DNA of 64,000 nt, taken from NCBI GenBank assembly GCA_018667335.1, contig JABIVD010000051.1, positions 1-64,000 on the forward strand, given 5' to 3'. The stretch's first letter is position 1, and every line of letters starts with the position of its first letter. This document shows positions 1 to 64,000 of this stretch, piece after piece. Both the position numbers and the translations under genes were made by a program. This DNA is from Rhodospirillaceae bacterium (GTDB taxonomy: Bacteria; Pseudomonadota; Alphaproteobacteria; UBA6615). A model generated the notes under the pieces. The model saw only the letters and a program-made list of their open reading frames with translations, was not told the DNA's origin and ran no database searches.

Positions 1-321
1 GTTAGATGCGCTGATAGAGAAACAAGCTCACTACGGCAGACGAGTGACACACAAGGACAAGTGAACGAAAGAACAGAAGAACGTGTGGTTTAAGCGCGTT
101 CTTCGTCTTACAATGTGCAACAAGTGATTGCGTAAACTATTGAAATCGAATAGGTGCGCAAGTGTAGAAAAAACGTGCAGAGTGATTAAGGACTTACACA
201 CTTGTTACACACATGCTATTAGGCGCCTATAAGTTATTGATAATAAACAATATAAAAACCACGTTTCTACTGAGTGGGAATAACCCACCAGAACTGAAAA
301 TTGGACAGGGAAGCGAAACCA
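1..321. other. AT-rich non-coding stretch at window start
   Basis: No credible coding frame lies here on either strand. The second half is clearly AT-rich: 42 of the 120 bases from 181 to 300 are G or C by hand count, against visibly G+C-rich genes elsewhere. It holds an 8-bp inverted repeat (GAAGAACG at 76-83, CGTTCTTC at 97-104), a 10-bp palindrome TAGGCGCCTA near 220-229, a twice-repeated TTACACAC near 193-210 and GTGGG/CCCAC arms near 274-288. It may carry the promoter of the hydrolase gene that follows, but no well-spaced -35/-10 pair was found. Confidence 0.5.
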
Positions 322-2127
322 ATGTCGAAAGCCACTGTGCGTAGGCCCAAGGCGAAGGCCAAGGACGGGTCCTGGAGCGAAGTCCGTGACGGCATGCGGA
401 TCGACTGGGATCTGCCGATCACGGTGGCGGATGGGACGGTGCTGCGCGCTGATGTCTTCCGACCGACCAAGGCGGGCAAGTATCCGGTCATCATGACCAT
501 GGGGCCGTATGGCAAGGGCCTAGCCTGGCAGGACGAGCTCTACGCAACGACCTGGGACCTGTTCACCGGCGATCATCCCGACGCCATCAAAGGCTCGACC
601 AACAAGTATCAGAGCTGGGAGACGGTCGATCCCGAGCAATGGGTGCCCGACGGCTATGCCTGCGTGCGTATCGACAGTCGCGGTGCCGGGCGTTCGGAAG
701 GCTACATGGATCCCTGGTCGCCGCGCGAGAGCGAGGACTATGTCGAGTGTATCGAATGGGCCGGGACGCAAGACTGGTCGAACGGCAAGGTCGGCCTCAA
801 CGGCATTTCCTATTACGGCATGAACCAGTGGTGGGTGGCCGAGCGCCAGCCCAAGCACCTTGCCGCGATGTGTGCGTGGGAAGCAGCCAACGACTACTAC
901 CGCGAGTTCGCACGCCACGGCGGCATCCTCTGCACCTTCATCAAGAACTGGTACGACATGCAGGTGCAGCCGGTGCAGTACGGTGCCGGCACCAAGGGTT
1001 ATCGCAGCTGGGTCCACGGCGATCCGGTGGCCGGTCCGCCGAGCCTGTCGGCGGCGGATCTGAAGCGCAACCGCACCGATATGGACCGCGACATCCTGCG
1101 CCGCGAGATGGAGGATGACTGGTATCGCGCACGCCGGCCCGATTTCAAGAAGATCAAGGTGCCGCTGCTGTCACCGGCCAGCTGGGGTGGGCAGGGCCTG
1201 CATCCGCGCGGCAACTATGAAGGGTTCTACCAGGCGGGCTCGAAGGAGAAATGGCTGGAATGCCATGGTCTCGAGCATTGGACCGAGTTCTACACGCCCT
1301 ATGGCGTCGAGATGCAGAAGCAGTTCTTCGCCCATTACCTGAAGGGCGAGAAGAACGGCTGGGAGAAGAAGCCACCGGTTTTGCTCAAGGTCCGGCATGT
1401 GGGAGAGAAATTCGTCGAGCGCACGGAAACGGAATGGCCGATCAAGCGCACCAAGTGGAAAAAGCAGTATCTCGACACCGCGCACATGACCCTCGAGCCC
1501 AAGGCGCCAGCCAGGCGCGGCAAGGTGACCTACGCCGGCATGGGCGACGGTGTGACCTTCTTCCTGCCGCCGATGGACGAGGACACCGAGATCACGGGGC
1601 CTCTGGCGTCGAAGCTGTTTGTCTCCTCGGCCACCGCAGACGCCGATCTGTTCCTCGTCGTCAGGCTGTTCTCGCCCGACATGAAGGAGATCACCTTCAA
1701 GGGAACCGTGGACCCGCATACGCCGATCGCCCAGGGCTGGCTGCGTGCGTCCCATCGCAAGCTCGACCCGAAGATGTCGAAGCCCTGGCGACCGTGGCAC
1801 AGCCATGATGAAAAGCAGCCGCTCAAGCCCGGGCAGGTCTATGAGCTCGACATCGAAATCTGGCCGACCTGCATCGTCGTGCCGGCGGGCTATCGCCTGG
1901 CGCTGTCGGTGCGCGGCAAGGATTATGAGTATTCCGGCGGGGCGCTCGAGCTTTCGAACTTCGCACATCCGCTGAATGGTTGCGGTCCGTTCCTGCATGA
2001 TGATCCGCGTGATCGGCCGAAGAAGATATTCGGCGGCGACGTGACCCTGCATGCCGGTCCCAAGCACCAGAGCTATGTGATGTTGCCGGTGATCCCGGCC
2101 AAGAAGAAAGCGTCGAAGAAGAAGTAG
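322..2127 (+). CDS. CocE/NonD family hydrolase (X-Pro dipeptidyl-peptidase S15 type)
   Basis: A predicted serine hydrolase of 601 residues with an alpha/beta-hydrolase catalytic domain followed by the jelly-roll C-terminal domain of the PepX/CocE family. The nucleophile motif GISYYG places the catalytic serine near residue 163. A Gly-Arg-rich loop (SRGAGRSEG) before it is typical of the family. The C-terminal third, including TGPLASKLFVSS and SVRGKDYEYSGG, fits the PepX_C domain. Substrates in this family are acyl esters or amides; the natural substrate cannot be predicted. No signal peptide is visible, so it is probably cytoplasmic. ATG 322 is preferred over the in-frame TTG at 301 because AGGGAAG lies just upstream. 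The C-terminus is lysine-rich. It appears to be a single-gene unit. Confidence 0.88.
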   Translation: MSKATVRRPKAKAKDGSWSEVRDGMRIDWDLPITVADGTVLRADVFRPTKAGKYPVIMTMGPYGKGLAWQDELYATTWDLFTGDHPDAIKGSTNKYQSWETVDPEQWVPDGYACVRIDSRGAGRSEGYMDPWSPRESEDYVECIEWAGTQDWSNGKVGLNGISYYGMNQWWVAERQPKHLAAMCAWEAANDYYREFARHGGILCTFIKNWYDMQVQPVQYGAGTKGYRSWVHGDPVAGPPSLSAADLKRNRTDMDRDILRREMEDDWYRARRPDFKKIKVPLLSPASWGGQGLHPRGNYEGFYQAGSKEKWLECHGLEHWTEFYTPYGVEMQKQFFAHYLKGEKNGWEKKPPVLLKVRHVGEKFVERTETEWPIKRTKWKKQYLDTAHMTLEPKAPARRGKVTYAGMGDGVTFFLPPMDEDTEITGPLASKLFVSSATADADLFLVVRLFSPDMKEITFKGTVDPHTPIAQGWLRASHRKLDPKMSKPWRPWHSHDEKQPLKPGQVYELDIEIWPTCIVVPAGYRLALSVRGKDYEYSGGALELSNFAHPLNGCGPFLHDDPRDRPKKIFGGDVTLHAGPKHQSYVMLPVIPAKKKASKKK

Positions 2128-2181
2128 ATATAGGGCGACATCGGCCGGTGGTTTACACTGTTCCGTCGAAGCCACCCGGCA

Positions 2182-2196
2182 CGCCCGGTCCGGGCG
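2182..2196. other. 15-bp palindrome between hydrolase and fkbM genes
   Basis: CGCCCGG and CCGGGCG flank a single T, giving a perfect 7+1+7 palindrome in the 93-base gap. As RNA it could fold a short G+C-rich hairpin downstream of the hydrolase stop codon, but there is no following T run, so terminator function is only possible. Confidence 0.35.
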
Positions 2197-2220
2197 CGCA
2201 TCCAGTCAGGGAATACCGGA

Positions 2221-2964
2221 ATGGCGACCACCGTCCCCTCCACCATGGAGGAAAAACTCAAAAACTGGCTCCTGCCGCCCAAGATTTACATCCGGCATCG
2301 GGCGCAAAAGGAATTGCGCCGGGGCGAGAAGGAACTCGGACTTCTGCCCTTCCTGGTCGACCCGGATAAAATTGCGGTTGATGTCGGGGCAAACAAGGGC
2401 GTCTGGACCTGGTTCCTGGCGGGTCTGGCCTCCCGGGTCTATGCCTACGAACCCAATCCGAAGCTCTTCAATATCCTGAAGCGCAACGTCGCCGAGAATG
2501 TCGAGGCGCAGCAGATCGCATTGTCAGACGAGGATGGGGTCGCCGAACTGCGCGTGCCGCACAGCCACAAAGGGTATTCGAACCAGGGCGCGTCCCTCAG
2601 CGCGACCAAGGTGGATGGCAGCTTTCTGGGGGTCGAGGTCGAGGCCCGGCGACTGGACGGCCTGGGGCTCGAGAATGTCGGGTTTATCAAGATCGACGTC
2701 GAGGGTTTCGAAGCCGAAGTGATCCGCGGCGCGCTTGAGACGATCCGGCGCGACAAGCCGGTCATGGTCGTCGAGTCGGAGGAAGTTCACATCAAGCGCG
2801 ATGTCGAGGAGCTTTTGAGGTTCGTGGAGGACCTGGGCTATGAAACCTATGCGCTGAAAGGCTCAGTCCTGACTTCGATACGGGATATCGACCTTGACCG
2901 GTATCATCGCAACTGCACGGTTCCGGCGGACTATATTTTCAATTTTATTTTCCTGCCCCAGTAG
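2221..2964 (+). CDS. FkbM family SAM-dependent methyltransferase
   Basis: A 247-residue predicted O-methyltransferase of the FkbM family. The SAM-binding motif I (VDVGANKGVWTW) is at about residues 53-64, followed by an acidic strand end (YAYEPNP), and the family-typical IKIDVEGFEAEVI segment lies near residue 155. FkbM enzymes methylate sugar or polyketide hydroxyls; bacterial members often sit in polysaccharide loci, but there is no glycan cluster here and the substrate is unknown. No signal peptide or membrane segment is seen. The ATG start is preceded by a weak AGGGA about 10 bases upstream. Length is normal for the family. Confidence 0.85.
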   Translation: MATTVPSTMEEKLKNWLLPPKIYIRHRAQKELRRGEKELGLLPFLVDPDKIAVDVGANKGVWTWFLAGLASRVYAYEPNPKLFNILKRNVAENVEAQQIALSDEDGVAELRVPHSHKGYSNQGASLSATKVDGSFLGVEVEARRLDGLGLENVGFIKIDVEGFEAEVIRGALETIRRDKPVMVVESEEVHIKRDVEELLRFVEDLGYETYALKGSVLTSIRDIDLDRYHRNCTVPADYIFNFIFLPQ

Positions 2965-3045
2965 GGTGCAATGCAGGTCGATGCGCTGCGATGCGCAAGT
3001 GAAATACGCCGTTTGGGCGGCCTGCGTCGATGATTGAAACAGCCG

Positions 3046-3783
3046 ATGATTGATACAAACGAGCTCGGTCAGAGCGTTGGAGTTGCGCTGCCCGACTGGA
3101 TGGTGCCTCCACGCCCGCCGCGCGAGGCTCTGGCGGGGCGGTTCTGCCGGCTGGAGCCACTGGACATCGCCGCGCATGCCGCCGACCTCCATCGCCATTT
3201 CAGCCAAGACACGGTCGGGCGCGACTGGTCCTACCTGCCGTACGGGCCGTTCGATAGCCTGGGTGACTTCGAGACATGGATGGCCGCGACCTGCTTCGAC
3301 GCGGACCCGTTTTTCTATGCCATCGTCGATGAGACGACGGGGCGCGCGGCGGGGATGGTGAGTTACATGCGGATCACCCCCGCGCACGGCTCTATCGAGG
3401 TGGGGCATGTGCACTATGCCCCCGCGATTCAGCGTGGCCGGGTGACGAGCGAGGCCATGTATCTGATGATGCGTTGGGCGTTTGAGGCGGGTTACCGGCG
3501 TTATGAATGGAAATGCCACAGCTTGAACCTCCCCTCACGGGTGGCGGCCCAGCGACTGGGATTCTCCTATGAGGGCGTGTTCCGTGATCACATGATCCAT
3601 CGAGGGCGCTCACGCGATACGGCCTGGTATGCCTGCGTCGTGTCCGAATGGCCGGGTCTGAAGGCGGCGTTCGAGACCTGGCTGGACCCGGCGAATTTCG
3701 ACCATGATGGTGTCCAGAAGAAACATTTGTCCGCGCTCACGAGACCCATCCTCGTGGCTACCGATCCGGAGTTAGAGCCATGA
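3046..3783 (+). CDS. GNAT family N-acetyltransferase (RimJ/RimL-like)
   Basis: A 245-residue acetyltransferase of the GNAT fold. The segment running from an N-terminal RLEPLD strand through FYAIVDETTGRAAGMVSY, the acetyl-CoA-binding region around HYAPAIQRGRVTSEAM, and the NLPSRVAAQRLGFSYEG motif is characteristic of the RimJ/RimL subgroup, whose members acetylate protein N-termini or small molecules. The substrate is not predictable. ATG 3046 is chosen over the in-frame TTG at 3034. The stop codon overlaps the start of the following hydroxy-acid oxidase gene by four bases (ATGA), so the two are probably translationally coupled. Confidence 0.86.
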   Translation: MIDTNELGQSVGVALPDWMVPPRPPREALAGRFCRLEPLDIAAHAADLHRHFSQDTVGRDWSYLPYGPFDSLGDFETWMAATCFDADPFFYAIVDETTGRAAGMVSYMRITPAHGSIEVGHVHYAPAIQRGRVTSEAMYLMMRWAFEAGYRRYEWKCHSLNLPSRVAAQRLGFSYEGVFRDHMIHRGRSRDTAWYACVVSEWPGLKAAFETWLDPANFDHDGVQKKHLSALTRPILVATDPELEP

Positions 3784-5036
3784 CCGAAGACAGCCCGAAC
3801 ACAGACGCGAAAGAGCCCGACTACAAGGTCACGGCGGGGCGTCCCGATACCTCGACGCGCGCGGGCCGGCTCAAGATGCTTTACCCGACCATCGCGGACT
3901 TACGCACCAAAGCGCGCAAGCGCGTACCGCGCTTCGCCTTCGACTATGTGGATGGTGCGGCTGGCGCGGATGAGCCCAATCGCAAGGGCAATGCCGCCGC
4001 GCTGGACGGGATCCAGATCCTGCCGCGCTACGGCGTCGAGAACTACAGCGCCGATACCTCGGTCGAACTGTTCGGGAAGCGCTATGCGGGGCCATTGGCC
4101 ATCGCGCCGATGGGGCTGCCGGGCCTCGTGCTGCCGGGGGGTGAGGAAATTTTCGCGCGGGCCGCGGCGGCGAATGAGATCCCGTTCACGCTTGGCAGTT
4201 CCGCACTGGCCTCCGTCGAACGGGTGGCGGAACTGGCCAACGGCTTTGCGTGGTTCCAGATCTACCGGATGCCGCGCGACAACCTGGCCATCAACATGGA
4301 CTGGATCGCGCGTGCTGGGGCCGCCGAGGTCGCCGCGTTGGTCGTCACCATCGACGTGCCCGCACGCACCAAGCGCCCGCGCGAGCTGCGCAACCGGCTG
4401 GTGCTGCCCTACCGGATCGGACCACGGACGATTGCCGACGTGGCGACCCACCCGGCCTGGCTGCAGGCCTATCTCCGTCACGGCCAGTCGATGTTCGCCA
4501 ACTTGCGAAAGTACGCGGGTGCGGACGTCAGCCATGCCGAGGTCGCGGACTTCGCCCGGCGCGAGGGTGGGGGTTCGTTCACCTGGGAGGAGATTGCGCG
4601 TTTCCGGGATGCCTGGAAGGGCCCGCTGATCATCAAGGGCATCCTGCATCCGGGGGACGCGGAGAAGTCCGTTGAGCTCGGCGCGGATGGCATCGTGGTC
4701 TCGAATCACGGCGGCCGACAGCTCGAGGCCGCGCCGGCCTCAGTGGACGTGCTGCCGGGCATCGTCTCGGCGGTTGGCGGGCGGACGGAGATCCTGTTCG
4801 ACGGCGGTCTGCGCAGCGGGGTGGACCTGATGCGCACCGCTGCGCTGGGCGCGCGGTTCAATCTCATCGGCCGGGCTTTCATGTACGGGCTGGCCGCCCT
4901 GGGCGAGGAGGGGCCGGACTTCGTCGCCGACTTCTTCATCGAGGAGTTGCGCGAGGCGCTTCGTCAGGTCGGTGCGCGCGACCTAGCAGGCACACGCGAA
5001 CTGGATGCGCGTCACCCGACGGCGTGGGAATTCTAG
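3780..5036 (+). CDS. FMN-dependent alpha-hydroxy-acid oxidase/dehydrogenase (LldD-like)
   Basis: A 418-residue TIM-barrel flavoenzyme of the (S)-2-hydroxy-acid oxidase / L-lactate dehydrogenase family, oxidising L-2-hydroxy acids to 2-oxo acids with FMN. The active-site segment SNHGGRQL carries the catalytic His (about residue 310) and Arg (about 313), and the FMN-phosphate loop FDGGLRSGVD follows. The N-terminal FAFDYVDGAAG stretch is typical. There is no membrane anchor. The true substrate (lactate, glycolate, mandelate or other) cannot be read from sequence. It overlaps the upstream GNAT gene by 4 bp and overlaps the stop of the convergent deaminase gene by three bases. Confidence 0.9.
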   Translation: MTEDSPNTDAKEPDYKVTAGRPDTSTRAGRLKMLYPTIADLRTKARKRVPRFAFDYVDGAAGADEPNRKGNAAALDGIQILPRYGVENYSADTSVELFGKRYAGPLAIAPMGLPGLVLPGGEEIFARAAAANEIPFTLGSSALASVERVAELANGFAWFQIYRMPRDNLAINMDWIARAGAAEVAALVVTIDVPARTKRPRELRNRLVLPYRIGPRTIADVATHPAWLQAYLRHGQSMFANLRKYAGADVSHAEVADFARREGGGSFTWEEIARFRDAWKGPLIIKGILHPGDAEKSVELGADGIVVSNHGGRQLEAAPASVDVLPGIVSAVGGRTEILFDGGLRSGVDLMRTAALGARFNLIGRAFMYGLAALGEEGPDFVADFFIEELREALRQVGARDLAGTRELDARHPTAWEF

Positions 5037-6064
5037 TCCGCGCTGCGCATGAACTTCCCGGCGTGGCGCTCGACCGCATCGATATGGGTCTGTTTCTCCT
5101 CGTCCGGCAGAAACGACGCGGCGAAGGAGTTCTTCGCCAGAGTCACGATGTCCGTAATGGACAGGTCGAGGGCGTCGGTGACAGCCTCGTAGTTGGCGTT
5201 GATATACCCGCCAAAATAGGACGGATCGTCGGAGTTCACCGTGACCAGCAGGCCCGCGTCGAGCGCGGTCTTGACCGGGTTCGCTTCCATTGACGCGATC
5301 ACCTTGAGCCGCAGATTCGACAAAGGGCACATGGTGAGCGGGGTCTTTTCACGCACGAGCCGTGCGACGAGTGCCGGATCGTCGAGCGCATGGTTGCCGT
5401 GGTCCACGCGTGAAACTTTCAGGATATCGAGCGCATCCGTCACATACGCGGCGGGGCCTTCCTCGCCGGCATGGGCGACGGTGATGAATCCCTCATTGCG
5501 CGCGGCTTCATACACGCGCGCAAAGTTCGACGGGGGAATCCCGGCCTCGCTGGAATCAAGGCCGACGGCGTGGATATGGTCCTTGTGGCGGCAGGCCGAA
5601 TGCAGCGCATCGAAAGCCTGTTCCTCGGGGAGATGGCGCAGGAAGCACATGATCAGTCGCGACGTGATCCTGAGCTCCCGCGCGCCTGTCTCGAGCGCGC
5701 TGGTGATCCCGCCCAGCACCGTCTCGAAGGCGATGCCCCGGTCCGTATGGGCCTGGGGGTCGAAGAATATCTCCACATGGGTGACTCCCTGATCCGCGAC
5801 TGTCTCGAGATAGGCCCAGGTCAGGTCGTAGAAATCGCGTTCCTCAATGAGGACCGACATGCCCGCATAGTAGAGATCGAGGAAGTCCTGCAGCCCGTCG
5901 AACTCATAGGCCGCACGGATTTCCTCCACGCTATCGTAGGGCAGGGCGATATCGTTGCGCTTCGCCAGCGCCAGCATCATCTCGGGCTCAAGCGTGCCTT
6001 CGATATGCAGATGCAGCTCGGCCTTCGGGAGTTTGTCGATCAGGGTGTTCTTTTGGTCCGTCAT
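5033..6064 (-). CDS. add: Adenosine/adenine deaminase
   Basis: A 343-residue amidohydrolase-superfamily deaminase of purine salvage. The Zn-binding HLH motif (His18, His20) sits in AELHLHIEGTLEPE; the further ligands and catalytic residues are in VAHAGEEG and VNSDDPSYFGG. Genes like this are usually annotated as adenosine deaminase. However, the combination DGLQDFLDLYYAG, DPQAHTDRG and VGLDSSEAG resembles the bacterial/fungal subgroup shown to deaminate adenine (Pseudomonas PA0148, yeast Aah1), so adenine may be the real substrate. It is convergent with the hydroxy-acid oxidase gene, sharing stop-codon bases, and starts at ATG 6064. Confidence 0.87.
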   Translation of the reverse strand: MTDQKNTLIDKLPKAELHLHIEGTLEPEMMLALAKRNDIALPYDSVEEIRAAYEFDGLQDFLDLYYAGMSVLIEERDFYDLTWAYLETVADQGVTHVEIFFDPQAHTDRGIAFETVLGGITSALETGARELRITSRLIMCFLRHLPEEQAFDALHSACRHKDHIHAVGLDSSEAGIPPSNFARVYEAARNEGFITVAHAGEEGPAAYVTDALDILKVSRVDHGNHALDDPALVARLVREKTPLTMCPLSNLRLKVIASMEANPVKTALDAGLLVTVNSDDPSYFGGYINANYEAVTDALDLSITDIVTLAKNSFAASFLPDEEKQTHIDAVERHAGKFMRSAD

Positions 6065-6134
6065 GGACCGATTTTAAACCAAAGGCCCGCCACCGTGCCG
6101 CAAATTCGTTGCGACACGGTGTAGGTCCCGATGG

Positions 6135-6464
6135 TCAGGAGCGGTCCTGGCTCATCTTGTTCATGTGGCGGGGACCATGATCGTCATCGTCATCGTCATT
6201 GTGGCCCCGGCCGCTATGGTCCGATCCCGGTGCGGAATGACGTTCGTGCTTGCCTTTGCCGGCATACTCTTCGTCGTGTCGCGTCCCGGGATGTCGTTCG
6301 TCGTCGTCATGCATGCGCGCCTGCATTTCGGTTTGCATGTCCGCGTGCGGGCTGGACATGTGCTGGCCTTTCATGCGCTGGCCGTTCATTCCGGAACCGT
6401 CTGCGAGAGCTGCACCGGATACGAGCAAAGCAGCCAGTGCGGCGGTTGAGAGAAGGGTTTTCAT
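6135..6464 (-). CDS. Small exported His/Asp/Met-rich protein
   Basis: A 109-residue protein of no recognised family. Residues 1-21 form a clear Sec signal peptide ending in AALA, so the mature protein should be periplasmic. The mature part is low-complexity: eleven His, a six-residue Asp run, many Met, and no Cys. This composition suggests divalent-metal buffering, which is inference. The DNA encoding the Asp run is a GTC/ATC trinucleotide repeat near 6179-6200. A strong ribosome-binding site (AGGAGA on the minus strand) lies about 7 bases before the ATG, and AT-rich sequence upstream (6481-6520) probably holds the promoter. Confidence 0.68.
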   Translation of the reverse strand: MKTLLSTAALAALLVSGAALADGSGMNGQRMKGQHMSSPHADMQTEMQARMHDDDERHPGTRHDEEYAGKGKHERHSAPGSDHSGRGHNDDDDDDHGPRHMNKMSQDRS

Positions 6465-6766
6465 CGCGTGTCTCCTGTTTGTGTATAAGACAAATATAAT
6501 ATTAGAGACTTCTGATTAAAGGGGGTGCGGCAGAACATCGCGTACTTAACCCGGGCGCGGCTTCGGCGTATGTGTTCTCCCCATGAGCGGTTCTTCCGGT
6601 GCCTGATCAGCCGCCATGTGCGGTCGTCACGAGAGCGTGAAAGATATTTATCGCGCCTGCTGCCTTCCGTACTCTAATAGGCAAGTCGAATTGCATTTTT
6701 TCGTAGCGCGTGTGAATTGGCGTTTTGGGCCGGGCGCGCAACCGCGAATATGGTTGAGAGGGCGAC
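6465..6766. other. Intergenic region with promoter-like AT stretch and dusA remnant
   Basis: This 302-base gap separates two divergently transcribed genes. From 6481 to 6520 it is AT-rich, with several TATA-like hexamers that could serve the minus-strand His/Asp-rich gene. From about 6537 to 6623 it contains a degraded copy of the dusA leader and 5' coding region (annotated separately). The remainder, 6678-6766, is the leader of the Tat-signal gene, with a run of six T at 6697-6702 and a GAGAGGG ribosome-binding site just before ATG 6767. Confidence 0.6.
6570..6677 (+). pseudogene. In-frame remnant of the dusA 5' end
   Basis: 6582-6623 matches 8046-8087 inside dusA at 39 of 42 positions; the peptide reads HERFFRCLISRHVR against HERFFLRLISRHVR. 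The leader is also related: ATCGCGT-(A)-CTTAAC at 6537-6550 matches 7930-7942, and CGTATGTxTTC matches the dusA start region at 7959-7969. Relative to dusA, 72 bases (24 codons) are missing between the start codon and the conserved block, leaving the frame open: ATG 6570 reads 35 codons to TAA 6675-6677. The last 17 codons have no clear dusA counterpart. It is most simply a decayed partial duplication; whether the short frame is translated is unknown. Confidence 0.62.
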
Positions 6767-7255
6767 ATGAGTACTGATGCACTGACACGCAGGACCGTGC
6801 TTGCAGCCGGCGTCGCTGCCGCGATGATCGGCGCGTCCGGACTGCTCGTGCCTGCACGTGCCCGGGGGCTTGCGCCGACGTCGTCAATGCGCGGCGGGTC
6901 CAACAATTATCTCCCCGGCGCGCCAATTGTGGAGCGGATCGGCGGCGGGGGATTCTGGATGTCGGGCACCGTGCGCCGCGCGGATGATGGCGTTCCAATC
7001 GAAGGCCAACGGATTCAGATCTGGGCCCACACGACCGAAGGACGTGAACGTGACCCGCACAGCCACGGCGCGACACTGACGGACGCAACCGGGACGTTCC
7101 GCCTGGAAATGCCACAGATCGTGCCGACCTTCGGCCAACCCCATGGTCACCTCGCCTATGACGGCGGAGATTTCGAAACCGTGTTCCTGCGTCCGGTCAT
7201 GCGGAGTGCGGAGGAAACCAGTCTCCGCGCGGACTTTGTGCTGCGCCCGGTCTGA
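6767..7255 (+). CDS. Tat-exported intradiol-dioxygenase-like beta-sandwich protein
   Basis: A 162-residue protein with a twin-arginine signal (TRRTVLAAG at 7-15 followed by a hydrophobic, Ala-rich core), so it is probably folded in the cytoplasm and exported. The mature part resembles the catalytic core of intradiol ring-cleavage dioxygenases: GVPIEGQRIQIW, ATLTDATGTFRLEM, and an H-x-H motif in QPHGHLAY. In true enzymes of this family Fe(III) is bound by two Tyr and two His. By eye the two Tyr positions are not Tyr here (TEGRERDPH and VPTFGQPH), so dioxygenase activity is doubtful. It is separated by five bases from the membrane heme-protein gene downstream and probably works with it. Confidence 0.72.
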   Translation: MSTDALTRRTVLAAGVAAAMIGASGLLVPARARGLAPTSSMRGGSNNYLPGAPIVERIGGGGFWMSGTVRRADDGVPIEGQRIQIWAHTTEGRERDPHSHGATLTDATGTFRLEMPQIVPTFGQPHGHLAYDGGDFETVFLRPVMRSAEETSLRADFVLRPV

Positions 7256-7260
7256 CTCCA

Positions 7261-7893
7261 ATGAATGAACCCGGAAGGCGGCGCATACCCCAGTTGGTGA
7301 TCTGGGCCGCGCTTCTGGTCGCCATCGTTGCCCCGATTGCCGCCACGGCATTCAGTCCGCAACTCGCCTGGCGCGATCCGATCTACATCGGGTCCGGATT
7401 CGCCGGGGTTATCGCGATGGCACTCCTGCTGCTTCAGCCTCTGCTCGCGGGGGGATACTTGCCCGACCTGTCTGTGCCTCAGCGTCGCCGCGCGCATCGC
7501 TGGATCGGAACCGGCCTGGTGGCAGCCGTCGTTTTGCACGTCGGCGGTCTCTGGATCACGAGCCCGCCCGACGTTCTGGATGCACTTTTGTTTCGTGCGC
7601 CGACCTTCTTCTCCGCCTGGGGCGTTGTCGCCATGTGGGCGGTCTTCGGCGCGGCACTTCTCGCGCTCCTGCTGCGACGGCTTGGCTGGCGATGGTGGGC
7701 GTGGCGCCTTGCACATACGTCTCTCGCAGCCATCATCGTGGTCGGCAGCGTCGTTCATGCCCTGTTGATCGAGGGGACGATGGAGACGATCACCAAAGTG
7801 CTGCTCTGCGCACTCGTCCTCGCGGTGACGGCGAAGGTCCTGATCGATCTGCGGGTCTGGACGACCCAGACCCGTCGGAAGACAAAAGCCTAG
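7261..7893 (+). CDS. Ferric-reductase-like transmembrane cytochrome b protein
   Basis: A 210-residue integral membrane protein with about six hydrophobic segments. Two His pairs, His79/His93 and His152/His166, each 14 residues apart on predicted helices, match the bis-heme b arrangement of the ferric-reductase/NOX/MsrQ membrane domain. No cytosolic flavin or NADPH domain is attached, so electrons would come from another protein or the quinone pool. It lies five bases after the Tat-exported protein gene. The layout recalls MsrP-MsrQ, in which a Tat-exported enzyme is paired with a heme-binding membrane subunit, but the partner here is unrelated to MsrP. The pairing function is inference. Confidence 0.75.
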   Translation: MNEPGRRRIPQLVIWAALLVAIVAPIAATAFSPQLAWRDPIYIGSGFAGVIAMALLLLQPLLAGGYLPDLSVPQRRRAHRWIGTGLVAAVVLHVGGLWITSPPDVLDALLFRAPTFFSAWGVVAMWAVFGAALLALLLRRLGWRWWAWRLAHTSLAAIIVVGSVVHALLIEGTMETITKVLLCALVLAVTAKVLIDLRVWTTQTRRKTKA

Positions 7894-7961
7894 GGCCGAT
7901 ACCGCATATGAGCTCGGCCGCGACTGAATATCGCGTCTTAACGCAGAACGGCGTTTGTCGT

Positions 7962-8990
7962 ATGTCTTCGTTAGTCATGTCCGAAATAAAGACATATGGC
8001 CCGGCACCCCTGTCCGTGGCGCCGATGATGGACTGGACGGACCGCCATGAGCGGTTCTTCCTGCGCCTGATCAGCCGCCACGTGCGGCTCTACACCGAGA
8101 TGGTCACCACCGGCGCGATCCTGCACGGCCCGCGCGAGAGGCTGCTCGCCTTCGACCCGGCAGAACACCCCGTGGCGCTGCAGCTGGGCGGGTCTGACCC
8201 GGCGGCGCTGGCCGAATGCGCCCGGATCGGCGCCGATCTCGGTTATGACGAGATCAATCTCAACGTCGGTTGCCCGTCCGACCGCGTGCAGTCGGGGCGG
8301 TTCGGCGCCTGTCTGATGGCGGAGCCGGATCTCGTGGCCGAGAGCGTCTCTGCGATGCGCGAAGCCGTCGACGTGCCGGTGACCGTCAAACATCGGATCG
8401 CGATCGACGACCAGCCCGAATGGGACACGCTGATTGATTTCGTCGACCGGGTCGCGGCTGCGGGGTGTGAGCGCTTCATCGTCCATGCCCGCAAGGCGTG
8501 GCTCGAAGGCCTGAGCCCGCGCGAAAATCGCGAGGTGCCACCGCTGCATTACGACCTCGTCTATCGGCTGAAGGCCGAACGGCCTGATTTGCACGTCACG
8601 ATCAATGGCGGGATCGAAGACCTGGATGCGGCCACCAACCATCTTCGCCATGTGGACGGTGTGATGCTGGGTCGAGCGGCCTATCAGAACCCCTATGTGC
8701 TGGCGGAGGCGGATCAGCGGTTTTTCGGCGATCCGTCAGACGTACAGAGCCGCCACGACGTGATCGAGGCCTATTGCGACTATATCGAGCGGGAGATCGC
8801 CGCCGGCCGCCATCTCGTCGGGATCACGCGGCATATCCTGGGTCTCTTTAACGGATTGCGCGGGGCGCGGGCCTGGCGCCGCTATCTCTCGGAGAATGCG
8901 CCCGGGTTCGACGGGACACCTGCAGAGGCGACCGCGTTGGTCCGCGAGGCTGCACGTTTTGTCGAGGATGACCGCCGCGTCGCGGCCTAG
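7962..8990 (+). CDS. dusA: tRNA-dihydrouridine(20/20a) synthase DusA
   Basis: An FMN-dependent reductase that makes dihydrouridine in the tRNA D-loop. The product is about 340 residues. The N-terminal SVAPMMDWTDRH motif, the catalytic Cys in NVGCPSDRVQSG, the FMN-binding VTVKHRIAID strand, and the HARKAWLEGLSPREN segment identify the DusA subgroup. ATG 7962 and ATG 7977 are both in frame; neither has a good ribosome-binding site. The conserved protein begins just after 7977, but the remnant at 6570 retains an ATG at the position equivalent to 7962. The open frame extending upstream to 7635 overlaps the membrane-protein gene and is not real. The stop codon lies in one copy of a 14-bp tandem repeat. 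Confidence 0.93.
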   Translation: MSSLVMSEIKTYGPAPLSVAPMMDWTDRHERFFLRLISRHVRLYTEMVTTGAILHGPRERLLAFDPAEHPVALQLGGSDPAALAECARIGADLGYDEINLNVGCPSDRVQSGRFGACLMAEPDLVAESVSAMREAVDVPVTVKHRIAIDDQPEWDTLIDFVDRVAAAGCERFIVHARKAWLEGLSPRENREVPPLHYDLVYRLKAERPDLHVTINGGIEDLDAATNHLRHVDGVMLGRAAYQNPYVLAEADQRFFGDPSDVQSRHDVIEAYCDYIEREIAAGRHLVGITRHILGLFNGLRGARAWRRYLSENAPGFDGTPAEATALVREAARFVEDDRRVAA

Positions 8991-9013
8991 ACGTGGCTGC
9001 CTAGACGTAGCCG
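8986..9013. repeat. 14-bp tandem direct repeat spanning two convergent stop codons
   Basis: CCTAGACGTGGCTG (8986-8999) is followed directly by CCTAGACGTAGCCG (9000-9013), 12 of 14 identical. The CTAG of unit one holds the dusA stop and the CTAG of unit two holds the stop of the minus-strand FemAB-like gene. Confidence 0.7.
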
Positions 9014-9960
9014 CCGACCAGCCACGTCTCCGCGCCGCCGAGACCCAACTTGAAACGCTCCACGCCAGGTGCTTCGGCGCTGACGCCGCCCAGATCGAAC
9101 CATTCATATCCATCTGCCTTGAGTAACTCGATGGCCTGCCAGAGCAGCAGGTGCGTGGCGCGCAATTCGCGGCCCTTGTCGCCGGTCCAGCCGACGAGGT
9201 AGGTCGCAGCCTTGCCGTGATGGGCGAGCAGAACGCCCGCGATCGGGTCTCCGTCCTGCTCCGCAACGAGAAGCCGCAGGCCCGCCGTCGAATTGCCACG
9301 GCGATGGAGCGCGTCGATCAGGCCCTGTGACGGCCCGCGATATCCGCCGATATTCATATGTTCTGCATGCTGCGCCGTCAGCCAGCCGAGGCGCGTGCAG
9401 TCCCGGTCGTCGATGACGGTGAGGCTATTCCGTTCGCCCTGAACCAGCGCATTGCGCCAATTCTGTTTCTGTTCGGCGCGCAATTCGACGAGTGGCCTCG
9501 ACAGATCGAGCCAGATCGTCCGGTAGCCGTCGACGATCCGCTTGAATCCTGCGGTGAGCATCTGCACGCGGTGCTCGGGCGTGTCCTCGAGCTCGGGATG
9601 GAAGGTCACGGGACGCCCCCGACGCAAACGGAACCGCTTGCGCAGCAACTCGAAGGCGAGCTTTTGCATCTGCGCCGGGATCTCGTCATGCACCCATAAC
9701 GGGCCACGATAGATGGTCTGACTTCCCGGCGTGCCAAGGATGGGCTTGCCATGGGCGACGACCAACCCGATCGGTTGCTTGTTGAAACGGATGACGCCCA
9801 GCGCCGCCTTGTCGCCCTGCACGTCGTTCAGGGCGAGTGCGTACGTCGAGGTCTGGGTCAGGCTGGGGCGCTTGCACGCGGCCAGCATTGTGTCCCACTG
9901 GTCGCGCCCGTGGCGATTCCAGACAATCCGGAACGGGTTGAGATCGGCCCCGCTCGACAT
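9001..9960 (-). CDS. FemAB-like GNAT-fold protein (peptidoglycan-bridge aminoacyltransferase-like)
   Basis: A 319-residue protein resembling the FemAB/BioF2-like double-GNAT family. Supporting segments are WLDLSRPLVELRAEQKQNWR, an acyl-acceptor core GLRLLVAEQDGDPIAGVLLA, and the C-terminal LLLWQAIELLKADGYEWFDLGG followed by FKLGLGG, which is the family's terminal helix and strand. FemAB enzymes transfer amino acids from tRNA to lipid II; in Gram-negatives the role of such proteins is mostly unknown and may concern surface polymers. It starts six bases after the murQ stop on the same strand, so the two are probably co-transcribed, linking it to cell-wall material. Confidence 0.72.
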   Translation of the reverse strand: MSSGADLNPFRIVWNRHGRDQWDTMLAACKRPSLTQTSTYALALNDVQGDKAALGVIRFNKQPIGLVVAHGKPILGTPGSQTIYRGPLWVHDEIPAQMQKLAFELLRKRFRLRRGRPVTFHPELEDTPEHRVQMLTAGFKRIVDGYRTIWLDLSRPLVELRAEQKQNWRNALVQGERNSLTVIDDRDCTRLGWLTAQHAEHMNIGGYRGPSQGLIDALHRRGNSTAGLRLLVAEQDGDPIAGVLLAHHGKAATYLVGWTGDKGRELRATHLLLWQAIELLKADGYEWFDLGGVSAEAPGVERFKLGLGGAETWLVGGYV

Positions 9961-9966
9961 CGGCGT

Positions 9967-10875
9967 TCAGGCCGATCCCGCTGCATCGCCGGCGGCGGCG
10001 AGCGCGTTGCGGAGATCGCCGCCATGGGCATCGAGCAACGCCTGCGCGTCGGCGAAGGTAAGGCCTCGGGCAATCAGAATAGCGGGCTTTACGGCGTTCT
10101 CGCTCGCCGCCAGAGCCTGCCGTGCGGCGTCTTCCTCGACACCCGCGGCTTCCATGACAATCCGTGCTGCCCGGTCGCGTAGCTTGTCGCTGGACGCGAT
10201 CACATCGACCATCATGCCGCGATACACTCGGCCCATCCGGATCATGAGCAGCGTGGAGAGCAGGTTGAGGGTGACCTTCTGGGCGGTGCCGGCGGTCATG
10301 CGGGTGGATCCGCCAATCGGCTCCGGGCCCGTCTCGAGCAGGATCGGATACTCGGCGGCCTCCAGCAACGGCGCGCCCGCGTTGTTGGCGATGCCAATGG
10401 TTACCGCGCCGGCCTCGCGTGCCGCAGCGCATGCCGCCAGCGCATAGGGTGTGACGCCGCTGGCCGACAGCGTCACGCACACGTCTGCCGCGCCGACATC
10501 GATTGCGATCGCATCCCGGCGCGCCTGGTCGGAATCGTCTTCCGCACCCTCGGCGGTCTGGGTGAGGGCGCCGGGGCCGCCGGCAATCAGGTAGGCGAGC
10601 CGCGCATGGGGCCAGCCGAATGTGGGTACGAGTTCAACACCGTCCTGGACCCCGAGGCGGGCCGACGTTCCGGCACCACCATAGACGAGCCGGCCGGATG
10701 GATTTTCCCGCAATCGGGTGGCTGCGGCGCGCGCCGCCACCGTCAGATCAGGGACGGATTGTCGAACCGCGGCCAGCCCGGTGGATTGGGCGTCGAGGAT
10801 CGCAGCGGCGATGTCCTCGTCGCTGCGGGTTTCGATGTCGCGAAATGCTTCTGCGAATTCTTCGGTTTTACGCAT
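9967..10875 (-). CDS. murQ: N-acetylmuramic acid 6-phosphate etherase MurQ
   Basis: A 302-residue SIS-domain enzyme that cleaves the D-lactyl ether of MurNAc-6-phosphate to give GlcNAc-6-phosphate and D-lactate in the cytoplasm. The sugar-phosphate loop YGGAGTSARLGVQDGVE, with the catalytic Glu at its end, and the second conserved stretch ETGPEPIGGSTRMTAGTAQK are diagnostic. It is transcribed divergently from the sugar kinase/nagA pair; the 125-base intergenic region must hold both promoters. Together with NamZ, the kinase and NagA it completes a route from MurNAc to GlcN-6-phosphate. No PTS transporter is adjacent, so the MurNAc-6-phosphate is probably formed by the neighbouring kinase. Confidence 0.94.
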   Translation of the reverse strand: MRKTEEFAEAFRDIETRSDEDIAAAILDAQSTGLAAVRQSVPDLTVAARAAATRLRENPSGRLVYGGAGTSARLGVQDGVELVPTFGWPHARLAYLIAGGPGALTQTAEGAEDDSDQARRDAIAIDVGAADVCVTLSASGVTPYALAACAAAREAGAVTIGIANNAGAPLLEAAEYPILLETGPEPIGGSTRMTAGTAQKVTLNLLSTLLMIRMGRVYRGMMVDVIASSDKLRDRAARIVMEAAGVEEDAARQALAASENAVKPAILIARGLTFADAQALLDAHGGDLRNALAAAGDAAGSA

Positions 10876-11000
10876 GTGCCGCTTTGCCTGAGATCACGAA
10901 TCCTCCATAGCATATGCATTCGCGCCGCCCATTTCCCAAACATGAGACCGCGCGGCCTCGTGTAGGATGGTGGTGCTACAGGGAGCGGCTGCGTCTGGCG

Positions 11001-11906
11001 ATGAACGAACGGTTGTATTGTTGCGTAGACGGCGGTGCCAGCAACACGCGGGTCGCCCTATATGACGATTCGGGGCACCGGCTAGGTCTGACCGTGACCG
11101 GGCCGACAAGCCTGACGGTGCGTGGCACCGAGGCCTGGGGTGAAATCCTGGGCGCGCTGGAGAACCTTGCGCGTGCGGTCGCGCTCGACGATGAATACCT
11201 ATCTCGTATCCATTTCGGCATCGGCCTTGCCGGGGCCCACAATAATGCCCAGCGACAGAAGTTTTTGGATGCCGCGCCCGGGGCTGCTGCGCTGCGGGTC
11301 TCGACGGATGCCTACATCGCCACACTCGGTGCGCATGGCGGCGCGCCCGGGGCCGTGATCATCGTCGGCACCGGCAGCGTCGGTTATCGGATAGAAGCGG
11401 CTGGGCGTTGCCGGATTGTCGGCGGTTGGGGCTTTCCCATCGGTGATGAGGGCAGTGGCGCCTGGATCGGACGCCAGGCGGTCACCCAGGTCGCACAGAT
11501 CGTCGACACGCGGTTCCGCAAGCGGGTTACCGAGATGCATCGCGCCGTGATGGAACGGACCGGCCAGTCGCGCGATGCACTTCTGGATTGGTTGCTGTCT
11601 GCGCCGCCCGCACAATTTGCCGAACTGGCGCCGCTGGTTGTCGAACATGCAGGATGGGGAGACACGGCGGCGCTTGAGATCGTCAGTGAGGCCGGTCGCG
11701 AAATCGATACGTTGGCGGAGGCCCTGGATTCCGGGCGCAAGATTCCGCTGGCGCTGGTCGGCGGCTTGGCGGAACCTTTGGATGCCTTCCTGCCCGACCG
11801 CCTGCGTACCTGGGCCCGGGCGCCGCAGGAAGGTGCCGTCAGCGGTGCGCTGCTGCTGGCCCAGGGGCGTGCACCGGATGAAACAATCATGTGGCAGAAC
11901 CGATGA
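11001..11906 (+). CDS. BadF/BadG-family amino-sugar kinase (GlcNAc/MurNAc kinase-like)
   Basis: A 301-residue ASKHA-fold ATPase. The phosphate-1 motif VDGGASNTRVALYDDSG is at the N-terminus and the adenosine/phosphate-2 region appears in IIVGTGSVGYRI and GGWGFPIGDEGSG. Family members include N-acetylglucosamine kinase and the clostridial MurK, which phosphorylates both GlcNAc and MurNAc. The divergent murQ makes MurNAc kinase activity the natural prediction, with GlcNAc a likely second substrate. ATG 11001 starts exactly at the conserved domain; the longer frame from 10914 would run into the murQ promoter. Its stop overlaps the nagA ATG (ATGA), indicating coupling. Confidence 0.86.
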   Translation: MNERLYCCVDGGASNTRVALYDDSGHRLGLTVTGPTSLTVRGTEAWGEILGALENLARAVALDDEYLSRIHFGIGLAGAHNNAQRQKFLDAAPGAAALRVSTDAYIATLGAHGGAPGAVIIVGTGSVGYRIEAAGRCRIVGGWGFPIGDEGSGAWIGRQAVTQVAQIVDTRFRKRVTEMHRAVMERTGQSRDALLDWLLSAPPAQFAELAPLVVEHAGWGDTAALEIVSEAGREIDTLAEALDSGRKIPLALVGGLAEPLDAFLPDRLRTWARAPQEGAVSGALLLAQGRAPDETIMWQNR

Positions 11907-13003
11907 GCGATTCACACCGATCAGGACACATTCTGACCCCCGAAGGATGGGTCGATGGCCGGATCGAATTCGACAGCCATGTTTTGGCAATCGAAGAGGG
12001 TGAGGTCGCGGCAGATGCGCCATTCATTATTCCGGGTTTCGTCGACCTGCATGTGCCCGGCGGCGGCGGTGCCGATGTGATGCAGGGCGAGGCGGCAGTG
12101 CGCACAGCCGCGCAGCTGCATGCCCACCACGGCACCACATCGTTCCTGCCTGCGACCATTACCGCGCCGGAGGACGAGTTGGTGAAGGCCCTGGCCGGCA
12201 TCGGCAAGGTTCAGACGGCGCGCGAGAGCGGTGAAGCAAGGGTTCTCGGCGCCCATATGGAAGGCCCCTTTATCAACCCGGCGCGGCTTGGCGCACAGCC
12301 GCCCTTTGCCCGCGATCCTGATCCCGCGTTCGTGGAGGTTTTGGCGGGCGAGGGGGTCGTGAAGCTCGTCACGCTTGCGCCGGAGACCACGGGTGGCCTG
12401 GAAATGATCCGGCAACTGGCCCAAGCCGGAATTGTGGTCCAAATCGGCCATTCCGATGCTGACTACGAAACGGCCTGTGCGGCGCTGGATGCCGGGGCGC
12501 GAGGGTTTACCCACCTGTTCAACGCAATGTCGCCGTTGCGTCATCGTGCGCCGGGTGTGGCCGGTGCCGCGCTGGCGCATGGCGAATACGCAGCACTCAT
12601 TCCCGATGGCATTCATGTCGCCCCCGGGGCCATGAAGGTCGCCCTGCGATCTATCCCAAAGTTATTCGCCGTCACTGATGCGACGGCAGCGGCCGGGATG
12701 CCGGACGGTGAATATCCCCTGGGCAGCCATACCGTGACCAAACGTGATGGCGGCGTCTTTCTGGATGATGACACGCTTGCCGGGAGCGCCCTGACGATGG
12801 ACCGGGCCTTGGTAAATCTGCTGGATATGGGGCTATCGCTGGACGAAGCGAGCCACCGTACATCGACCTATCCCGCTGATTTTATTGGTCGTTTGGACCG
12901 TGGTCGCGTTCAGGTGGGTGCTTGGGCCGATCTGGTATTGCTGGACGCGGCGCACAAGCTGGTTGAAGTCTTCGTTGAAGGTGAGCCCGTCCGGCAACAG
13001 TGA
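11903..13003 (+). CDS. nagA: N-acetylglucosamine-6-phosphate deacetylase NagA
   Basis: A 366-residue amidohydrolase that removes acetate from GlcNAc-6-phosphate to give GlcN-6-phosphate. Family signatures are visible in order: DLHVPGGGGADVMQGE, the metal-ligand Glu in GAHMEGPFINPARLGA, the His ligands in VQIGHSDADYE and GFTHLFNAMSP, and the catalytic Asp in AVTDATAAAGMPDG. ATG 11903 overlaps the kinase stop by four bases and is preferred to the in-frame GTG at 11891. It is convergent with namZ, with only two bases between the stop codons. No NagB deaminase is in the window. Confidence 0.94.
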   Translation: MSDSHRSGHILTPEGWVDGRIEFDSHVLAIEEGEVAADAPFIIPGFVDLHVPGGGGADVMQGEAAVRTAAQLHAHHGTTSFLPATITAPEDELVKALAGIGKVQTARESGEARVLGAHMEGPFINPARLGAQPPFARDPDPAFVEVLAGEGVVKLVTLAPETTGGLEMIRQLAQAGIVVQIGHSDADYETACAALDAGARGFTHLFNAMSPLRHRAPGVAGAALAHGEYAALIPDGIHVAPGAMKVALRSIPKLFAVTDATAAAGMPDGEYPLGSHTVTKRDGGVFLDDDTLAGSALTMDRALVNLLDMGLSLDEASHRTSTYPADFIGRLDRGRVQVGAWADLVLLDAAHKLVEVFVEGEPVRQQ

Positions 13004-13005
13004 GC

Positions 13006-14139
13006 CTATCGCCAGCCTCGCAGGATGGCGTCGGCCGAGGTTCCGGCGTCGAGCTGCGTTCGTAGATCGGATCGGCCGAACAGCACGTCGATCGCCAGGT
13101 CGGATTTTGAGCCGGCGGCCGGAAGCCAGGCGAAGTCCGCATAATTTTCCAAGAGCCATGCAAGCAAATGTACGCCGAGTGCGAATGGCTCATGACGTGT
13201 CGTCCGTCTGGGCCAAAGCGCGATCCCCGGGACCGGCTGTCCTGAAGCGGGCGGGCGGGTGAAGAATATCTCGCCGGCTGTGGCACCGAAGCCTGTCGTC
13301 CATTCATTAACCGCACGCGCGAGTGCTTCCGCGTCGAGCCCCGGTGCTGCGACCGAACGGAACGAGACGGAGGTGCCGCGACCCTCGCTCACATTCGTGG
13401 CTTCGAGCAGGACCAATCCGGGATATGCCGCGACCGCGTCGGGATGGGACAGTGCCGGAGACGGTGGAATCCAGCCCAATGGCGGTTGTAGCGACACATC
13501 GGCGGGATAAACCGCAAATGGTGCCTGGTTGATCACCGGTGAGACTGAGAGCGCGATGAGTTCACTGATCGTGCGGCCATGCACAAAGGGGACATCGAAA
13601 TAGGCAAGCAGGGACTTGCGGTCAGGTTCGGGGCGGGGGCCCTCGACCAGGGGCCCGAGCGGGTTGGCGCGATCGCAGATGATCACCTCAATGTGGTGCG
13701 CGAGTGCTGCACTGGCAAATCTGGCGGCGGTTGCCGCGTAGGTATAGCAACGCACGCCGACGTCACGAAGATCGATGATCAGCGCATCCAATCCCTCGAG
13801 CACGGAGTCGGCATCGTTTTCGGCACCCTCGTAAAGGCTGTGGACCGTGAGCCCGGTGAGCGGGTCTATGCTGTTTGACACGGTCTCCCCGGCGCCTGCC
13901 GACAGACGCATGCCATGTTCGGGCGTGAACAAACGCAACGCACCTCCGCCATGGGCGTCCAAGCTCTGCTTGATTGCGACAGTTGCGGGGACTTGATCCA
14001 CCGTGGTGCAGGCATGATTTGTGAGCAGCCCGACCTGTCGGGTCGCCAGATGGCGGATCATCATTTCATCGGAAATCAGGCGGTCGAGACCTGACAACGC
14101 GCGTTTTCGGTTTTCTGCGCGGCTGTCCGTCCCGTTCAT
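13006..14139 (-). CDS. namZ: Exo-beta-N-acetylmuramidase NamZ-like (DUF1343)
   Basis: A 377-residue protein of the DUF1343 family, whose Bacillus member NamZ releases terminal MurNAc from peptidoglycan fragments (GH171). Diagnostic segments are VGLLTNHACTT, FTPEHGMRLSAGAGE, DPLTGLTVHSLYE, DALIIDLRDVGVRCYTY and VLLEATNVSEGRGT. Bacillus NamZ is secreted, but this N-terminus is polar and lacks a hydrophobic signal core, so the protein looks cytoplasmic. That would suit hydrolysis of imported muropeptides or disaccharides. Its neighbours (kinase, MurQ, NagA) would consume the released MurNAc. Confidence 0.88.
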   Translation of the reverse strand: MNGTDSRAENRKRALSGLDRLISDEMMIRHLATRQVGLLTNHACTTVDQVPATVAIKQSLDAHGGGALRLFTPEHGMRLSAGAGETVSNSIDPLTGLTVHSLYEGAENDADSVLEGLDALIIDLRDVGVRCYTYAATAARFASAALAHHIEVIICDRANPLGPLVEGPRPEPDRKSLLAYFDVPFVHGRTISELIALSVSPVINQAPFAVYPADVSLQPPLGWIPPSPALSHPDAVAAYPGLVLLEATNVSEGRGTSVSFRSVAAPGLDAEALARAVNEWTTGFGATAGEIFFTRPPASGQPVPGIALWPRRTTRHEPFALGVHLLAWLLENYADFAWLPAAGSKSDLAIDVLFGRSDLRTQLDAGTSADAILRGWR

Positions 14140-14191
14140 ATGGGCAGACTAGCGACGCGCCATGTCGGGGACAATGAAAGGCGGCATCGCG

Positions 14192-14539
14192 TCAGGCCAA
14201 TCGATTGATGATCGCGCCGCCGCGACTCGTGGTTTTGTCTTCCGCGGCCTTTTCGGCAGGAAACCTCCGGAGCACTTCGCCGGTCTCCGGGTCGAGGATC
14301 TCGATGAAAACATCTCGCTCGATCGGATCATAGTTGAGGCGTGCCTGGAACTTTCGGCGTATCGGCTCCGGCGCCTTGAATGGTTCGGGAAGAGGGGCTT
14401 TGTCGGCGAGTTCGGCAGTTGGGTCTACGGCCTCGTCGCGATTCGGATTGGGCACACCGAATCGCCTCTCAACCTCGCTCGAAATGCGCGCGGTCGCGTC
14501 CACTATGCGCTCCGTGGAAACATCTGACATCCTCGCCAT
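14192..14539 (-). CDS. FlaG-like flagellar protein
   Basis: A protein of about 115 residues with a variable, polar N-terminal half and a conserved-looking C-terminal half (FQARLNYDPIERDVFIEILD then PETGEVLRRFPAEK). The latter resembles FlaG, where a strand-turn-strand ends in ETGEVIRQIP. FlaG affects flagellar filament length or cap assembly in some bacteria. No other flagellar gene is in the window, so the call rests only on this motif. ATG codons at 14539 and 14530 are both possible; the longer open frame to 14608 has a cysteine- and arginine-rich start that looks non-coding. Function is uncertain. Confidence 0.5.
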   Translation of the reverse strand: MARMSDVSTERIVDATARISSEVERRFGVPNPNRDEAVDPTAELADKAPLPEPFKAPEPIRRKFQARLNYDPIERDVFIEILDPETGEVLRRFPAEKAAEDKTTSRGGAIINRLA

Positions 14540-14645
14540 AAGCTCGGCATGGCCTTCACCATTGCCGCATCGCGTCACTGGTGTGGCCCGGCTGATGGCA
14601 AAGCGCAAACGCGATCGTATCGAGTTTTAGAATGTTGAATTGGTG

Positions 14646-14678
14646 CCGAATTTCCGCGGAACTTCTGCGGAATTTCGG
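14646..14678. other. Stem-loop with 12-bp arms
   Basis: CCGAATTTCCGC (14646-14657) and GCGGAATTTCGG (14667-14678) pair at 11 of 12 positions around a 9-base loop. It lies downstream of the minus-strand DUF2794 stop and upstream of the FlaG-like gene, so it could terminate the former or act in the leader of the latter. No T run follows on the minus strand. Confidence 0.45.
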
Positions 14679-14721
14679 GAAAATGTCAGAGGATATTTCT
14701 GAAAACTGCCCGGACCGAAGC

Positions 14722-15063
14722 TCAACCGACGGTGCGAAGCCGGGGCTTGGCTTTGATCGCGTCGAGCACGGTTTCCAGATTTTCGCTTTGTTTCAGGCGT
14801 TGTGGCCCACGGGAAACGGCATAGAGCTGGGGCCGTCCACCTTTGCCCGGAAACTTCTCGATCGAGTAGAGCGGATGTTCTGCGGTGTGCCGGAAGACGG
14901 AAAACACAGCCCGCTCGCGGGCGAAATCCATCGCATAATCACGCCATTCTCCCGCCGCGACGCGCCGACTGTATTCATTCAGAAGAATTCGGAGTTCGTT
15001 GCGGTCGAACGTAACCTGACCCGCTTTGCGATTGGACTTGTGCAGGGTCTGATGAGAACTCAT
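14722..15063 (-). CDS. DUF2794 family protein
   Basis: A 113-residue protein recognised as the alphaproteobacterial DUF2794 family from its FDRNELRILLNEYSRRVAAG and EWRDYAMDF segments, followed by AVFSVFRHTAEHPLYSIEK and a C-terminal LYAVSRGPQRLKQSENL. No signal peptide or membrane segment is visible and the function of the family is unknown. The ATG at 15063 begins a polar N-terminus. It is on the same strand as the FlaG-like gene, 183 bases upstream, and as the lipoprotein gene behind it. Confidence 0.8.
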   Translation of the reverse strand: MSSHQTLHKSNRKAGQVTFDRNELRILLNEYSRRVAAGEWRDYAMDFARERAVFSVFRHTAEHPLYSIEKFPGKGGRPQLYAVSRGPQRLKQSENLETVLDAIKAKPRLRTVG

Positions 15064-15146
15064 GAGTGAAACACTCGTCCGTGATCGTTGAATAGCTGAC
15101 GGGACAAGTTTTCCTGATTTTCAGAGTCCTGTCCAGCGATCGCGGT

Positions 15147-15473
15147 TCAGGGCGTGCGGCGTGTTTCCGTTTCGAATTTGTTGGCGACCTCATAACAGGT
15201 CGTACGCGCGAGGGACCGGTAGCAGACGAGATTGTCCTGCGCCCCAGAATCCTCGCTGCGCTTGGGCTGACACCACGACTCACCGCGTAGCGAATGCCGG
15301 AACGTGCATTCCTCGCCGGTCGCAAATGACATGACGTGATCTGACACGGTTTTCCCGGAATCGAGCACGGTCACAACGCTGGCGCCGCCGAGGGCCAGCG
15401 ACGCCGGGCCAGCGCACGCCGCCAGGGCAAGTGGTGCGGCGATGGCCAGGATGGTTTGAACGCCTCGGCGCAT
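15147..15473 (-). CDS. Small predicted lipoprotein
   Basis: A 108-residue protein of unknown family. Its N-terminus has two Arg, a hydrophobic core and a lipobox LALAAC, with the lipidated Cys at residue 20, so it should be a membrane-anchored lipoprotein. The mature part carries five further Cys (EECTF, SWCQPK, LVCYRS, TTCYEV and neighbours), suggesting disulfides in the periplasm. A short hydrophobic ASLALGGASVVTVL stretch follows the lipobox. It diverges from the TPR membrane protein gene; the 170-base region between them must hold both promoters. Confidence 0.7.
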   Translation of the reverse strand: MRRGVQTILAIAAPLALAACAGPASLALGGASVVTVLDSGKTVSDHVMSFATGEECTFRHSLRGESWCQPKRSEDSGAQDNLVCYRSLARTTCYEVANKFETETRRTP

Positions 15474-15569
15474 GGTCGGAATTCCCCGTGTTGCGGTACG
15501 ATTGTGTCAGCGCCGGGTTAAAAAATGGTATGACGCCGTAACGACTTTGATCAAAACGCCGTTAAACGG

Positions 15570-15598
15570 TTGATTTCGGTGCGCTGTGCGGCGATATA
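15570..15598 (+). promoter_or_regulatory. Candidate promoter for the TPR protein-bamB-der genes
   Basis: TTGATT (15570-15575) is followed after 17 bases by GATATA (15593-15598), upstream of GTG 15645. The 14-mer AACGGTTGATTTCG around the -35 element recurs exactly in the acpP leader at 35362-35375. The -10 match is modest. Confidence 0.35.
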
Positions 15599-15644
15599 GC
15601 GGCGTGTGATAATCTCGCGAAGCTCTTGAAAAGGAATTGTTTTC

Positions 15645-16289
15645 GTGTCCGATCCGCTGTTTCGCGAAGTTGACGAAGAAGTCCGCCAGGACCGCTATCA
15701 GCAGCTCTGGAAGCGCTATGGCACCTATGCGGTGATCGCGGCGGTGGTGATCGTCGGCGCAACGATCGCATCTGTGGTTTGGCGCGACGCCCAGCAGAGC
15801 GCCCGCGATGCTGACAGCACGCGTTTCCTCGATGCCGTCGTACAGGAAAGCGTACAGTCCGGTTCGGCGCTCCTGCAGCTGCGCGAGCTGGCGCAGGAGG
15901 GCACGCCGGCCTACCGGTTCCTGGCACAGTTGCGCGAGGCGCGACTGCTGGCGACACAGGGTGACAAGGCTCAGGCGCTCGCCGTCTTTGATTCTATCGC
16001 AGCGGATTCCGACTTGCGCGGCACGTATCGCGACCTGGCACGTCTGCTGGCTGTCGCCAACGGCCTGGATGTGTTGTCACAAAGTGAAGTGGAGGAGCGA
16101 ATCGGGCCGCTGAATACGGAGGGAAATCCCTTCCAGGTAACGGCCCGGGAATTCCTCGCCGTCGCCGCTATTCAGGCGGGTAATCGGGAGCGGGCGGCAG
16201 AACTGCTGCGCGCGAACCAGGCCGATTCCTCGGCTCCGGTTGCGTCACGCGCGCGCGCCACCGAGCTTCTCACGGCGATCGGCCTTTGA
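15645..16289 (+). CDS. TPR-domain membrane protein (YfgM-like ancillary translocon subunit)
   Basis: A 214-residue protein with one N-terminal membrane segment (about 26-46) after a charged cytosolic tail, then an Ala/Leu-rich helical domain typical of the TPR_21 family. E. coli YfgM, encoded next to bamB and der, is an ancillary subunit of the SecYEG translocon that works with periplasmic chaperones. The same order here (this gene, bamB, der) supports the assignment. The start is GTG, with AAAAGGA about 10 bases upstream. The stop overlaps the ATG of bamB (TGATG), so the genes are coupled. Confidence 0.82.
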   Translation: MSDPLFREVDEEVRQDRYQQLWKRYGTYAVIAAVVIVGATIASVVWRDAQQSARDADSTRFLDAVVQESVQSGSALLQLRELAQEGTPAYRFLAQLREARLLATQGDKAQALAVFDSIAADSDLRGTYRDLARLLAVANGLDVLSQSEVEERIGPLNTEGNPFQVTAREFLAVAAIQAGNRERAAELLRANQADSSAPVASRARATELLTAIGL

Positions 16290-17635
16290 TGATGATTTCG
16301 AGCATGTTCGCGTCCGCCCGCAATGTCTGGCTTGTGCCGGTGATGCTGGTCTCGCTGGCCGCCTGCGATACGTTTGATTTCCTGGGAGGCAGTGACGACG
16401 CCCCATTGCCCGGGGAGCGGATCGCGGTGTTGCAGGCGCAGGACCGGATAACGCCGTCGTCGCAGGTTGCCGATTTGTCCATTCGCCTGCCGCGGCCCCA
16501 GATCAATGAAAACTGGCCGCAGCAGGGCGGCTTCGCGAATCATGCGATGCACCATCTCGCGCTGGCTGTTGATCCTCAGGAAGTCTGGGCACGCAGCGTG
16601 GGTGACGGCGGCGATGATGATGCCCCGATCCTGTCCGGTCCGGTCGTCGCCAACGGTTTGGTTTTTACGATGGATTCCGATGCGGTCGTGACCGCGCGGC
16701 GGGCCGACAATGGTGAAACAGTCTGGTCTGCTGACATCGAGCCCGAAGATGAAGATGACGGCAACTGGGGCGGCGGCGTTGTCTACGATCTTGGTCGCAT
16801 CTATGCGGGCACAGGATTTGCCCAGGTTGTGGCGCTCGATGCGGCAACAGGGCGTGAATTTTGGCGGACGCCGGTGTCCGGGCCGATGCGCTCTGCTCCG
16901 ACGGCCTTTGGCGGCAAGGTTTACGCCTTGACCAAGGACAACCAGCTCTTTGCCATTGATGCCGAACTGGGGGTCGTTGACTGGACCCATACCGGCATCG
17001 AAGAAGGCGCGGGCCTGATCGGGTCGGCGAGTGCCGCCGTCGATGGCGATATCGTCATCGTGCCCTATTCGTCGGGTGAAATTTTTGCACTTCGGGCCGA
17101 AAACGGTCGCCAACTGTGGAGCGACAATCTGGCTGCGATTCGCCGTGTCGACGCCGTGTCGGCCCTGGCCGACATCCGCGGACGTCCGGTCGTTGACCGC
17201 GGTCGGGTCTACGCGATCAGCCACTCGGGTCGAATGGTTGCCATTGATCTGGCCAGCGGTCGTCGCGCCTGGGAGGCAGAGGTCGGGGGCGTAAACCAGC
17301 CGTGGATTGCGGGCGATTTTTTGTTTGTGGTCAGCACCGAAGGTGATGTCGTGGCACTCGTCGCCGAGAATGGCCTCGTGCGTTGGGTCACGCCGCTTGG
17401 CCAGTTCGAAGACCCGGAAGACCGCGAAGGCCTGATCAACTGGTCTGGTCCGGTGCTTGCCAGCGATCGTTTGATCGTGACCGGCAGCCATGGTGTCGCG
17501 GTGGCGTTATCTCCCTATACCGGCGAGATTATCGGCGAGATCGAAATGCCTGACGATGTTTCGCTGCCCCCAATTCTGGCGGACGAGACCCTGTATTTTC
17601 AGACCGACGGCGCGCGCCTGATCGCGTACCGTTAG
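16289..17635 (+). CDS. bamB: Outer-membrane assembly lipoprotein BamB
   Basis: A 448-residue PQQ-like beta-propeller lipoprotein of the BAM complex, which assists insertion of beta-barrel proteins into the outer membrane. The signal ends in a lipobox SLAAC with the lipid Cys at residue 26. Repeated propeller blades are visible through recurring V.ALD/ID...G...W segments, such as VVALDAATGREFWRTPV, LFAIDAELGVVDW, IFALRAENGRQLWSD and MVAIDLASGRRAWEAEV. The linker after the Cys is polar. It shares one base with the preceding TPR gene, and der follows 18 bases later, the usual arrangement. Confidence 0.93.
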   Translation: MMISSMFASARNVWLVPVMLVSLAACDTFDFLGGSDDAPLPGERIAVLQAQDRITPSSQVADLSIRLPRPQINENWPQQGGFANHAMHHLALAVDPQEVWARSVGDGGDDDAPILSGPVVANGLVFTMDSDAVVTARRADNGETVWSADIEPEDEDDGNWGGGVVYDLGRIYAGTGFAQVVALDAATGREFWRTPVSGPMRSAPTAFGGKVYALTKDNQLFAIDAELGVVDWTHTGIEEGAGLIGSASAAVDGDIVIVPYSSGEIFALRAENGRQLWSDNLAAIRRVDAVSALADIRGRPVVDRGRVYAISHSGRMVAIDLASGRRAWEAEVGGVNQPWIAGDFLFVVSTEGDVVALVAENGLVRWVTPLGQFEDPEDREGLINWSGPVLASDRLIVTGSHGVAVALSPYTGEIIGEIEMPDDVSLPPILADETLYFQTDGARLIAYR

Positions 17636-17653
17636 GTCCCGGCGGAACCTGTC

Positions 17654-19021
17654 ATGCAACCGACCGTGGTTATTGTCGGACGTCCCAACGTCGGCAAGTC
17701 GACGCTGTTCAACCGCTTGGTTGGCCGGCGCGAGGCGTTGGTTGACGACAGACCCGGTGTCACAAGGGACCGTCGTGAGGGACAAGGCTCCATCGGCGAC
17801 CTTGAGTTTCGAATCGTCGATACCGCGGGTCTGGAAGAGTCATTCGACGACAGCCTTCCGGCACGCATGCGTCGCCAGACGGAGCAGGCGCTCGATGAAG
17901 CTGACATCGTCTTCATGGTGTTCGATGCGCGGGCCGGTATCACGCCTCTCGATGAACAATTCTCCACATGGCTGCGCAGCCGCGGCGCGAATGTGTTTCT
18001 GGTGGCGAACAAGTGCGAAGGCCGTGCGGGCGAAAGTGGCGTCCTCGAATCCTATTCGCTAGGTCTGGGCGATCCGATCGTGATTTCTGCGGAACATGGT
18101 GAGGGCATCCACCTCCTCTTCGATCCCATCGCCGCGGCCGCGCCAGCGGTGGACGACGAACCGTGGGATGACACTGGCTCAGACTCTGGCCCCGATGCCG
18201 ATACCTCTGTGCTTCGCCTGGCAATTGTCGGCCGGCCGAATGTCGGAAAATCGACGCTGATCAATGCCGTGATTGGGCAGGACCGGCTTTTGACGGGCCC
18301 GGAGGCCGGGATCACGCGTGATGCGATCTCGGTTGAATGGATGTTTGAGGAACAGCGTATTGCGTTGGTCGATACGGCGGGCATGCGCCGAAAGGCGCGG
18401 ATCGACGAGAAACTTGAGAAACTGTCGGTCGGAAACTCATTGCACGCCATCCAGTATGCGCATGTGGTGGCCCTCGTCCTCGATAGCGAACAGATGCTGG
18501 AGCGCCAGGATCTGGCCATTGCCCGTCATGTGATCGAGGAAGGCCGTGCCTTCGTGATCATCGTCAACAAGTGGGACCTGATCACCGACCACAAGGCTGC
18601 TCTGGATATTCTGAGTGACCGGATGCAGGTGTCGCTGCCCCAGGGCGCGGGGACCCCGATCGTTACTCTGTCGGCCACGACCGGGCGAGGCCTGGACAAG
18701 CTGATGCCGGCGGTGCTGGGTGCCTACAAGGACTGGAACCTCCGTGTCACGACGTCGGAGCTGAATGCCTGGCTGAATGATTCGATCGAACGCCATCCGC
18801 CGCCGCTGGCCGCAAACAAACGTCCGATCCGTCTGCGCTACGCGACCCAGGCGAAGGCCCGTCCGCCGACCGTGGTGTTGTTCGGCAACCGGCCGGAAGA
18901 CCTGCCGACCAGTTATGTACGCTATCTCGAGAACAGCTTTCGGGCCCGCTTCAAGCTTGAGGGCACGCCGATCCGGATTCATACGCGCAAAAGCGAGAAC
19001 CCGTATCACGACAAGAAGTAG
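17654..19021 (+). CDS. der: Ribosome-biogenesis GTPase Der (EngA)
   Basis: A 455-residue double GTPase needed for 50S subunit maturation. Two G domains are present: the first P-loop GRPNVGKST starts at residue 9 and the second near residue 192, with DTAGLEE and DTAGMRRK switch II motifs and NKCE and NKWD base-recognition motifs. An acidic linker (DDEPWDDTGSDSGPDAD) joins them, and the C-terminal KH-like domain ends in IRIHTRKSENPYHDKK. The length is normal. It is the last gene of the TPR-bamB-der run and faces the SDR gene convergently. Confidence 0.96.
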   Translation: MQPTVVIVGRPNVGKSTLFNRLVGRREALVDDRPGVTRDRREGQGSIGDLEFRIVDTAGLEESFDDSLPARMRRQTEQALDEADIVFMVFDARAGITPLDEQFSTWLRSRGANVFLVANKCEGRAGESGVLESYSLGLGDPIVISAEHGEGIHLLFDPIAAAAPAVDDEPWDDTGSDSGPDADTSVLRLAIVGRPNVGKSTLINAVIGQDRLLTGPEAGITRDAISVEWMFEEQRIALVDTAGMRRKARIDEKLEKLSVGNSLHAIQYAHVVALVLDSEQMLERQDLAIARHVIEEGRAFVIIVNKWDLITDHKAALDILSDRMQVSLPQGAGTPIVTLSATTGRGLDKLMPAVLGAYKDWNLRVTTSELNAWLNDSIERHPPPLAANKRPIRLRYATQAKARPPTVVLFGNRPEDLPTSYVRYLENSFRARFKLEGTPIRIHTRKSENPYHDKK

Positions 19022-19035
19022 GTTTGGCCCGTCGA

Positions 19036-19062
19036 GGATGATACCCGCGCGGATGATACCCG
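19036..19062. repeat. Perfect 12-bp direct repeat after der
   Basis: GGATGATACCCG occurs at 19036-19047 and again at 19051-19062, separated by CGC. It lies in the 55-base gap between the convergent der and SDR stop codons. Confidence 0.75.
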
Positions 19063-19078
19063 GACGTGGAAACACGTC
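19063..19078. terminator. GAAA-loop hairpin between convergent der and SDR genes
   Basis: GACGTG and CACGTC pair perfectly around a GAAA loop, immediately before the SDR stop codon. The position suits a bidirectional terminator, but there is no T run on either side, so this is tentative. Confidence 0.35.
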
Positions 19079-19793
19079 AGTCGATGTCGATCAACTCGTC
19101 GTGCCGGGTACAGTCCGGTGACGCCAGTTCCACGAATGTCCCGGTAATATCTTCGGGCAACTTGAGCGTTTGCGGGTCCTCGCCGGGAAATGCCGCAGCG
19201 CGCATGCCGGTTCGCGTGGCGCCCGGGTTGAGCAGATTGACGCGTACGTTCGTGTCCGCCAGTTCCGATGCCCAGACATGCACCAACGTTTCCAGCGCCG
19301 CCTTGGTCACCGCATAGGCGCCCCAGAAGGCGCGTGGATTGGCTGCGGCACCGCTTGTCACCATGATCGCCCGCCCGGCGTCCGAGCGGCGCAAGATCGG
19401 GTCGAGGGTTCGGATCAGGCGCCAGTTCGCATGGACGTTCACGTCGAAGACGTCATGCCATGCCTTGGCGTCATAGTGGGTCAGGGGTGTCATTTCACCC
19501 AACGTCCCGGCGTTGCCGACGAAGATGTCGAGTTTGTCGAAACGCTCGAGCAGAGCCGGCCCCAGAGTGTCGATTTTCTCGAACTCCGTCAGGTCGCAAG
19601 GCACCAGCGTGGCCTGTCCGCCCGCGGCCTTGATCGCATCGTCGACCTCCTCGAGGCCGCCGACCGTCCGTGCGAGCAGGATCACATGGGCACCCTCGGC
19701 GGCGAATCGCTTCGCGACCGCCGCACCGACCCCGCGTGACGCGCCGGTAATCAGGGCCACGCGGCCCGCGAGTGCGCCTGTATTTTCTGACAT
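19077..19793 (-). CDS. SDR family NAD(P)-dependent oxidoreductase
   Basis: A 238-residue classical short-chain dehydrogenase/reductase. The nucleotide-binding TGASRGVG motif is near residue 17, the NAG motif (FVGNAGTLG) follows, and the catalytic triad is in MVTSGAAANPRAFWGAY with VTKAALE. The substrate is unknown. It starts eight bases after the purF stop on the same strand and is the last gene of the minus-strand dnaB-to-purF run; an SDR in this place is common in related bacteria. Confidence 0.88.
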   Translation of the reverse strand: MSENTGALAGRVALITGASRGVGAAVAKRFAAEGAHVILLARTVGGLEEVDDAIKAAGGQATLVPCDLTEFEKIDTLGPALLERFDKLDIFVGNAGTLGEMTPLTHYDAKAWHDVFDVNVHANWRLIRTLDPILRRSDAGRAIMVTSGAAANPRAFWGAYAVTKAALETLVHVWASELADTNVRVNLLNPGATRTGMRAAAFPGEDPQTLKLPEDITGTFVELASPDCTRHDELIDID

Positions 19794-19801
19794 CGTTTCG
19801 C

Positions 19802-21277
19802 CTAGGCCAGCTCAGCGAGGAGCGACATCTGAGACGTGTTGTCCGTGTCGTTCATGTCGGTGAGTGCTATCGGATACTCGCCACTGAAGCATGCATCGCA
19901 ATATTGCGGCGCATCATTGTCGCGCCCGGTTTCACCCATGGCCCGGTAGAGCCCGTCCATGGATACATAGGCAAGGCTGTCTGCGCCGATCAGGCGGCGG
20001 ATGCCGTCCACATCGTGGTTTGCGGCCAAGAGTTCCGATGCCTGCGGCGTATCGATGCCGTAGAAGCAGGGGCTTTTGGTTGGCGGGCTGGATATTCGGA
20101 CATGGACTTCGACCGCGCCGGCGTTGCGGACCATCTCAACGATCTTCTGGGAGGTTGTGCCCCGGACGATGCTGTCGTCGACGAGAATCACGCGTTTGCC
20201 GTCGAGTTGGCCGCGGTTGGCGTTGTGCTTAAGCCGGACACCCAGATGGCGAATTTCGTCTGTCGGTTCAATGAATGTGCGCCCGACATAGTGATTGCGG
20301 ATGAGGCCAAGTTCGAACGGAATTCCGGCCTCGGCCGCATAGCCGATGGCCGCCGGAACGCCGCTGTCGGGAACCGGGATCACCAGGTCGGCATCTACAG
20401 GTGTTTCGCGTGCCATTTCGGCGCCGATCGCCTTGCGGGCTTCATAGACGTTCTTGCCGTCAACAACGGAGTCCGGCCGGGCGAAGTAGATGTATTCGAA
20501 GATGCAGAAACGCTTGCGCGATGGCGGGTTGGGCTTGTGGGAATGCAGGCCATCATCGTCGATTACGATGATCTCTCCCGGCTCCACGTCGCGCACGAAG
20601 TCCGCGCCGATGATATCCAGCGCGCAGGTTTCCGAAGCGATGATCCAGGCGTCGCCGATTTGCCCCAGCACGAGTGGTCGTACCCCGAGCGGGTCGCGGG
20701 CGCCGATCAGCTTGCGGCGCGACATGGCGACCAGCGAATAGGCGCCGTCGACGGCGCGCAGCGCCTCGATGACCCGGTCGAGCAGCCTCGCCTCGCGGCT
20801 GGTGGCGATCAGATGCTGGATCACTTCCGTGTCCATCGTCGATTGGAACAGGGAGCCGGCCTGAACAAGTTCACGCCGGAGCTGGCGGGCGTTGGTCAGG
20901 TTGCCGTTGTGTGCCAGCGCCAACCCGCCGAAGCTGTAATCGGCATACAGCGGCTGCACATTGCGCAAGACCGTCTCGCCGGCGGTTGAGTAGCGGTTGT
21001 GTCCAATCGCGGAGTCGCCGGGCATCCGATCGATCACTTCGCGATCGCTGAAGATGTCGCCCACCAGCCCCATCGACCTGTGCGGGTGAAAGCGTTTGCC
21101 GTCATAGGAAACGATTCCGGCTGCTTCCTGTCCGCGATGTTGCAGGGCATGCAGGCCCAGTGCGGTGAATGCCGCTGCATCCTCGGTGCCGAACACGCCG
21201 AAGACGCCGCACTCTTCGTGGAACTTGTCCGGGTCGTTGCCGGCCTGGAACGGGTGGGTGGTAAATATGTCGGTCAC
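19802..21277 (-). CDS. purF: Amidophosphoribosyltransferase PurF
   Basis: A 491-residue enzyme catalysing the first committed step of purine synthesis, transferring glutamine-derived ammonia to PRPP. A short propeptide precedes the N-terminal nucleophile Cys23 in EECGVFGVFG. The glutaminase domain shows IGHNRYSTAG and LAHNGNLTN, and the PRPP site is VILVDDSIVRGTTSQKIV. CEYC-like late motifs read YCDACFSGEYPI. The start codon is GTG, which overlaps the stop of cvpA by four bases (GTGA), so expression is coupled. The order cvpA-purF is widespread. Confidence 0.96.
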   Translation of the reverse strand: MTDIFTTHPFQAGNDPDKFHEECGVFGVFGTEDAAAFTALGLHALQHRGQEAAGIVSYDGKRFHPHRSMGLVGDIFSDREVIDRMPGDSAIGHNRYSTAGETVLRNVQPLYADYSFGGLALAHNGNLTNARQLRRELVQAGSLFQSTMDTEVIQHLIATSREARLLDRVIEALRAVDGAYSLVAMSRRKLIGARDPLGVRPLVLGQIGDAWIIASETCALDIIGADFVRDVEPGEIIVIDDDGLHSHKPNPPSRKRFCIFEYIYFARPDSVVDGKNVYEARKAIGAEMARETPVDADLVIPVPDSGVPAAIGYAAEAGIPFELGLIRNHYVGRTFIEPTDEIRHLGVRLKHNANRGQLDGKRVILVDDSIVRGTTSQKIVEMVRNAGAVEVHVRISSPPTKSPCFYGIDTPQASELLAANHDVDGIRRLIGADSLAYVSMDGLYRAMGETGRDNDAPQYCDACFSGEYPIALTDMNDTDNTSQMSLLAELA

Positions 21278-21939
21278 TGGTTCCGCCGGATCAAGTCTTC
21301 GAGGACGTCGCGCTCGCGTTCGTTATACCCGTCTTGCGGTGGTGGCGCAGAGGATTCGGGGGGCTGGGTGAGATTGTCGAGTGCCTCGCGCACGGCGTCG
21401 ATATCGTTGGCGCGTTTCTGGGCGCGTTCGAGTGCGGCACCGGTCTCGCCGATGATTTTTGCGGGCAGCAGATCCTTGACCAGGAGCGCGCCGCGTTCAA
21501 CGGCGGGCCGGGTGCGTGCCGACTCGACCCAGGGCGGCGGATCATCTTCAAAAACATCACTGAGGAAGAGAAACGCGACGGAAATGACGATCCCTGCTGT
21601 GGCCAGGCCGGCGAGCAGACCGAGGGATCGATCAAGCGCGTTGAGGCGGCCCGCACGGACCCAGCCACTGAGCATGTGGCTGAGCAGGTGGAGCACGATC
21701 AGGGCGACGATGAAAAGGCCCCCGCCGGCAACCAGGTCGGCCAGCCACGCCGGATTTATATACTGGTTCGAGATGGGGCTGACATGCTCAAGCCCGTAGA
21801 TCGTGATCAGGCCGGCGCCTATCCAGGATGCGACGAACAGCCCGCCGCGCACGAACCCCGTGACCAGTCCGAACAATGCGCCGAGGAAGATGATCGCGAG
21901 CACCGCGATATCGAAAACGCTGAAGCCGCCGAATTCCAT
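21274..21939 (-). CDS. cvpA: CvpA family membrane protein
   Basis: A 221-residue inner-membrane protein with about four hydrophobic segments (FDIAVLAIIFLGALFGLVTG, GLFVASWIGAGLITIYGL, a segment ending IVLHLLSHML, and LGLLAGLATAGIVISVAFLF) and a polar C-terminal tail rich in Pro, Asp and Arg. CvpA is needed for colicin V production in E. coli and has been tied to envelope homeostasis. Its stop overlaps the purF start, and it begins three bases after the radA stop. Confidence 0.87.
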   Translation of the reverse strand: MEFGGFSVFDIAVLAIIFLGALFGLVTGFVRGGLFVASWIGAGLITIYGLEHVSPISNQYINPAWLADLVAGGGLFIVALIVLHLLSHMLSGWVRAGRLNALDRSLGLLAGLATAGIVISVAFLFLSDVFEDDPPPWVESARTRPAVERGALLVKDLLPAKIIGETGAALERAQKRANDIDAVREALDNLTQPPESSAPPPQDGYNERERDVLEDLIRRNQ

Positions 21940-21942
21940 GTC

Positions 21943-23361
21943 CTACACCGTCGCCAGTTTGTCGCGTTGCGGCGTGGTGTCGAAGCGGTCGAACAGGTCG
22001 CGCAAGAGCGCGATTTCGCCGATTTCCAAACTGGTGCGGGCCTTGTTGGTCGACTTCTTGCCGCCCTGTTTTCCAGCCGGGCTTCCGGGAGGTGTCCATG
22101 CGCGCTCAAATCCGAGCTTCTCCGCCTCGCGCAATCGGGCATCGGCCTGGCCGACCCCGCGCACTTCGCCGCCGAGGCCGATTTCGCCAAAGACCACGGT
22201 GCGTGGCGGCAGGGGCTGTTCCAGATGGGCCGAGACAAGCGCGGCCGCGACCGCCAGATCGGCCGCCGGTTCTCCCACGCGCAGGCCGCCGGCGACATTC
22301 AGATAAACGTCATGGGAACCCAGATTCATGCCGCAGCGGGTCTGCAGAACCGCGATGATCATCGCCAGGCGGCTCGAATCCCAGCCGACCACCGCGCGGC
22401 GCGGCGTGCCCAGGGAGGTTGGTGCCACCAGCGCCTGAATTTCGACCAGTAGAGGGCGTGTCCCCTCGATGCCGGCAAACACCGCCGATCCGCTGGTCGT
22501 GTCGCTGTGGCCCGCGATAAACAGTTCCGACGGGTTTTCGACCTCGGCGAGGCCCGAATCGGTCATCTCGAAGACGCCGATCTCGTCCGTCGCACCAAAG
22601 CGGTTTTTGACCGCCCGCAGCAGCCGGTACTGGTTGGCGCGCTCGCCTTCGAAATACAGCACGGCGTCGACCATATGCTCGAGCACACGGGGGCCGGCAA
22701 TCGCGCCATCCTTGGTGACATGCCCGACCAGAATCATGGTCACGCCGCGCCGCTTGGCGACGCGGATCAGCTCCTGTGCACAGGTGCGGACCTGGGCCAC
22801 CGTGCCGGGGGCCGAATCAAGATTGTCGGCATACATGGTCTGGATGGAATCGATGATCGCGACGTCTGGGCCGCCCACCTTGTCGAGTGCGGCGAGGATG
22901 TCGCGGACGTTGGTTGCCGAGGCGACGTCGACGGGCGCGTCGGCGAGGCCGAGCCGTGCGGCGCGCAGACGGATCTGATCGACGGCTTCCTCGCCCGAGA
23001 TGTAGGCGACGGAGAGGCCGGATTTGGCGAGCATTGCGGCCGCCTGAAGCAGGAGGGTCGATTTGCCGATTCCCGGATCACCACCGACCAGTAACGCGGA
23101 GCCGGGGACCATGCCGCCGCCGCAGACCCGATCGAGTTCCGCCATGCCGGTCATGCGCCGGGTGCGCTCGTCCGGTGCGCCGTCCAGCGAGGCGAACGCG
23201 ACGGCTCTGCCACCTGACTTGGTCACACCCTTCGGGACGTTGGTTTCGCCGGATTCCTCAACGATCGAGTTCCACTCGCCGCAGCCGTCGCACTTCCCGC
23301 TCCACTTGCGGTGAACGGCACCGCAGGTCTGGCAGACGAACTGGCTTGTTGCGCGCGCCAT
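21943..23361 (-). CDS. radA: DNA repair protein RadA
   Basis: A 472-residue RecA-like ATPase that drives branch migration in recombinational repair. The N-terminal C4 zinc finger uses Cys10, Cys13, Cys24 and Cys27. Walker A is GGDPGIGKS (residues 93-101), Walker B ends in VAIIDSIQTM, and the RadA-specific KNRFG motif is present (VKNRFGATDEIGVFEM). The C-terminal Lon-protease-like domain follows. It lies between mlaF and cvpA with gaps of three bases, so the whole run is probably one transcript. Confidence 0.95.
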   Translation of the reverse strand: MARATSQFVCQTCGAVHRKWSGKCDGCGEWNSIVEESGETNVPKGVTKSGGRAVAFASLDGAPDERTRRMTGMAELDRVCGGGMVPGSALLVGGDPGIGKSTLLLQAAAMLAKSGLSVAYISGEEAVDQIRLRAARLGLADAPVDVASATNVRDILAALDKVGGPDVAIIDSIQTMYADNLDSAPGTVAQVRTCAQELIRVAKRRGVTMILVGHVTKDGAIAGPRVLEHMVDAVLYFEGERANQYRLLRAVKNRFGATDEIGVFEMTDSGLAEVENPSELFIAGHSDTTSGSAVFAGIEGTRPLLVEIQALVAPTSLGTPRRAVVGWDSSRLAMIIAVLQTRCGMNLGSHDVYLNVAGGLRVGEPAADLAVAAALVSAHLEQPLPPRTVVFGEIGLGGEVRGVGQADARLREAEKLGFERAWTPPGSPAGKQGGKKSTNKARTSLEIGEIALLRDLFDRFDTTPQRDKLATV

Positions 23362-23364
23362 CGC

Positions 23365-24147
23365 CTAGACCGCAACCTGAAGCTGGATTGGCCCGATAGA
23401 GCGTCCGTTGATGAATTGGTCGACCATGTCATTTCCAGAGTGATCGATCTCGCTGACCGGACCATGCCAGACGATCCGGCCCTCGTAGATCATGGCGATA
23501 GTGTCGGCGATTCGTCGTGCGCTCGCCATGTCATGCGTAATCGTCAGCGCGGTCGCGCCCAATTCGCGGACGGATTTCGCTATCAGGCTGTCGATGACGC
23601 TGCCCATGATCGGGTCGAGGCCGGTTGTCGGCTCGTCGAAAAACAGGATTTCCGGCCGCGTTGCGATGGCCCGTGCTAGGCCTGCGCGTTTCTGCATGCC
23701 CCCCGACAACTCGGCCGGAGACCGGTCGGCGATGTCGGAATCGAGGCCGACCATGTTCATCGCCTCCAGTGCCGCCTGGCGTGCTTCGCGGCGGCGCATG
23801 CCCTGGCTCTGGATCAGGCCGAACGCGACGTTCTCCCAGACGGGCAGGCTGTCAAACAGGGCGGCACCCTGGAACAGCATGCCGAACTTTCGGGTCACCC
23901 GCTCACGTTCGCCCGGAGACATGCCGAGGGTTTCCTCCCCGTCAATCTGAATGGAGCCTGAATCCGGCTCCAACAGGCCAATGATGCTTTTGATCAGGAC
24001 CGATTTGCCGGTGCCCGAACCGCCGATTACGGCAAGCGAGTGACCGGCGGGCAAATCCAGATCGACACCGCGCAGAACCGCATTGGAGCCGAACGCCTTG
24101 TGCAGGTCCCGGACCGAGATTTTCGGCGCATCGCCCGGGGCGTTCAT
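23365..24147 (-). CDS. mlaF: ABC transporter ATP-binding protein, MlaF-like
   Basis: A 260-residue ABC ATPase of the Mla/Ttg2/Mkl type, which powers phospholipid trafficking between inner and outer membranes. Walker A is GGSGTGKS (about 42-49), the signature is LSGGMQKRAGLARA and Walker B is EILFFDEPTTGLDP. The GGMQKR form of the signature is characteristic of this subgroup. The gene overlaps mlaE by four bases. MlaD, MlaC and MlaB are not adjacent and may be encoded elsewhere. Confidence 0.88.
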   Translation of the reverse strand: MNAPGDAPKISVRDLHKAFGSNAVLRGVDLDLPAGHSLAVIGGSGTGKSVLIKSIIGLLEPDSGSIQIDGEETLGMSPGERERVTRKFGMLFQGAALFDSLPVWENVAFGLIQSQGMRRREARQAALEAMNMVGLDSDIADRSPAELSGGMQKRAGLARAIATRPEILFFDEPTTGLDPIMGSVIDSLIAKSVRELGATALTITHDMASARRIADTIAMIYEGRIVWHGPVSEIDHSGNDMVDQFINGRSIGPIQLQVAV

Positions 24148-24914
24148 GAGGCGAAGAACACGGCGGTGATAATGAAGTTGAACAGCAGCAGGAGGATCGA
24201 GGCCGAGACCACCGCGTTGGTCGTCGCCTGACCGACGCCCTGGGCGCCGCCCTTGGAATGGTAGCCGTGATAGGTCCCCATCAGGGCGACGAGGAAACCG
24301 AAGACGGCCGCCTTGACCAGGCCGGAGACGAAGCCGGTTGAGTCCAGACTGTCCCAGGTGCTTTTCAGATAAGTGGTCGGGTTGAAGCCGAAATCGTAGA
24401 CCGAGACCAGAAATCCGCCGAGCACGCCAATGACATCGGCGACCAGAACCAGCAGCGGCAACATGGCAATGGCGGCGATCAGGCGCGGCGCAACGAGGTA
24501 TTTGTAGGGATTTGTCGAGAGGGTGGTCAGGGCGTCGATCTGCTCGGTCACCCGCATGGTGCCGATTTCGGCCGCCATCGCGGCGCCGACGCGCCCGGCG
24601 ACCATCAGGCCGGCGAGAACGGGCCCCAGTTCGCGTGTGATCCCCCAGACGACGACGTTGGCAATCGTGGCTTCGCCGGCGAACCCGAAGCCGCTGAAGC
24701 TCTGCAACGCCAGCACCGCACCGGTGAATATCGCCGTCAGGCCGACGACCGGAAGAGAGTAGTAGCCGATCTCGATCATCTGCTGGAGAATCAGCCGCGG
24801 ATAGAAAGGCGGGCGAACGCAGTGATACAGGCCGATGGCCGCGAAGACGACGATCTGGCCGATCGTTACGAAAATGGAGATCGTGCCGCGGCCGATGGTT
24901 GCCAGGAAACGCAT
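24144..24914 (-). CDS. mlaE: ABC transporter permease, MlaE-like
   Basis: A 256-residue integral membrane permease of the MlaE family, partner of the downstream ATPase in retrograde or anterograde phospholipid transport. About five hydrophobic segments are visible, with the family motifs YYSLPVVGLTAIFTGAVLAL, ELGPVLAGLMVAGRVGAAMA, AEIGTMRVTEQIDAL and STNPYKYLVAPR. It begins two bases after the alr stop and overlaps mlaF (ATGA). Confidence 0.91.
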   Translation of the reverse strand: MRFLATIGRGTISIFVTIGQIVVFAAIGLYHCVRPPFYPRLILQQMIEIGYYSLPVVGLTAIFTGAVLALQSFSGFGFAGEATIANVVVWGITRELGPVLAGLMVAGRVGAAMAAEIGTMRVTEQIDALTTLSTNPYKYLVAPRLIAAIAMLPLLVLVADVIGVLGGFLVSVYDFGFNPTTYLKSTWDSLDSTGFVSGLVKAAVFGFLVALMGTYHGYHSKGGAQGVGQATTNAVVSASILLLLFNFIITAVFFAS

Positions 24915-24916
24915 GG

Positions 24917-26077
24917 TCAGCTCGTCCCGCCCTGATACTCGAGGTGCAATCGTGGCCCCAGCCCGCTCAGGACTTCATACGCGATGGTCCCGGCGGCGTC
25001 TGCAAGGTCATCCGCGGTGACGTTCGGACCCAGCAATTCGACAGTCTGCCCCGGGTGGCAAAGTTCTGCCGGAACATCGGTGACGTCGATGGTGATCAGG
25101 TCCATGGAAATCCGTCCCGCGAGCGGGGCGGCCTGCCCATCGATAAAGGCGCACATGCTGCTGCCCTCCTTGGTCGCTGCCGTGTTTCCGGCGGCGCGGG
25201 GATAACCATCGGCATAGCCTGCCGCGAGGGTCGCGATCCGCCGGGTTCCGGTGACCTGATGAGCGGCACCGTATCCAACGGTCATGGGAGTGTCAACGTC
25301 GCGCAGCTGGAGAATTTTCGTATAAATTTCAACCACTTGCTTCATCGGATTGGGCTGCGGGGCGCTCGGCCGAATCCCGTACAGCGAGGCGCCTGGACGG
25401 ACCATATCGAAATGGTATTCGGGGCCCAGAAAGACGCCGGAGGAATTCGCCAGACTGGTGCGCGCGGGACCGATGACGGGCGCCAGGCGTTCGCACACAT
25501 CCACGAAAAGATCCCGTTGTGCCGTGTTCATCGGGTGGTCCGGCGTATCGGCGCATGCGAGATGGCTCAGGATCGTTGAAATTCGTATTCCGTCGAACCG
25601 GGTCGGGTCGGCAATGAGTGTCTCGAGCTCCCTGCGGCCGATCCCCAGCCGGTTCATGCCGGTGTCCACATGCAGCCAGGCGTCTGCTGTGTCCTCGGGG
25701 GCAGTATCGCGCGCGGTGCGCCAGGTCTCGATCTGCGGCAGGCTGTTGAGTGTCGCCGTCAGCCGTCCTTCGTGAAATGCCGGAATATTTCCGGGTTCGG
25801 GCCCGTTCAGCACAACGATCTCTGCGGTGAGATCTGAAGCGCGCAACTGCAATCCCTCGGCCGGCGTGGCCACAAAGAAGGTGGTGCAGCCAGCCCCGGC
25901 CAGTGTCGCTGTGACGGGGCCGACGCCGAGCCCGTAGGCATTGGCCTTCACCGCAGCGCCGACGTCCGCGCCGGGGCAGGTGGCCTGGATCAGGCGAAAA
26001 TTCTCGGCGATGGCGTCCAGGTCCACAATGGCGACCGCGCCGGCATCTGCCGGGATGACAATATCGCGTGCCGCCAA
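24917..26077 (-). CDS. alr: Alanine racemase
   Basis: A 386-residue PLP-dependent racemase supplying D-alanine for peptidoglycan. PLP-binding Lys44 sits in AAVKANAYGLG; the second catalytic base is the Tyr in MTVGYGAAHQV; the RISMDLITIDVT and GYADGYPR segments are typical. The apparent start is TTG at 26077, four bases after the dnaB stop, with TAAGG from the dnaB end serving as a possible ribosome-binding site. Position downstream of dnaB is common in alphaproteobacteria. Confidence 0.93.
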   Translation of the reverse strand: MAARDIVIPADAGAVAIVDLDAIAENFRLIQATCPGADVGAAVKANAYGLGVGPVTATLAGAGCTTFFVATPAEGLQLRASDLTAEIVVLNGPEPGNIPAFHEGRLTATLNSLPQIETWRTARDTAPEDTADAWLHVDTGMNRLGIGRRELETLIADPTRFDGIRISTILSHLACADTPDHPMNTAQRDLFVDVCERLAPVIGPARTSLANSSGVFLGPEYHFDMVRPGASLYGIRPSAPQPNPMKQVVEIYTKILQLRDVDTPMTVGYGAAHQVTGTRRIATLAAGYADGYPRAAGNTAATKEGSSMCAFIDGQAAPLAGRISMDLITIDVTDVPAELCHPGQTVELLGPNVTADDLADAAGTIAYEVLSGLGPRLHLEYQGGTS

Positions 26078-26081
26078 GGCC

Positions 26082-27632
26082 TTAGTACCGGTCCTCGGGC
26101 AGGTAGTCGTCGGGCGACAGGTCGGCGAACTGCGTGAAATCGCCGTTGAACTGCAGCGTCACCGTGCCGATGGGCCCGTGCCTCTGTTTGGCGATGATCA
26201 CTTCCGCCTTGCCCCGGCATTTTTCCATGAGTTCGTCATGCCGATGCTGGCGCTCGAGATAGGTGTCCTGCTTCTCGCTGTCGCGCGGGGTCGGTTGCTC
26301 GCGCTCGCGGTAATATTCCTCGCGATAGATGAAGGTGACCACATCCGCATCCTGCTCGATCGAGCCCGATTCACGCAGGTCCGACAGTTGCGGGCGCTTG
26401 TCCTCGCGCTGCTCGACCGCGCGGGATAACTGGCTCAACGCGATCACAGGAACACTCAGCTCCTTCGCCAGCGCCTTCAGGCCGCGGGTGATCTGGGAGA
26501 CTTCCTGTACCCGGTTGTCTCCCCGGCTGTTGGCCGGCGGATTGATGAGCTGGAGGTAGTCGATGACGATCAGGCTGAGGCCGTGCTGGCGCTTGAGGCG
26601 CCGCGCCCTGGTCCGGATCTGCGACATGGTCAGCGCCGGCGTGTCGTCGATGAACAGCTTCAGGCCATGCAGTGCCTGAGAAACGGCGAAGACCCGGTTG
26701 TACTCTTCCTCGCGCACGTCGCCGCGACGGATCGAGTCCGAGCGCACATGCGCCTGCTCCGAGATGATGCGCGTGGCGAGCTGCTCGGCCGACATTTCGA
26801 GGGAGAAGAACGCGACGCTCTCGGATTCCTCGATTTCAGTCCCGTCGGGCCCATCCTTGCGCTGCTTCGTGGAGGCCGCGTGGTAGGCGATGTTGGTGGC
26901 CAGTGCGGTCTTGCCCATGGAAGGCCGCGCGGCGATGATCACCAGATCGGATTCATGCAAGCCGCCGAGCAGCTTGTCGAGATCGGTAAATCCGGTCGGC
27001 ACGCCGACCAGCTGGCCGTCGCGTTTGTAGGCGGCTGCGGCCATGTCGATGGCGCCGGTGACGGCGCTCTTGAAATCCCGGAAACCGGTCTCGGTCGTGC
27101 CTTCCTCGGCAAGCTGGAAGAGCATTTCCTCGGCCCGCTCGATCTGCTGCGGCGCCGGGGTGTCGAGCTCATACTCATACGCACCGTTGACGACCTGGCC
27201 GCCGATATCGATCAGCTCGCGCCGCAGGAAACAGTCATAGACTTCGCGTCCCAGATCGAGCGCGTTCTGGATTGTGATGACGGCATTCGCGAGCTCGGCG
27301 ATGTAGCTTTGGCCGCCGATGGCCTGCAAATCCGTGTCGTCCTTGAAATAGTTCTTCAGGGTGACGGGGTCGGCGATCTGACCATGCTCGATCAGATGCG
27401 CGCAGGCTGCGTAGACGCTGGCATGGGCCGGGTCGGCGAAATGCTCGGGGAACAGGAACTCCTGCACCCGCTCGAACGAGCGGTTGTTCACGAGAATCGC
27501 GCCGAGAAGCGCCATCTCTGCCTCGAAATTATGGGGCGGGGAGCGGAATCCTATTCCGCCCTCTTCCCCGTGCAGGGGTGTGATGTTGGCAGCTTCGTCG
27601 GCCATCGGATCTGTCATGTCGCTCGTTGTCAT
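26082..27632 (-). CDS. dnaB: Replicative DNA helicase DnaB
   Basis: A 516-residue hexameric 5'-3' helicase of the replication fork. The N-terminal primase-interaction domain is recognisable from HNFEAEMALLGAILVNNRSF. The RecA-like domain has Walker A ARPSMGKTALA (near residue 234), the FFSLEMSAEQL stretch, Walker B ending VIDYLQLI, and the DLRESGSIEQDADVV motif. No intein is present. ATG codons at 27632 and 27617 are both possible. It heads the long minus-strand run toward purF. Confidence 0.96.
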   Translation of the reverse strand: MTTSDMTDPMADEAANITPLHGEEGGIGFRSPPHNFEAEMALLGAILVNNRSFERVQEFLFPEHFADPAHASVYAACAHLIEHGQIADPVTLKNYFKDDTDLQAIGGQSYIAELANAVITIQNALDLGREVYDCFLRRELIDIGGQVVNGAYEYELDTPAPQQIERAEEMLFQLAEEGTTETGFRDFKSAVTGAIDMAAAAYKRDGQLVGVPTGFTDLDKLLGGLHESDLVIIAARPSMGKTALATNIAYHAASTKQRKDGPDGTEIEESESVAFFSLEMSAEQLATRIISEQAHVRSDSIRRGDVREEEYNRVFAVSQALHGLKLFIDDTPALTMSQIRTRARRLKRQHGLSLIVIDYLQLINPPANSRGDNRVQEVSQITRGLKALAKELSVPVIALSQLSRAVEQREDKRPQLSDLRESGSIEQDADVVTFIYREEYYREREQPTPRDSEKQDTYLERQHRHDELMEKCRGKAEVIIAKQRHGPIGTVTLQFNGDFTQFADLSPDDYLPEDRY

Positions 27633-27768
27633 GGCGATGCACAGTAATCTTGAACACCCGATCTGGCGCTTTCAATCGTCCGGTGAGTCGAGTGGAACAT
27701 GAGGATAGCTTGCCGGACTGAGTCTCTTTTTGACCTTTTCGTGACGCTTTTTCGCTTGCGCCTCCCGA

Positions 27769-27790
27769 ACGGGCCGTGCTGGGGGCCCGT
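27769..27790. other. 7-bp-arm stem-loop between dnaB and the quinone reductase gene
   Basis: ACGGGCC (27769-27775) and GGCCCGT (27784-27790) flank an 8-base loop in the 233-base divergent region. T-rich stretches lie just upstream (27724-27755). Its role, if any, is not clear; nothing else recognisable is in this gap. Confidence 0.35.
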
Positions 27791-27865
27791 CTTGGGCGGC
27801 TACCGTCTGGCCAACCAATCCTCACGGACTATATTGGTCCGCATAACACCATTGGGGGAAAGCAA

Positions 27866-28849
27866 ATGCGTGCAGCTTGGTATGCCGAATTTGGCGAGGC
27901 GAAAGATATTTTCCAGACCGGCGAACAGGACGCGCCGAGCGCGGGTGACGGCGAGGTGCTCGTCAGGGTCCACGCGTCGGGCATCAATCCACTGGACGTG
28001 AAGCGCCGGGCAGGGCTGCGCGGGCCCATGATGGGCGACATGATGATTCCCCATTTCGATGGGGCCGGCGTGATCGAGGCGGTCGGCGCGGGCGTCGATG
28101 CGGGCCGGGTCGGGGAACGGGTCTGGCTGTTTGAAGGCCACATGCGCCGCGCGAACGGCACCGCCGCCGAGTACATCGCCCTCGATGCCACCCGTGCGAA
28201 CCTGTTGCCGGAGGGCCAGGGTTTCGCCGCGGGGGCCTGCCTGGGTATTCCCGCGATGACGGCCCATGCGGCCGTGTTCACGGACGGACCCGTGGACGGC
28301 CAGACGATACTGGTGACCGGCGCTGCCGGGGCCGTGGGCAACTATGCCGTGCAAATGGCGCGGAACGGCGGCGCGACTGTGATCGGCACGGTCAGTTCCG
28401 ATGAAAAAGCGGCGCTCGCCCTGGAAGACGGGGCGACCCACACGATCAACTACAAGACCGAGGACGTCGCCGCGCGGGTCAGGGAGCTGACCGACGGCAA
28501 GGGTGTCGATCGGGTGGTTGAGGTCGAACTCGGCGGAAACATCGAGACGACGGTCAAAATCCTCAAGACCGGGGCCACGATTGCGTCCTACGCTTCGATG
28601 GCCGAGCCGGTGGTGCCCTATCCATTCTATAAGCTGCTGGCGAAGGCGCCGACCCTGCACATCATCGGCTGTTTCACCATGGCCGAGGACTTCAAAATGC
28701 AGAGCGTGGCGGATATTTCCCGCTGGATGGCGGAGGGCAAGTTGGCCAGCCGCGTCGCTGAGGAATTTCCGCTTGAGGAGATCGCGGCAGCGCACGAGAA
28801 GGTCGAAGAGGGGCGCCAGGTCGGCGGCGTGGTCGTGACGATCGACTAG
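27866..28849 (+). CDS. Zinc-independent alcohol dehydrogenase / NADPH:quinone reductase family
   Basis: A 327-residue medium-chain reductase of the zeta-crystallin/quinone oxidoreductase group. The GroES-like N-terminal domain contains VRVHASGINPLDVKRR; the Rossmann motif is LVTGAAGAVGNYAVQMAR; no structural-zinc Cys cluster is present. The substrate is unknown; such enzymes reduce quinones or enones with NADPH. ATG 27866 is chosen because the conserved domain begins there and GGGGGAAA lies upstream. It is the only plus-strand gene between rplI and dnaB and interrupts their usual adjacency. Confidence 0.87.
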   Translation: MRAAWYAEFGEAKDIFQTGEQDAPSAGDGEVLVRVHASGINPLDVKRRAGLRGPMMGDMMIPHFDGAGVIEAVGAGVDAGRVGERVWLFEGHMRRANGTAAEYIALDATRANLLPEGQGFAAGACLGIPAMTAHAAVFTDGPVDGQTILVTGAAGAVGNYAVQMARNGGATVIGTVSSDEKAALALEDGATHTINYKTEDVAARVRELTDGKGVDRVVEVELGGNIETTVKILKTGATIASYASMAEPVVPYPFYKLLAKAPTLHIIGCFTMAEDFKMQSVADISRWMAEGKLASRVAEEFPLEEIAAAHEKVEEGRQVGGVVVTID

Positions 28850-28855
28850 CGAAGA

Positions 28856-29311
28856 TCAACCGGCGTTCTTCACGGCCTGGATCGCCGTTTCCAGGGCCTG
28901 CAGGAAGTTCGAGCGGTCCTGCTTCGCAAAGGCCCGCGGCCCGCGGGTGGTCTCGCCGGCCGACCTCAGATCCGTCATCAGGTCGCGGGTGGCCAGCGCC
29001 ATGCCGATCGAGGCCTTGTCGAGCGCCTTGCCGTTTGGGCGGAGCGCGCGGGCGTCCTTCTTGATGCATCTGTCGGCGAGGGGAATGTCCTGGGTCACCA
29101 CGATATCGCCCGGACCGATGTGTTCGGCGATCCAGTCGTCGGCCACGTCGGCGCCATCGGCCACGACGGTCTGGGTGACGAGCGGGTGCCCGTGGAACCC
29201 GAACATGCCGCTGTTCGAGACGAGATGGACGCGCAGCTGGTGCCGTTCGGCGACACGCACGATCTCGTCCTTTACCGGGCAGGCGTCGGCATCGACATAG
29301 ATTTCAGGCAT
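28856..29311 (-). CDS. YaiI/YqxD family protein (UPF0178, DUF188)
   Basis: A 151-residue protein recognised from IYVDADACPVKDEIVRVAER at the N-terminus, the ADDWIAEHIGPGDIVVTQD segment and LADRCIKKDARALRPNGKA. The fold is related to NYN/PIN-like nucleases, with conserved acidic residues (DADAC, TQD) that could bind metal, but the biological role is not established. It converges with the quinone reductase gene and lies 22 bases upstream of the cfa stop region on the same strand. Confidence 0.88.
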   Translation of the reverse strand: MPEIYVDADACPVKDEIVRVAERHQLRVHLVSNSGMFGFHGHPLVTQTVVADGADVADDWIAEHIGPGDIVVTQDIPLADRCIKKDARALRPNGKALDKASIGMALATRDLMTDLRSAGETTRGPRAFAKQDRSNFLQALETAIQAVKNAG

Positions 29312-29333
29312 GAGAGGGATAACGCGCCGGGGT

Positions 29334-30569
29334 CTATTCCGCGGCTTTCGTCTCCGCCTGGTCGACCATCGCCCGGTCCCAGTCTGAGATGTAGTCCCGG
29401 GTCAGGGGCACCGCGTCCTGGCGCTTGGCGATCTGGATCTGGAAGACCATCTGGTTCATCCGCCGGAAGGCGATCTCACAGCCGATCAGATAGAACTCCC
29501 ACATCCGGCAGAATCGCTCGTCATAGAGCGCCACCGCCTTGTCCCGCTGATCCATGAAACGGTCGTACCAATGGTGCAGCGTGTCGGCATAATGCAGGCG
29601 CAGAATCTCGATGTCGGTCACCCAGAGTCCGGCCTTCTCGATGGCGGCGAGGGTCTCCGAAAGGGCCGGCGTATAGCCACCCGGGAAGATGTATTTGCGT
29701 AGCCACGGGTTGGTGTTTCCCGGCGGTTCCATACGCCCGATCGAATGGAGCAGGAACACGCCGTCGTCGGACAGGAGTTGCTTGGCCTTCTTGAAATACT
29801 CCCCGAAATGGACTGCACCGACATGCTCGAACATGCCGACCGAGACAATCCGGTCATATGTTTCCGGTTCGTCGCGATAGTCCTGGAGCTTGAAGCGGAC
29901 CTGATCGGCAAGGCCGGTGTCAGCGGCACGCTGCTGGCTCACCTTGTGTTGTTCTTTTGACAGGGTCACGCCTGTGACGTCGGCACCCGTGGCCTTGGCC
30001 AGATACAGCGCCATGCCACCCCAGCCCGACCCGATGTCCAGAACCTTCATGCCCGGTTGGTCGAGCAGGAGTTTGGCTGCGATGTGACGTTTTTTGTCGT
30101 CCTGGGCGCGCTCGAGGTCGTCATGCGTCCCGTCGAAATAGGCGCAGGAATATTGCCGGTCCTGGTCCAGGAACAGGTCGTACAAATCGTCCGACAGGTC
30201 GTAGTGATGGGCGACATTCTGCTGCGCCTTGCCGATCGGATTGTATTGCTGGATACGGCGGAAAACGCGGCTGAGGGTCCCGGTAATGTCCGAGGCCCAA
30301 TGGTTTTCGAACGTCTCGATGTTGCGGCCGATGAGATCGATCAGATCGTAGAGGTTACCCTCCTCGATCGTCAGATTTCCGTCCATGTAGGCTTCGCCGA
30401 CCGCGATGCGCGGGTTCATCAGCATCCGGCGTTCGGTTGCACGATTTTGCAGGCGAACGGTGACCCGGGGAGGCGCACCGTTTCCGAAACGGTGCGTCTT
30501 ACCCCCTGCATCTATCAGGCGAAAATCGCCCTCACCGATGATCCCGTCGAGAAAACGCGCCAGAAGCAT
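29334..30569 (-). CDS. cfa: Cyclopropane-fatty-acyl-phospholipid synthase
   Basis: A 411-residue SAM-dependent enzyme that methylenates unsaturated acyl chains of membrane phospholipids. The Cfa signature QYSCAYFDGTHDDLERAQ, SAM motif I VLDIGSGWGGMALYLAK, the SVGMFEHVG stretch and the C-terminal WEFYLIGCEIAFRRM segment are all present. The N-terminal lipid-binding domain is complete. It sits between rplI and yaiI, breaking the common rplI-dnaB order. The upstream 84-base gap includes GTTTTGCC/GGCAAAAC arms about 50 bases apart. Confidence 0.92.
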   Translation of the reverse strand: MLLARFLDGIIGEGDFRLIDAGGKTHRFGNGAPPRVTVRLQNRATERRMLMNPRIAVGEAYMDGNLTIEEGNLYDLIDLIGRNIETFENHWASDITGTLSRVFRRIQQYNPIGKAQQNVAHHYDLSDDLYDLFLDQDRQYSCAYFDGTHDDLERAQDDKKRHIAAKLLLDQPGMKVLDIGSGWGGMALYLAKATGADVTGVTLSKEQHKVSQQRAADTGLADQVRFKLQDYRDEPETYDRIVSVGMFEHVGAVHFGEYFKKAKQLLSDDGVFLLHSIGRMEPPGNTNPWLRKYIFPGGYTPALSETLAAIEKAGLWVTDIEILRLHYADTLHHWYDRFMDQRDKAVALYDERFCRMWEFYLIGCEIAFRRMNQMVFQIQIAKRQDAVPLTRDYISDWDRAMVDQAETKAAE

Positions 30570-30653
30570 CGCATCCCCCGTTTTGCCAAAATAATTACGA
30601 CGCTTCTAAAGCTTAGCAAAAGCTGCATCGTCGGGCAAAACACGGATTTGAGT

Positions 30654-31400
30654 TCAGGTTGTGAGTTCTTCTGCGTCGCCCTCTGCACCGGAATCTGCAT
30701 CGGATTCTGCATCGGATTCTGCGGCGTCTTCATCGCCAGAGGACTCTTCCGTTTCTGCAGCTTCTCCGGCCTCACCGGCGACGCGCTCGGCAACGTCGTC
30801 TTCGACCATGCCTTCGATCGCCTCGGCTTCGGCGGTCTTGTCGTCGGCCACGGCCAACGCTTCGTCTGCCAGGGCCACGGCAAATTCAGCTTCCTCGGCG
30901 TCTTCCGCGATCTGCGTGATCGATCGGCCGTGCTCGCGCTGGGTCGCCGCTTCGTCCTCGGTGCGTGCGATGTTGACGCTCAACTCGACCGAGACCTCGG
31001 GGTGCAGGGAGATGCGGATGGGGTGAAGACCGAGTTCCTTGATCGCCCGGTCGAGCAGCACCTGGCCGCGCCCGATCGTGACACCGGTCTCGGTGACGAT
31101 GTCGGCAATGTCGCGCGCACTGACCGAACCGTATAGCTGGCCATTGTCGCCCGCCTGACGGATCAGCGTAACGTCGAGCTCTTCGATCTTGCTGGCCACC
31201 GTCGAGGCTTCCTCGCGGCGTTTGAGGTTTTCGGCCTCGAGCTGCGTGCGTTGCGATTCGAACTGCACCCGATTGCCATCGGTTGCGCGCAGTGCCTTTT
31301 TCTGCGGCAACAGAAAATTGCGGGCATAGCCGGATTTCACGGTGACGACGTCACCCATCTGTCCGAGTTTTTCGATACGTTCGAGAAGAATTACATCCAT
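30654..31400 (-). CDS. rplI: 50S ribosomal protein L9 with long acidic C-terminal extension
   Basis: Residues 1 to about 150 are a normal L9: MDVILLERIEKLGQMGD, GYARNFLLPQKKALRAT, the central helix and the C-terminal rRNA-binding domain ending ELSVNIARTEDEA. A tail of roughly 95 residues, made mostly of Glu, Asp, Ala and Ser, follows, giving 248 residues against about 150 in E. coli. Acidic tails occur in alphaproteobacterial L9, but this one is long. The tail DNA includes a short tandem repeat near 30695-30722. A strong AGGAGGT lies just before ATG 31400, inside the end of the DUF2232 gene. Confidence 0.95.
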   Translation of the reverse strand: MDVILLERIEKLGQMGDVVTVKSGYARNFLLPQKKALRATDGNRVQFESQRTQLEAENLKRREEASTVASKIEELDVTLIRQAGDNGQLYGSVSARDIADIVTETGVTIGRGQVLLDRAIKELGLHPIRISLHPEVSVELSVNIARTEDEAATQREHGRSITQIAEDAEEAEFAVALADEALAVADDKTAEAEAIEGMVEDDVAERVAGEAGEAAETEESSGDEDAAESDAESDADSGAEGDAEELTT

Positions 31401-31401
31401 G

Positions 31402-32370
31402 TCATACCTCCTGGCCGGATCGCACCAGTCCGGTGCGCCGGCGAAGACCGAGTATTTGGTCCGCCACACCGATCAGCGCGACAGGCACGCTCAACGGCGG
31501 GAAGACGATTATAAAGCCGTAGAAAACGGCAAGGATTACAAAGGTAATTGGCGTGCGCCGTGCGATCGCGTGGAACGTGCCGATGCCCACGAGGAACATC
31601 GGTACGAAAATGGCAATCGCCGCATTCTGGCCGAGATAGGCGTAGTTGCCGTCCCCCCACCAAACAATCAGCAGCGCGACAACGAAAGCGACCGGCACCC
31701 AAAGCGGGGTTCGGAGATCTTCCATGCGTGGCGTCGGCCGCCCCAAAGCACCACGATTGTGGAGCAGGGCGATTGCACCCGCGGTGGAAACCGCGAGCAA
31801 CAACAACCACACCGCCATCAAAGCGCCGGGGAAAATCGGCGCGATGGTGCCGGACAACGATCTGATCCGGAACAAACCGAACTCGGGGAAAATCCCCGTA
31901 AACAGCGGTTCCAGAAACGTCTTGGTCAAAACCACGAGGTCCGTGTCGCCCTTGATCACCATCAGACCGAAGATGATCATGCCGGCAATGGCCGCCGCGA
32001 GCAGCCAGGCCATAACCGTCAGTGGCGGTTGCCACTCGATGTAGCCCAGCGAAGAGGTGCGCGAACGCCTCAAAAAATGCACGGCGAAGACAATCGGTAC
32101 CGCAAACAGCGCGGCGAACAGAATTGTCGGCTCCGGTCCCAGCGCAAGCGCCAGGACGACCCCAGTGATGACCACAAGCCCTGTCAGGCCTGCACCCGCC
32201 GCCGCGATCACACCGATACCCAACCCCGCAGCCATCAATGGGATGCCCGTCAGGGTGAGGGGTGCAGCCGCGCCGATGCCAAACGCGAACGGAACTGCGA
32301 ACAGCAGTGCCGCCAGCGCACCAGCGCTGAGCGTTAAGGCATAGGGTCGGACGGAGTTGATCATTGCCAT
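31402..32370 (-). CDS. DUF2232 family integral membrane protein
   Basis: A 322-residue polytopic protein with about eight to nine hydrophobic helices and very few charged residues between them, encoded between rpsR and rplI as is usual for DUF2232 in alphaproteobacteria. The family is distantly related to YybS-type membrane proteins; its function is unknown. ATG 32370 and ATG 32364 are both possible. The gene ends one base before the rplI start codon and supplies that gene's ribosome-binding site. Confidence 0.85.
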   Translation of the reverse strand: MAMINSVRPYALTLSAGALAALLFAVPFAFGIGAAAPLTLTGIPLMAAGLGIGVIAAAGAGLTGLVVITGVVLALALGPEPTILFAALFAVPIVFAVHFLRRSRTSSLGYIEWQPPLTVMAWLLAAAIAGMIIFGLMVIKGDTDLVVLTKTFLEPLFTGIFPEFGLFRIRSLSGTIAPIFPGALMAVWLLLLAVSTAGAIALLHNRGALGRPTPRMEDLRTPLWVPVAFVVALLIVWWGDGNYAYLGQNAAIAIFVPMFLVGIGTFHAIARRTPITFVILAVFYGFIIVFPPLSVPVALIGVADQILGLRRRTGLVRSGQEV

Positions 32371-32411
32371 GTTCCGAACGGACGCCTGTCTGGCATCCGG
32401 CCTGTCAATCG

Positions 32412-32684
32412 TCAGTCGACGACGTAGGGCAGCAACGCCAGGAACCGAGCGCGCTTGATGGCGCGCGACAGCTCACGCTGCTTTTTGGCTGAGACGGCGG
32501 TAATCCGGCTCGGCACAATCTTGCCACGTTCGGAAATGTACCGGGACAGCAGCTTGGTGTCCTTGTAGTCGATCCGCGGCGAATTCGCGCCGGAGAACGG
32601 GCAGGTCTTGCGACGACGGAAGAAGGGGCGTCGGCCACCGCCGCCGCCACCGCCACCACCACCGGTGCGGGGTTCCATAGACAT
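32412..32684 (-). CDS. rpsR: 30S ribosomal protein S18 with polyglycine N-terminus
   Basis: A 90-residue S18 with the core [51 protein letters not shown] and [12 protein letters not shown], which bind 16S rRNA beside S6. Unusually, residues 8-17 are ten consecutive glycines, encoded by a CCG/CCA-type trinucleotide run (minus-strand GGN) at about 32636-32663. Its ATG shares one base with the rpsF stop (TAATG), so translation is coupled. Confidence 0.95.
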
Positions 32685-33268
32685 TATTTTTTCTCCCCTT
32701 CGCTCTCAGCGGCCGGCGCGTCTTCGGCCGGTGCTTCGGTTGCAGGTGCAGCTTCAGCAGGTGCAGCTTCAGCAGGCGCAGCTTCAGCAGGCGCAGCTTC
32801 TGCAGGTGCGGCTTCGGCAGGTGCGGCTTCAGCAGGCGCAGCTTCAGCAGCCGCGGCTTCAGCAGGTGCGGCCGCAGCGGGTGCGGCAGCTTCGACGGCG
32901 GGTTTCTTGTCGCCGTCTTCTTCGTCATCACGGCGCGGACGATCCTTGCGGCCCTGCATCATGACCGACGGCATTTCTTCATGCTCGTCCATCCGCAGGG
33001 TGAGGTAGCGAAGAACATCGTCATGGATGCGCTGTTGGCGCTCCAACTCGAGAATGACGTCCGACGGGGCGTCAAGATTCATCATGACGTAGTGACCCTT
33101 CCGGTTCTTCTTGATCCGGTAAGCGAGATTGCGAAGACCCCAGGATTCAGAGTCCACGACTTTCCCGCCGCCGGTTTCGACGACCCCGGTGAAGGTTTCG
33201 ACCAACTGGTCGACCTGTGCGCCGGAAACATCCTGACGCGCAATAAAGATGTGTTCGTAGAGTGGCAT
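32684..33268 (-). CDS. rpsF: 30S ribosomal protein S6 with Ala-Glu-Pro repeat tail
   Basis: Residues 1 to about 100 are a normal S6: [39 protein letters not shown] and [20 protein letters not shown]. After a charged linker, about 70 residues consist of Ala/Pro/Glu repeats of the form AEAAP, making 194 residues in total against about 130 in E. coli. The start at ATG 33268 matches the S6 N-terminus; the longer open frame upstream runs antisense through fabD. It is the first gene of rpsF-rpsR-DUF2232-rplI, and its stop overlaps the rpsR start by one base. Confidence 0.95.
32741..32875. repeat. 15-bp coding minisatellite in rpsF
   Basis: About nine imperfect 15-bp units of the form GCAGGTGCAGCTTCA (plus-strand reading) encode the AEAAP repeats of the S6 tail. 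Units differ mainly at third codon positions (GGC/GGT, TCA/TCG/TCT). Confidence 0.8.
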
Positions 33269-33310
33269 ATTCTGCGACTCCCCTTGGCTGTTTGCTGACC
33301 ACCGACGATC

Positions 33311-33411
33311 GCCCCTTTCGGGCCGCGTCTGCATGGTCATAGCCGAAGCGCAATGGCGGATCCGGCAAGGAGTTGACGCCGGATGTCTCCCGGCGCCGCT
33401 TGAGGCGCGGG
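33311..33411 (-). promoter_or_regulatory. Structured leader upstream of rpsF (possible ribosomal-protein leader)
   Basis: Three potential hairpins lie in the 279-base rpsF/fabD divergent region: GCCC/GGGC at 33311-33323, ATCCGGC/GCCGGAT (perfect, 11-base loop) at 33360-33384, and CCCGGCGCC/GGCGCGGG at 33389-33411. On the minus strand they fall about 40-145 bases before the rpsF start. S6:S18 complexes are known to bind a structured motif in their own mRNA leader in many bacteria, but the required consensus was not verified here. Confidence 0.35.
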
Positions 33412-33547
33412 AATACACCACAAGCGTCATGTCGGCGCAAGGAATACATCCACGCGTCGCCAACCTGTTTGCAGGGTCACTGCCTTGCGGCTCGGCGGTG
33501 GCGGCGATATGAAGGTCGAGCACCCAGGAATAAGGAAAGTTGCAGAT

Positions 33548-34489
33548 ATGAATCGTGCATTCGTCTTTCCCGGACAGGGAAGTCAGGAAGTGGGCATGGG
33601 GCAGGGCCTTGCGGAGGCGTTTCCGTCTGCCCGGCTTGTATTCGAGGAAGTCGATGACGCGCTTGAGCGGCGTCTCAGCCAAATAATTTTCGAGGGCCCA
33701 CAGGAAGAACTCACGCTGACCCAGAATGCGCAGCCGGCCCTGATGGCCGTGAGCATGGCGGTCGTACGCGTGCTTGAAGAAGAGGGCGGGATCAAGGTTT
33801 CCGAGGCGGCGTCCTTTGTCGCTGGCCACAGCCTCGGCGAATACTCCGCACTGGCGGCATCCGGTGCGTTGAGCATCGCCGATACCGCCCGCCTGTTGCA
33901 GACCCGCGGTGAGGCAATGCAGGCCGCCGTCCCCGTCGGTGTTGGCGCCATGGCGGCGGTCCTTGGGCCGAGCCTTGAAGAGGTGGAAGCGATCGCGGTC
34001 GATGCCGCCGAGGATCAGGTCTGTGATGTCGCCAACGACAATTCTGATGGCCAGGTCGTGGTCAGCGGAAACACCGAGGCTGTGGAACGCGCGGTGGAAA
34101 TCGCCAAGGAGCGGGGCGCGCGTCGCGCAATTCTGCTGCCGGTCAGCGCACCGTTCCACTGTTCGCTTCTGGATCCGGCTGCCGACGTCATGACCTACGC
34201 ATTGGCCAGCGCCGAGATTTCAATGCCCAACCCACCGGTGATCGCAAATGTCACCGCGGCACCGGTCACCGATCCTGATGAAATTCGCAATCTTCTGATC
34301 CAGCAAGTCACCAGCCGGGTGCGCTGGCGCGAGGGCGTTCTGGCGATGCGCGATCTGGGGGTCGAAGAATTGTGTGAGCTCGGTGCCGGCAAGGTTCTGT
34401 CGGGCCTGACCCGGCGAATCGAACGGGACATGACCAGCCGCGCCATCGGAACACCGGACGATATTGAAGCTTTTATCGGCGCGCTTTAA
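33548..34489 (+). CDS. fabD: Malonyl-CoA:ACP transacylase FabD
   Basis: A 313-residue enzyme that loads malonyl groups onto ACP for fatty-acid synthesis. The N-terminal FVFPGQGSQ, the nucleophile Ser95 in [10 protein letters not shown], Arg in the TRGEAMQ motif and the catalytic His in [10 protein letters not shown] are all present. ATG 33548 is chosen because the conserved N-terminus begins there, with AAGGAAA upstream. It is the first gene of fabD-fabG-acpP-fabF-mltG and diverges from rpsF. Confidence 0.95.
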
Positions 34490-34498
34490 GGGGGCGAC

Positions 34499-35236
34499 AT
34501 GTTTGACCTGAATGAAAAGACAGCACTCGTGACAGGAGCGACCGGCGGCATCGGCGATGCGATTGCTCGCACCCTGCATGCGCGCGGGGCGACTGTGGTG
34601 ATCAGCGGAACGCGCGCGGAGCGGCTTGAGGCACTGGCCGCCGATCTGGGCGCCAACTGTCACATCGCAGCGGCGGACCTGTCGGACCCGGCGGCGCCTG
34701 ACGCCTTGATTGCGGCGGCGATGGAAGCGGCAGGCGGTGTCGACATTCTGATCAACAACGCCGGTCTGACGCGTGACAATCTTGCCATGCGTATGAAAGA
34801 CGATGAGTGGCAGCAGGTCCTGGACGTAAACCTGTCGGCGGCGTTTCGCCTGAGCCGCGGGGTTCTGCGCGGAATGATGAAGGCCCGCTGGGGGCGCATT
34901 GTCACGATCACCTCCGTAGTCGGTGCGACCGGCAACCCCGGTCAGGTGAATTACGCTGCATCGAAGGCGGGGCTGACTGGCATGACGAAAGCGCTGGCGC
35001 AGGAAGTCGCCAGCCGCGGCATCACGGTCAATTGCATCGCACCGGGCTTTATCGAGACACCGATGACTGACGTCTTGTCTGATGACCAGAAGTCGACGTT
35101 GCTCGAGCGTATTCCCGCCGGAAGGCTTGGTCTGCCCGACGATATCGCGGCCGGCACCGCGTATCTCGTAAGTGACGAGGCGGGCTATGTCACCGGACAG
35201 ACCCTGCACGTGAATGGCGGCATGGCGATGCTGTGA
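34499..35236 (+). CDS. fabG: 3-oxoacyl-ACP reductase FabG
   Basis: A 245-residue SDR that reduces 3-oxoacyl-ACP with NADPH. Cofactor motif TGATGGIGDAIA, the NNAGLTRDNLAMRM stretch typical of FabG, the catalytic residues in SVVGATGNPGQVNYAASKAG, and the C-terminal GYVTGQTLHVNGGMAM are seen. It begins nine bases after the fabD stop with a GGGG-rich ribosome-binding site. Confidence 0.96.
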   Translation: MFDLNEKTALVTGATGGIGDAIARTLHARGATVVISGTRAERLEALAADLGANCHIAAADLSDPAAPDALIAAAMEAAGGVDILINNAGLTRDNLAMRMKDDEWQQVLDVNLSAAFRLSRGVLRGMMKARWGRIVTITSVVGATGNPGQVNYAASKAGLTGMTKALAQEVASRGITVNCIAPGFIETPMTDVLSDDQKSTLLERIPAGRLGLPDDIAAGTAYLVSDEAGYVTGQTLHVNGGMAML

Positions 35237-35269
35237 TCGGAAGTAGGGTGGCTGCGGGTCACCGTGCGC

Positions 35270-35298
35270 TTGACGTTACGCACGAACGCCGGTAAACG
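35270..35298 (+). promoter_or_regulatory. Candidate acpP promoter
   Basis: TTGACG (35270-35275) and TAAACG (35293-35298) are separated by 17 bases within the 232-base gap before acpP. A second candidate -35 (TTGATT, 35367-35372) lies in a 14-mer shared with the TPR-gene leader at 15565-15578. An own promoter would allow ACP to be made in excess of FabD and FabG. Confidence 0.4.
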
Positions 35299-35468
35299 CC
35301 GCTTCAGTGTCGCGTTGGCGTTGCCGACTATGGTGGGACGCGTGGCGCTGTGATAGTGATGAACGGTTGATTTCGAGGGCGCTCGGACGCCGAATCGGCT
35401 TAAATCAATCCCGTATCAAGGGTGTCGTTATTGGCGCCGAGAAACCAAAGAAGCAAGGGCATGCAGAC

Positions 35469-35705
35469 ATGAGCGATATCGCTGACCGCGTTCAGAAAAT
35501 TGTTGTCGAACATTTGGGTGTCGACGAGGGCAAAGTTTCCGAAGGCGCGAGCTTCATCGACGACCTCGGCGCTGACAGCCTCGATACCGTCGAACTCGTG
35601 ATGGCGTTCGAAGAAGAGTTCGGATGCGAAATTCCTGATGATGCCGCTGAGAAAATTCTCACGGTCGGGGACGCAGTCAAGTTCCTCGAATCCGCCGCCG
35701 ACTGA
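35469..35705 (+). CDS. acpP: Acyl carrier protein
   Basis: A 78-residue acidic four-helix carrier protein. Ser37 in [19 protein letters not shown] is the phosphopantetheine attachment site. Sequence and length match housekeeping AcpP. ATG 35469 is chosen; the upstream in-frame extension is the leader. It is flanked by fabG (232 bases upstream) and fabF (84 bases downstream), with a hairpin just after its stop. Confidence 0.97.
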
Positions 35706-35721
35706 ACCCACCGATTGAACC

Positions 35722-35738
35722 CTGCGCTATTTGCGCAG
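35722..35738 (+). terminator. Hairpin between acpP and fabF
   Basis: CTGCGC and GCGCAG pair perfectly around TATTT, starting 16 bases after the acpP stop. It may act as a partial terminator or as an mRNA 3'-end stabiliser, raising acpP over fabF transcript. No long T run follows. Confidence 0.45.
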
Positions 35739-35789
35739 ACGGTTCTTCAGTGAGTTTCCATTGACCGTGCAACAGCGCATCGGAATCCA

Positions 35790-37049
35790 ATGAGACGTGT
35801 CGTCGTTACCGGAATGGGTTTGGTCTCGCCGTTGGGCGTGGGCCTGGACCACAATTGGAGCCGTCTAACCAACGGTGAATCCGGTGCTGTGGGGATTCAG
35901 GGATTCGACGTGTCCGATCTGCCGGCCAAGATCGCCGCGCCGGTTCCGCGCGGCGATGGCTCGAACGGCACCTTCAATCCTGACAATTATGTTTCGGCGA
36001 AGGACCAGCGGCGGATCGACGATTTTATCGTCTACGGCGTCTCCGCGGCGACCGAGGCGGTTGAGGATTCGGGCTGGAAGCCTGACGATGTCGAGGATCA
36101 GGAGCGCACAGGCGTCATGATCGGGTCGGGCATTGGTGGCCTGCAGACCATTTATGAAGGCTCCAAGCTTCTGAATGAACAGGGCCCGCGCAAGGTGGGG
36201 CCGTTCTTTATCCCGTCTGCGCTGATCAATCTCGCTTCGGGGCATGTATCGATCAAATACGGCTTCAAGGGGCCGAACCATGCGGTCGTCACGGCATGTT
36301 CGACCGGCGCGCATGCGATCGGGGACGCCGCACGTCTGATCATGTGGGACGATGCGGATGTCATGGTGGCAGGTGGCGCCGAGGCGGCGATTTGCCGTAT
36401 CGGGATCGCCGGTTTTGCAGCATGTCGCGCGCTTTCGACGGGTTACAACGACACGCCCGAAGCGGCCTCCCGGCCGTATGACAAGGGGCGTGATGGATTT
36501 GTTATGGGTGAAGGCGCCGGCGTGGTTGTGCTCGAAGAATATGAGCATGCCAAAGCGCGCGGCGCAAAAATATATGCCGAGATCATAGGCTATGGCATGT
36601 CCGGCGATGCGCATCACATCACCGCACCGGCCGAAGATGGCAATGGCGGGTTCCGTTCGATGCAGGCCGCGCTCAAGCGGGCCGAGCTCAATCCCGACGA
36701 CATCGACTATGTAAACGCGCACGGCACCTCGACACCGCTGGGTGACGAGATCGAACTGGGCGCGGTAAAGCGCCTGTTCGGCGATCACGCCTATTCATTG
36801 GCCATGTCGTCGACCAAGTCGGCGATCGGCCATCTGCTCGGTGCGGCCGGCGCTGTCGAGGCGATCTACTCGATCATGGCGATCAACAGCAACACCGTGC
36901 CGCCGACGATCAATCTCGACGACCCCTCGGACGCATGCGATATCGATCTCGTACCCCACGTGGCCAAGGAAAAGCCGGTACGCAACGTGCTGAGCAATTC
37001 GTTCGGGTTTGGCGGGACCAACGCGAGCCTGGTCTTCACCGAAGTCTGA
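35790..37049 (+). CDS. fabF: 3-oxoacyl-ACP synthase II FabF
   Basis: A 419-residue condensing enzyme that elongates acyl-ACP. The catalytic triad is Cys170 (in VVTACSTGAHAIGDA), a His in VNAHGTSTPLGD and a His in IGHLLGAAGAVEAI. The N-terminus RRVVVTGMGLVSPLG and C-terminal NSFGFGGTNASLVF are typical. The length is normal. mltG starts 40 bases after its stop. Confidence 0.96.
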   Translation: MRRVVVTGMGLVSPLGVGLDHNWSRLTNGESGAVGIQGFDVSDLPAKIAAPVPRGDGSNGTFNPDNYVSAKDQRRIDDFIVYGVSAATEAVEDSGWKPDDVEDQERTGVMIGSGIGGLQTIYEGSKLLNEQGPRKVGPFFIPSALINLASGHVSIKYGFKGPNHAVVTACSTGAHAIGDAARLIMWDDADVMVAGGAEAAICRIGIAGFAACRALSTGYNDTPEAASRPYDKGRDGFVMGEGAGVVVLEEYEHAKARGAKIYAEIIGYGMSGDAHHITAPAEDGNGGFRSMQAALKRAELNPDDIDYVNAHGTSTPLGDEIELGAVKRLFGDHAYSLAMSSTKSAIGHLLGAAGAVEAIYSIMAINSNTVPPTINLDDPSDACDIDLVPHVAKEKPVRNVLSNSFGFGGTNASLVFTEV

Positions 37050-37089
37050 CCCGTGCGACTCTCGGATGCGCGGCTATCATGCCGGCGCG

Positions 37090-38184
37090 ATGAGCGATCA
37101 TAATCCATCTGATATTCCGGCCCGGGAACGGTCTGCGGGAGATCCCGCAGAACAGTCCGACGGCACACCCGCGCGCCAATCGCACCGCGGAGCTGGGTGG
37201 TTTGTCACCATCTTTGTCTTCGTCCTGATCGCCGGCGCCACTCTGGCCGGCGGCGGGACAGTGATGTTGCACCGCGCCTATAGCGATCCGGGCCCTCTGG
37301 CGGCCGACATATCGGTCGTTATTCCGCGTGGTGCGTCCGGTCAGGCGATCGCGGCGACGCTGGTGGATGTCGGTGTCGCGGCCGATACACGTCTGTTTGC
37401 CATCGCGCTGCGGTTTCTGGCACCGGAACGCCCGCTGCGTGCCGGCGAGTACGCATTCGCCGCCCGGATCAGCCTGCGCGACGTTGTTGCCAAGCTGCAG
37501 GCTGGTGAGACGGTTGTGCGCCGGATGACGGTGGCCGAGGGGCTGACAACCCGCGAAGTTCTGGAACTTATATCGATGACGGAGGGGCTGGCGGGCTCGC
37601 TCCCTGAGGCGTCAGAGCTCGGTGAGGGGGTGCTGCTGCCGGAGACCTATCATTTCAGCCTGGGTGATGCGCGCGTCGATTTGGTTGCTCGTATGACGAC
37701 GGCGCGGGATGCGGCGCTCGCGCGCCTATGGGGCGCACGCAAGGCAGGTCTTCCTTTGGCGACGCCCAAGGAGGCACTGATCCTCGCTTCGATTGTTGAG
37801 CGCGAAACGGGCGTTCCCGAGGAACGCGGACGGGTGGCGGGCGTATTTATCAATCGATTAACAAGGGGGATGCGCCTGCAGTCCGACCCGACGGTGGCGT
37901 ATGGCCTGGCGAACGAGAACGGCCCGCTCGATCGTCCCTTGCGCCGCGCCGACCTGGAAGTCGACCATCCCTACAATACTTATGTTCACCGTGGCCTGCC
38001 GCCCGGACCGATTGCCAATCCCGGGCTCGCCAGCATTGCTGCGGTTCTCAATCCGGCCGAGACGGACGACCTCTATTTTGTTGCCGACGGGACAGGCGGG
38101 CATGCGTTTGCGCGGACGTTGGCGGAACACAACCGCAATGTGGCGCGCTGGCGGCGCATTCAACGCGAGCAGCGCGCGCGTTAG
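37090..38184 (+). CDS. mltG: Endolytic transglycosylase MltG
   Basis: A 364-residue single-pass membrane protein that cleaves nascent glycan strands and so ends peptidoglycan chains. A polar cytosolic tail precedes one membrane segment (WFVTIFVFVLIAGATLAGGG), then a LysM-like region and the YceG catalytic domain with LLPETYHF, the catalytic Glu in ASIVERETGVP, LQSDPTVAYGL and YNTYVHRGLPPGPIANPG. The start at ATG 37090 is preferred to in-frame codons from 37009 that overlap fabF. Position after fabF is conserved in related genomes. Confidence 0.93.
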   Translation: MSDHNPSDIPARERSAGDPAEQSDGTPARQSHRGAGWFVTIFVFVLIAGATLAGGGTVMLHRAYSDPGPLAADISVVIPRGASGQAIAATLVDVGVAADTRLFAIALRFLAPERPLRAGEYAFAARISLRDVVAKLQAGETVVRRMTVAEGLTTREVLELISMTEGLAGSLPEASELGEGVLLPETYHFSLGDARVDLVARMTTARDAALARLWGARKAGLPLATPKEALILASIVERETGVPEERGRVAGVFINRLTRGMRLQSDPTVAYGLANENGPLDRPLRRADLEVDHPYNTYVHRGLPPGPIANPGLASIAAVLNPAETDDLYFVADGTGGHAFARTLAEHNRNVARWRRIQREQRAR

Positions 38185-38190
38185 GGCGAC

Positions 38191-38991
38191 CTAGATTTTC
38201 TGGTCGGGCTGCGCCATGACCTGCTTCAGAACCCGCCAATAGCCGCCGATATCGGTGAAACCGCCATCGACGGCGATGTCATGACCGGTGATATAGCTCG
38301 AATCATCGCACGCCAAGAACAGCACGACCTTGGCGATTTCTTCCGAACTCGCGCCGCGTTCCATCGGTGTCTGGTCCGTCAGCGCCTTCACGAAGTCGAC
38401 CGAATCTTCGACCAGAGGTGTGTGTACGAGGCCCGGATGGACTGCGTTCACGCGAATCCCCCAATCCACCAGTTCCATTGCCGCGCTCTTTGTAATCCCG
38501 CGGATGCCCCATTTGCTCGCGCTGTAGGCCGTCGCGAAATGCCCGGTCAGGCCCGCGATCGAACCGGTGTTCACGATCGCACCGCCGCCGCTGTCACGGA
38601 TCAGGGGGGCGGCCTCCCGGATGCCGAGAAAGGCCCCCGTGAGGTTGACGGACAGCAGCCGGTTCCAGTCTTCCAATTTGGTGTTGGTGACCGAGCCGCC
38701 ACGTAGCGGAATACCGGCGTTGTTGACCAGAATGTTTAGCCCGGCGGACTCTGTCCTGATGTTTTCGATCAGGGCGCGCCATTCATCCTCGTTGGCGACG
38801 TCGAGATGCCGGTAATGCGCATCTCCGCCGCTGTCACGAATGGACGCGGCCTGCGCCTCGCCGGCGTCGTCGGCGATGTCGGAAAGGATTACCCGCGCAC
38901 CCGCCTGGGCGAACAGGGTTGCCTCGGCGGCGCCCTGTCCGCTGCTGGCCCCGGTGACAAGCGCGATTTTTCCGGCCAGTTTCTGATCCAT
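38191..38991 (-). CDS. SDR family oxidoreductase
   Basis: A 266-residue classical SDR with TGASSGQGAAEA as the cofactor loop, NNAGIPLRGG, and catalytic Ser, Tyr and Lys in NTGSIAGLTGHFATAYSASK. The SSGQG form is common among hydroxysteroid and cyclic-alcohol dehydrogenases, but the substrate is unknown. It converges with mltG and, with the next SDR gene 14 bases upstream on the same strand, interrupts the usual mltG-yicC-gmk order. Confidence 0.87.
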   Translation of the reverse strand: MDQKLAGKIALVTGASSGQGAAEATLFAQAGARVILSDIADDAGEAQAASIRDSGGDAHYRHLDVANEDEWRALIENIRTESAGLNILVNNAGIPLRGGSVTNTKLEDWNRLLSVNLTGAFLGIREAAPLIRDSGGGAIVNTGSIAGLTGHFATAYSASKWGIRGITKSAAMELVDWGIRVNAVHPGLVHTPLVEDSVDFVKALTDQTPMERGASSEEIAKVVLFLACDDSSYITGHDIAVDGGFTDIGGYWRVLKQVMAQPDQKI

Positions 38992-39005
38992 GGTGAGGTC
39001 CTCGT

Positions 39006-39731
39006 TCAGAAGAGTGAGAGCATGCGAATGCCCACATAGAGTGACAGGGGAAATGCGATTCGTGACCTGCCGTGCGCCAGCCCGCTTACGATACGGTGCG
39101 CGGCCACATCGGTGTCCATCAGCATCGGCATGCGAAAATTATTGGCGTCCGTCATGGGGGATCGCACAAACCCCGGACAAATTACGCTGATACCCACCGC
39201 GCTGCGCCGATGTGCCCGCTGCAATCCTTCGCCATAGAACCGAACGGCGGCCTTACTGGCGCAATAGGCCGGTGCCTCTCCGAAAGCGCGGAAACTGGCA
39301 AGACTGGACACGATGGCGACCTGCCCCGCGTTGCGGGGAAGCATGCCGGCGAGGGCCGGTTCCAGAGTATTGACCGTGCCGTCGACGTTTGTCGCAAATA
39401 TCTCCGCGTCGCTGGCGTCGGGTGCATTGCCGAGTTTGATGGTCCCGCCTGAAATGCCGGCATTTGCGACGACCAGATCAAGCGCCTGTTCCGCATCTGC
39501 CTCCGCAATCCATGCGGTCATCGATTCCCGATCGGTGACATCCGTTTGTCGCGTTTCACAAAGGGCACCCGAGGCGCGGCAGGCCGTGGCGACCTCATCG
39601 AGGTGCGCGGCGTTGCGTCCACCGAGGGAGAGTCGTCGGCCTGGTGCGGCATAGGCACACGCCAGCGCTGCGCCAATCCCGCTGGAGGCGCCGGTGATCA
39701 GGACGTGGCCGGGGTTGTCGAAGCTGGTCAC
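39006..39731 (-). CDS. SDR family NAD(P)-dependent oxidoreductase
   Basis: A 241-residue short-chain dehydrogenase with TGASSGIGAALACAYA, VANAGISGG and the active-site segment VSSLASFRAFGEAPAYCASK. The C-terminal 30 residues (SRIAFPLSLYVGIRMLSLF) are hydrophobic and could associate with the membrane, as in several DltE-like SDRs. The substrate is unknown. It diverges from yicC, with a 121-base gap, and is probably co-transcribed with the following SDR gene. Confidence 0.86.
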   Translation of the reverse strand: MTSFDNPGHVLITGASSGIGAALACAYAAPGRRLSLGGRNAAHLDEVATACRASGALCETRQTDVTDRESMTAWIAEADAEQALDLVVANAGISGGTIKLGNAPDASDAEIFATNVDGTVNTLEPALAGMLPRNAGQVAIVSSLASFRAFGEAPAYCASKAAVRFYGEGLQRAHRRSAVGISVICPGFVRSPMTDANNFRMPMLMDTDVAAHRIVSGLAHGRSRIAFPLSLYVGIRMLSLF

Positions 39732-39852
39732 CGGATTTTCCGCAGTTGCGCACCGGGTTGTTGGTGGTCCGGCGCCAAGCTATAACGCAGAGCATGATAA
39801 CAGCACTTCGGCGCGCCGCTTTGAGCGACCTCGATGCGGCCTTTTCCGCGCC

Positions 39853-40743
39853 ATGACCCTTCAAAGCATGACCGGTTTTGCCCGCACGGCCGGGCAGGAT
39901 GAGTTCTTCGCCTGGACGTGGGAGGCGCGCAGCGTGAACGCGCGCGGCCTCGATGTGCGCTGCCGTGTTCCGAATGGCTATGAAGCCGTCGAGCAGGCGG
40001 TACGCGCCGCCGCGGCGAAGATGTTCCAGCGCGGCAATATCACCATCGGTGTCTCCGTCGAGCGAATTGACCAGGCGAGCGCACGCTTTCGGATCAATCG
40101 AGATCTCCTCGATCAGGTACAGGCACTCCGCGCGGAACTGGGTGACACGATAGCCGACACGCCGCCCACGATTGACGGGCTGCTATCTATTCGCGGCATG
40201 CTCGAGCCGGTCGATGCGACAGAAGATGAGGACAAACGTGCAGCTCGTGAGAGCGCGATGATTGTGTCCGGTCAGGACATGCTGACGGCATTGTCGGTTG
40301 CGCGGTCCGGTGAAGGACAACGCCTCGATGACATTATGGCAGGTCATCTGGACATTCTCGCCGACCTGACACAGGAAGCGGCCAACAACGCCGCCACTCA
40401 GCCCGAGGCGATTCGCGAACGTCTTGCGGCGCTGATCGGCGAGCTTCTGGGCGCTGAACCCAAGTTGCCGGAAGAACGCCTGGCACAGGAAGTTGCCGTG
40501 CTGGTTGGCAAGGCGGATATACGCGAAGAACTGGACCGTCTCGCCGTGCATGTCGCGGCTGTGCGCGAATTGTTGGAAGACGGCGTGGCCGTTGGTCGGC
40601 GTCTCGATTTTCTGTGCCAGGAGCTCAACCGGGAAGCCAACACGCTGTGTTCCAAGTCGGCGGATGTCGACTTGACCCGAATTGGTCTGGCGATGAAGGC
40701 GACAATTGAGCAGTTTCGCGAGCAAGTACAGAATGTGGAGTAG
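39853..40743 (+). CDS. yicC: YicC family endoribonuclease
   Basis: A 296-residue protein of the YicC/YloC family, recently described as endoribonucleases acting on small RNAs. The N-terminus TLQSMTGFAR, the WEARSVNARGLDVRCRVP stretch and the conserved C-terminal block FLCQELNREANTLCSKS with IGLAMKATIEQFREQVQNVE are unmistakable. ATG 39853 starts the conserved protein; the upstream open extension runs over the SDR promoter. gmk begins eight bases after its stop. Confidence 0.93.
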   Translation: MTLQSMTGFARTAGQDEFFAWTWEARSVNARGLDVRCRVPNGYEAVEQAVRAAAAKMFQRGNITIGVSVERIDQASARFRINRDLLDQVQALRAELGDTIADTPPTIDGLLSIRGMLEPVDATEDEDKRAARESAMIVSGQDMLTALSVARSGEGQRLDDIMAGHLDILADLTQEAANNAATQPEAIRERLAALIGELLGAEPKLPEERLAQEVAVLVGKADIREELDRLAVHVAAVRELLEDGVAVGRRLDFLCQELNREANTLCSKSADVDLTRIGLAMKATIEQFREQVQNVE

Positions 40744-40751
40744 GACGCGAC

Positions 40752-41405
40752 ATGGCCGGTGACGAAACCAGTGGATTACGGATCAAGCGGCGGGGGCTAA
40801 TGCTCGTGTTGTCGTCACCGTCCGGCGCGGGCAAGACGTCGATATCACGCGCCGTGCTGGAACGGGATGCGAATATTTCCCTTTCGATCTCCGTGACGAC
40901 ACGGCCGCGTCGGCCGGGTGAAGTCGATGGCGAGCATTACATCTTCGTCGATCGAACCGAGTTTGATCTGATGGTAAACCGGCAGGAGCTGCTGGAGTAT
41001 GCCAAGGTCTTCGATCACTATTACGGAACGCCGCGTGCCCCGGTGGACGAGGCGCTCGGCGCGGGTCGGGACGTGCTCTTCGATCTGGATTGGCAGGGAA
41101 CCCAGCAGGTCGCGGAAAGCGCCCGCGACGACCTGGTGAGCGTATTTATACTGCCACCCTCGACGGCCGAGCTCGAACGGCGGCTGCAAAGCCGCGCCCA
41201 GGACAGCCACGAGGTGATTGCGGATCGTATGGCGAAGGCGGCAGACGAAATCACCCACTGGTCCGAATATGACTATGTGGTGGTCAACGAGAGCTTCGAG
41301 AACAGTGTTGCCAAGATGATGGCCATCCTCGACGCCGAACGCCTGCGCCGCGCCCGACAAGAGGGCCTGTCAGACCTCGTGCGCCTGCTGCGGCAGGGCC
41401 AGTAG
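40752..41405 (+). CDS. gmk: Guanylate kinase
   Basis: A 217-residue enzyme converting GMP and ATP to GDP and ADP. P-loop SSPSGAGKTSIS, GMP-binding SVTTRPRRPGEVDGEHY, the YYGTPRAPVDEAL stretch and the lid SRAQDSHEVIADRMAKA are present. It follows yicC closely, as in many bacteria, and converges with the small minus-strand gene at 41410. Confidence 0.95.
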   Translation: MAGDETSGLRIKRRGLMLVLSSPSGAGKTSISRAVLERDANISLSISVTTRPRRPGEVDGEHYIFVDRTEFDLMVNRQELLEYAKVFDHYYGTPRAPVDEALGAGRDVLFDLDWQGTQQVAESARDDLVSVFILPPSTAELERRLQSRAQDSHEVIADRMAKAADEITHWSEYDYVVVNESFENSVAKMMAILDAERLRRARQEGLSDLVRLLRQGQ

Positions 41406-41409
41406 CCGC

Positions 41410-41610
41410 CTATTCAGCTGCGCGGAGCGCTGCTTCCTCATCCAGCAGTACCGCCAGCTTGCGGATTGAATCCTGCCGGCAAAACGGCAGCCCCAGCCGG
41501 GCATACTCGGGTTCATGCACCCGATGGCGGAAGCCTGGTACAGAGGCATCGGGGACCAGGCTGTCTCCGGGGCTTTCGGTGGATTTTCGGCGATTTAAAA
41601 ATTTCAGCAT
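41410..41610 (-). CDS. Small hypothetical protein downstream of rsmA
   Basis: A possible 66-residue protein, ATG 41610 to stop 41410, on the rsmA strand and 24 bases after its stop. The N-terminus is basic (MLKFLNRRKS), the middle is polar, and the C-terminal part (SIRKLAVLLDEEAALRAAE) would form an amphipathic helix. No family was recognised and no good ribosome-binding site is seen. The placement and helix favour a real gene, but chance cannot be excluded. Confidence 0.4.
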   Translation of the reverse strand: MLKFLNRRKSTESPGDSLVPDASVPGFRHRVHEPEYARLGLPFCRQDSIRKLAVLLDEEAALRAAE

Positions 41611-41634
41611 TCAACAACGGTGACATCACACCAT

Positions 41635-42474
41635 TCAGCTCGCAAGCCTGTGTTCGCCCAGAACTCGAGCGATCGCGCAAAATTGTTCGACGCTCAGGTC
41701 CTCTGCCCGGACGTCATCCGGCACATTTGCGGCAGCGAGGATATCGGACCCACCGATCTGTGTGAGCGCGCGCCGCAGCATCTTGCGTCTTTGGCCGAAG
41801 GCCGCGCGGGTAACGATTTCCAGGTCTTCCCGGCGGGCTGGTGCGAGCGGCGTGGAACGAACTTCGAGGCCGATCACGGTCGAGGTGACATTTGGCGGCG
41901 GTACGAAAGCCGATGCGGGGATATCGAACTGGGTATTTGGCTCGGTCAACCAGCGCGCGAGGACAGAGAGCCGGCCGTAGGATTTGCTCCCCTGTGTTGC
42001 GACGATGCGCTCAGCTACCTCCTTCTGGAACATCAATGTGAAGCCAAGGAACGCGTCTTCCTGGATGAGCCAGTTGATGAGCAATTGTGTGCCGACATTG
42101 TATGGAAGGTTTGCGACGACGCGGCGTGGATGTGGCGTGATCGTGGTCAGGTCCGTCTTCAAGGCATCAGCAGATATGACCGTGAGCCGTCCCGCAGCGG
42201 CTTCGGCCAGTTCGCGCAATGCGGCAACGGCGCGTGGGTCACGTTCGATTGCGAATACGTGCGCAGCGTTGGATTCGAGCAGCGCGCGCGTCAAACCACC
42301 AGGGCCGGCACCGATTTCGATCACGTTGATGCCGCTCAGATCCCCCGCGACGGACACGATCCGTCGGGTCAGGTTCAGATCGAACAGAAAATGTTGTCCG
42401 AGAGACTTCTGGGCGGCAATTTCGAAGCGCCCCACGATTTCTCGCAACGGCGGCAGCGCGTCGGCGTTAAACAC
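41635..42474 (-). CDS. rsmA: 16S rRNA dimethyladenosine transferase RsmA (KsgA)
   Basis: A protein of about 279 residues that dimethylates two adjacent adenosines near the 16S rRNA 3' end. KSLGQHFLFDLNLTRRIV, SAM motif I VIEIGAGPGGLTRALLE, and the catalytic NLPYNVGTQLL are diagnostic. The start is taken as GTG 42474, which overlaps the end of surA by eight bases and gives the family's usual N-terminus (ALPPLREIV); the longer ATG at 42543 adds a Cys-rich stretch lying inside surA. pdxA, usually between surA and rsmA, is absent. Confidence 0.9.
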   Translation of the reverse strand: MFNADALPPLREIVGRFEIAAQKSLGQHFLFDLNLTRRIVSVAGDLSGINVIEIGAGPGGLTRALLESNAAHVFAIERDPRAVAALRELAEAAAGRLTVISADALKTDLTTITPHPRRVVANLPYNVGTQLLINWLIQEDAFLGFTLMFQKEVAERIVATQGSKSYGRLSVLARWLTEPNTQFDIPASAFVPPPNVTSTVIGLEVRSTPLAPARREDLEIVTRAAFGQRRKMLRRALTQIGGSDILAAANVPDDVRAEDLSVEQFCAIARVLGEHRLAS

Positions 42475-43807
42475 GCAGGTCGACGAATGCTGAGCGGCGC
42501 AAGTCGCGCAGATAGCGCCGTGAAAGCATGCCGATGCGTTCACGCTCGAGAGTTAGGCGGATTTCGTCGCGATTGGGCCCGATATCGTCTTGCCGCTCGC
42601 AGATCATGAGCACCTGTACGCCGGAGGGGACACGGATGGGCGTGCTCGCCTCGCCAACTTCCAGCTGAGACGCGAGTGCGCGCAGTTCAGCGTTCAGGTC
42701 CTTAAGCTGGAATCTTGCCGGCGTCGCAGGCTGCGGAGTGCCTGCTTCGGCTGCCGCAGCCGCGAAATCATCGCATCCCCGCACGCTCGAGGAGATCGCA
42801 CGTGCTGTCTGCATATGCGTGTCGATGGATCCCGGTGGTGCATCTGCCGCGGCCTGCAGCAGCATTTGGCGAAGCGCGACAGTCCGGTCGTTCTGGTCCG
42901 GCGGTTCGTTGGTGCGCTGGTCGATCAGTATTACGATCTGAATACCCTCGGGCACTTCGATCGGGTCGGAAACTTCCAGGCGCGCGAGGTTGATGATCAC
43001 GCTGTCGAGTGCGGGGCCGAGTTCCCCCGGTTGAACCCAGCCGATATCCCCACCGGTCGCGGCGGTCGCACTTTTGGAAAATTGCTGGGCCACGGCCTGA
43101 AATTCCGCTCCATCGCGAAGCTGCTCCACCAGCCGTCCGGCCAAGACGCGGATATCGGCCGTATCGGCAGGGTTGTCGATGGGGAGAAGGATTTCTCCAA
43201 CCCGGTACTCTGTTACGCCGGCGCTGGCGACGATGCGCGCAATGACGTCGTCGATTTCCTCATCGCCGATTTCGACGGTCGGGCGTACCGTTCGTGACAG
43301 CAGCTTCTGCCATGACAGGTTTGACCGAATTTGATTGAGCGCGGCGTTAAACGAGATGCCCTGGCGCGTGACAAAAGCTTCGAATTCGCCGGCGGGTAGA
43401 TTGTTCGATGATTCGATCTGTCCTATCGCATCGTCAATTTCAACCTGCGTGATGCGGATATTCAATCGATCCGCCTCCTGGTTCTGCAGGGCTTCATCGA
43501 TCAATTCCCGAAGAACTTGCGGTGCGATCCGGCGTTGGGTCTCGGCATTGTTCGGGAGCCCGGATGAGGAGATCAGCAGGCGCATGCGCTGCTGCACGTC
43601 GAAAATCGAAATGACCTTCTCGTTGACCACTGCGGCGATGCGTTGCACGTCCTGGGCGTATGCCGGTGGTGAAGCGACCAAGGCCCATAAGAGGCAGGTC
43701 ATCGCCAAAATGGTCATAGCGCCATAACGCGACTTCACCGTGTGCGCGTTCGATATGCGCGTGCGTGGCTGCATGTCTGCTTTAATCCGGTTGCCTGACT
43801 GTTTCAT
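42467..43807 (-). CDS. surA: Periplasmic chaperone SurA
   Basis: A 446-residue peptidyl-prolyl isomerase/chaperone for outer-membrane proteins. The N-terminus is long and basic before a hydrophobic signal core (MTILAMTCLLWALVASPPAYA), then the SurA N-domain AAVVNEKVISIFDVQQRMRLL and one recognisable parvulin domain containing GGDIGWVQPGELGPALD; a second, less conserved region follows. ATG 43807 directly abuts the lptD stop (TAAATG), giving tight coupling with the LPS-assembly genes it serves. Confidence 0.9.
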   Translation of the reverse strand: MKQSGNRIKADMQPRTRISNAHTVKSRYGAMTILAMTCLLWALVASPPAYAQDVQRIAAVVNEKVISIFDVQQRMRLLISSSGLPNNAETQRRIAPQVLRELIDEALQNQEADRLNIRITQVEIDDAIGQIESSNNLPAGEFEAFVTRQGISFNAALNQIRSNLSWQKLLSRTVRPTVEIGDEEIDDVIARIVASAGVTEYRVGEILLPIDNPADTADIRVLAGRLVEQLRDGAEFQAVAQQFSKSATAATGGDIGWVQPGELGPALDSVIINLARLEVSDPIEVPEGIQIVILIDQRTNEPPDQNDRTVALRQMLLQAAADAPPGSIDTHMQTARAISSSVRGCDDFAAAAAEAGTPQPATPARFQLKDLNAELRALASQLEVGEASTPIRVPSGVQVLMICERQDDIGPNRDEIRLTLERERIGMLSRRYLRDLRRSAFVDLRV

Positions 43808-45940
43808 TTAGAGGACCGAAGACCCAATTTGCCCGAGACTTTTGAATGTAATTCGGAACGTCAGCGATTCAACGCGCGGGATGTCCCGGTCGGTCGTGAA
43901 TGTTCGGTTGTATACTAGCTCGAAGTTCATGCAATCGCACTCGTAGACGAGAGCTGCGCCGTAGGAAAGTGTCCCACCCTCGGTTGTGAGGTCGCGCCGT
44001 GTCTCCATTTGTGCAGACCATTGATCGGTCAGTTTTGACTGCAGTGACGCTGTGACTTCTTCACGATCGGGGAAACCACTGGTGCGATCAAAAAACACAT
44101 AGTTGAGATCGACATTCAGGGCTGACGGGCCAACGGATGCGGCTATTTCCGTACGCCGGGCGCGGAGTGAATCGTGATCGAATCGGGTTTTGTACAGCAG
44201 GCTCATGAACCGATTGGGCGTGATCTGCAGATTTGCGACGATATCCGAGATTTGATCCTCAAGCCCCGTCCCGGAGGGGAAGGGGTTTGATTCGCGGAAC
44301 CGGATGGACTGACCGACCGTTAGGGTTGAAGCGCCGCCCAACTCGCCGAAGACGCCCGTTCGAATGCCGTAGACCAGCCGTTGCCCACCTTCCACACGGT
44401 CGGTACCCGAAAACCTGTTTGCGTCGAACAGATTGGTTTCATCGAAGGCAATGCTTTGGCTGTCTTCGTCGGGAATGTCATCCGGATTGCCGGCGTTTGG
44501 CGCAACGACGAGTGCCAACAGTGGCTCGAATATCTGACTGTTCGGGCCCGAGCGTCGAACCCAAGGGTATCGCCAACTGACGATGGCCTGCGGAAAAATA
44601 CGACCGGCAACGTCATTTTCGCGACCGCTCTCTGTTCCTGCATCGTTGACGTTGTAGAGGTTGCCCTGGACCGATGTACGAAAACTGGTAATCGAGCCCA
44701 AACTGTCGGTGTGGGATATCTGCCAGCCGGGCGTGAGGCTGATCCGCTGACTGGTGGCACCCACCTCGCGAGTTAGCGCGCGCAAATTCGCGTCGAGAGT
44801 CGTCATTCCGCCAAAACCACCGGGCGGACTGATGTAGCTATACTCAAGGTTCGGCGCGACGATGGGCGTTTCTTCCTGGATATCCTCGTCATTCAATCCC
44901 TGAAAGTAGAGGCCCTCGGCGACGGCGTAGGAGCGTGAACCGAAGCCTTCGACATAGAGGCGATTGGTGAGGGTGTCGTCGCTCCTGAAACCGTAGCGGC
45001 CGAGATAAGTGTCATCGCTGGCGAGCCGGATGTCTGCGCCCCAGCGCCAGAGTTCGTCGATTGAAAAGCGGGTTTCGGAATCGATGTGCCCGCGAAACCG
45101 ATCCTTGTCGGTCTGGGCGTCGTCGCGGGTAAACGACACGCGTGTGCGGTTTTCGCCGCTGGCGAACCTCTCGCGGTACTCACCTGTCACGACAGGCAGT
45201 TGGTCGGTCGAAAGAATGGGATCGAACGTCAGGTCGCTTTCATCCGAGATTGCCCAGAAATAGGGCACCTGGATATTCGACCCCAGTAAGCTCGAAGTGC
45301 CGAATGTCGGGGTCAGGATGCCGGATTTGCGTTGGACGGTCGGATCCGGGTGACTGAGATACGGGGTATAGGCGATGGGGACGCCGAGCAATTCCAGAGT
45401 GGCATCGCGATAGACGACCTCCTGTTCTTCGGCGTTGTGCACAACGCGGCGTGCCTTGATCTGCCACAGCGGTTCATCATCAAATCCAAGGCAATTGCGG
45501 CATGGCGAATAAACCGCCCGGGTGAGCTCCGTCTCGACCCCTCCGCGGCGTTGCGCACTGACGGAGGCAAGCCGGGAATCGTCATTCAGGAGCATCCGGA
45601 ACCCGCGCAAGAAACCTTCACGCATATCGGATGTAAGTTCCGCAAACTCGGCAAACAACACTTCGCCCGTCGGCTCGAGCAGCACCACGTTGCCGGTCGC
45701 GGTGACGATGTCGTCACGCTGGTTATAGGTGACGGCGTCCGCATTCAGTATTCGTTCACCCTGGACAATTTCCACATTCCCACGCGCCGTCGCGGTCCCA
45801 AGGTCTTCGTCAAAGGACAAATCATCCGCCGTCATCAGGACCGGCTGTTCTGAATCCACTTGCTGTCCGAAGGCTGCCGGGCCGCTCACCACCACGGCAA
45901 ATAGCCCCATCGCAATCCAGAGTGCGCGCGACGGCATCAT
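43808..45940 (-). CDS. lptD: LPS-assembly outer-membrane protein LptD
   Basis: A 710-residue outer-membrane protein that inserts LPS into the outer leaflet with LptE. It has a signal peptide ending near AAFGQQ, an N-terminal LptA-like jelly-roll (DDLSFDEDLGTATARGNVEI), and a large beta-barrel ending in a typical aromatic strand. Two Cys pairs, CRNC near the start of the barrel and CDC near the C-terminus, could make the inter-domain disulfides required for function. The start overlaps lptG by four bases. Confidence 0.93.
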   Translation of the reverse strand: MMPSRALWIAMGLFAVVVSGPAAFGQQVDSEQPVLMTADDLSFDEDLGTATARGNVEIVQGERILNADAVTYNQRDDIVTATGNVVLLEPTGEVLFAEFAELTSDMREGFLRGFRMLLNDDSRLASVSAQRRGGVETELTRAVYSPCRNCLGFDDEPLWQIKARRVVHNAEEQEVVYRDATLELLGVPIAYTPYLSHPDPTVQRKSGILTPTFGTSSLLGSNIQVPYFWAISDESDLTFDPILSTDQLPVVTGEYRERFASGENRTRVSFTRDDAQTDKDRFRGHIDSETRFSIDELWRWGADIRLASDDTYLGRYGFRSDDTLTNRLYVEGFGSRSYAVAEGLYFQGLNDEDIQEETPIVAPNLEYSYISPPGGFGGMTTLDANLRALTREVGATSQRISLTPGWQISHTDSLGSITSFRTSVQGNLYNVNDAGTESGRENDVAGRIFPQAIVSWRYPWVRRSGPNSQIFEPLLALVVAPNAGNPDDIPDEDSQSIAFDETNLFDANRFSGTDRVEGGQRLVYGIRTGVFGELGGASTLTVGQSIRFRESNPFPSGTGLEDQISDIVANLQITPNRFMSLLYKTRFDHDSLRARRTEIAASVGPSALNVDLNYVFFDRTSGFPDREEVTASLQSKLTDQWSAQMETRRDLTTEGGTLSYGAALVYECDCMNFELVYNRTFTTDRDIPRVESLTFRITFKSLGQIGSSVL

Positions 45941-47037
45941 CCGTCCTCGAGATGCAGGAGAAATGTGAGGCCGATCAACAGGCTGACCCCCGCCGGAGTC
46001 CAGGCCGCGAGGATCACGGGTACGCTCGCCCCCAGGCCGAGTGCCTGGATGACGTTCGTCAGGAGAAACAAAAAGAACCCGGCCAGGACGCCGGCGCCAA
46101 CGAGGACGATTGTGCCGCCGCGTCTGGTTAACCGGAGAGAGAATATTGCTGCGATCAAAACCATTGCGGCCAGCAGCACCGGCTCCGCCAGAAGCGCGTG
46201 GAACTGGAGCTGGTGTGCGACCGGCGAGAACCCGGTCTCTTCAAGCACTCTTATAAAGCGGGGCAAATTCCAAAGCGCAACTGTATCGGGACTGGCGAAA
46301 CTTTCCTGAATCTTGTCGGGGGTCAGGTCGGTCGCGAGATTTTTCTTGGCGACGAAAACGCCTGCGCGTCCAGGCCGGGTGAGCCATGCCTCGGAGAGCT
46401 CCCATCTCCCATTCAGAAGCAAGGCGCTCTTGGCGTCGATTCGGCCGATAAATTTGTCATCGTCGGCGAATTCGAAAACGATGACCTGCTCCAGCCGAAG
46501 TTCGTCGGGTTGTACTCGCGCGGCATGGATTACTGTTTGTCCGGCGCCATCATCGCTGTTCTGGCGTAGCCATATTCCCTCGGCGGACACGGCCAGAAGG
46601 GAGGAGCGGCCCGTAAGATATCTGCCTTCGAGCTCTTCAAATTGAGACAACAGCACTGCGGAAAGGGGATTAACGACGGTGATGTTGATGATGCCGAGCG
46701 CGACCGCAGCGATGATCGCCGGGGTCAGGAACTGCCAAACCGAAACGCCGGCTGCGCGCAGCACGACAAGTTCGTGGTTCCGGGTGAGGCGCAGGAACGT
46801 GAATATGCCGCCGAACATGACCGCAAAGGGCACGGCCTCCTGTGCCAGGAAAGGCGTACGCAACAACGCCATGCTGGTGATGACGCTGAAGGTTGCCTCG
46901 CTCCGTCCGCTGCCCCGGCGCAACAGCTCCACCGCATCGATCAGCATGATGACTGCAACGATCGTTGCGAACATGATCACGAACCAGATCAGGAACTGGC
47001 GCAGGATATAGAAGGAGATGGTGCGCGAAGCGATCAC
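45937..47037 (-). CDS. lptG: LPS export ABC transporter permease LptG
   Basis: A 366-residue YjgP/YjgQ-family permease of the Lpt bridge, with six membrane helices and a periplasmic beta-jellyroll domain between helices 3 and 4. Visible landmarks are TISFYILRQFLIWFVIMFATI, the coupling-helix region RNHELVVLRAAGVSVWQFL and the late helices around VGAGVLAGFFLFLLTNV. The start codon appears to be GTG at 47037. It follows lptF by 12 bases and its stop overlaps the lptD ATG. Confidence 0.92.
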   Translation of the reverse strand: MIASRTISFYILRQFLIWFVIMFATIVAVIMLIDAVELLRRGSGRSEATFSVITSMALLRTPFLAQEAVPFAVMFGGIFTFLRLTRNHELVVLRAAGVSVWQFLTPAIIAAVALGIINITVVNPLSAVLLSQFEELEGRYLTGRSSLLAVSAEGIWLRQNSDDGAGQTVIHAARVQPDELRLEQVIVFEFADDDKFIGRIDAKSALLLNGRWELSEAWLTRPGRAGVFVAKKNLATDLTPDKIQESFASPDTVALWNLPRFIRVLEETGFSPVAHQLQFHALLAEPVLLAAMVLIAAIFSLRLTRRGGTIVLVGAGVLAGFFLFLLTNVIQALGLGASVPVILAAWTPAGVSLLIGLTFLLHLEDG

Positions 47038-47049
47038 GGGCGTGGCGGC

Positions 47050-48165
47050 CTAAGCATCTGCGGGTGCGATGGCGATAGATCTGCGGCGGGGAACACGCAC
47101 CAACCAATAGATCGAGAGCGCGATCGCGCCCAACGGCAAAGCGTAGCTGAAGGGAATGATCGCCAGTGAATTCCGCGAAACATTAAACAATCCGAGCGCT
47201 GCGACCTGAAGGGCGAAAATCAGGGCAATAGCGAACAATATTCGGCCGGCCTGTCCCCGGCGGTTCAAGTCGCCGGAAAGCAGCACCGCCATAGCGACGG
47301 CGGCGAAAGCCAATATGTGGAGTGGGCTGGAAAGGCGCCGATGGCCTTCGGCGATGAGCTGGGTCGAGTAGGTTCGGTCGTGGAGCCCGTCTCCTGGCCA
47401 CAAGAGCGAATCCAGGAAGCGTTCCTCGGGCTCTCGCCATCGCGTGGAGACATCCTGGCTGAGGAGGCTGAGGTCGAGCGAATACTGGTCGAAATTGAAC
47501 AAAGTCAGGCGCCCTGACTCCCGGTCGACTTCCTGCTGGCTGCCGTTGAAGAGGACGATCCGGGTTCCCTGGCCTGTCTGACTCGCGGTGCCGCGCTCGG
47601 CGGTGTAGGTCACCGGGCGTTCGCGATCGCGGGAATCATGGGCAAAAATCCCGCGCAGCTCACCCTCGCCGGAGCGCTCGCGGATATAGATGGTCAAACC
47701 ATCGACCGGGGTGTTGAAACGTTGCTCTTGCAACAGCACGCTTCCGTAACTGTTGCGATAGTTGAACTGCTGCAACTTGAAGGCATGGGTCGACGCGGGC
47801 ACCAGATACAGTTGCAGCGCGAATCCGATGAGCACGCCGAGTAAGCCCAGCATCAGGCCCGGCCGGGCGAGGGACATCTGGCCGACGCCGGCGGCGCGCA
47901 TAACGACAAGCTCACTGTCGTTCGTGAGTTTATTGTAGACCACGAGTATGGCGGCAAAGATTGCGATCGGAAGCACGACGGCCATGAACTTTGGCAGGTT
48001 GAGGGCGGTCATCTCGAAAAGAACCGTGATCGGCAAGCCGCGGTTGACGATGAAGTCGATCAACCGGAGAGATCCGAAGAGCGAAATCAGCAAGATGAGC
48101 GCGCCGGCCACAAACAGGCTGGCGAATGCCAGTTGCCGGAATATGTATCCGCTGATCGACGTCAT
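47050..48165 (-). CDS. lptF: LPS export ABC transporter permease LptF
   Basis: A 371-residue partner permease of LptG with the same six-helix plus periplasmic-domain design: IFRQLAFASLFVAGALILLI, the coupling-helix region NDSELVVMRAAGVGQMSLA, a periplasmic domain rich in beta strands, and C-terminal helices. ATG 48165 is chosen because it begins the conserved TSISGYIFRQL; GGGAG lies about eight bases before it. The open frame further upstream is the divergent leader shared with pepA, containing a striking palindrome. Confidence 0.92.
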   Translation of the reverse strand: MTSISGYIFRQLAFASLFVAGALILLISLFGSLRLIDFIVNRGLPITVLFEMTALNLPKFMAVVLPIAIFAAILVVYNKLTNDSELVVMRAAGVGQMSLARPGLMLGLLGVLIGFALQLYLVPASTHAFKLQQFNYRNSYGSVLLQEQRFNTPVDGLTIYIRERSGEGELRGIFAHDSRDRERPVTYTAERGTASQTGQGTRIVLFNGSQQEVDRESGRLTLFNFDQYSLDLSLLSQDVSTRWREPEERFLDSLLWPGDGLHDRTYSTQLIAEGHRRLSSPLHILAFAAVAMAVLLSGDLNRRGQAGRILFAIALIFALQVAALGLFNVSRNSLAIIPFSYALPLGAIALSIYWLVRVPRRRSIAIAPADA

Positions 48166-48180
48166 GGATGCTCCCGGTTT

Positions 48181-48200
48181 GACGTTTCCCCGGAAACGTC
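48181..48200. promoter_or_regulatory. 20-bp perfect palindrome in the lptF leader
   Basis: GACGTTTCC (48181-48189) and GGAAACGTC (48192-48200) are exact inverted repeats around CC. The element ends 16 bases upstream of the lptF start codon, next to its ribosome-binding site. It could be a repressor operator or, in the mRNA, an 8-bp stem with a CGGG tetraloop that affects ribosome access. Confidence 0.55.
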
Positions 48201-48390
48201 TCTCAAGTTGCTGATTCGTAAAACAAAGACCTGCTTGTCGAATTGTTTGTAACAGATCGCCCGGCCGGGAAAAACACTTCCCGCACCGGTGGGCCATGCC
48301 TTGCGCCCGGTTCGTGGGTACTCTAAATCTCGAACAGCTTTCGACGGCGTGTCGCAGCCTGTGTCCCGCATAATTATGGATTGGATCGTC

Positions 48391-49881
48391 ATGAAAATTT
48401 CCTTCGCCGAACCGAAATTGCCCACGAGCGGCCTCCTCGTTTTTCTGGTTGATGCAGATGCGCGGCTTGGAACCAGTGCGAAGGCAATCGACAAGGCAAC
48501 CAAGGGTGCGCTGTCGCGCGCTCTGAAGGCGGCGAGTTTCGCGGGAAAGAAGGGCGAAAGTTTGTCGGTTCTCGCGCCTCAGGGCAGGGAAAAGACGACA
48601 ATTTTGCTGATCGGAGCCGGCGATGCCAAGGATATGGATGCGCTGCGTGCGCAGGAAATCGGCGCGCAGATATACAAGGCTGCCGGCGGAATTTCGGATT
48701 CTTCTGCGACAATTATCGCGGAGATGACGGGAGCCAAGGTGCGCGGCGGTGAACTGGCGGCCAGTATTGCGATCGGCGCGCGTTTGCGGTCCTACAAGTA
48801 TGACAAATACCTGACCGGTTCGAAGGGCCGGGGTGGCTCGAAAAGTTTGTCTCGTCTTCAAATCATGGTGAAGGGAGCTGCGGATGCGCGCCGGCGATAC
48901 GCAGTGCTTGCGCCCGTGGCCGACGGGGTCGATATGGCCCGCGATCTCGTGTCGGAGCCGAGCAATGTAAAATCACCCAAATGGATGGCCGCGCAGTGCC
49001 GCAAGCTGACGAAGCTCGGCGTCAAGGTCGAGGTGCTGGGCGAGGCCCAGATGCGCAAGCTCGGGATGAACGCCTTGCTGGCCGTGGGGCAAGGCAGCGT
49101 GCGCGAATCCCAGCTCGTGGTAATGCGCTGGAACGGGGGCGGCCGCGATGCCAAGACCGTGTCGTTTATCGGCAAGGGCGTCACCTTTGACACCGGTGGA
49201 ATTTCAATCAAGCCGGCCGGCGGCATGGAAGACATGATCTGGGATATGGGCGGTGCGGGGACCGTCATCGGCGCGATGCGCGCCATCGCCGGGCGGAAGG
49301 CCAAGGCCAACGTCATTGGCGTGGTCGGTCTGGTCGAGAACATGCCCGACGGAAATGCCCAGCGGCCCGGCGATATCGTGACATCGATGTCGGGTCAGAC
49401 GATTGAAGTGATCAACACCGATGCCGAAGGTCGCCTCGTGCTGGCGGACGCGCTTTGGTACACGCAAAAGCGGTTCAAGCCCGACGTGATGATCGACTTC
49501 GCGACCCTGACGGGCGCGATCATGGTGGCGCTGGGGCGCGAATATGCCGGCCTCTACGCCAGTGATGACGGCTTGGCGGAACGTATCGTGTCTTCGAGCC
49601 AGGGTGTCGGCGAGAAAATATGGCGAATGCCGCTGGATGATGCCTTTGACCGGCAAATCAACACGCCGCGCGCCGACATGAAGAATGTTGGACCGCGCTG
49701 GGGCGGCAGCATCACCGCTGCGCAGTTCCTGCAGCGTTACACCAATGACGTGCCCTGGGCGCATATGGATATCGCGGGTGTCGCCTGGTCGGACAAGGAA
49801 CTGCCGCTGATGGCGCGAGGCGCCACCGGTTTCGCCGTTCGTACGCTCGATCAGTTCGTTCGCGACCACTACGAGAAATAG
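48391..49881 (+). CDS. pepA: Leucyl aminopeptidase PepA
   Basis: A 496-residue M17 cytosolic aminopeptidase with two metal ions. The catalytic domain shows VSFIGKGVTFDTGGISIKPA and the family signature NTDAEGRLVLADAL, plus the hexamer-interface GGSITAAQFLQRY. PepA also acts as a DNA-binding regulator in some bacteria. ATG 48391 starts the conserved KISFAEPKL; the frame extending to 48289 is leader. It diverges from the lpt operon and is followed by holC. Confidence 0.94.
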   Translation: MKISFAEPKLPTSGLLVFLVDADARLGTSAKAIDKATKGALSRALKAASFAGKKGESLSVLAPQGREKTTILLIGAGDAKDMDALRAQEIGAQIYKAAGGISDSSATIIAEMTGAKVRGGELAASIAIGARLRSYKYDKYLTGSKGRGGSKSLSRLQIMVKGAADARRRYAVLAPVADGVDMARDLVSEPSNVKSPKWMAAQCRKLTKLGVKVEVLGEAQMRKLGMNALLAVGQGSVRESQLVVMRWNGGGRDAKTVSFIGKGVTFDTGGISIKPAGGMEDMIWDMGGAGTVIGAMRAIAGRKAKANVIGVVGLVENMPDGNAQRPGDIVTSMSGQTIEVINTDAEGRLVLADALWYTQKRFKPDVMIDFATLTGAIMVALGREYAGLYASDDGLAERIVSSSQGVGEKIWRMPLDDAFDRQINTPRADMKNVGPRWGGSITAAQFLQRYTNDVPWAHMDIAGVAWSDKELPLMARGATGFAVRTLDQFVRDHYEK

Positions 49882-49894
49882 GTCCACCTACACC

Positions 49895-50353
49895 GTGACG
49901 GAGATCCGATTCTATCATCTGACGCGCCGCACCCTGGAAGAGGTGTTGCCTGTCATGCTCGAACGGACAGTTGTGCGCGATGGGCGCCGTGCGATCGTCA
50001 TTGCGGGCTCGCCCGAACGCGTCGAGGATCTCAACACGCATCTCTGGACGTACAATGACCGTGTGTTCCTGCCACACGGCAGCAAGACGGACGGGCATGC
50101 GGCACTGCAGCCGGTGTGGCTTACCGACCAGGATGAAAACCCCAACGACGCGCGGGTCCTGTTTCTCGCCGACGGAGCGCAGTCTGCCGATCCCGGTGGT
50201 TTTGATCTCGTTTGCGAACTGTTTGACGGGCGCGACGATGCGACCGTGAGCGCGGCGCGCGCACGCTGGCAGATTTACAAAGATGCCGGGCACGACCTGA
50301 CCTATTGGCAGCAAACTGAGCGCGGCGGTTGGGAACAGAAAGCTACCGGATAG
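49895..50353 (+). CDS. holC: DNA polymerase III subunit chi
   Basis: A 152-residue HolC protein, which links the clamp loader to single-strand-binding protein. EIRFYHLTRRTLEEVLPVML, FLPHGSKTDGHAALQPVWL, and the C-terminal RARWQIYKDAGHDLTYWQQ segment match the family. The start codon is GTG at 49895, 13 bases after the pepA stop. pepA-holC is a conserved pair in Proteobacteria. Confidence 0.93.
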   Translation: MTEIRFYHLTRRTLEEVLPVMLERTVVRDGRRAIVIAGSPERVEDLNTHLWTYNDRVFLPHGSKTDGHAALQPVWLTDQDENPNDARVLFLADGAQSADPGGFDLVCELFDGRDDATVSAARARWQIYKDAGHDLTYWQQTERGGWEQKATG

Positions 50354-50460
50354 CGACAATCACCGCTGCGGACCGATCAAAGTCATCATCGATGCCTTGT
50401 CGCCGCCGTGCGCGCTGGATATAACGCGCCGACATTTTCATTCCAGACCGGAGCATACCC

Positions 50461-50883
50461 ATGGCCCTCGAGCGCACGTTCTCGATCATCAAACCCGACG
50501 CGACGAAGCGGAACCTGACCGGCAAGATCATTGCCAAGTTCGAGGACGCCGGATTGCGCGTTGTGGCCCAGCGCCGCATTCATCTCAGCCGCGAGCAGGC
50601 CGAGGAATTTTACGGCGTTCATCGCGAGCGTCCGTTCTTCAACGATCTGGTCGCGTTCATGACGTCCGGCCCGGTCGTCGTTCAGGTGCTGGAAGGCGAG
50701 GACGCGATCGCGCGCAATCGCGAGATCATGGGCGCCACCAATCCCGCCGATGCGGCAGAGGGCACGATCCGCAAGGAGTTCGCGGAATCGATCGAGGCGA
50801 ATTCCGTGCATGGTTCGGATGCGCCAGAGACCGCGGCCGAAGAGATCGCGTTCTTCTTCAAAGAGAATGAGATCGTCGGCTGA
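50461..50883 (+). CDS. ndk: Nucleoside diphosphate kinase
   Basis: A 140-residue enzyme that equalises nucleoside triphosphate pools through a phospho-His intermediate. The active-site His117 lies in NSVHGSD, and [18 protein letters not shown] and [15 protein letters not shown] are family hallmarks. The length is normal. It follows holC by 107 bases; that gap contains no recognisable gene. Confidence 0.97.
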
Positions 50884-50884
50884 T

Positions 50885-50908
50885 CGCCACGCCTGATCCG
50901 GCATGGCG
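50885..50908. terminator. Hairpin between convergent ndk and coxIV-like genes
   Basis: CGCCACGCC (50885-50893) and GGCATGGCG (50900-50908) pair at eight of nine positions around TGATCC, directly after the ndk stop. The site suits a shared terminator for the two convergent genes, though no T run is present. Confidence 0.5.
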
Positions 50909-50916
50909 GGGGTTGG

Positions 50917-51042
50917 TTAGACGATTGTCCACCACATGATGAGCAGGGCAATCGTAACCGCGATTCCCGAATAGGACATAAAGCGCAGAAAACCAGTCCA
51001 GGTTTTCCAGCGGCGTTCGAGATTCATAATATCGTCGGACAT
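50917..51042 (-). CDS. aa3-type cytochrome c oxidase subunit IV (small, COX4-like)
   Basis: A 41-residue protein read from ATG 51042 to TAA 50917-50919. After a short acidic N-terminus it reads LERRWKTWTGFLRFMSYSG then a single hydrophobic helix IAVTIALLIMWWTIV. This matches the tiny subunit IV of alphaproteobacterial aa3 oxidases, whose pattern is a short polar head with a conserved Trp..F.RF followed by one membrane span. An in-frame ATG at 51054 is also possible. A promoter-like TTGACG/TATAAA pair lies upstream. It is far from any oxidase operon, which is usual for this gene. Confidence 0.75.
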   Translation of the reverse strand: MSDDIMNLERRWKTWTGFLRFMSYSGIAVTIALLIMWWTIV

Positions 51043-51080
51043 GTTCACTCGCATGTTTCCGGTTGAGCGTTAGCCTGAGT

Positions 51081-51108
51081 TTTATACGCGACCGCCGGGG
51101 GCGTCAAA
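51081..51108 (-). promoter_or_regulatory. Candidate promoter of the coxIV-like gene
   Basis: On the minus strand TTTGAC/TTGACG (51108-51102) and TATAAA (51086-51081) are 15-16 bases apart, about 40 bases before ATG 51042. The spacing is slightly short, but both hexamers are good. Confidence 0.45.
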
Positions 51109-51127
51109 GCCCTTCGGCGAGGTTTTT
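51091..51127 (+). terminator. Rho-independent-like terminator after the coxIV/purN boundary
   Basis: ACCGCCG and GGGC pair with GCCC and CGGCGAGGT around GTCAAA, and five T follow (51123-51127) on the plus strand. It would stop rightward transcripts from ndk before they run antisense into purN. It overlaps the candidate minus-strand promoter. Confidence 0.5.
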
Positions 51128-51133
51128 CGCATG

Positions 51134-51787
51134 TCACACGGGTCGAGGGTGAATCAGCGGGCCGGTGACCATATCCGGCATGTCGATGATCGCACGCTCA
51201 TCGAGGATTTTGACCCTGTCTTCCGCCAGGAGCCGGACGGCGTGGGGGTAGCAAAGATGCTCGGCCTCCAGAATGCGGGCCGCGAGCGTATCGTCGTCAT
51301 CGTCAGGCAGGACCGGGACGGCGGCCTGCACGAGGATCGGCCCGGCATCCATCTCGGGGCGCACGATATGCACGGTGCAGCCGCTCAGGCGAACACCGGC
51401 CGCGATCGCCTGTGCGTGGGCGTCGATACCTTTAAAGGCCGGGAGGAGTGAGGGGTGAATATTCACCACCTTGTCGCGCCAGGCCTCGACAAACCAGCTG
51501 GACAGGAGGCGCATGAAGCCGGCAAGGCAGACAAGTTCCGCACCTGATGCTCTGAGTTTTTCGTCGACCTGCCGATCGAAACTTTCGCGGTCCGGGAATG
51601 CGCCATGCTCGATCACAGAGGTCTCTATTCCCGCGGCCCTGGCGTGATCGAGACCCTGCGCGTTCGGTTTGTTCGAAACGACCAGCACGATTTCGGCGGG
51701 AAAACCGGGTGTCGCGCAGGCGGCTATCAGGGCCTGCAGGTTGGAGCCCCGGCCGGAAATCAGGACGCCGACCTTCAGGCGGATCAT
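51134..51787 (-). CDS. purN: Phosphoribosylglycinamide formyltransferase PurN
   Basis: A 217-residue folate-dependent enzyme of the third purine-synthesis step. [28 protein letters not shown] and [20 protein letters not shown] contain the active-site Asn and His; the catalytic Asp is in [16 protein letters not shown]. It overlaps purM by four bases, the usual purM-purN coupling. Confidence 0.95.
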
Positions 51788-52872
51788 GCGGCCCCGCCGA
51801 GGGCAGCCGACAGGTCCGAAATCTCGACTGCGGCGTCTGTGGAGGATGTGATCTCACCGATGATCCGTGCATCCTCACCCGCGGCGTTGAGGCCGTTGAC
51901 GATGTCATCGGCGCCATCCGCTTGCGACAAGGCGATCATGCCAATTCCGCAATTGAATGTGCGCGCCATCTCCATGTCATCGACACCCCCGGCCTGTCGA
52001 AGCCAGTCGAAAACGGGTGGTGCTGTCCAGCGGGTTCCGTCGAGCGCCGCCCCGAGGCCTGCGGGAAGTGCGCGCGGTATATTCTCGAGCAGGCCGCCGC
52101 CGGTGATGTGGGCAAAGCCCTTGAGCGCCGGCAGAGCCACCGCTGCGAGACAGGCGCGCACGTAAATGCGTGTCGGCGTCAGGAGTGCCGCGCCGAGTTC
52201 CTGTTCGCCATCAAAAGGTGCGGGGTCAGCCAGGTTGCTCCCCGCGTGTTCGACAATTTTGCGCACAAGGGAATAGCCGTTCGAGTGCACGCCGCTGGAG
52301 GCGAGACCAATGACAAGGTCGCCGGCTTCGACCGGGCGGTCGGGTCGCGGGAAGGCCGTGCCACGCTCCATGGCGCCGACCGAAAACCCCGCAAGGTCGA
52401 ATTCGCCGCTCGCATAGAGACCAGGCATTTCAGCCGTTTCGCCCCCGATGAGGGCGCAGCCGGCTTGTTTGCAGCCATCCGCGATTCCCGAGACGACCGC
52501 AGCCGCGACTTCGGGGTCCAGCCCGCCGGTTGCGAAGTAATCCAGAAAGAAGAGCGGCTCGGCGCCCTGAACGACGAGGTCGTTGACGCACATCGCAACC
52601 AGATCGATACCCAGCGTGTCGAAGCGGCCGGTTTCGAAGGCCAGCTTGAGCTTGGTCCCGACACCATCCGTCGCTGCAACCAGGATCGGGTCCTTGAATC
52701 CCGCCGCCTTGGGATCGAAAAGTGCACCAAAACCACCGAGCCCATCGACCGAGCCGGCGCGTTGCGTCGACGCCGCCAACGGCTTGATGGTCTCGACAAG
52801 GGCGTTGCCGGCCGCAATATCCACGCCGGCGTCTTTGTAGGAAAGCCCCAGTGTCCGTCTCCTCGCGCGCAT
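51784..52872 (-). CDS. purM: Phosphoribosylformylglycinamidine cyclo-ligase PurM
   Basis: A 362-residue ATP-dependent AIR synthetase. [52 protein letters not shown] and [15 protein letters not shown] are diagnostic. It diverges from the DUF2066 gene across a 109-base gap in which no strong promoter was recognised. Confidence 0.95.
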
Positions 52873-52981
52873 CGCGCATCATTCGTGCTATTGCTTTGCC
52901 ACATTCGCGGCGCAGTGGTCATGTAGACCGCGAATCACGCCGTATCGGTACGTCAGAATAGGTGTTTCAAGGTCATTTGCA

Positions 52982-54163
52982 ATGTGTCGCGCGCTGCAAA
53001 AATTTAGTCTCGTTCTCGCCATGTGGTTGCTCGCTGCGGGTGTCGTTTCGTTCGTCGGATCGTCCGCTCTGCAGGCACAGCAATCTGCGCTTGAGGACAT
53101 TTTCGTCGTCCGTGATGTGGCGCTGGACGAAAGCGCCCAAACGGCAACGGCCGCGCGTGCAAGCGCTCTTGCCAAGGGACAACGCGAGGCGTTCGCGCGG
53201 CTTGAGGCGCGATTGACCCGCAGTGTGCACCGCGGCATTGCCGCGGGCATCGAACCCGACACGCTGCGTTTTCTCGTCGACGCAATCCAGATCGACGGAG
53301 AGAAGACGTCGGATGTGCGCTATCTCGCGAATTTAACGGTCACCTTCAAACCGGATGCAGTGCGAAACCTCTTCCGCCTGTCCGCTGTACCGTTCTCCGA
53401 ATTGCGCAGCCGGCCGCTGACGGTGATCCCCGTCCTGGCGACTCCCGCGCGCTATCTGCTTTGGGATGACCCCAACCCCTGGCGTGAGGCGTGGCGAAAC
53501 CATCCCGAGGGAACCGGCCTTGTTCCCATGTTGGCGCCGATCGGAGATCTGTCGGACCTGTCGGGGCTCACGGTGGATCAGGCCGTCGATGGTGATCCGG
53601 ATGTCCTGGCGCGCTTCGCCGCGCGCTATGGTGCCCGCGGGGTGGTGGTCACGATCGCCAATATTTTCGAGGTGGAGCCTGGCATTCTGCGCAGCGATAT
53701 CGTCAGTGTGCCCGTTGGGTTGCCGGAGATGAGCCCTTTCAGCATTTCCGTTACCGGGCAGGAAGACGAGACCGAGCACGTCATACTCGCGCGCGCGGTC
53801 GGCGAGATCCGTGAGATTATCGAGGATGAGTGGAAGGCCGCGAGTGCGCTCACCTCTGGTGAGATTGGCCAATTGCGGGCGGCAGTCCCCATTTCGAATT
53901 TGAAAAACTGGGTCGATATCCGCGGGCGAATTTCCCGTGTGCCCGCCGTCACCGATATTCAGGTCGTCGCGCTTACGGCCATGTCGGCGGAGATCGTGAT
54001 CAATCACCGCGGAGATGTTGCGCGGCTGACCCGCGCCTTCGAGCGGTTCGATTTGATTCTTGAAAGCACCGGTCTCGAGCCGGTCAACGCGCAACCGTCC
54101 GGGGCCACCCAGGCGGGCCTCCGGGCGCTGGTGACCCATGTCGTCCGCCTGGCGGTCAACTGA
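52982..54163 (+). CDS. DUF2066 family exported protein
   Basis: A 393-residue protein with an N-terminal signal-like hydrophobic stretch (LVLAMWLLAAGVVSFVGSSA) and the DUF2066 pattern: an early helix LAKGQREAFARLEARLT, a strand-rich centre and a conserved LTVIPVLATPARYLLWDDPN. The function is unknown, and it is probably periplasmic. In many alphaproteobacteria it lies between purM and the DnaA-like hda gene, as here. A Cys at residue 2 is unlikely to be a lipobox. Confidence 0.82.
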   Translation: MCRALQKFSLVLAMWLLAAGVVSFVGSSALQAQQSALEDIFVVRDVALDESAQTATAARASALAKGQREAFARLEARLTRSVHRGIAAGIEPDTLRFLVDAIQIDGEKTSDVRYLANLTVTFKPDAVRNLFRLSAVPFSELRSRPLTVIPVLATPARYLLWDDPNPWREAWRNHPEGTGLVPMLAPIGDLSDLSGLTVDQAVDGDPDVLARFAARYGARGVVVTIANIFEVEPGILRSDIVSVPVGLPEMSPFSISVTGQEDETEHVILARAVGEIREIIEDEWKAASALTSGEIGQLRAAVPISNLKNWVDIRGRISRVPAVTDIQVVALTAMSAEIVINHRGDVARLTRAFERFDLILESTGLEPVNAQPSGATQAGLRALVTHVVRLAVN

Positions 54164-54175
54164 TTGGATCGATCC

Positions 54176-54853
54176 GTGAGCCGGCAACTTGTCTTGGATT
54201 TGGGGCATCGTACGGCCCGGGGGCGATCCGACTTCCTGGTCTCGCGCAGCAATGCGGAAGCGGTGGAGTGGATGGATCGCTGGCCGGATTGGCCTGCCCG
54301 CGCACTCGCGATCTGGGGCCCGGCGGCTTCGGGCAAGACGCATCTCGGACATGTCTGGTGCGATGTGAGTGGCGGGATCCTGATCGGACCCGACGATGTG
54401 CGCGCGTCAGATGGCTCGGAGTTGCGCGCGCGCAACAGATTTCTATTCGTCGACGATGCGGACCAGCTTGCGGGCGATCGGGACGGCGAAGAGGCGCTGT
54501 TGCATCTCTACAATTACGTGCTTGAGACGGACGGCGCGTTGTTGCTCGCGGGGCGCGAGGCGCCCGCGCGCTGGAATGTCGGTCTCGCCGATCTGGCGTC
54601 GCGGCTGAAGGCCCTGGCCGGGGCCGGCATATCGGCGCCCGACGACGACCTGCTGGCGGCGTTGATGGTCAAGTTGTTTCGCGACCGGCAATTGCGTGTG
54701 GGTGAGGATGTCGTGCTTTACCTGATGGCACGCATGGAGCGTTCCTTCGCCGCCGTCGCCGATATTGTTGCCGCGATTGATTCCGCCGCGCTCGAACGTG
54801 CACGGCCTGTGACGGTCCCGCTGGCGCGGGAAATTCTCGACGATTTTGTCTGA
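54176..54853 (+). CDS. hda: DnaA-related regulatory protein Hda/HdaA
   Basis: A 225-residue AAA+ protein similar to the ATPase domain of DnaA without its DNA-binding domain. Walker A is WGPAASGKTHL and the Walker B-like stretch is LFVDDADQL. The N-terminal RQLVLDLGHR resembles the clamp-binding motif QL.LDL of Hda, through which it contacts DnaN to inactivate DnaA-ATP. GTG 54176 is favoured because it places this motif at the extreme N-terminus; TTG 54164 is the alternative. It follows DUF2066 by 12 bases. Confidence 0.87.
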   Translation: MSRQLVLDLGHRTARGRSDFLVSRSNAEAVEWMDRWPDWPARALAIWGPAASGKTHLGHVWCDVSGGILIGPDDVRASDGSELRARNRFLFVDDADQLAGDRDGEEALLHLYNYVLETDGALLLAGREAPARWNVGLADLASRLKALAGAGISAPDDDLLAALMVKLFRDRQLRVGEDVVLYLMARMERSFAAVADIVAAIDSAALERARPVTVPLAREILDDFV

Positions 54854-54860
54854 CACCAAT

Positions 54861-54894
54861 CTGTCATCGGTCCGTCATAAATTGCGGACATGAT
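54861..54894 (+). promoter_or_regulatory. Pho-box-like direct repeat and -10 upstream of ppk1
   Basis: CTGTCAT (54861-54867) and CCGTCAT (54872-54878) are separated by four bases, the spacing of PhoB half-sites (consensus CTGTCAT-N4-CTGTCAT). A weaker CTGACAC lies 11 bases further upstream (54850-54856). CATGAT at 54889-54894, ten bases after the box, could be the -10 hexamer. The gene downstream is polyphosphate kinase. Confidence 0.6.
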
Positions 54895-54954
54895 CCGATA
54901 TCGTTAGCCTAGACGGCTGAATGGCGCGCATGCGCCTGTAATCCTTTGCAAAAA

Positions 54955-57126
54955 ATGGTCCCCGTGGTCGCTGAAGACGCAGCATTAAATCCTGACTCGG
55001 TCCCCGGGATCGGGTTGGATTCTCCGGAACGGTTCATCAACCGCGAGCTCTCTTGGCTGGCGTTCAACGAACGCGTGCTCGAAGAGGCCGAGAATCACAG
55101 CCATCCGCTGCTCGAGCGCGTGCGCTTCCTGTCGATTTCCGCGTCGAACCTGGACGAGTTCTACATGGTTCGGGTTGCGGGCCTGAAGGGACAGGTCGAG
55201 GCCGGGATCGCGTCTGTGACCCAGGAAGGCCTGACACCAAGCGAACAGCTGGTGGCGATAAATGCGCGGGCCGGGGCGCTGATGGCGGCGCAGCAGAAAA
55301 TCTGGCTCACCCTTGTCGAGGAACTGCGGGCGAGTGATATCGCGGTCGTCGAACCGGACGAACTGAGCGACGAAGAAGCTGCCTGGCTCGAAAACCGGTT
55401 CATGACCACGATTTTCCCGGTCCTGACGCCGCTCGCCGTTGATCCCGCCCATCCGTTCCCGTTTATCCCGAATTTCGGGCTGGCACAGGCGCTGGAATTG
55501 TACCGGGCGAGCGACAACCGGCTGATGATCGGCCTCCTGCCCTTGCCAGGACAGATCGAGCGTTTTATTCGCCTGCCCGGCGAGCGCCCGCGTTTCGTCC
55601 TGCTCGAAAAATGCGTCGCCATGTTCCTCAACCGGATCTTTCCGGGCTTCGAGCTGCGCGGTGTGGGCACGTTCCGGGTCATACGAGACAGCGACATCGA
55701 AGTGCTGGAAGAGGCGGAAGATTTGGTCCGTCTCTTCGAATCCGCGCTCAAACGCCGTCGTCGCGGTTCGGTGATCCGGCTGACAATTGATGCGGAAATG
55801 CCTCCGGATTTGCGGCGCTTCGTGACCGAGGAAATCGGCGTCGATGAGGAGGATGTGTTCGTCCTCGATGGGATGCCCGGTCTCGACCGGACCAAGGAAC
55901 TCATCGTCGATGACCGGCGCGATCTTCTGTTCGAGCCTTTCAACGCGCGCTTCCCCGAGCGTATTCGCGACTTCGCCGGTGATTGCTTCGCGGCGATCCG
56001 GGCCAAGGACATCGTCGTCCACCACCCGTTCGAATCCTTCGACGTGGTCGTGCAGTTCCTGCGCCAGGCCGCGCGTGATCCCCAGGTTGTCGCGATCAAA
56101 CAGACGCTCTATCGCACATCCGAGGATTCACCGATCGTCAGCGCCCTGATTGAAGCCGCCGAGGCCGGGAAATCCGTGACGGCGCTGATTGAGCTCAAGG
56201 CGCGTTTCGACGAAGAGGCGAATATCCGCTGGGCCCGCGAGCTGGAGCGGGCGGGCGTACAGATCGTCTACGGATTCATTGACCTCAAGACCCACGCGAA
56301 GATCAGCCTCGTGCACCGGCGTGAAGGCAGTGATCTGCGGACCTATGCCCATTTCGGGACAGGCAACTATCACCCGATCACAGCCCGGATCTACACGGAT
56401 ATCAGCTACCTGACGAAGGACCCGATGCTGTGTCAGGACGCCTCGCGGGTGTTCAACTACATGACCGGATATGCCCGGCCCGAGGGGCTGGAGAAGGTCG
56501 CGGTCGCGCCGGTCAATCTGCGCGAAACCCTGATGGACTGCATCGAGGGAGAAATTGCACATGCCCAGGCGGGTCGGCCGGCGGAAATCTGGGCGAAGTT
56601 CAACAGCCTGGTCGATGGTGACATCATCGACACGCTGTACCGGGCATCCCAGGCCGGTGTGCTGATCCGGTTGGCCATTCGCGGCATCTGCTGCCTGCGC
56701 CCCGGTGTGCCGGGTTTGAGCGAGAATATCGAGGTGAAGAGCATCATCGGACGGTTCCTCGAACATTCGCGCATCATGGCCTTCGGATCGGGCGCAGAAC
56801 TGCCGTCGCCCCAGGCGAAGCTCTTTATCTCATCCGCTGACTGGATGCCGCGCAATCTCGACCGTCGGGTGGAGCTTCTGGTGCCCATCGAAAGCGGCAC
56901 CGTGCATGAGCAAATTCTCGACCAGATCTTGGTTGCGAATCTGCTGGATCGCGCCCAAAGCTGGGTCATGGAGCCCGATGGCACCTACATCCGGATCGAC
57001 ACGAGCCGCGAGCAGGACCCATTCAACGCGCACAAATATTTCATGACCAATCCCAGCCTGTCTGGGCGTGGCAGCGCGCTGAAGAAGCCCGGCAGCGCGC
57101 CGCAACTGCTTGCGCATCCGGACTAG
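54955..57126 (+). CDS. ppk1: Polyphosphate kinase Ppk1
   Basis: A 723-residue enzyme that reversibly polymerises the terminal phosphate of ATP into polyphosphate. [39 protein letters not shown], the phospho-His region [22 protein letters not shown] and DLTKD-like YLTKDPML are all present, with the two PLD-like domains complete. ATG 54955 is preferred over TTG 54946. It is followed 33 bases later by ppx, so synthesis and breakdown of polyP are encoded together, probably under phosphate control. Confidence 0.95.
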
Positions 57127-57159
57127 GCTTCCTCCACGCCGACCAATTCCGCGACGACG

Positions 57160-58668
57160 ATGCCTAATCGCTCTCCTTTGGTGGGCGGGCCGGCGGCCGT
57201 CGTCGATATCGGGTCGAACTCGATCCGACTCGTCGTCTTTCGTGACCGTTCCCGCGCCGCGCCGGTTGTATTCAACGAGCGCGTGACGTGCGGTATTGGC
57301 CGCGACTTGGCCGCGACCGGCCGGCTCCACCCGGACGGTGTGACCCAGGCCCTGGCCAACCTGCCGCGGTTTGCCGCGATTGTGCGGACCATGGGTGTCG
57401 AGGACACGATGCTGGTGGCGACCGCAGCGACCCGTGAGGCTGCGGACGGCGCGGAATTTCTCAAACGGGTCGAAGCGATCTTCGGCCGTTCTGTCGCGCA
57501 GCTCGATGGTGACCAGGAGGCCCGGTTTGCCGCCTGCGGCGTGATCAGTGGCCTGCCCGAAGCGCATGGCGTGGCCGCGGATCTCGGCGGCGGCAGCCTG
57601 GAGCTTGCCGCGGTTTCTGCGGGAGAGGTTGGCGAGCATGGCAGCCTGCCGCTCGGCCCACTGCGTCTGGCGGCGACGCTGGGCGAGGACAATGGCGGGC
57701 TCGCGGACCACATCGACGAGGTGCTTTCGACATTCCCCTGGATTCGTGGCGCAGTCGATGGCGGCGCGATCTACGCTGTCGGCGGCGCCTGGCGTGCCCT
57801 GGCGCGGCTGCACATGGTGCAGACCAAATATCCCCTGCGTGTGATCCACAATTATCGGATGACCGGCCGGGAGACGTTCGATTTTTGCGAGCTGGTCGCC
57901 GGGCTGGGTGCCGAGAGCCTGTCGCGGATCAGCGCCGTGCCGCGCGCGCGCGTATCCACGTTGCCGATCGCGGCGACGGTGCTCGCACGGTTGATCCGGA
58001 CCTCGAAGGCCGAGCAGGTCGTATTTTCCGCCAACGGTATTCGCGAGGGATCCCAGTTCGACGCCCTCGACGAAGAGACCCGCGCCGCCGACCCGCTGAT
58101 CGTTGCCTGCGAACATCTCGCGGCCCGTGAAAGCCGCGCACTGGGCTCGGGCACCGCGCTGTTCGACTGGGTCGACCCCCTGTTTGTCGGCGAGAAAGAA
58201 AACCTGCGCCGGTTGCGCCGGGCCGCCTGCCTGCTCGCCGATATCGGTTGGCACGAGCACCCGGATTATCGGGCCGAGCAGGTCTATTTCCGGATTCTGC
58301 GCCTGCCGCTGCTCGCCCTGTCCCATGCGGAGAAGACCAAGATCGCGCTGGCGGTCTATCGCCGCTACACGGGCGCCAAGGGCGGCGCCACCCTGCGCGT
58401 GGCGAATGCGTTGCTCACCCCGGAGGATGTCGATTGGTCACGCCGCCTGGGCGCGGCCCTGCGCCTGGCCGAGACCCTCACGGGCGGGAGCGCGGTGTTG
58501 CTTGAGGGTGTCGGGCTGAAGCTCAAATCCCAGCAACTGACCCTGACATTAGCGCCGGGTCATGCCGATCTGTTCGGCGACCTGGTGAGCTCCCGGTTCG
58601 CGGCACTGGCGAAGTTGTTCGGCGTGTCGGGCGTGATCAAGGGCGACGGGCTGCGCGAGAAAGTTTAA
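57160..58668 (+). CDS. ppx: Exopolyphosphatase / Ppx-GppA family phosphatase
   Basis: A 502-residue ASKHA-fold phosphatase that releases phosphate from polyP ends and may also hydrolyse pppGpp. VVDIGSNSIRLVVF, VATAATREAADGAEFL and AADLGGGSLELA form the nucleotide/phosphate loops. The C-terminal helical domain (ADIGWHEHPDYRAEQV and following) is HD-like. Its stop lies 15 bases from the convergent rnd stop. Confidence 0.93.
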   Translation: MPNRSPLVGGPAAVVDIGSNSIRLVVFRDRSRAAPVVFNERVTCGIGRDLAATGRLHPDGVTQALANLPRFAAIVRTMGVEDTMLVATAATREAADGAEFLKRVEAIFGRSVAQLDGDQEARFAACGVISGLPEAHGVAADLGGGSLELAAVSAGEVGEHGSLPLGPLRLAATLGEDNGGLADHIDEVLSTFPWIRGAVDGGAIYAVGGAWRALARLHMVQTKYPLRVIHNYRMTGRETFDFCELVAGLGAESLSRISAVPRARVSTLPIAATVLARLIRTSKAEQVVFSANGIREGSQFDALDEETRAADPLIVACEHLAARESRALGSGTALFDWVDPLFVGEKENLRRLRRAACLLADIGWHEHPDYRAEQVYFRILRLPLLALSHAEKTKIALAVYRRYTGAKGGATLRVANALLTPEDVDWSRRLGAALRLAETLTGGSAVLLEGVGLKLKSQQLTLTLAPGHADLFGDLVSSRFAALAKLFGVSGVIKGDGLREKV

Positions 58669-58683
58669 GCAGCGCGCAGAACG

Positions 58684-59868
58684 CTATTCGGCGGCTTCGT
58701 CGTTCGCTTCGCCTTCGGGCACAACCTCGACGATACGCACCAGGCCGCTCCCGGCGGCCAGCGCGATTTCACCGGCCTTGAGACGCAGCGCGTCGTTGCC
58801 GAAGATTTCCCGGCGCCAACCCCTGAGGGCCGCCACATCGGCATTGTCGTCGGCCGCGATCGCTTCCAGATCCGGCACGGTCGCGATGAGTTTCTGCGCG
58901 ACCTGGTTGGTGTCGCATTTGAACTTGAGCAGCACCTTGAGCAAATCCATCAGCGCGCCGGCACCCGGCGGCAGATCCAGCGGTTCGGGGATCGTCGGCG
59001 CCTGATCGAGGGGCAGGGCTTCGCCTTCGGCGATCGCCGCCAGCAATCCCTGGCCGAGCCGGCCTTCGGCGAAATTCTTCGGTATGCCCCGGACCCGCGA
59101 CAGGGAATGGGCATCCTCGGGCGGGCGGGCCGCGATCTGGGCCAGCACATCGTCGCGCATCAGCCGGTTGCGCGGCAGATCACGCGCCATTGCCTCGCGG
59201 TCGCGCCACGCGGCGACGGCCTGCAGCATGGCCAGGTATTTCGGCTGGTTGCGCTTGGGCTTGAGCCGCCGCCAGCCATTTTCCGGGACCACCTCATACA
59301 GGGCCGGGTCGGCGAGCTTGACCATCTCCTCCTCGACCCATTCGAGGCGGCCGTTCTCCTCGATCCGGCGGCGCAGCTTCTCATAGGCGGGGCGCAGATG
59401 GGTGACATCGCCCAGCGCGTATTCGAGTTGGGCATCGGTCAGCGGCCGTTGGGACCAGTCGGTGAAGCGGCTGCCCTTGTCGGGGCGGATTTTCGTCAGC
59501 TTGGCGATCAGGGTCTCGTAGCCGACCTGGTCGCCGAACCCGGCGACCATGGCCGCGATCTGGGTGTCGAACAGCGGCTTGGGCGTGACGCCGCCTTCGT
59601 GATGGAAAATTTCGATGTCCTGCTTGGGCGCGTGCATCACCTTGAGCACGTTCTCGTCGGCCATCAGGTCGTAGAGCGGCGTGAGGTCCATCCCGTCGGC
59701 GAGCGGGTCGATGATCGCCTCGTCCTCGGGCCCCGCGACCTGTACCAGGCAAAGGATCGGCCAGAACGTGCTCTCGCGCATGAACTCGGTGTCGACGGTG
59801 ATGTAATCGGCGGTAGACAGCGCGTCGCAGAAGCTCGCGAGCGCATCCGTATCTTTAATGACGTTCAT
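58684..59868 (-). CDS. rnd: Ribonuclease D
   Basis: A 394-residue 3'-5' exoribonuclease for tRNA and stable-RNA maturation. The DEDD-type exonuclease domain shows ITVDTEFMRESTFWPILCLV, KVMHAPKQDIEIF and the Tyr/Asp of LEYALGDVTHLRPAYEKL; two HRDC-like helical domains follow. ATG 59868 begins the conserved protein. The open extension to 59982 runs through a REP element and is not coding. It diverges from aspS. Confidence 0.94.
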   Translation of the reverse strand: MNVIKDTDALASFCDALSTADYITVDTEFMRESTFWPILCLVQVAGPEDEAIIDPLADGMDLTPLYDLMADENVLKVMHAPKQDIEIFHHEGGVTPKPLFDTQIAAMVAGFGDQVGYETLIAKLTKIRPDKGSRFTDWSQRPLTDAQLEYALGDVTHLRPAYEKLRRRIEENGRLEWVEEEMVKLADPALYEVVPENGWRRLKPKRNQPKYLAMLQAVAAWRDREAMARDLPRNRLMRDDVLAQIAARPPEDAHSLSRVRGIPKNFAEGRLGQGLLAAIAEGEALPLDQAPTIPEPLDLPPGAGALMDLLKVLLKFKCDTNQVAQKLIATVPDLEAIAADDNADVAALRGWRREIFGNDALRLKAGEIALAAGSGLVRIVEVVPEGEANDEAAE

Positions 59869-59915
59869 GGGCGGAATTTCTACAGGGATTCGAGTGGGTG
59901 GGGAAGGTGCGAGTC

Positions 59916-60011
59916 GGGCGGGTTGGAAACCCGCCCCTACGGTATTGACGGTTTCGTCGGATGCCTTGTTGCACGTCCGCATAGATGTAGGGGCGGGTTT
60001 CCAACCCGCCC
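59916..60011. repeat. REP doublet (REPIN-like) between rnd and aspS
   Basis: A 25-base unit at 59916-59940 is exactly reverse-complementary to 59987-60011, with a 46-base spacer. Each unit is itself a hairpin (GGGCGGGTT / AACCCGCCC arms, three-base loop) with GTAG at the 5' foot when read outward-in, the arrangement of REP sequences mobilised by RAYT (Y1-type) transposases. Confidence 0.75.
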
Positions 60012-60040
60012 GGGGTCATCCCGGAATACTCGGTCCGGCC

Positions 60041-60046
60041 TTGACA
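60041..60046 (+). promoter_or_regulatory. Possible -35 element of aspS
   Basis: A consensus TTGACA occurs 84 bases before the aspS ATG, just inside the REP doublet. No convincing -10 hexamer is found at 16-18 bases. A GGCCC-AAAA-GGGCC hairpin (near 60080-60093) lies in the leader. Confidence 0.3.
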
Positions 60047-60129
60047 GGCGCGGGCGATCCGTGGCCATTGGCCCGACAGGCCCAAAAGGGCCGAATTCCA
60101 GCTTTTAACCAGCCTCTTTGGGACGAAAC

Positions 60130-61938
60130 ATGCATCCCTATCGAACTCATACCTGTGGTGAACTGCGCGACGAGAATGCGGGCGAAACCGTCCGCCTGTC
60201 GGGCTGGATCCACCGCAAGCGCGATCATGGCAACCTTCTGTTCGTGGATCTGCGCGACCAGTACGGCATCACCCAGTGCGTGATCGACACGTCGAGCCCG
60301 ATTTTCGAGACCGTCGAGGGCGCAAGGCTGGAATCGGTCATCACCGTGACCGGCCCCGTTGTCGCGCGCTCCGCGGAGACGACCAACGCGACCATCCCGA
60401 CCGGCTCGGTCGAGGTCGGCATCGCCGAGGTCAACGTCGAGAACGCCGCCGACCAGCTGCCCCTGCAGGTGAACTCCGACGAGGACACGGGCGAGGAAAT
60501 CCGCCTGCGTTACCGCTATCTGGACCTGCGCCGCGAGAAGGTTGCGCGCAACATCCTGCTGCGCAACGACGTCATCGCGTCGATCCGCCGGCGGATGATC
60601 GAGGCCGACTTCAAGGAATTCCAGACCCCGATCCTGACCGCGTCGTCGCCCGAGGGCGCGCGCGACTATCTGGTGCCGTCGCGCCTGCATCCGGGCAAGT
60701 TCTATGCGTTGCCCCAGGCGCCGCAGCAGTTCAAGCAGCTGTTGATGGTCGCGGGCTTCGACAAGTATTTCCAGATCGCGCCGTGCTTCCGGGATGAAGA
60801 CGCGCGTGCCGACCGCTCGCCGGGTGAGTTCTATCAGCTCGATTTCGAGATGGCCTACGCCACCCAGGATGACGTGTTCAACGCCATCGAGCCGGTGATC
60901 GCGGGCGTGTTCGAGGAATTCGCGGGCTTCAACCGGGACGCGGCTTGGTCGGTCACGCCGACGCCGTTCCCGCGGATCGCGTATGCGGACTCGATGCTGA
61001 AATACGGCAACGACAAGCCCGACCTGCGCAACCCGATCGAGATCGCCGACGTGGCCGAGGTGTTCGCCGGCTCCGACTTCAAGATCTTCGCCGGGCTGGT
61101 GGCCAAGGGCGGCACCGTGCGCGCCATTCCCGCACCGGGCGGCGGCGCGCAGCCGCGCAGCTGGTTCGACAAGCTCAACGACTGGTCCCGCGACGAGGGC
61201 GCGCCGGGGCTCGGCTACATCATCCTCGAGAACGGCGAGGGCAAGGGCCCGATCGCCAAGTTCGTGGCCGGTGAGCGCCTCGAGAAGCTCAAGCAGCTGG
61301 CGGGCCTGAAGGACGGCGACGCGGTGTTCTTCTCCGCCGGGGATGCCGACACGGCGGCCGAACTGGCCGGCAAGGCGCGCACCAAGATCGGCGAGGATCT
61401 CGATCTGATCCCGACGGGTCGCTTCGACTTCTGCTGGATCGTCGATTACCCGATGTACGAGAAGGACAAGGACACGGGCAAGATCGGCTTCTCCCACAAC
61501 CCGTTCTCCATGCCCCAGGGCGAGATGGCGGCGCTGGAGTCCGGCGACCCGCTCGACGTGCTGGCCTACCAGTACGACATCATCTGCAACGGGGTGGAAC
61601 TGTCGTCCGGCGCGATCCGGAACCATCGGCCCGACATCATGCTCAAGGCCTTCGACATCGCGGGCTACGACCGCGAGACGGTGGAGCGCGAGTTCGCGGG
61701 TATGTTCAACGCCTTCCGCTACGGTGCACCGCCCCATGGGGGCTCGGCACCGGGCATCGACCGCATCGTCATGCTGATCGCCGACGAGCCCAACATCCGC
61801 GAGGTCATCGCCTTCCCGATGAACCAGCGCGCCGAGGATCTGATGATGGGCGCCCCGGCAGAGATCGACGACACGCGCCTGCGCGAGCTGCACCTGAAGA
61901 AGGTGCTGCCGAAGGGCGAGAACAAGGCCGAGAAGTAG
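60130..61938 (+). CDS. aspS: Aspartyl-tRNA synthetase
   Basis: A 602-residue class II synthetase, the long bacterial type with an N-terminal OB-fold anticodon domain ([20 protein letters not shown]), the catalytic core motif 2 [18 protein letters not shown], the large GAD insertion (residues about 290-430) and motif 3 [18 protein letters not shown]. In alphaproteobacteria such enzymes can also charge tRNA-Asn when an amidotransferase is present; that is not testable here. ATG 60130 is chosen over TTG 60118. Confidence 0.96.
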
Positions 61939-61947
61939 GAAATACCC

Positions 61948-62748
61948 ATGAACATCACCCTGAACGACGTTGATTTCCGCTACGAGCTCGACGGGCCGGA
62001 AGGCGCGCCGTGGATCGTATTTTCCAACTCGCTCACCACCGATGTCACCATGTGGGACACGGAGGTGGCGCAGCTCAAGGATCGCTACCGCATCCTGCGC
62101 TACGACACCCGCGGTCACGGCCAGACGGCGGCGGCACCCGGCCCCTACAGCTTCGAGATGCTGGTCGGCGACATCATCGCGCTGATGGACGCGCTCGGCG
62201 TGGACAAGGCCCATTATGTGGGTCTCTCGCTCGGCGGCATGGCGGGGCTCGGCATGGCCATCGAGCATGGCGATCGATTGTTGAGCATGGCGGCTTGTGA
62301 CGCGCGCCCGTTCGCGGACCCGGAATGGGCCGCGCCCTGGGTCGACCGCATCGCGCTGGCCCGCGCCAAGGGCATGGAAGCGCTGGCGGAGCCGACCGTC
62401 GCGCGCTGGTTCACCGAAGATTTCCAGGCCGATCCGGCCAACGTCCCGGTGCTGGATCATGTGCGCCGGATGATCCGCGAGACGTCGGTCGAGGGCTATA
62501 CGGGTTGTGCGGGCGCGCTGCAGGGCCTCAACTACCTGCCCCGGCTGGGAGAGATTTCGGTGCCGAGCCTGTTCATGACGGGTGCGTCGGACGGCAGCAC
62601 GCCGCCGGCGTCGTCGCAGCAGATGCATGCGGCCGTGCCTGGATCGCAATGCGTGATCCTGGACCCGGCTTCGCACATCTCGAATATGGAAAACCCGGCG
62701 CAGTTCGACGCCGCGCTGTTTGCCCATATCGAGGCGGCGGGCGCCTGA
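61948..62748 (+). CDS. Alpha/beta hydrolase, 3-oxoadipate enol-lactonase-like
   Basis: A 266-residue alpha/beta hydrolase. The nucleophile elbow is GLSLGGMAG, the oxyanion stretch is VFSNSLTTDVTMWD, and the catalytic His lies in ASHISNMENPAQF, all resembling PcaD of the beta-ketoadipate pathway. No other pca gene is nearby, so the lactonase role is uncertain; many PcaD-like hydrolases act on other esters. It starts nine bases after aspS and probably shares its transcript. A REP doublet begins directly after its stop codon. Confidence 0.84.
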   Translation: MNITLNDVDFRYELDGPEGAPWIVFSNSLTTDVTMWDTEVAQLKDRYRILRYDTRGHGQTAAAPGPYSFEMLVGDIIALMDALGVDKAHYVGLSLGGMAGLGMAIEHGDRLLSMAACDARPFADPEWAAPWVDRIALARAKGMEALAEPTVARWFTEDFQADPANVPVLDHVRRMIRETSVEGYTGCAGALQGLNYLPRLGEISVPSLFMTGASDGSTPPASSQQMHAAVPGSQCVILDPASHISNMENPAQFDAALFAHIEAAGA

Positions 62749-62749
62749 C

Positions 62750-62815
62750 GGGCGGGTTTGAAACCCGCCCCTACCACCCCGTTATTTCCCGTAGGGGTGG
62801 GTTTCAAACCCACCC
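62750..62815. repeat. Second REP doublet (REPIN-like) after the enol-lactonase-like gene
   Basis: Two 25-base units, 62750-62774 and 62791-62815, face each other across 16 bases. Their hairpin arms differ at one pair: C-G in the first, T-A in the second, a compensatory change that keeps the stem. The GTAG foot is present in both. The units match the 59916-60011 element except in the loop and this pair. Confidence 0.78.
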
Positions 62816-62843
62816 GGTTGCCGAAGGTGACCGTGAGGCGTGG

Positions 62844-62870
62844 ATGCCCGGATCAAGTCCGGGCATGACG
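62844..62870. repeat. Single copy of a 9+5+9 palindromic repeat
   Basis: ATGCCCGGA and TCCGGGCAT flank a five-base loop and are followed by GACG. The same 27 bases recur exactly at 63574-63600. Confidence 0.75.
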
Positions 62871-62957
62871 AAATCTACCAATTTGAAACATGACGAGGTC
62901 CCGGCGCGGGCTTATCATTGCCCCCCAAGATCGCTTCTCTCGTCATTGGAGACAGAC

Positions 62958-63503
62958 ATGACCTTCAAACCCCGCCTGCGCCATGTCGGCCTGTACACCC
63001 ACGACATGGACGCGATGCTGGCGTTCTACACGGACATCATGGGTCTGACCGTCACCGACGACGGCCGGTATGGCGACCCGGAACAGCGGATCGTGTTCCT
63101 GTCGAGCGACCCCACCGAGCATCATGAGTTCGTGCTGGCCGACCCGCCGGCGGGCGACGGCGAGACGGTTCACGTGCAGCAGATGTCGTTCCTGCTCGAC
63201 GATCTCGACCAGCTGCGCGAGATGCATGGCCGGGTGGTCGGCGCGGGCATCAACATCGACCGCATGTTGACCCACGGCAACGCCTGGTCGATCTATTTCC
63301 AGGACCCGAGTACGAACCGCATCGAGTGCTACGTCCACACCCCCTGGTACGTGACCCAGCCCCATGGGCACCCCTTCGATTTGTCCAAGTCCACCGACGA
63401 GATCATGGAGATGACCGAGGCCCATTGCCGCGAGGATGCGGGCTTCATGATGGCGGCCGACTGGGAGAAGAAGATGGCCGCGAAGATGGCAGGCAACGCA
63501 TAG
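62958..63503 (+). CDS. VOC family protein (glyoxalase/extradiol-dioxygenase fold)
   Basis: A 181-residue protein with two beta-alpha-beta-beta-beta VOC modules. Likely metal ligands are His9 in RHVGLYTHDMDAM and Glu in NRIECYVHTPWYV; EHHEFVLADPP is a further conserved strand. Members include glyoxalase I and ring-cleaving dioxygenases, so the reaction cannot be assigned, although the C-terminal HTPWYVTQPHGHPFDLS segment resembles catechol-dioxygenase-like relatives. GAGACAG precedes the ATG. A paralogue begins 250 bases downstream. Confidence 0.82.
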   Translation: MTFKPRLRHVGLYTHDMDAMLAFYTDIMGLTVTDDGRYGDPEQRIVFLSSDPTEHHEFVLADPPAGDGETVHVQQMSFLLDDLDQLREMHGRVVGAGINIDRMLTHGNAWSIYFQDPSTNRIECYVHTPWYVTQPHGHPFDLSKSTDEIMEMTEAHCREDAGFMMAADWEKKMAAKMAGNA

Positions 63504-63524
63504 GGCCATCGTTTCCAATAATGC

Positions 63525-63600
63525 CGTCATACGCGGGCTAGACCCGCGTATCTCCTGGGATGCCGGGACAGAGATGCCCGGATCAAGTCCGGGCATGACG
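63525..63600. repeat. Inverted doublet of the 9+5+9 palindrome family
   Basis: Two palindromes face each other: ATACGCGGG/CCCGCGTAT (63529-63551) and ATGCCCGGA/TCCGGGCAT (63574-63596). The outer ends are CGTCAT on the left and its complement ATGACG on the right; both loops are five bases. Stem sequences differ but foot and geometry are shared. Confidence 0.65.
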
Positions 63601-63633
63601 CTGTCTTTTTATTGTTTCTGGCGAATTTTCAAT

Positions 63634-63647
63634 TTGATCCAGATCAT
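63634..63647. promoter_or_regulatory. FNR/FixK-like box upstream of the second VOC gene
   Basis: TTGATCCAGATCAT matches the FNR/FixK consensus TTGAT-N4-ATCAA at nine of ten positions, including the C..G flanking the spacer favoured in alphaproteobacteria. It is 107 bases before the VOC ATG, so direct control is plausible but unproven. Confidence 0.4.
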
Positions 63648-63754
63648 CGACCGCTGCGTCGTGGCGTCGGAAGCTCGATGCTGCGGGGAGTCTCGGGCGG
63701 TATCCGGGCGGCCCCCTCCGATTCTATGCACGCGAGCCGCAGCGGGAGCCTGTC

Positions 63755-64000
63755 ATGACCATCACTCCGAAACCGCAACTCAGGCATCTGGGCCTGTACA
63801 CCAGTGATATGGACACCATGCTGGCGTTCTATACCGACGTCATGGGGCTGGTCGTCACCGACCGGGGCGAGATCGGCGACGGCGGTACGCGGATCATCTT
63901 CATGTCGAGCGATCCCGGCGAGCACCATGAATTCGTGCTGATCGACGCGCCGGCGGGAGCCGACGGAGCGCCGATGGAGAGCGTTGCCCAGCAGATTTCG
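63755..64000 (+). CDS. VOC family protein, second copy (partial, cut by window end)
   Basis: The first 82 codons of a gene running off the window. The sequence PQLRHLGLYTSDMDTMLAFY, then DVMGLVVTDRGEIGDGGTRI and EHHEFVLIDAPAG parallels the preceding VOC protein closely, so the two are tandem paralogues that have diverged. The start is ATG 63755 with GGGAG about nine bases upstream. Metal ligand His is retained; the second half is not visible. Confidence 0.8.
   Translation, partial: MTITPKPQLRHLGLYTSDMDTMLAFYTDVMGLVVTDRGEIGDGGTRIIFMSSDPGEHHEFVLIDAPAGADGAPMESVAQQIS

Follow-up and report, generated by a model that had tools for sequence, protein, structure and literature searches.

Probable periplasm-facing redox pair of Alphaproteobacteria: a Tat-exported protein of predicted intradiol-dioxygenase fold and a bis-heme membrane protein

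Two adjacent genes of a Rhodospirillaceae bacterium (assembly GCA_018667335.1), here called A and B, co-occur without exception, so their products probably form one electron-transfer enzyme. This enzyme is probably an undescribed one located at the cell surface; no description of the pair was found in the openly licensed literature that we searched, and other papers may hold one. The window, i.e. the whole stretch of DNA analysed here, comprises positions 1-64,000 of the forward strand of contig JABIVD010000051.1. A previous reading of these letters (the sequence-only reading) had proposed that two ORFs in the window encode a periplasmic redox pair. Both ORFs lie exactly where it had placed them, and its interpretation of them as a redox pair is partly supported by what follows. 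The two genes are:

6767..7255, + strand: gene A, an ORF of 162 aa encoding a Tat-exported, degenerate intradiol-dioxygenase-fold protein with 111 distinct homologues
7261..7893, + strand: gene B, an ORF of 210 aa encoding a six-helix, bis-heme ferric-reductase-domain (FRD) membrane protein

They are separated by 5 bases. The only annotations that these genes carry at present are 'twin-arginine translocation pathway signal' and 'ferric reductase-like'; some copies of the pair are plasmid-borne.

We scanned approximately 85,000 genome records for A and took the best 80 of 431 related stretches. In all of these best 80, B was found directly downstream of A on the same strand wherever the contig continued. 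Same-strand adjacency held at 129 of the 133 A loci fetched; two of the other four are contig ends, and the remaining two are the same locus of one genome with a frameshifted copy, fetched twice. The arrangement spans alphaproteobacterial orders. In a class sample of 385 genomes, A and B were present at full strength in an identical set of genomes (11/11; Fisher p 2e-21, relatedness ignored), and the same was seen in a phylum sample of 398 genomes (20/20; Fisher p 4e-34, relatedness ignored). Every genome with the pair in these two samples belongs to the Alphaproteobacteria. The conserved adjacency outside this strain, on which the sequence-only reading had staked its case, proved universal, with identical genome sets. 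Clustering of neighbours over 80 loci gave no third conserved operon gene outside close relatives, so that A and B look self-sufficient. Family scores fell sharply from E ~1e-65 to ~1e-4 at ordinary Tat-exported dioxygenases, marking A as a tight and isolated family, and the correlation between the A and B distance matrices was modest (r = 0.39). There is good support for A and B forming a unit.

The pair was also found in culturable Paracoccus denitrificans, Ruegeria, Bradyrhizobium and Roseibium, and is thus directly testable. A few copies are possibly decaying or mis-sequenced: frameshifts disrupt both A and B in one genome (G021; loci L008 and L010), and in another (G710) B carries an in-frame TGA. 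One weak match (G065, L009) turned out to be a multicopper oxidase and was judged a chance similarity around the signal peptide.

Export of A is indicated by its N-terminus:

6767..6862, + strand: Tat signal peptide, A residues 1-32 (TRRTVL, conserved P-A-x-A), identified from homologue conservation and Pfam TAT_signal

The Tat motif reads TRRTVLAAG and is followed by P-A-R-A, with a cleavage region at P29-A30-x-A32. R8 and R9 of the motif are present in about 105 of 107 homologues, and Pfam TAT_signal matches 14 of 55. A is sub-threshold for Pfam Dioxygenase_C (14 bits, cut-off 27.3), and profile-profile comparison (hhalign) with 17 genuine alphaproteobacterial dioxygenases gave a match at 95.6% (E 1.3e-8). 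A predicted model of A, built from 55 homologues, was of moderate quality (pLDDT 77, pTM 0.70), with residues 90-92, near Glu94 and His100, below a pLDDT of 50. Its best fold matches were intradiol dioxygenases, namely 9yh9 (Z 13.5, rmsd 2.9, 133 aligned) and then 4ilv (Z 13.3); transthyretin-like and carboxypeptidase-regulatory domains scored Z <=10. Searching solved structures with the A sequence returned no relevant match. By the predicted model and the profiles, A is an intradiol-dioxygenase beta-sandwich. The dioxygenase core and H-x-H motif seen by the sequence-only reading are thus borne out by fold match, profile comparison and the His126/His128 pair.

The metal site of such a fold appears to have been rebuilt in A. 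We aligned A with the 17 genuine dioxygenases in three MAFFT modes, with identical outcome, and the following positions stood out:

7046..7048, + strand: Glu94, at the first Tyr iron ligand position (17/17 dioxygenases have Tyr, 111/111 A homologues have Glu)
7064..7066, + strand: His100, a new invariant His and candidate ligand (111/111 A; not conserved in dioxygenases)
7136..7138, + strand: Gln124, invariant by the alignment and homologues, adjoining Gly123 (position of the lost catalytic Arg)
7142..7150, + strand: His126-x-His128, the retained His ligand pair, aligning with the HxH of 17/17 dioxygenases (111/111 A)

The second Tyr ligand position (Tyr in 17/17 dioxygenases) is Val119 in the window's A, and Val or Ile among its homologues. 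The active-site Arg that precedes HxH in 17/17 dioxygenases is replaced by Gly123, followed by Gln124. Both Tyr ligands had been read by eye as replaced, the second by Phe; both are indeed absent, and Glu94 does take the first position, but the second is held by Val119 and not by Phe122, an aromatic residue three positions further on that is kept in 110/111 A sequences. A structural alignment might have put two Tyr ligands back in place, as that reading had allowed for; no Tyr of A aligns with either ligand position. Through a bridge dioxygenase, L106, which can be aligned with protocatechuate 3,4-dioxygenase beta (E ~1e-20), the positions in A are tied to the crystallographic iron ligands Tyr408, Tyr447, His460 and His462.

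Six residues (Glu94, His100, Gln117, Gln124, His126, His128) never varied in 111 distinct A sequences. With both Tyr ligands lost and the new set invariant, the alignments indicate that the classical Fe(III) Tyr/Tyr/His/His site is missing from A and that a 2-His/1-Glu set is fixed instead, with a third His (His100) close in sequence. Glu94, His100, His126 and His128 may bind one metal, in a probable site of 2-3 His and 1 Glu. A four-His site that includes His88 was also considered. His88 is kept in 106/110 A sequences, and the idea is weakened by its replacement with Ala in divergent Rhodobacteraceae members, and with Asn once. Two divergent members (L142 and L143, genomes G673 and G697) combine His88 to Ala with Glu91 to Leu and keep Glu94, His100, His126 and His128; these natural variants are useful for defining the candidate metal site.

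That A is without obvious intradiol ring-cleaving chemistry is well supported by the sequences, as had been suspected earlier. A different ring chemistry could be imagined, in which A acts in the periplasm as an oxygenase of aromatic (catechol-like) compounds through a 2-His-1-carboxylate Fe(II) site resembling that of extradiol enzymes, with B serving only to re-reduce inactivated iron or to supply electrons. The fold, the HxH pair and the Trp86 strand are kept in A, its NNYxPGAP segment resembles (by eye) the GPxYxxGAP loop of catechol dioxygenase, and Glu94 completes a 2-His-1-Glu set. We nevertheless regard such an oxygenase as quite improbable: intradiol chemistry is defined by the Tyr ligands, the pocket of A has lost the conserved Arg and Thr-Gln motif of dioxygenases, and aromatic-degradation genes do not recur near the pair. 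The disappearance of the classical ligands, together with the low Pfam score, would also suit an A that has no catalytic function left and serves B in a non-redox role, either structural or in assembly. This is very unlikely given that Glu94, His100, Gln124, His126 and His128 are invariant in all 111 sequences. Moreover, mean column identity was higher for A (79%) than for B (60%), which argues against A being a decayed pseudo-enzyme.

The features of B point to a transmembrane heme protein:

7495..7539, + strand: His79 and His93 (TM3), the first axial His for each heme (108/108 homologues)
7558..7608, + strand: periplasmic loop TM3-TM4, residues 100-116, B's most conserved segment and a candidate docking site for A
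7714..7758, + strand: His152 and His166 (TM5), the second axial His for each heme (107/107 and 106/106)

His79/His93 and His152/His166 are each spaced 14 apart (two H-x13-H pairs), and no flavin or NAD domain was found in B; the spacing and the missing flavin domain agree with the sequence-only reading. The window's B scored 26.9 bits against Pfam Ferric_reduct (PF01794), just below the 28-bit cut-off, and the same family matched 48/49 B homologues at E <=0.01 (best 1.1e-11). The predicted model of B (pLDDT 92) has six helices and matched cytochrome b561 and NOX membrane domains with Z ~14-17, a range to be read with caution as helical bundles give high Z in general. Solved structures searched by sequence gave weak cytochrome b6 matches only. 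An NCBIfam search with B matched no family and no MsrQ model, insofar as NCBIfam includes one. Judged by its bis-heme signature, B is a member of the FRD superfamily. By the positive-inside charge rule both termini are cytoplasmic, so that the heme on the periplasmic side would be ligated by His93/His166. The most conserved parts of B are its periplasmic loops (TSPPDVxDxLLF, SPxLxWR and EGTMET), with mean column entropies of 0.44-0.82 bits compared with ~0.9-1.5 for most helices; the lowest value, 0.44 bits, belongs to the TM3-TM4 loop. Such conservation would be expected of a docking face for A.

The pair is best read as an FRD-based transmembrane redox module with a repurposed dioxygenase-fold partner. 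We see it as an evenly balanced proposition that A and B are two subunits of one periplasm-facing redox enzyme in which A is a rebuilt metalloprotein served by B. For this enzyme we infer metal binding by A, docking of A on B, electron transfer with its direction, and a type of substrate. B would carry electrons across the membrane through two b hemes and be linked to quinone or to the cytosol. A would be exported folded with its cofactor via Tat, an MsrPQ-like division of labour, and would dock on the conserved periplasmic loops of B. Electrons would pass from B across the membrane to A, the reverse direction (A to B) being less likely. In the pocket of A, Glu94, His126 and His128, probably joined by His100, would stand in for the Fe(III) Tyr/Tyr/His/His set and make up a site of 2-3 His and 1 Glu like those of Fe(II), Mn or Cu enzymes. 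With the Tyr/Tyr/His/His set replaced, A may not perform classical intradiol cleavage but use supplied electrons for redox chemistry, acting on O2, a reactive oxygen species or a periplasmic substrate. A broader claim is doubtful at present, namely that the intradiol-dioxygenase fold has passed from a self-sufficient Fe(III)-Tyr ring cleaver to a 3-His/1-Glu enzyme driven by a dedicated bis-heme FRD subunit, and that this defines a new class of periplasmic oxidoreductase.

Alternatively, B might reduce ferric or cupric ions so that the metal can be taken up or detoxified, with A as a periplasmic metal-binding or metal-presenting non-enzyme. FRD relatives do include metal reductases, e.g. STEAP and b561 folds, and a Rhodovulum plasmid copy of the pair adjoins TonB/ExbBD and ChuX-type heme genes. 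However, the iron-gene context is not recurrent, and Tat export with near-absolute conservation of a pocket-like motif fits an active-site protein better, making a metal reductase unlikely in our view.

We compared the proposed two-subunit enzyme with known systems. MsrPQ (YedYZ) is likewise a two-gene module of a Tat-exported soluble catalytic subunit and an FRD-type six-helix heme membrane subunit, and the earlier description of an MsrPQ-like architecture with an unrelated partner is well supported. The partners differ in fold (intradiol dioxygenase in A, molybdenum sulfite oxidase in MsrP). B has all four heme His, of which two or three are reportedly retained in YedZ-type short forms (PMC3591440). 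MsrP homologues were present in 16/16 genomes with the pair that we tested, 15 of them above the curated cut-off, and are located elsewhere in these genomes. The pair is therefore not MsrPQ, and a role as its substitute is ruled out by this coexistence. The MsrP gene of the window's organism (G000:C62:72532-73485) shows one in-frame TAG in its match and may be a pseudogene or reflect a sequencing error. In MsrQ-like flavinylated extracytosolic electron-transfer systems, too, an extracytosolic redox protein is supplied by an FRD membrane protein, but their clusters are defined by ApbE/FMN-binding genes (PMC8238504), while no gene of any kind recurs beside A and B; judging by its neighbours, the pair does not belong to these ApbE/FMN-linked systems. 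The membrane reductases of the NOX, STEAP and cytochrome b561 groups share with B the fold and the bis-heme His arrangement, whereas B has no NAD(P)H/flavin domain and is paired with a periplasmic protein dedicated to it. A shares the fold and HxH pair with the intradiol dioxygenases (protocatechuate 3,4-dioxygenase, catechol 1,2-dioxygenase), but their two Tyr ligands, Arg and Thr-Gln motif are missing from it; its Glu94-His100 loop is shortened, and it is exported by Tat and has an obligate heme partner. If true, the proposed enzyme would provide a second kind of catalytic partner for FRD/MsrQ-type membrane electron carriers, most bacterial members of which are uncharacterised, and would show how an intradiol-dioxygenase metal site can be rewired.

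Upstream of the pair we found an operator-like palindrome:

6627..6640, + strand: TCACGAGAGCGTGA, ~130-140 bases upstream of A (TCACG-N4-CGTGA)

TCACG-N4-CGTGA occurred with at least 9/10 positions matched in 40/83 upstream regions versus 2/415 shuffles, mostly 120-150 bases upstream of A and in about half of the loci. Exact copies of TCACGANNNCGTGA number only two in the window's genome, and the exact palindrome is nearly unique to the pair in each genome, which suggests that TCACGAAACCGTGA upstream of A is the site of a dedicated regulator, the signal for which is not indicated. The second exact copy in the window's genome (G000:C52:244-257; L124) is located where the gene for an ABC-transporter substrate-binding protein begins; two further genomes of the genus have this site too (L125, L126). 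A palindrome regulon was discarded as a functional clue, the other sites being this transporter gene within the genus and unrelated genes elsewhere. Neither regulation nor the neighbours of the pair gave a hint of the substrate.

Two further observations concern the surroundings of the locus. The product of a divergent gene (6135-6464, - strand) is small, secreted and highly enriched in His, Asp and Met, a possible periplasmic metal binder that was not found at other loci of the pair. In the window strain, the operon is also bracketed by a 43-base direct repeat (93%; 6581-6623 and 8045-8087), with no integrase left between the copies. The repeat is the 5' coding part of a tRNA-dihydrouridine synthase gene, of which relatives carry the downstream copy only, and the repeat pair resembles the footprint left by dusA-targeted integration.
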